From NCBI GenBank assembly GCA_022562855.1, contig JADFON010000031.1, positions 1-11,436 of the forward strand: a DNA stretch of 11,436 bases, written 5' to 3'. A model generated the notes under the pieces. It was not told the DNA's origin and searched no databases. It saw nothing but the letters and a program-made list of their open reading frames with translations. This stretch comes from Candidatus Zhuqueibacterota bacterium (GTDB taxonomy: Bacteria > SM23-31). Shown piece after piece: positions 1-11,436 of the stretch (position 1 is its first letter; each line of letters begins with the position of its first letter). A program made the translations under genes and the position numbers.

Positions 1-641
1 ACCTCACTCGAAGGGCACAACCGGTTGATAGGGCATGATTCGCATAGCGGTTTACGTGCCTGGCAGGTTTTTCTGCCGTGATCGATCAATAGGTGAGAAA
101 AATGTGTCCATTCTTCTTCCGGTACTACTTCATTAAGGTCTTTCTCTATCTTATCCGGATTATTATTTTCCGATAATTCCAACCTGTTTGACAGACGTTT
201 AACATGAGTATCGACGACTATTCCGGGTATACCGAATATATTCCCAAGGATAACATTTGCGGTTTTTCTACCGATTCCCGGTAAGGACACCAAATCCTCC
301 ATGTTACCCGGAACCTCCCCGTCAAATTTTTCTAATATTTCAATGCAGCAATTCTGAATGCTCTTAGATTTATTGTTGAAAAATCCTGTTGACCTGATAT
401 CGTTTCCAAGATCTTCCAGGGATACTTCCGCGAAGTGTTTTGGCGAAGGATACTTTTTGAATAAATCGGGTGTTACCTTGTTGACTCTTTCGTCAGTGCA
501 TTGGGCTGATAAAATAGTAGCGATCAGGAGTTCCAGCGGTGTCGTGAAATTCAATGAACATTTCGAATCGGGGAACTCCTTATTCAGTATAATAATTATT
601 TGCTTTAAGCGGTCCTTCTTAACCTGAGTTTTCTCAGCCAT
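1..641 (-). CDS. nth: Endonuclease III (DNA glycosylase/AP lyase), 3' end cut by window edge
   Basis: Base excision repair enzyme of the HhH-GPD superfamily. It removes oxidised pyrimidines and cleaves the abasic site by beta-elimination. I translated the minus strand from the ATG at 641; 213 codons are visible with no stop, against about 211 residues for E. coli Nth, so only a few C-terminal residues are missing. The helix-hairpin-helix LPGIGRKTA (residues 120-128) carries the catalytic lysine K126. VVDTHVKR (142-149) carries the catalytic aspartate D144. The [4Fe-4S] ligands C193, C200, C203 and C209 keep the exact C-X6-C-X2-C-X5-C spacing. The start is fixed by a strong ribosome binding site 7 bases upstream. 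It lies 56 bases downstream of polX on the same strand, so the two are probably co-transcribed. No key residue is missing and the identification is secure. Confidence 0.96.
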   Translation of the reverse strand, partial: MAEKTQVKKDRLKQIIIILNKEFPDSKCSLNFTTPLELLIATILSAQCTDERVNKVTPDLFKKYPSPKHFAEVSLEDLGNDIRSTGFFNNKSKSIQNCCIEILEKFDGEVPGNMEDLVSLPGIGRKTANVILGNIFGIPGIVVDTHVKRLSNRLELSENNNPDKIEKDLNEVVPEEEWTHFSHLLIDHGRKTCQARKPLCESCPINRLCPSSE

Positions 642-648
642 TTCTATT

Positions 649-654
649 TCCTCC
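649..654 (-). promoter_or_regulatory. Strong ribosome binding site of nth
   Basis: Read on the minus strand this is GGAGGA, 7 bases before the nth ATG at 641. It is the only textbook Shine-Dalgarno sequence I find in the window; the other genes have weak matches or none. It settles the nth start and suggests that nth is translated independently of polX, whose stop codon is 56 bases upstream. Confidence 0.75.
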
Positions 655-697
655 GGATTCACTTCTGCGTATGGTGTTCTTCGTAAAACATCGTTTA

Positions 698-2428
698 TTA
701 TTTGGAGCTTCTTTTGCTTTGAAAAAAAAGATGAATCTCCGCTGCTCCCATCGTGTTCAATATGTCTTGCTTCTCCAGCCACCCTTTGCGCGCTATCCCG
801 ATACCGTATTCGACATCTTTTATTCCTTCAATGTTATGCGCATCGGGATTTACCGCGATCATGACACCTTTTTCTTTTGCATATTTGCAGTGCCGCCAGT
901 CGAGATCGAACCGGTGCGGATTCGCGTTGATTTCTATGACTATGCCATTTTTTTTCGCAAGATCTATAATATACTGCATATTAACCGGGAAACCTTCCCG
1001 TGCGAGCAGTAAGCGTCCTGTCGGGTGCCCAAGAATGGTGGTAAAGGGATTGTTCATCACCTTTTCAAGTCTTTTTGTAGCCTCAACCTCATTCATTTTT
1101 AGTTTTGAATGTACCGATGCCACAACGAGGTCAAATGTCTCAAGAATATTATCCGGGTAGTCAAGCGAACCGTCAATTAATATATCGGACTCGATACCTT
1201 TGAATATTTTGAAATCGGGATACTTGTCGTTGAGCTTATCTATTTCTTCATGCTGTTGCTTGATGCGGTCTTCCGAAAGCCCATTCGCATAAAATGCCGA
1301 CTTGCTGTGGTCGCAAATTCCCAGGTATTCATACCCTAAACCGATACACGCGGCTGCCATTTCTTCAATGGATTTGGTCCCGTCACTGTAGGATGTATGC
1401 ACATGGAGTATACCTTTTATATCGCCGGGCATTACTAACTGCGGTAGATCGTTCTTCGACGCCGCTTCAATTTCTCCAAAGTTTTCTCTCAGTTCGGGTT
1501 CGATATACTCCAGGTCAAGCGCTTTGAATACATCTTTTTCATCCTTACAAGAAACGGAGGCTCCATTTTTATAAAGTCCGTATTCGTTCATCTTTAGACC
1601 AAAGGCCTTTGCTCTTGACCGCATAGCCGTATTGTGCTCCTTCGAGCCGGTAAAATGGTGCAGCATAAATGGATATTCATTTTCTGAAACAAGCCGCAGG
1701 TCAGCCTGGAATCCCGAGGCAAGTCTCACCGAAGATTTTGTCTCTCCTTTTCCGATTACGGAATCAACATCCGGTAAACTTGTAAATTTTTCCATTGTAG
1801 ATTCTCTATGCTCGTTCTCCACTACAGCTATCAGGTCAATATCTTTTATCGTTTCTTTATGACGTCTTATGCTTCCTGCGATGCTGACTTGTTTTATATG
1901 GGGAAATTTCAGGACTATCTCGAGGAGATTGTACGCGGCGTGCTTTGCTTCATGAAAAAGATGCCTCTCACGGGACACTTTCAAAAACTGTATTCCCGAT
2001 AGTACATTGGCTTGCGATTTTTCGCCGAATCCGTTAAGGTCTGCCAGCCGGTTTTCATTACAGGCGTATTCCAATTCTCCAATGGATGTGATTTCCAATT
2101 TCTTGTATACAGCCCTTACTTTTTTTGGTCCCATTCCCGGAAGTTTCAAAATGTCGAACAGTCCGTCCGGTAATTTTTCCTTCATCTGTACATATTCGTC
2201 TATAGTCCCCGTGTTAATCAGTTGTGTAATCTTTTCCGCAAGACCTTTCCCAATACCTTTTATTTCGCTGAGTTTGCCTGTTTCAACTATAGATTTAACA
2301 GGTTCGGTAAGACTTTCTACGATTCTTGCCCCGTTTGTGTGTGCCCTCGCGCTGAACGGATTGCCCCCGGATAACTCGATCATTACGCCGAGTTCCTGTA
2401 AAATTTTTGCTACGGATTTGTTGTCCAT
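698..2428 (-). CDS. polX: DNA polymerase/3'-5' exonuclease PolX (X-family polymerase with PHP domain)
   Basis: Repair polymerase of 576 residues, the usual size for bacterial PolX. The N-terminal helix-hairpin-helix region (about 1-150) includes EIKGIGKGLAEKI (55-67) and LKLPGMGPKKVRAV (94-107). The nucleotidyltransferase core has the GS motif GSIRRH (185-190), the metal aspartates D196 and D198 in DIDLI, and the third aspartate D243 in ADLRL. The C-terminal PHP domain (about 336-570) shows the full metal-ligand set: H342 and H344, D349, H374, E413, H440, H468, D529 and H531. In characterised bacterial homologues (Bacillus, Thermus, Deinococcus) the PHP domain gives 3'-5' exonuclease and, in some, AP endonuclease or 3' end cleaning activity. 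Both active sites look intact. It precedes nth in an apparent two-gene repair operon. The start is the first ATG of the frame with only a weak AGAG ahead of it; MDNKSVAKIL is a typical family N-terminus. Confidence 0.95.
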   Translation of the reverse strand: MDNKSVAKILQELGVMIELSGGNPFSARAHTNGARIVESLTEPVKSIVETGKLSEIKGIGKGLAEKITQLINTGTIDEYVQMKEKLPDGLFDILKLPGMGPKKVRAVYKKLEITSIGELEYACNENRLADLNGFGEKSQANVLSGIQFLKVSRERHLFHEAKHAAYNLLEIVLKFPHIKQVSIAGSIRRHKETIKDIDLIAVVENEHRESTMEKFTSLPDVDSVIGKGETKSSVRLASGFQADLRLVSENEYPFMLHHFTGSKEHNTAMRSRAKAFGLKMNEYGLYKNGASVSCKDEKDVFKALDLEYIEPELRENFGEIEAASKNDLPQLVMPGDIKGILHVHTSYSDGTKSIEEMAAACIGLGYEYLGICDHSKSAFYANGLSEDRIKQQHEEIDKLNDKYPDFKIFKGIESDILIDGSLDYPDNILETFDLVVASVHSKLKMNEVEATKRLEKVMNNPFTTILGHPTGRLLLAREGFPVNMQYIIDLAKKNGIVIEINANPHRFDLDWRHCKYAKEKGVMIAVNPDAHNIEGIKDVEYGIGIARKGWLEKQDILNTMGAAEIHLFFQSKRSSK

Positions 2429-2590
2429 TTTCTATTCTCTATTTTTTTACCACTGAAGTGATTCACTCGTATCTAATATTATCATTCGGGATACTGCTTA
2501 TTAATGGGACTGTCTATTTGGTAAGGTATTTTGAAATGAATTGCAAGAAAATTTTTAAAAGATTTGCTTAAACCTGTTTTTCAGGGATTT

Positions 2591-2983
2591 TCAGGCGGAA
2601 GAATTAGTTGTTTTTGCACCAAGACGGTTTACTAATTTTTGTATATACCCGGCATCGAAGGGTTTAAATACCGAGGCATCGGAATACCGTTTGTAAAGCG
2701 TACGCAATTGAGACTTTTTTGTTACGGCTTTATCCATCAATATGATGAATATGTTTGGATATTTCTCCCGAATGGAAATGAGGAAATCAATCCCCTTATT
2801 TTCTACAATATTTACATCGATCAATAAATAAACTGCCGATTCCAGTTCCGCTTTAAAAGCCGGGGAGTCGTTTGCAATCCTAACATCGAATTTATCGGAA
2901 AATACCAGCGCCAAACTCTTCGATAAATCTTCATCTTCATCTGCAATGAGAAGTTTCGGAAGACTATTCTTATTTTTATTCAT
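2591..2983 (-). CDS. Stand-alone receiver (REC) domain protein, atypical
   Basis: A 130-residue protein made of one CheY-like receiver domain with no output domain. Visible features are the acidic pocket ADEDED (14-19), the candidate phosphoacceptor D56 at the end of the hydrophobic strand VYLLID (51-56), and the conserved lysine K107 in SVFKPFD. Where the switch Thr/Ser is expected after strand 4 the sequence reads FIILMDKAV (79-87), putting M83 or D84 there instead. Signalling through the usual Thr/Tyr coupling is therefore doubtful. The MP motif that often follows the phosphoacceptor is also absent (DVNIV). It lies 224 bases downstream of the NtrC-type regulator and has a candidate promoter of its own, so it may be a separate unit. 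It could be a phosphate sink, a connector for the upstream kinase, or a phosphorylation-independent pseudo-receiver; the sequence does not decide. The fold assignment is fairly secure, the role unknown. Confidence 0.85.
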   Translation of the reverse strand: MNKNKNSLPKLLIADEDEDLSKSLALVFSDKFDVRIANDSPAFKAELESAVYLLIDVNIVENKGIDFLISIREKYPNIFIILMDKAVTKKSQLRTLYKRYSDASVFKPFDAGYIQKLVNRLGAKTTNSSA

Positions 2984-3068
2984 ATAACCCAGTTATAAAA
3001 AAACACAAAGTATTCTTGTCTTTACAGCGCCAAATAAAAAAGAATATCACAATTTCTATGCCAGATTG

Positions 3069-3097
3069 AAAATATGGTTGAATCAGATATAAGTCAA
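3069..3097 (-). promoter_or_regulatory. Candidate sigma-70-type promoter for the receiver gene
   Basis: On the minus strand a -35 box TTGACT (3092-3097; 5 of 6 to consensus) is followed by a 17-base spacer and a -10 box TATTTT (3069-3074; 4 of 6). Transcription would start near 3062, leaving a leader of about 80 bases before the ATG at 2983. It is the best-spaced promoter match I found in the intergenic regions. Bacteroidota proper use a different consensus, so the call depends on the real host lineage. Confidence 0.4.
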
Positions 3098-3127
3098 ACA
3101 AAAATCAAACCGCGCCCAGTGGGAAAC

Positions 3128-3165
3128 TCTACTATTTAGTAGAATATATTCTTAATTATGAGAAT
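3128..3165. repeat. Cluster of three overlapping palindromes
   Basis: Three inverted repeats sit head to tail. TCTACT (3128-3133) and AGTAGA (3138-3143) form a perfect 6-base stem with a 4-base loop. AGAATATATTCT (3141-3152) is a perfect 12-base palindrome. ATTCT (3148-3152) and AGAAT (3161-3165) make a third pair with an 8-base spacer. The cluster lies about 40-70 bases downstream of the NtrC-type gene's stop and about 30 bases upstream of the -35 box of the receiver promoter. It could be an operator, or part of the transcript end; it lacks a T-run typical of an intrinsic terminator. AT-rich DNA makes chance palindromes common. Confidence 0.4.
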
Positions 3166-3207
3166 AGCCGGGGGAAATAGTGGCAGGTCAATAAAACTGT
3201 TTTTGCA

Positions 3208-4575
3208 TCATTTCAACGATATGGACAATTCATCAAGCTTTCTATAGAGTGAGGAGACGCTTATCCCGAGAGCTGCAGCCGTTTCTTCTTTTTTCATGCC
3301 ATGATTCGACAGCGCTTCTGCAATGTGCCGGTGTTCATAAATTCTCATTGCTTCTTTTAAATCGTCCGGTGTGGTGGTTTTTTCTTCGGGAATTTCCATA
3401 TACATATTCGGAGGGAGGTTATTCGGGCTTATGAGAGAGGAATCGCAAAAAATAATAGCCCTCTCGATCGCGTTTTGCAGTTCTCTTATTTCTCCTTTCC
3501 AGTTATAATTGATAAGGATTTTCATAGTCTCGTTGTCAACTCCGCTTACCGGTTTACTCATTTCTTTGGAGTATTTATGAACAAAGTGGTTGACCAGCAA
3601 GGGAATATCGTCTTTTCGTTCCGAAAGAGACGGCAGGCTTATTTCTATTACGTTTAACCGGTAATATAAATCAAGCCTGAATTTTTCTTCTTTAATAGCC
3701 TTCAGAAGATCGAGATTGGTCGCAGTGATTATTCGGACATCAATTTGCACAGGCATTGTTTCTCCAACCGGAATAATCTCTTTCTGCTCGATTGCCCGGA
3801 GAAGTTTTGCCTGAACATTTAAAGGAACGACGCCTATTTCATCAAGAAAAAGCGTCCCTTTGTTCGCTGCTTCAAAAAATCCTTTTTTGTCTTTTATCGC
3901 CCCCGTAAAGGCTCCTTTTTTGTATCCGAACAATTCACTTTCGACTAAATGTTCCGATATTGCTCCACAGTTTAATGCAACAAATCGCTCGCCCTTTCGT
4001 TTGCTGCAGTAGTGAAGCGAACGTGCTATGAGTTCTTTGCCTGTCCCGCTTTTTCCGGTTATCAGTATATTTCCGGTCGTATTGGCAACTTTTTTTATGC
4101 TTTCAAACACAGCCTGCATTTTTTCAGTTTGACCGATCAGGTTTTCAAAATCATATTTTTCATTGATTTCTTTCCTGAGATTCTTGTTTTCCAGCAATAA
4201 TTCCTTGTGTTCGAACAATTTTTTGATTTTGAACAAAACGTCGTCAAATTCCAGCGGCTTCATGATATAATCATATGCGCCGAGACGCAGAGCCTTGACC
4301 GCGGTTTCAAGCGCCCCAAATGCAGTGATTATAATAAAAAAAGTCTCCGGTTGTATTCCCGATACTTTTTGTAACAGCGTGATACCGTCGATACCGGGCA
4401 TTTTAATATCCGTTATCACAAGATCGTACCCGGATGATTCGGCACCGGTAATTTTCTCGAGGGCAATTTCACCGTTACCCGCTTCGTCCACGCTAAATCC
4501 TTCGCTTTGCAGAAAATAGGCTAAAGAGTTACGAATAATTTCTTCATCGTCCACGACTAAAATCTTGCGTTTCAT
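3208..4575 (-). CDS. NtrC-family sigma-54-dependent response regulator
   Basis: Transcription activator of 455 residues in the standard order receiver, AAA+ domain, Fis-type helix-turn-helix. The receiver (1-122) has the acidic pair D9/D10, phosphoacceptor D56 in ITDIKMP, T84 and K106. The AAA+ domain (about 143-375) has Walker A GKSGTGKE (174-181), the sigma-54 contact loop GAFTGA (221-226), Walker B TLFLDE (241-246) and the sensor region IRELQN (363-368). The helix-turn-helix is at about 417-450 (HIAEALSNHGMKKEETAAAL, then the recognition helix). Walker A has K where the family usually has E (GESGTGKE); the essential K180 is kept, so ATPase function is expected. It begins 2 bases after the histidine kinase stop, so the two form a cognate pair. 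It should remodel RNA polymerase carrying sigma-54 at -24/-12 promoters, but I found no convincing one in this window, so the targets are probably elsewhere. The specific signal is unknown. Confidence 0.94.
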   Translation of the reverse strand: MKRKILVVDDEEIIRNSLAYFLQSEGFSVDEAGNGEIALEKITGAESSGYDLVITDIKMPGIDGITLLQKVSGIQPETFFIIITAFGALETAVKALRLGAYDYIMKPLEFDDVLFKIKKLFEHKELLLENKNLRKEINEKYDFENLIGQTEKMQAVFESIKKVANTTGNILITGKSGTGKELIARSLHYCSKRKGERFVALNCGAISEHLVESELFGYKKGAFTGAIKDKKGFFEAANKGTLFLDEIGVVPLNVQAKLLRAIEQKEIIPVGETMPVQIDVRIITATNLDLLKAIKEEKFRLDLYYRLNVIEISLPSLSERKDDIPLLVNHFVHKYSKEMSKPVSGVDNETMKILINYNWKGEIRELQNAIERAIIFCDSSLISPNNLPPNMYMEIPEEKTTTPDDLKEAMRIYEHRHIAEALSNHGMKKEETAAALGISVSSLYRKLDELSISLK

Positions 4576-4577
4576 AA

Positions 4578-6458
4578 TTATCTCAATATTGGAATTTCTA
4601 TTTTAAATGTGCTGCCGGAGCCGACCCGGCTTTCTACAGATATTTTGCCTCTAAGACTTTCTATTATTCCATAGCTGACCCACAGTCCTAAACCTGTGCC
4701 CTTGCCGACGCCCTTTGTTGTAAAAAAAGGATCGAATATCTTGTTGATTATCGATTCCGGCATGCCTTTTCCGTTATCTTTTATTTCAATATTTATCGAT
4801 CCGTTCCCCATATTAGAAGATATCGAAATATGCCCATTTTCTTCGGGAATAGCGTCCAGCGCATTGAGCAATATATTTATGAAAACCTGCTGCACCTGAT
4901 CATCCGGCAAATCGGTAACCGGCAGCTTGTCATCAAGCTGTACATCGATTTCACAATGGTTTGCCCGGTTGTCGTATTTGATAATATTTACTGCTTCCTG
5001 AACGAGATTATTGATATTGGTAGGTTTTATTTGAAAATCGGATGGTTGGGAAAATGTTACAAGTTCATGGATGAGTTTACTGATTCGGTCAGTTTGTTTT
5101 TTTATTAGATTCAAGTTTTTCTTTAAGTTTTCATCGTCTGTGCCTCTTACAAGCACCTGTATTAAAGAGGATATAGATGTGAGCGGATTTCCGACTTCAT
5201 GAGCGATACCTGCCGCTAACTGACCGACAACAGATAATTTTTCGGAATGGCTTATCTGAGTTTTCAGTTTTTTATATTCGGTCATATCCCTCAGTATGGC
5301 GGAACTTCCGATAATTTTCCGGTTTTTGTCCCTGATAATCGACCGTGTTAATGACGTCGTAATTCTTTTGCCGTCCTTTGTAACTCTTTCGCCTTCGTAG
5401 TTTTTTATGAACCCTTCCTGCTTAAGCAGGGTATTTATCAACCTTAACTCTCCGGATTTTTTTGCTTCGGGTGTAAGAAGTATATCGAAATTCTTCCCTA
5501 TGACTTCCTCACGGGGATATCCGAATATGTTTTCGGCTCCTTTATTCCACGATACGATTGTATCATTGAGATCCATTCCGATTATCGCGTCGACGGAATT
5601 ATCTACAACGGACGATAGATAATGTTCCTTGGAGAATATTTCCTGGCGAATCTGAATTTTTTCTGTCAGGTCGTTGTGAATAGTAGAATACCCGATTAAT
5701 TTGCCGTCATTATTTCTTAATCTCGTCCAATTTACTTCAACAGTAAGCACTTTTCCGTCTTTTCTTACTCTTTCGGTTCTGTAGTAATCCGCTAAACCGT
5801 CTTGCTTTAAAAGTAACTCCATCGACCGGAGTTCTTTGCTTGTGCGTAATTCATCGGTAAAAAGTATGTCAAGCGACTTTCCGATTACCTCATTCGGCTT
5901 ATATTGGAACATCAATTCTGCGCCTTCGTTCCACGTAGATATATTGAGCTTTTCGTCAAGATTAATTACCGCATCTGTTGTTCCATCGGATAGGGAGGCG
6001 AGCCGAAGATCTTCATATTCTAATTCCTTCCTATAACTATTTGTTATATTTTCAAGTTGTAAATCCCTGAAATGATTTGAATGCAAGATCTGGGTTTCAT
6101 TGAATATATCGCTAATTTCACGGCAATTAATACAAAAAAACTGGTCGTCGTCTCGCAGTCTATCCATAAACCTCATGAAGACTGTTTGACCGTATAAGAA
6201 AGCAAGCTGTGTTTCTTTCAGACTAAATCCAGGTTCATCACGTTTTTTTGCCATTTTTTCAAGAAAAATATTCAGTTTTGTATTGTCCTCTTTTTCAAAG
6301 ATATGAATCAAGGCGTTAAAATGTTCCGTTACCGTTTCTTCAATGCCGCTTACCTGATTTTTTTGGTGTCGGTCTTTCGACTTCTTGACAAGAGAAACCC
6401 ACTCGTTAATTATGTTGCCGCTCTCCTTTTTGAACGCTTCTATGTATTTTTTATCCAT
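4578..6458 (-). CDS. Soluble sensor histidine kinase with tandem PAS domains
   Basis: Kinase of 626 residues with no predicted membrane segment, so it should sense a cytoplasmic signal. The N-terminal 135 residues are helical and resemble the RsbR/RsbRD-type N-terminal domain (weak recognition); they contain a Cys pair, C109-I-N-C112. Two PAS domains follow at about 151-268 and 281-395, each with a W-N-x-G-A-E motif and ending in the D-[LM]-T-E sequence that commonly closes a PAS/PAC module. The kinase core has the H-box AHEVGNPL with phosphorylated H420, N-box NILLNALDAI (528-537), G1 DNGKGM (561-566), F-box FDPFFTT (575-581) and G2 GKGTGLGL (585-592). All catalytic motifs are intact. It forms a two-gene unit with the NtrC-type regulator 2 bases downstream. 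The upstream 421-base gap holds its control region and a probable mobile element. No clear ribosome binding site precedes the ATG, but the N-terminus looks natural. The ligand is unknown; heme or redox sensing are possibilities only. Confidence 0.93.
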   Translation of the reverse strand: MDKKYIEAFKKESGNIINEWVSLVKKSKDRHQKNQVSGIEETVTEHFNALIHIFEKEDNTKLNIFLEKMAKKRDEPGFSLKETQLAFLYGQTVFMRFMDRLRDDDQFFCINCREISDIFNETQILHSNHFRDLQLENITNSYRKELEYEDLRLASLSDGTTDAVINLDEKLNISTWNEGAELMFQYKPNEVIGKSLDILFTDELRTSKELRSMELLLKQDGLADYYRTERVRKDGKVLTVEVNWTRLRNNDGKLIGYSTIHNDLTEKIQIRQEIFSKEHYLSSVVDNSVDAIIGMDLNDTIVSWNKGAENIFGYPREEVIGKNFDILLTPEAKKSGELRLINTLLKQEGFIKNYEGERVTKDGKRITTSLTRSIIRDKNRKIIGSSAILRDMTEYKKLKTQISHSEKLSVVGQLAAGIAHEVGNPLTSISSLIQVLVRGTDDENLKKNLNLIKKQTDRISKLIHELVTFSQPSDFQIKPTNINNLVQEAVNIIKYDNRANHCEIDVQLDDKLPVTDLPDDQVQQVFINILLNALDAIPEENGHISISSNMGNGSINIEIKDNGKGMPESIINKIFDPFFTTKGVGKGTGLGLWVSYGIIESLRGKISVESRVGSGSTFKIEIPILR

Positions 6459-6507
6459 CGAATTTCATGTTTGATGTTAGGATCAATATGGTACTGTAGT
6501 CCTCAGA

Positions 6508-6520
6508 AGCACAACGTGCT
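6508..6520. repeat. Short hairpin sharing the core of the mobile-element terminal repeat
   Basis: AGCAC-AAC-GTGCT is a perfect 5-base stem with a 3-base loop, about 40 bases upstream of the histidine kinase start. Its first nine bases, AGCACAACG, also occur in the terminal repeats at 6829-6837 and, inverted, at 6608-6616. It lies in the leader or promoter zone of the kinase gene (6459-6599), in which I see no other convincing signal. It may be a remnant of an end of the element, an operator, or coincidence. Confidence 0.35.
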
Positions 6521-6591
6521 TTATGGAATAAGTTTCAATTGATTCCATGGCGGAAAAATCATCCTCAAGGGCATTGAATTCTGCCAATCTG

Positions 6592-6603
6592 ATACTATAG
6601 TAT
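6592..6603. repeat. 12-base perfect palindrome at the element's left junction
   Basis: ATACTATAGTAT reads identically on both strands and overlaps the left copy of the GTATA direct repeat that flanks the mobile element. A palindrome at the insertion point could be a preferred target, or a short operator upstream of the kinase gene. A similar but imperfect string, TACTGTAGT, occurs near 6492. Confidence 0.35.
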
Positions 6604-6845
6604 AACCCGTTGTGCTATTACAAATCCCTTATTTTGTGGCGCGGCGTAAGCCGTCCCTGACGGGAGAGTGAAAAAATTATTCGAATTCAAACCATAAATG
6701 TCATTCCCATGCAACACTCACGAAAACGAACCGAAAAAAACAATTCTGGATTCCGTGTCCCCAAAAACAGGGGCGCATAGCGGCAGGCAGGCTAAGCACG
6801 GAATGACAATTTATCCTTTCATTCTAATAGCACAACGGGTGTATA
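6600..6845. mobile_element. Probable MITE-like element, 236 bases, with flanking 5-base direct repeats
   Basis: This fills most of the 421-base gene-free gap between ygfZ and the histidine kinase. A perfect 16-base inverted repeat, ACCCGTTGTGCTATTA at 6605-6620 and its exact reverse complement at 6825-6840, bounds a 236-base segment. Directly outside each end is GTATA (6600-6604 and 6841-6845), as expected of a target-site duplication. The interior has no open reading frame of note, so the element would depend on a transposase supplied elsewhere. It contains small stem-loops (CGGC-GTAA-GCCG at 6642-6653; TCCC-TGAC-GGGA at 6654-6665) and a nested inverted repeat at 6694-6814. I cannot name the transposase family. 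The alternative is that the long inverted repeat is a native transcript-end structure and the GTATA match is chance, since the flanks are AT-rich. Confidence 0.6.
6694..6814. repeat. Nested inverted-repeat element (GTCATTCC type)
   Basis: The left arm ATAAATGTCATTCC (6694-6707) pairs with the right arm GGAATGACAATTTAT (6800-6814), with one unpaired base. A second, internal arm ATTCCGTG (6750-6757) pairs perfectly with CACGGAAT (6797-6804), so the right arm can fold with either partner. CCCC (6759-6762) and GGGG (6770-6773) make a small inner stem. Arms of the form GTCATTCC...GGAATGAC are familiar to me from dispersed intergenic repeats in many bacteria. Here the element sits inside the larger terminal-repeat element, suggesting insertion of one into the other. 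No flanking duplication is obvious. Confidence 0.5.
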
Positions 6846-6879
6846 ATAAGAAAAAAGAAGAAATATTCAAATAGATATG

Positions 6880-8001
6880 CTAAACGGGATTTTCTACAAC
6901 CAAAACATCAAATGATTCCGGTGATTTATTATTAGTGCCGGTTTCAATTTTTGCTTTCAGTCTTGTGTTGTCTTTGCTGTAACTTTTTCTGATGTAACCA
7001 AGTCCGACAGTTTTCTTGATCTTTCTTGAATAGGTCAAAGATGTGATATGTCCGGCTCTGATATTGTCTTCTGAATACAGCATATAATCGCCATCAGGAA
7101 CATTGTCAGTCTGAAAAACTATACTGCGGAGGTGCTTTTGTACTTTGTCATAAGTGTCAAGGCGGGCGATAACCTCCTGACCGATATAACATCCCTTGGT
7201 GAAACTGACATCGCTTATAATTCCAGCTTCGTGGGGATTGATGTTTTCATTGAATTCGTTGGGAGAGGAAGGTAAGCCATTTTCAATTCGAAATATTTCG
7301 TGAGCCTCTTCGCCAATCAAGCTTATTTCTAATCCCAAATGGTCATCCAACATGCTATTCAACAATTCCGCACAGATTTTTTGTTCTACAATGATCCAAT
7401 AGTGGTGAAATTTGTCATTCATATGAGGTCGAATCAGATCGAAAGATACATTATCGACAGATATTGGAATTAGTCTGCGCTCATCCACTGAACTGCCGGT
7501 ATTACCGCTGAGAAGCTCTACAAATTGGTCTGCTTTCGGACCAAGTATCTCGATAATAATTATTTCATCCCGGAAAGGTAGTACATTGACATCGTCCACA
7601 ATAATATATTTTTCTATCCACTTCAACAGTTTTTCTTCGTATTCAGGACAGCCGGTCATAAGAAGGTAATCGCCATAATTGATCAAAGTCGCGTAATCGA
7701 TAATTCTTCCGTTTTCATTTGTAAAAATAGTGCGTGTTACTCTGTTTTTTTCTAAATTTTTTGTTTCATTGGTGGTAATCCTGTGAAGAAAATCGAGAGT
7801 ATCCGTACCGTGCAGCTTGTAAATACCTTTGTCCGGTAATATACGAATACCAGCCGAATTATATAATGCATGATATTCATTTTCTATAGAGCCGAAGTTC
7901 TGAACGCAAAGATAATCTCTATCCGGGTTAAAAATAGCTCCGTGTTCCTTGAAAATATCACGGATAGAGGCAGAACCGGTATTTGTTTGATTCATAGACA
8001 T
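6880..8001 (-). CDS. ygfZ: YgfZ/GcvT-family folate-binding protein (Fe-S enzyme maintenance)
   Basis: Soluble 373-residue protein related to the glycine-cleavage T-protein. The family signature K-G-C-Y-x-G-Q-E is present as KGCYIGQE (269-276), with the conserved cysteine C271, preceded by a motif of the NPHEAG...VSFTKG type (255-269). This signature separates YgfZ from true aminomethyltransferases. E. coli YgfZ binds tetrahydrofolate and supports certain Fe-S enzymes and tRNA modification. The protein is somewhat longer than E. coli YgfZ (about 326), partly through an N-terminal extension of about 50 residues before the core; part of this extension (GAIFNPDRDYL, HALYNSAGI) resembles the start of GcvT-type proteins. 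It begins 2 bases after the DUF6787-like gene, so translation is probably coupled, and it is the last gene of the respiratory run. A second ATG two codons later is an equally possible start. No ribosome binding site is visible. Confidence 0.9.
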   Translation of the reverse strand: MSMNQTNTGSASIRDIFKEHGAIFNPDRDYLCVQNFGSIENEYHALYNSAGIRILPDKGIYKLHGTDTLDFLHRITTNETKNLEKNRVTRTIFTNENGRIIDYATLINYGDYLLMTGCPEYEEKLLKWIEKYIIVDDVNVLPFRDEIIIIEILGPKADQFVELLSGNTGSSVDERRLIPISVDNVSFDLIRPHMNDKFHHYWIIVEQKICAELLNSMLDDHLGLEISLIGEEAHEIFRIENGLPSSPNEFNENINPHEAGIISDVSFTKGCYIGQEVIARLDTYDKVQKHLRSIVFQTDNVPDGDYMLYSEDNIRAGHITSLTYSRKIKKTVGLGYIRKSYSKDNTRLKAKIETGTNNKSPESFDVLVVENPV

Positions 8002-8003
8002 TT

Positions 8004-8345
8004 TTAATCGGAAATTTTTGATTGAAAGCGTCCGGCAGTATTATGAATTCTTGTCAAAATCCACCGCCCGAGTGCCTTTTCTCTTGACCAGATGAAATGA
8101 AATTGTCCTAATAATGCGCCATATACGAGAAGTAATACCTGGTGTATGGGGAAAAACAGCATTACTCTGAGAAAGATCCTTAGAATCAAGGAAGAGTCTG
8201 CATCTATTTTTAAAATTCTGACAATTTTGTCAGAGAAATATACGGTACTTGAACCTGCTAATGCAAATGTAAGAAGAATTAAAATTATTGTCCATGTACC
8301 GGTAATATCCCATTTGTGCTTTAACTTGGTTATAAATCCAGGCAT
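8004..8345 (-). CDS. Small DUF6787-like membrane protein
   Basis: A 113-residue protein of unknown function with a basic N-terminus (residues 7-11, KLKHK), a first membrane helix at about 17-36, and a second hydrophobic stretch at about 53-80 that could be one long or two short helices. It ends in a basic, soluble tail. The pattern of a short basic head, W-x-x-T-G-T-W, and G-Q-F-H-F (80-84) after the last helix reminds me of the DUF6787 family of Bacteroidota; this is recalled, not searched. The sequence before the ATG lacks a ribosome binding site, and in-frame codons upstream soon meet a stop, so no longer start fits. It sits between the eight-helix membrane protein (21-base gap) and ygfZ (2-base gap). 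An accessory role for the neighbouring membrane complex is an inference from position only. Confidence 0.75.
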   Translation of the reverse strand: MPGFITKLKHKWDITGTWTIILILLTFALAGSSTVYFSDKIVRILKIDADSSLILRIFLRVMLFFPIHQVLLLVYGALLGQFHFIWSREKALGRWILTRIHNTAGRFQSKISD

Positions 8346-8366
8346 AATTATGATACATAAAATTCA

Positions 8367-9302
8367 TCAAAACTGCTGACGAATTACTGTCATTAACAAT
8401 ATAACTAATAACATTATTCCCGAACCTGTATAAACTAATGTAAGGTTGTTTTCTGAATTTCGGGCTTTAAAGATAACTATAATCGCAATCGCCGTCAGCA
8501 AAATGCTCGTTGATAACGAATGGGTAGCCATCGGATTCGCGCCAAAGAAGTACCTCATTTGTTCGCCGGGGAGTGAAATTACATAAGCAATACCGATCAC
8601 TAAATTGAGAAAAGTAGCGTGCATAAACATTTTACCACCATATTGAACAGCCCATTTCGACCAGTCATCCGAACCGGATTTTCCCCGTGCCCCGATTATC
8701 ATAACCCAAAGACCGGAAATTGCCACCGCACTTATGACAAAATGTAAGTACCCGGTATATAAAGATAAATCGCTAAATCGCGGGATGGCGCTAATACTAC
8801 CTTCAAGATAACCCGACCATGTTTCCGGGCGAAGCATTACCGGAAAATTGTAAGAATACAGAAGACCGAGGAGCAAAAAAAGAAGCATTATAATTCCCGG
8901 AATCAAACTAAGGAACCGTTCAGGTGAATCCCATTTTTTTCTGATATGATAGCATCCGATTTGTCCCGATAGTAAAAGAAAAAAAGCGGTATAGAGGACT
9001 ATTGATCCCAGTATTTGAGAAAATGGAATGGTATTCCAATATATCAGTAGAACAAGAACTGCAGGCACAACTATACCGGCAAAAACAAATATACCCGCTT
9101 TATAGATGTAGCCGGACAGCAGTCTGCCGAGTTTGTATTGGTTCGAATTCGGGTCCTTTGCTCCGGCGCTTATTAAGGTAAAGACCGAGCCGCCGACAAT
9201 AAGATTCATAGGAACGAGATGCAAAATAAAGAAAAATAATAGCATGAATTTTAGTGTCGAGAGAGACTCAGGGAGTGAAAGTTGTTCTATGGCTGATGGC
9301 AT
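8367..9302 (-). CDS. Eight-helix membrane protein, distantly like cytochrome bd subunit I; possible b-type cytochrome
   Basis: Integral membrane protein of 311 residues. I count eight hydrophobic helices at about 17-46, 66-90, 97-120, 131-152, 181-204, 226-245, 262-279 and 286-306. Histidines lie within or at the ends of helices: H28, H119, H187, H228 and H261. The first helix, with HLVPMNLIVGG (28-38), and the fifth, GYLHFVISAVAISG (184-197), have the character of heme-bearing helices 1 and 5 of CydA and of the CydA-like proteins of Geobacter and Nitrospira; this is recognition by eye. It lacks the length of CydA (about 450-520) and the Q-loop, so it is not a normal bd oxidase subunit, and no CydB is present here. 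It follows the oxidase-subunit-IV/diheme cytochrome c fusion by 24 bases. A quinol-oxidising or electron-transferring membrane cytochrome is my preferred inference. A non-heme membrane protein cannot be excluded. Confidence 0.7.
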   Translation of the reverse strand: MPSAIEQLSLPESLSTLKFMLLFFFILHLVPMNLIVGGSVFTLISAGAKDPNSNQYKLGRLLSGYIYKAGIFVFAGIVVPAVLVLLIYWNTIPFSQILGSIVLYTAFFLLLSGQIGCYHIRKKWDSPERFLSLIPGIIMLLFLLLGLLYSYNFPVMLRPETWSGYLEGSISAIPRFSDLSLYTGYLHFVISAVAISGLWVMIIGARGKSGSDDWSKWAVQYGGKMFMHATFLNLVIGIAYVISLPGEQMRYFFGANPMATHSLSTSILLTAIAIIVIFKARNSENNLTLVYTGSGIMLLVILLMTVIRQQF

Positions 9303-9326
9303 GATATATTTTTTGGTTTGTAATAG

Positions 9327-10145
9327 TTAAGGGTTTTTGGGACTGCCGTCTTCTTTATACCATGATTCGATATAATCTGATATCATTCTTAGCTCTTCAT
9401 CCGTTCCCAGCCACGGCACCATTAATTCAATCTGCTCTGTGAATATCGGGATCAAATCGAACACATCGTCTGAAGTTGAGCCGTAAAATGAATCGAAGAT
9501 CGGTCGTGTGTCGCCGTCGATTGTATGGCAAAAATTGCATCTATTATTAAAGACTTCTTCACCGGATTGAAATTTATACTCTTTATCGGTTTTTGAATAC
9601 AGGAAATTTGCCAGTAATCTGCGTTCCTCATCGGTTCCGGAAAACGGGGTCATTGCAAACCGCGAATGTTCCAAACGGTCTATAAAATAATAAATAAATT
9701 CTTCATTTAGACCTTTTAGTTGATTTGGCAAACCCATGTCTCCCTGTAAGACATGACATCCACCACAGGAACTCACAAAGATCCCTCCTCCAGGACCGAG
9801 AAAATCGTACATCGCTGCGTTTTCCGTTATTAGGTTATCCCGGTATTCGTATATGTCACCCCGGCGCATTGTGTCGGCAATCGTCAGCGTTATCAAAACT
9901 GTTAAGAAGAACAACGAAGTACTAAAAATTATTATATACAGTTTGTTGTCATAGTACAAATGCATAAAGAACAATGCAACAAGCGCCGCCTTGAAAGAGG
10001 CGATGCCAAGCGCTATAATCAAATTGAGGGATCCCATATCTATAAACGAAACGGTTACCGTAATAATCGTCAGAAATAAAAGAGAACCGCCAATTAAAAA
10101 ATATATTTTTCTTGGTAATACATGAGGTTTTTCATGATCATTCAT
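9327..10145 (-). CDS. Fusion of cytochrome oxidase subunit IV-like domain and diheme cytochrome c
   Basis: A 272-residue protein with two parts. Residues 1-92 contain three membrane helices (about 14-35, 41-62, 69-91). The second holds FKAALVALFFMHLYY (51-65), the hallmark of the small subunit IV (CyoD/CtaF, COX4_pro) of heme-copper oxidases, which is normally a stand-alone protein of about 100 residues. Residues 110-265 are a two-domain class I cytochrome c: heme sites CGGCH (127-131) and CNFCH (203-207), each followed by a likely axial methionine in a typical context, M165 (FAMTPFSGTDEE) and M242 (ELMVPWLGTDEE). With the N-terminus inside, three helices put the hemes in the periplasm, where heme c is attached. 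It starts 38 bases after hemY and is followed by the eight-helix membrane protein. No oxidase subunit I, II or III gene is in the window; they could lie beyond hemY. I see no frameshift at the junction. Confidence 0.88.
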   Translation of the reverse strand: MNDHEKPHVLPRKIYFLIGGSLLFLTIITVTVSFIDMGSLNLIIALGIASFKAALVALFFMHLYYDNKLYIIIFSTSLFFLTVLITLTIADTMRRGDIYEYRDNLITENAAMYDFLGPGGGIFVSSCGGCHVLQGDMGLPNQLKGLNEEFIYYFIDRLEHSRFAMTPFSGTDEERRLLANFLYSKTDKEYKFQSGEEVFNNRCNFCHTIDGDTRPIFDSFYGSTSDDVFDLIPIFTEQIELMVPWLGTDEELRMISDYIESWYKEDGSPKNP

Positions 10146-10183
10146 TATCGCACCATTATATATATATCAGCAAATACAGTAAA

Positions 10184-11436
10184 TTAATTTGACAGAAATT
10201 CCGTCACTTTCCGGTAGACGGCGTCTGAGTTTTTTATACAATCTCCCACTGATATGCCGCCTCTATAGTTACCGGCAAGAAACAAACCCGGATTCGATTC
10301 CTCGAATTTATCAAATTCCCGGTCATGCTCGAAATGTCCGGTATTATATTGAGGAATAGCTTTTTCCCAAAATTTTTGCGCCATGAATACCGGAGTTTCA
10401 TTTATTTCCATGACGTCATGAAACTCTTTTAACACCTCTTGAATCAGATTCTCCCTGGCGTCATTTTTTTTGTCATTCAATAAGCCGGGGCTGCGCGCCC
10501 CACCAATGAACAGCGTAAATGAAACATGATTTTCATCCGACCTTTCAGGAAAAAGTACAGTATTCCAGATTGCACCGAGAAACAACTTTTTTTCTTTTTC
10601 AGGTATGAGAAATCCAAACCCGTCAAGATTACGCCCGACTGCCTCCTTTCGGTAACCAAGACACAAGACCAAAACAGGAGGATAATAAATTGAGAATAGA
10701 TGTTCAGAAACATTCTTATCAATGCCGCTAAGAATATCAGCCGCAATATAAGCGGGAATCGTTGAAACTACGACCTTTGTCTCAATGGTATATTCCTCAC
10801 CGTCCCTTTTATATTTTACAAGATATCCGGAATTCTCTTTTTCATTGTGTTCGACAGTATTTACTTCAGCGCCAAATACTACTTTTGCTCCCAGGGAGTG
10901 AGCAACAGCCCTCGGTAGTGAGTTCATTCCCTGGCGGAATGAGAACATTTTTGCGCTTTGCTTCGAATCTTCGGCGGATGTTTTTCTTTCTTTTCTTCCT
11001 TTTATCATCCCCTTTATCAATCCGCCATATTTTTCTTCGAGACGGAAGAGACGGGGAAAGGCGGATTTTACGCTCAGGTTTTCCGGGTTTCCTGCAAATA
11101 CACCGCCGACAAACGGGTTGATCGCGTAATCGAGAAATTCCTGACCGAGCCGTCTTCTAACAAAATCGGCAATACTCTCGTCATCTTCAGCCGAAGCAGC
11201 TTTGAATTTCGAAACAAATGGTTCGCATAGCAATCTCAGTTTCGCTTTAGAAGAGAATAGCCTTGTCTTCAAAAAAGAACCGGGACTTGTGGGAAGCGCA
11301 TGAAGCGTATTGTCTCTCAGTATATACCTTTTTTTAGCCTCTTCCCGCGCATAAATCATCTCACCGGAGATACCGGATTCTTCCGCTAATTTTCTTATTA
11401 GCGGAGTGGTTTCCAGTCCGCTGTTAGGTCCATGAT
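10184..11436 (-). CDS. hemY: Protoporphyrinogen oxidase (HemY type), 5' end cut by window edge
   Basis: FAD-dependent enzyme that oxidises protoporphyrinogen IX to protoporphyrin IX (or coproporphyrinogen in some lineages), the late step of heme synthesis; peripheral membrane or cytoplasmic. The frame is open to the window edge. An internal ATG at 11359 is not the start, because upstream in-frame codons encode HGPNSGLETTPLIRKLAEE, the conserved family segment that follows the FAD-binding N-terminus. About 416 codons are visible; the missing part should be some 40-50 residues carrying the GxGxxG dinucleotide fold. Other family features are KKRYILRDNTLHALPTSP near 11286-11335 and the C-terminal FAD-contact segment LFLAGNYRGGISVGDC near 10240-10285. 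It precedes the cytochrome fusion by 38 bases, which fits supply of heme to the cytochromes encoded downstream. Whether the substrate is proto- or coproporphyrinogen cannot be read here. Confidence 0.93.
   Translation of the reverse strand, partial: HGPNSGLETTPLIRKLAEESGISGEMIYAREEAKKRYILRDNTLHALPTSPGSFLKTRLFSSKAKLRLLCEPFVSKFKAASAEDDESIADFVRRRLGQEFLDYAINPFVGGVFAGNPENLSVKSAFPRLFRLEEKYGGLIKGMIKGRKERKTSAEDSKQSAKMFSFRQGMNSLPRAVAHSLGAKVVFGAEVNTVEHNEKENSGYLVKYKRDGEEYTIETKVVVSTIPAYIAADILSGIDKNVSEHLFSIYYPPVLVLCLGYRKEAVGRNLDGFGFLIPEKEKKLFLGAIWNTVLFPERSDENHVSFTLFIGGARSPGLLNDKKNDARENLIQEVLKEFHDVMEINETPVFMAQKFWEKAIPQYNTGHFEHDREFDKFEESNPGLFLAGNYRGGISVGDCIKNSDAVYRKVTEFLSN

Follow-up and report, generated by a model that had tools for sequence, protein, structure and literature searches.

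The heme-copper oxygen reductases and the bd oxygen reductases form two superfamilies that are not related to each other. The bd-like oxygen reductases were reportedly classified by Murali et al. in 2021, with the OR-N and OR-C enzymes among them, in which CydA is paired with CydA′. Under this classification, OR-N CydAA′ enzymes have been described as probably cytochrome c-oxidizing (PMC10839748), and in Nitrospirales an OR-N5 pair lies directly downstream of alternative complex III (ACIII) (PMC12342949). Supercomplexes of ACIII with aa3/caa3 oxidases have been isolated from F. johnsoniae and R. marinus, and electron transfer between the two has been proposed to occur via mobile or attached c domains (PMC8552683). 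Here, we analyzed a window of 11,436 nucleotides that is one entire contig (C470) of a metagenome-assembled genome (MAG) of a Candidatus Zhuqueibacterota bacterium, 2.5 Mb in 491 contigs and 80% complete. A preliminary description of this window had proposed an undescribed electron-transfer module encoded by two adjacent genes. An electron-transfer pair is supported by our finding of a CydA-like membrane protein next to a subunit IV-like diheme c anchor. As a kind, however, the pair is not undescribed, since cytochrome-c-linked CydA/CydA′ pairs have already been proposed (PMC10839748, PMC12342949) and both the membrane protein family and its usual partner fall within the cytochrome bd superfamily. 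All of the domains belong to known superfamilies, and their combination is not categorically new. A CoxIV domain carrying a bd-like c tail beside an orphaned bd-like partner was found nowhere else that we searched, and is known from this one MAG.

Gene order and the CoxIV-diheme c fusion protein

As first described, the two genes occupy positions 8367-10145, and both are read from the minus strand, as are the neighboring genes of the window. The first encodes a CoxIV-diheme c fusion protein of 272 aa (9327-10145) and is followed after 24 bp by the gene for an eight-helix CydA′-like membrane protein of 311 aa (8367-9302). The protoporphyrinogen oxidase gene hemG (10184-11359; TIGR00562, 262 bits) lies 38 bp upstream of the fusion gene and likely shares a transcript with it. 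On the other side, a gene for a small DUF6787 protein (8004-8345; PF20584, E 2e-19) begins 21 bp downstream of the eight-helix gene, probably on the same transcript, and is separated by 2 bp from ygfZ (6880-8001). After a gap of about 420 bp follow genes that we named from sequence: a PAS-type histidine kinase (4578-6458), an NtrC-type regulator (3208-4575), a response regulator and PolX. In agreement with the preliminary description, neither a heme-copper catalytic subunit (subunit I) nor CydB was found within the window, and CydA was absent from it as well.

The locus is syntenic with the second CydA-c gene of a family-mate, bacterium isolate PL23a_bin.125 (G002; L030), where the histidine kinase (50%), NtrC-type regulator (66%) and PolX (47%) genes occur in the same order and on the same strand. 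The histidine kinase/NtrC pair is also kept in a nearer relative, G001 (65% and 74%), in which it is preceded by hemE and has neither a CoxIV-diheme c gene nor an eight-helix gene beside it. The pair lies close to either hem genes or the gene for the diheme c, and it could regulate the respiratory genes.

Upon analysis of the fusion protein, we found that the N-terminal residues 1-114 (9804-10145) form a caa3 subunit IV domain, with a TIGR02229 score of 69.9 bits (cut-off 37.25) and a match to COX4_pro. Residues 117-272 (9330-9797) form a diheme cytochrome c domain matching Cytochrome_CBB3, with heme c motifs CGGCH at residues 127-131 (9753-9767) and CNFCH at residues 203-207 (9525-9539). This bears out the reading of the protein as a subunit IV-like anchor with two c-type hemes. 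When aligned to a CydA-c protein of G002 (L006), each motif has a downstream Met in the usual place, in AMTPF (MPPF-like) for the first heme and in LMVPW for the second, such that the arrangement of a class I c-type cytochrome, CXXCH followed by Met, occurs twice.

The two halves of the protein have different relatives. The CoxIV domain and the genome's own CoxD (L023:12510-12896) share 61% identity over 114 aa; the gene for CoxD lies on contig C373 within an ACIII-SCO-coxBACD-ctaA cluster. CoxIV proteins of other genomes reach at most 50% identity to the domain, implying that it was duplicated in this lineage. In a set of 14 CoxIV proteins 25 positions are conserved, and the domain keeps 24 of them, a mild overestimate because the set was picked by similarity. 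Similarity to CoxD stops at residue 114 of 128, close to where CoxD naturally ends; little of subunit IV is therefore missing, and the diheme domain joined to it is whole. The diheme domain is 41% and 38% identical to the C-terminal diheme domains of the two G002 CydA-c proteins and groups with both of them in our tree (support 92/93). At the N-terminus, the aligner also placed CoxIV on CydA; this match was forced and has no meaning. None of the other sampled CoxIV genes carries a c domain, a second genome with the same fusion was not found among those searched, and the fusion gene is located outside the cox operon.

A fusion seen once in a fragmented MAG could be chimeric, with two reads or contigs wrongly joined during assembly or binning. 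We consider this very improbable. The CoxIV part differs from the genome's CoxD by 39% along its whole length and therefore is not a mis-joined copy of it, the join is in frame, and the flanking genes are syntenic with those of the family-mates G001 and G002.

The eight-helix family and its CydA-like partners

Single-sequence scans of viral and genome contigs with the 311-residue protein gave no match because it is too divergent, and no Pfam or NCBIfam family was matched at cut-off; sub-cut-off matches to DUF4389, EccD and AC_N were disregarded. We found four relatives of the protein among 98 genomes, and the G002 protein matches it with E 1e-44 and 30% identity over the membrane domain. An alignment of three relatives was subsequently used on GTDB species genomes and yielded 339 stretches, 80 of which were kept. 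The hosts are mostly Desulfobacterota, together with Acidobacteriota, KSB1, Ignavibacteriota, Latescibacterota and Spirochaetota. No Pfam or NCBIfam model recognizes the tested members, and the family merits one.

A CydA-like ORF, nearly always with one to eight CXXCH motifs, adjoins the eight-helix gene at 74 of the 80 loci (at one of these, L077, the distance is 1.6 kb). At two further loci the first codons of a CydA-like gene are present at the contig end, and at one the contig stops at the eight-helix gene, making it untestable; 76 of 79 loci therefore have a CydA-like neighbor. The sole true exceptions are three Desulfobacteraceae genes (L048:6001-7110, L060:6001-7071 and L093:952-2025), which retain the TM2-TM3 and other family motifs. 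The linkage between the membrane protein and a c-type cytochrome, which the preliminary description had left to be surveyed, is thus conserved at most loci in the form of a c-heme CydA-like protein, while in the window the neighbor is the CoxIV-diheme c protein instead.

The partner family matches PF01654 over its first half. Residues H19, E99 and E107 of E. coli CydA have aligned counterparts in it, one His and two Glu, but no invariant His stands at the H186 position. This pattern is reversed in the eight-helix family, which has both His residues and no Glu. Comparison of the two families by hhalign gave E 5e-12, and, judged from their sequences, the families are paralogues. The eight-helix family is the CydA′-like partner of cytochrome-c-fused CydA proteins within the cytochrome bd superfamily.

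Two observations were made on the partners themselves. At loci L032, L042, L050 and many others in Desulfobacterota, the CydA-like proteins reach about 880 aa and carry up to eight CXXCH motifs, so that multiheme bd-like proteins accompany the eight-helix gene in mostly anaerobic bacteria. At another locus (L007:1916-6067, G058:C3), the CydA-c and eight-helix genes immediately follow genes for a Rieske protein and cytochrome b, which suggests a bc complex as electron donor.

The AlphaFold2 model of the window protein, built with 42 sequences (pLDDT 88.8, pTM 0.88), shows eight transmembrane helices and, in addition, two short helices. In VIA-align comparisons CydA chains ranked at the top, with Z 26.5 and an rmsd of 3.4 over 299 residues for E. 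coli CydA (6rx4_A) and Z 26.4 for 5doq_A, followed by ActC/ActF of ACIII at Z 18-19 and PsrC at Z 16. Foldseek was not significant (best E 2e-3), with top hits that were all bd and ACIII subunits. A structural match to a heme-binding membrane protein, as the first description had anticipated, is thus available, and the helices it had called weakly CydA-like are placed on firmer ground by the CydA fold together with the hhalign match to the CydA-like family. A PDB profile search with the eight-helix family returned chance hits only; the relationship to CydA rests on structure comparison and the partner family. We also considered CydB as the nearest relative and preferred CydA, since hhalign found no match to CydB and CydA was the best chain in every bd entry.

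Two histidines, H28 (9219-9221) and H187 (8742-8744), are invariant in 41 of 41 aligned relatives, confirming the eight-helix, histidine-containing protein of the first description. An hhalign comparison of the family with the single E. coli CydA sequence, weak by itself at E 0.1, aligns H28 with H19 and H187 with H186, which we take to be ligands of the active-site heme and of heme b558, respectively. No Met matching the second b558 ligand was recognized in the family. Counterparts of E99 and E107 are absent from the window protein, which has no acidic residue in TM2-TM3, and in its AlphaFold2 model about 13 residues connect TM6 to TM7, leaving no Q-loop.

These features bear on the earlier suggestion of a quinol:cytochrome c oxidoreductase, here a small stand-alone enzyme in which heme b would oxidize quinol and pass electrons through the diheme c to a soluble acceptor. 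Two invariant histidines in a CydA fold and an adjoining membrane-anchored diheme c speak for such an enzyme. However, we found no quinol site, the modeled TM6-TM7 connection contains no Q-loop, ACIII is already present in the genome for that job, and the conserved residues of subunit IV have been kept, which a mere anchor would not need. We regard this suggestion as distinctly unlikely, marginally more so than the gene decay considered below.

The window protein has diverged strongly from its family. Among columns conserved in at least 90% of relatives, it keeps 26 of 47, where the relatives keep 85-100%. The losses are concentrated in TM2-TM3 (residues 54-122; 8937-9143), where 14 of 20 family-conserved residues are gone and 6 kept, compared with 20 of 27 kept in other regions (Fisher p 0.004). 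The TM2-TM3 family motif GVAPLLFxQ...YG..Y.SS..M...W is not found in the protein, and the family's C-terminal last helix is missing from it. Its branch in the tree is very long, with 3.1 changes per site where the median is 0.36, such that its function may have changed beyond recognition. In bd oxidases, a channel at the subunit interface is flanked by TM2/TM3 of CydA and CydB (PMC8951039). The residues lost in TM2-TM3 are presumed to be the CydA-facing ones, and their loss with retention of both histidines would be expected of a CydA′ without CydA that has acquired a new partner.

Extreme divergence, truncation and the loss of CydA could also be read as decay, with the CydA′-like gene disappearing and only the CoxIV-diheme c protein, or neither, having a role. 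However, an intact ORF of 311 codons at about 3 changes per site is unlike the product of neutral decay, and the protein has kept both invariant histidines and a confident fold. We consider this outcome quite improbable.

Origin and possible function of the pair

A profile search identified one COX1 in the genome. PF01654 (CydA) had no match at the locus or in the genome, an absence that is not final at 80% completeness. The situation in G002, whose locus shows the ancestral arrangement, is the reverse: two CydA-diheme c genes (contigs C254 and C105/C310; L006, L117 and L024) are present, COX1 was not found and no heme-copper oxidase was detected.

If a catalytic CydA were encoded in the unsequenced fifth of the window genome, the eight-helix protein would be the CydA′ of a working bd-like oxidase, and the CoxIV-diheme c protein would be its c donor or unrelated to it. 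The incompleteness of the MAG leaves room for this explanation. In addition, the three Desulfobacteraceae genes without an adjacent CydA keep the family motifs, indicating that CydA need not be linked, and the second CydA-c gene of G002, apparently split over two contig ends, has no eight-helix gene directly downstream. Against it are the empty PF01654 search, the attachment of the c domain to CoxIV rather than CydA, and the loss of 14 of 20 TM2-TM3 residues and the last helix from the window protein, whereas those three Desulfobacteraceae proteins keep the TM2-TM3 motif. An unseen CydA is thus unlikely, though less so than decay of the gene.

The reading that we prefer goes beyond the preliminary description. 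We give about an even chance to the pair being a remodeled bd-like locus, now without its catalytic subunit and with its diheme c re-anchored on an alternative caa3 subunit IV. Shared ancestry, the fusion, the lack of CydA in the available genome, the loss of the presumed CydA-facing residues and the presence of ACIII and caa3 can be read directly from the sequence; docking to caa3, the direction of electron flow and the heme b we infer. The ancestor would have been a cytochrome c-oxidizing bd-like oxygen reductase, consisting of a CydA with C-terminal c hemes and a CydA′-like partner. In this lineage CydA would have lost its catalytic membrane half, and the diheme c tail would have been attached, in frame, to a duplicate of caa3 subunit IV. 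The cell has a single heme-copper oxidase, and in some of its copies the fusion protein would sit where subunit IV normally does; that its CoxIV part replaces CoxD on caa3 we consider somewhat probable. Two extra c hemes would thereby be held at the periplasmic face, where they could take electrons from ACIII or a soluble donor and deliver them to caa3 at its CuA/heme c end. The prospects for such a relay are evenly balanced. Since ACIII associates with aa3/caa3 oxidases and transfer through c domains has been proposed (PMC8552683), an extra c bridge would have a natural place in the chain, in keeping with the earlier suggestion of an accessory branch delivering electrons to an oxidase.

The CydA′-like protein would remain with the diheme domain, its old neighbor, as a membrane subunit, and probably would still bind at least one b heme via H28 and/or H187. 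The chances that it both carries a heme b and remains associated with the diheme protein are slightly short of even. A more ambitious and unlikely version is a hybrid oxidase, with the CydA′-like heme-b subunit stably held in caa3 through a subunit IV carrying the diheme bridge; if true, two unrelated oxygen reductase superfamilies would be working in one complex.

The locus suggests that a respiratory module has passed from one enzyme family to another. A bd electron-input domain spliced onto a heme-copper subunit, with the bd partner kept, would show terminal oxidases being swapped while the donor side of the respiratory chain is left in place. As the fusion is known from one MAG of 491 contigs, it could also be lineage-specific tinkering of no lasting use. 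Because a CydA′-like protein persists here without a catalytic subunit, the locus offers a testable handle on the role of CydA′ in cytochrome-c-linked bd-like enzymes.

Comparison with described respiratory complexes

The NrfD-type subunits ActC/ActF of ACIII and PsrC share with the eight-helix protein an eight-helix architecture of four-helix bundles (Z 16-19), but their structural scores are clearly lower than those of CydA and they have no sequence match to it. E. coli CydA shares the fold over 299 residues and has His at the H19 and H186 positions; the window protein differs from it in lacking Glu/Asp in TM2-TM3 (the E99/E107 region), the Q-loop and the ninth helix. A catalytic CydA with H19, E99 and E107, as in a working bd-type oxygen reductase, was not found in the 80%-complete genome. 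The fusion protein resembles caa3 CoxD in its N-terminal 114 residues, which cover nearly all of subunit IV, and differs in being a second copy, outside the cox operon, with a diheme c domain.

The pairs of eight-helix and CydA-like proteins resemble the CydA/CydA′ arrangement as it has been described in print. The window resembles OR-N/OR-C systems in that its eight-helix protein is homologous to the CydA′-like partner and its module includes a c-type cytochrome. It differs from them in that a catalytic CydA is missing both from the locus and from the available genome, in the loss of TM2-TM3 residues and the last helix, and in a diheme c that sits on CoxIV. A parallel to a described gene order is seen in G002, where a CydA-c/eight-helix pair lies beside ACIII, as the Nitrospirales OR-N5 pair lies downstream of ACIII (PMC12342949).
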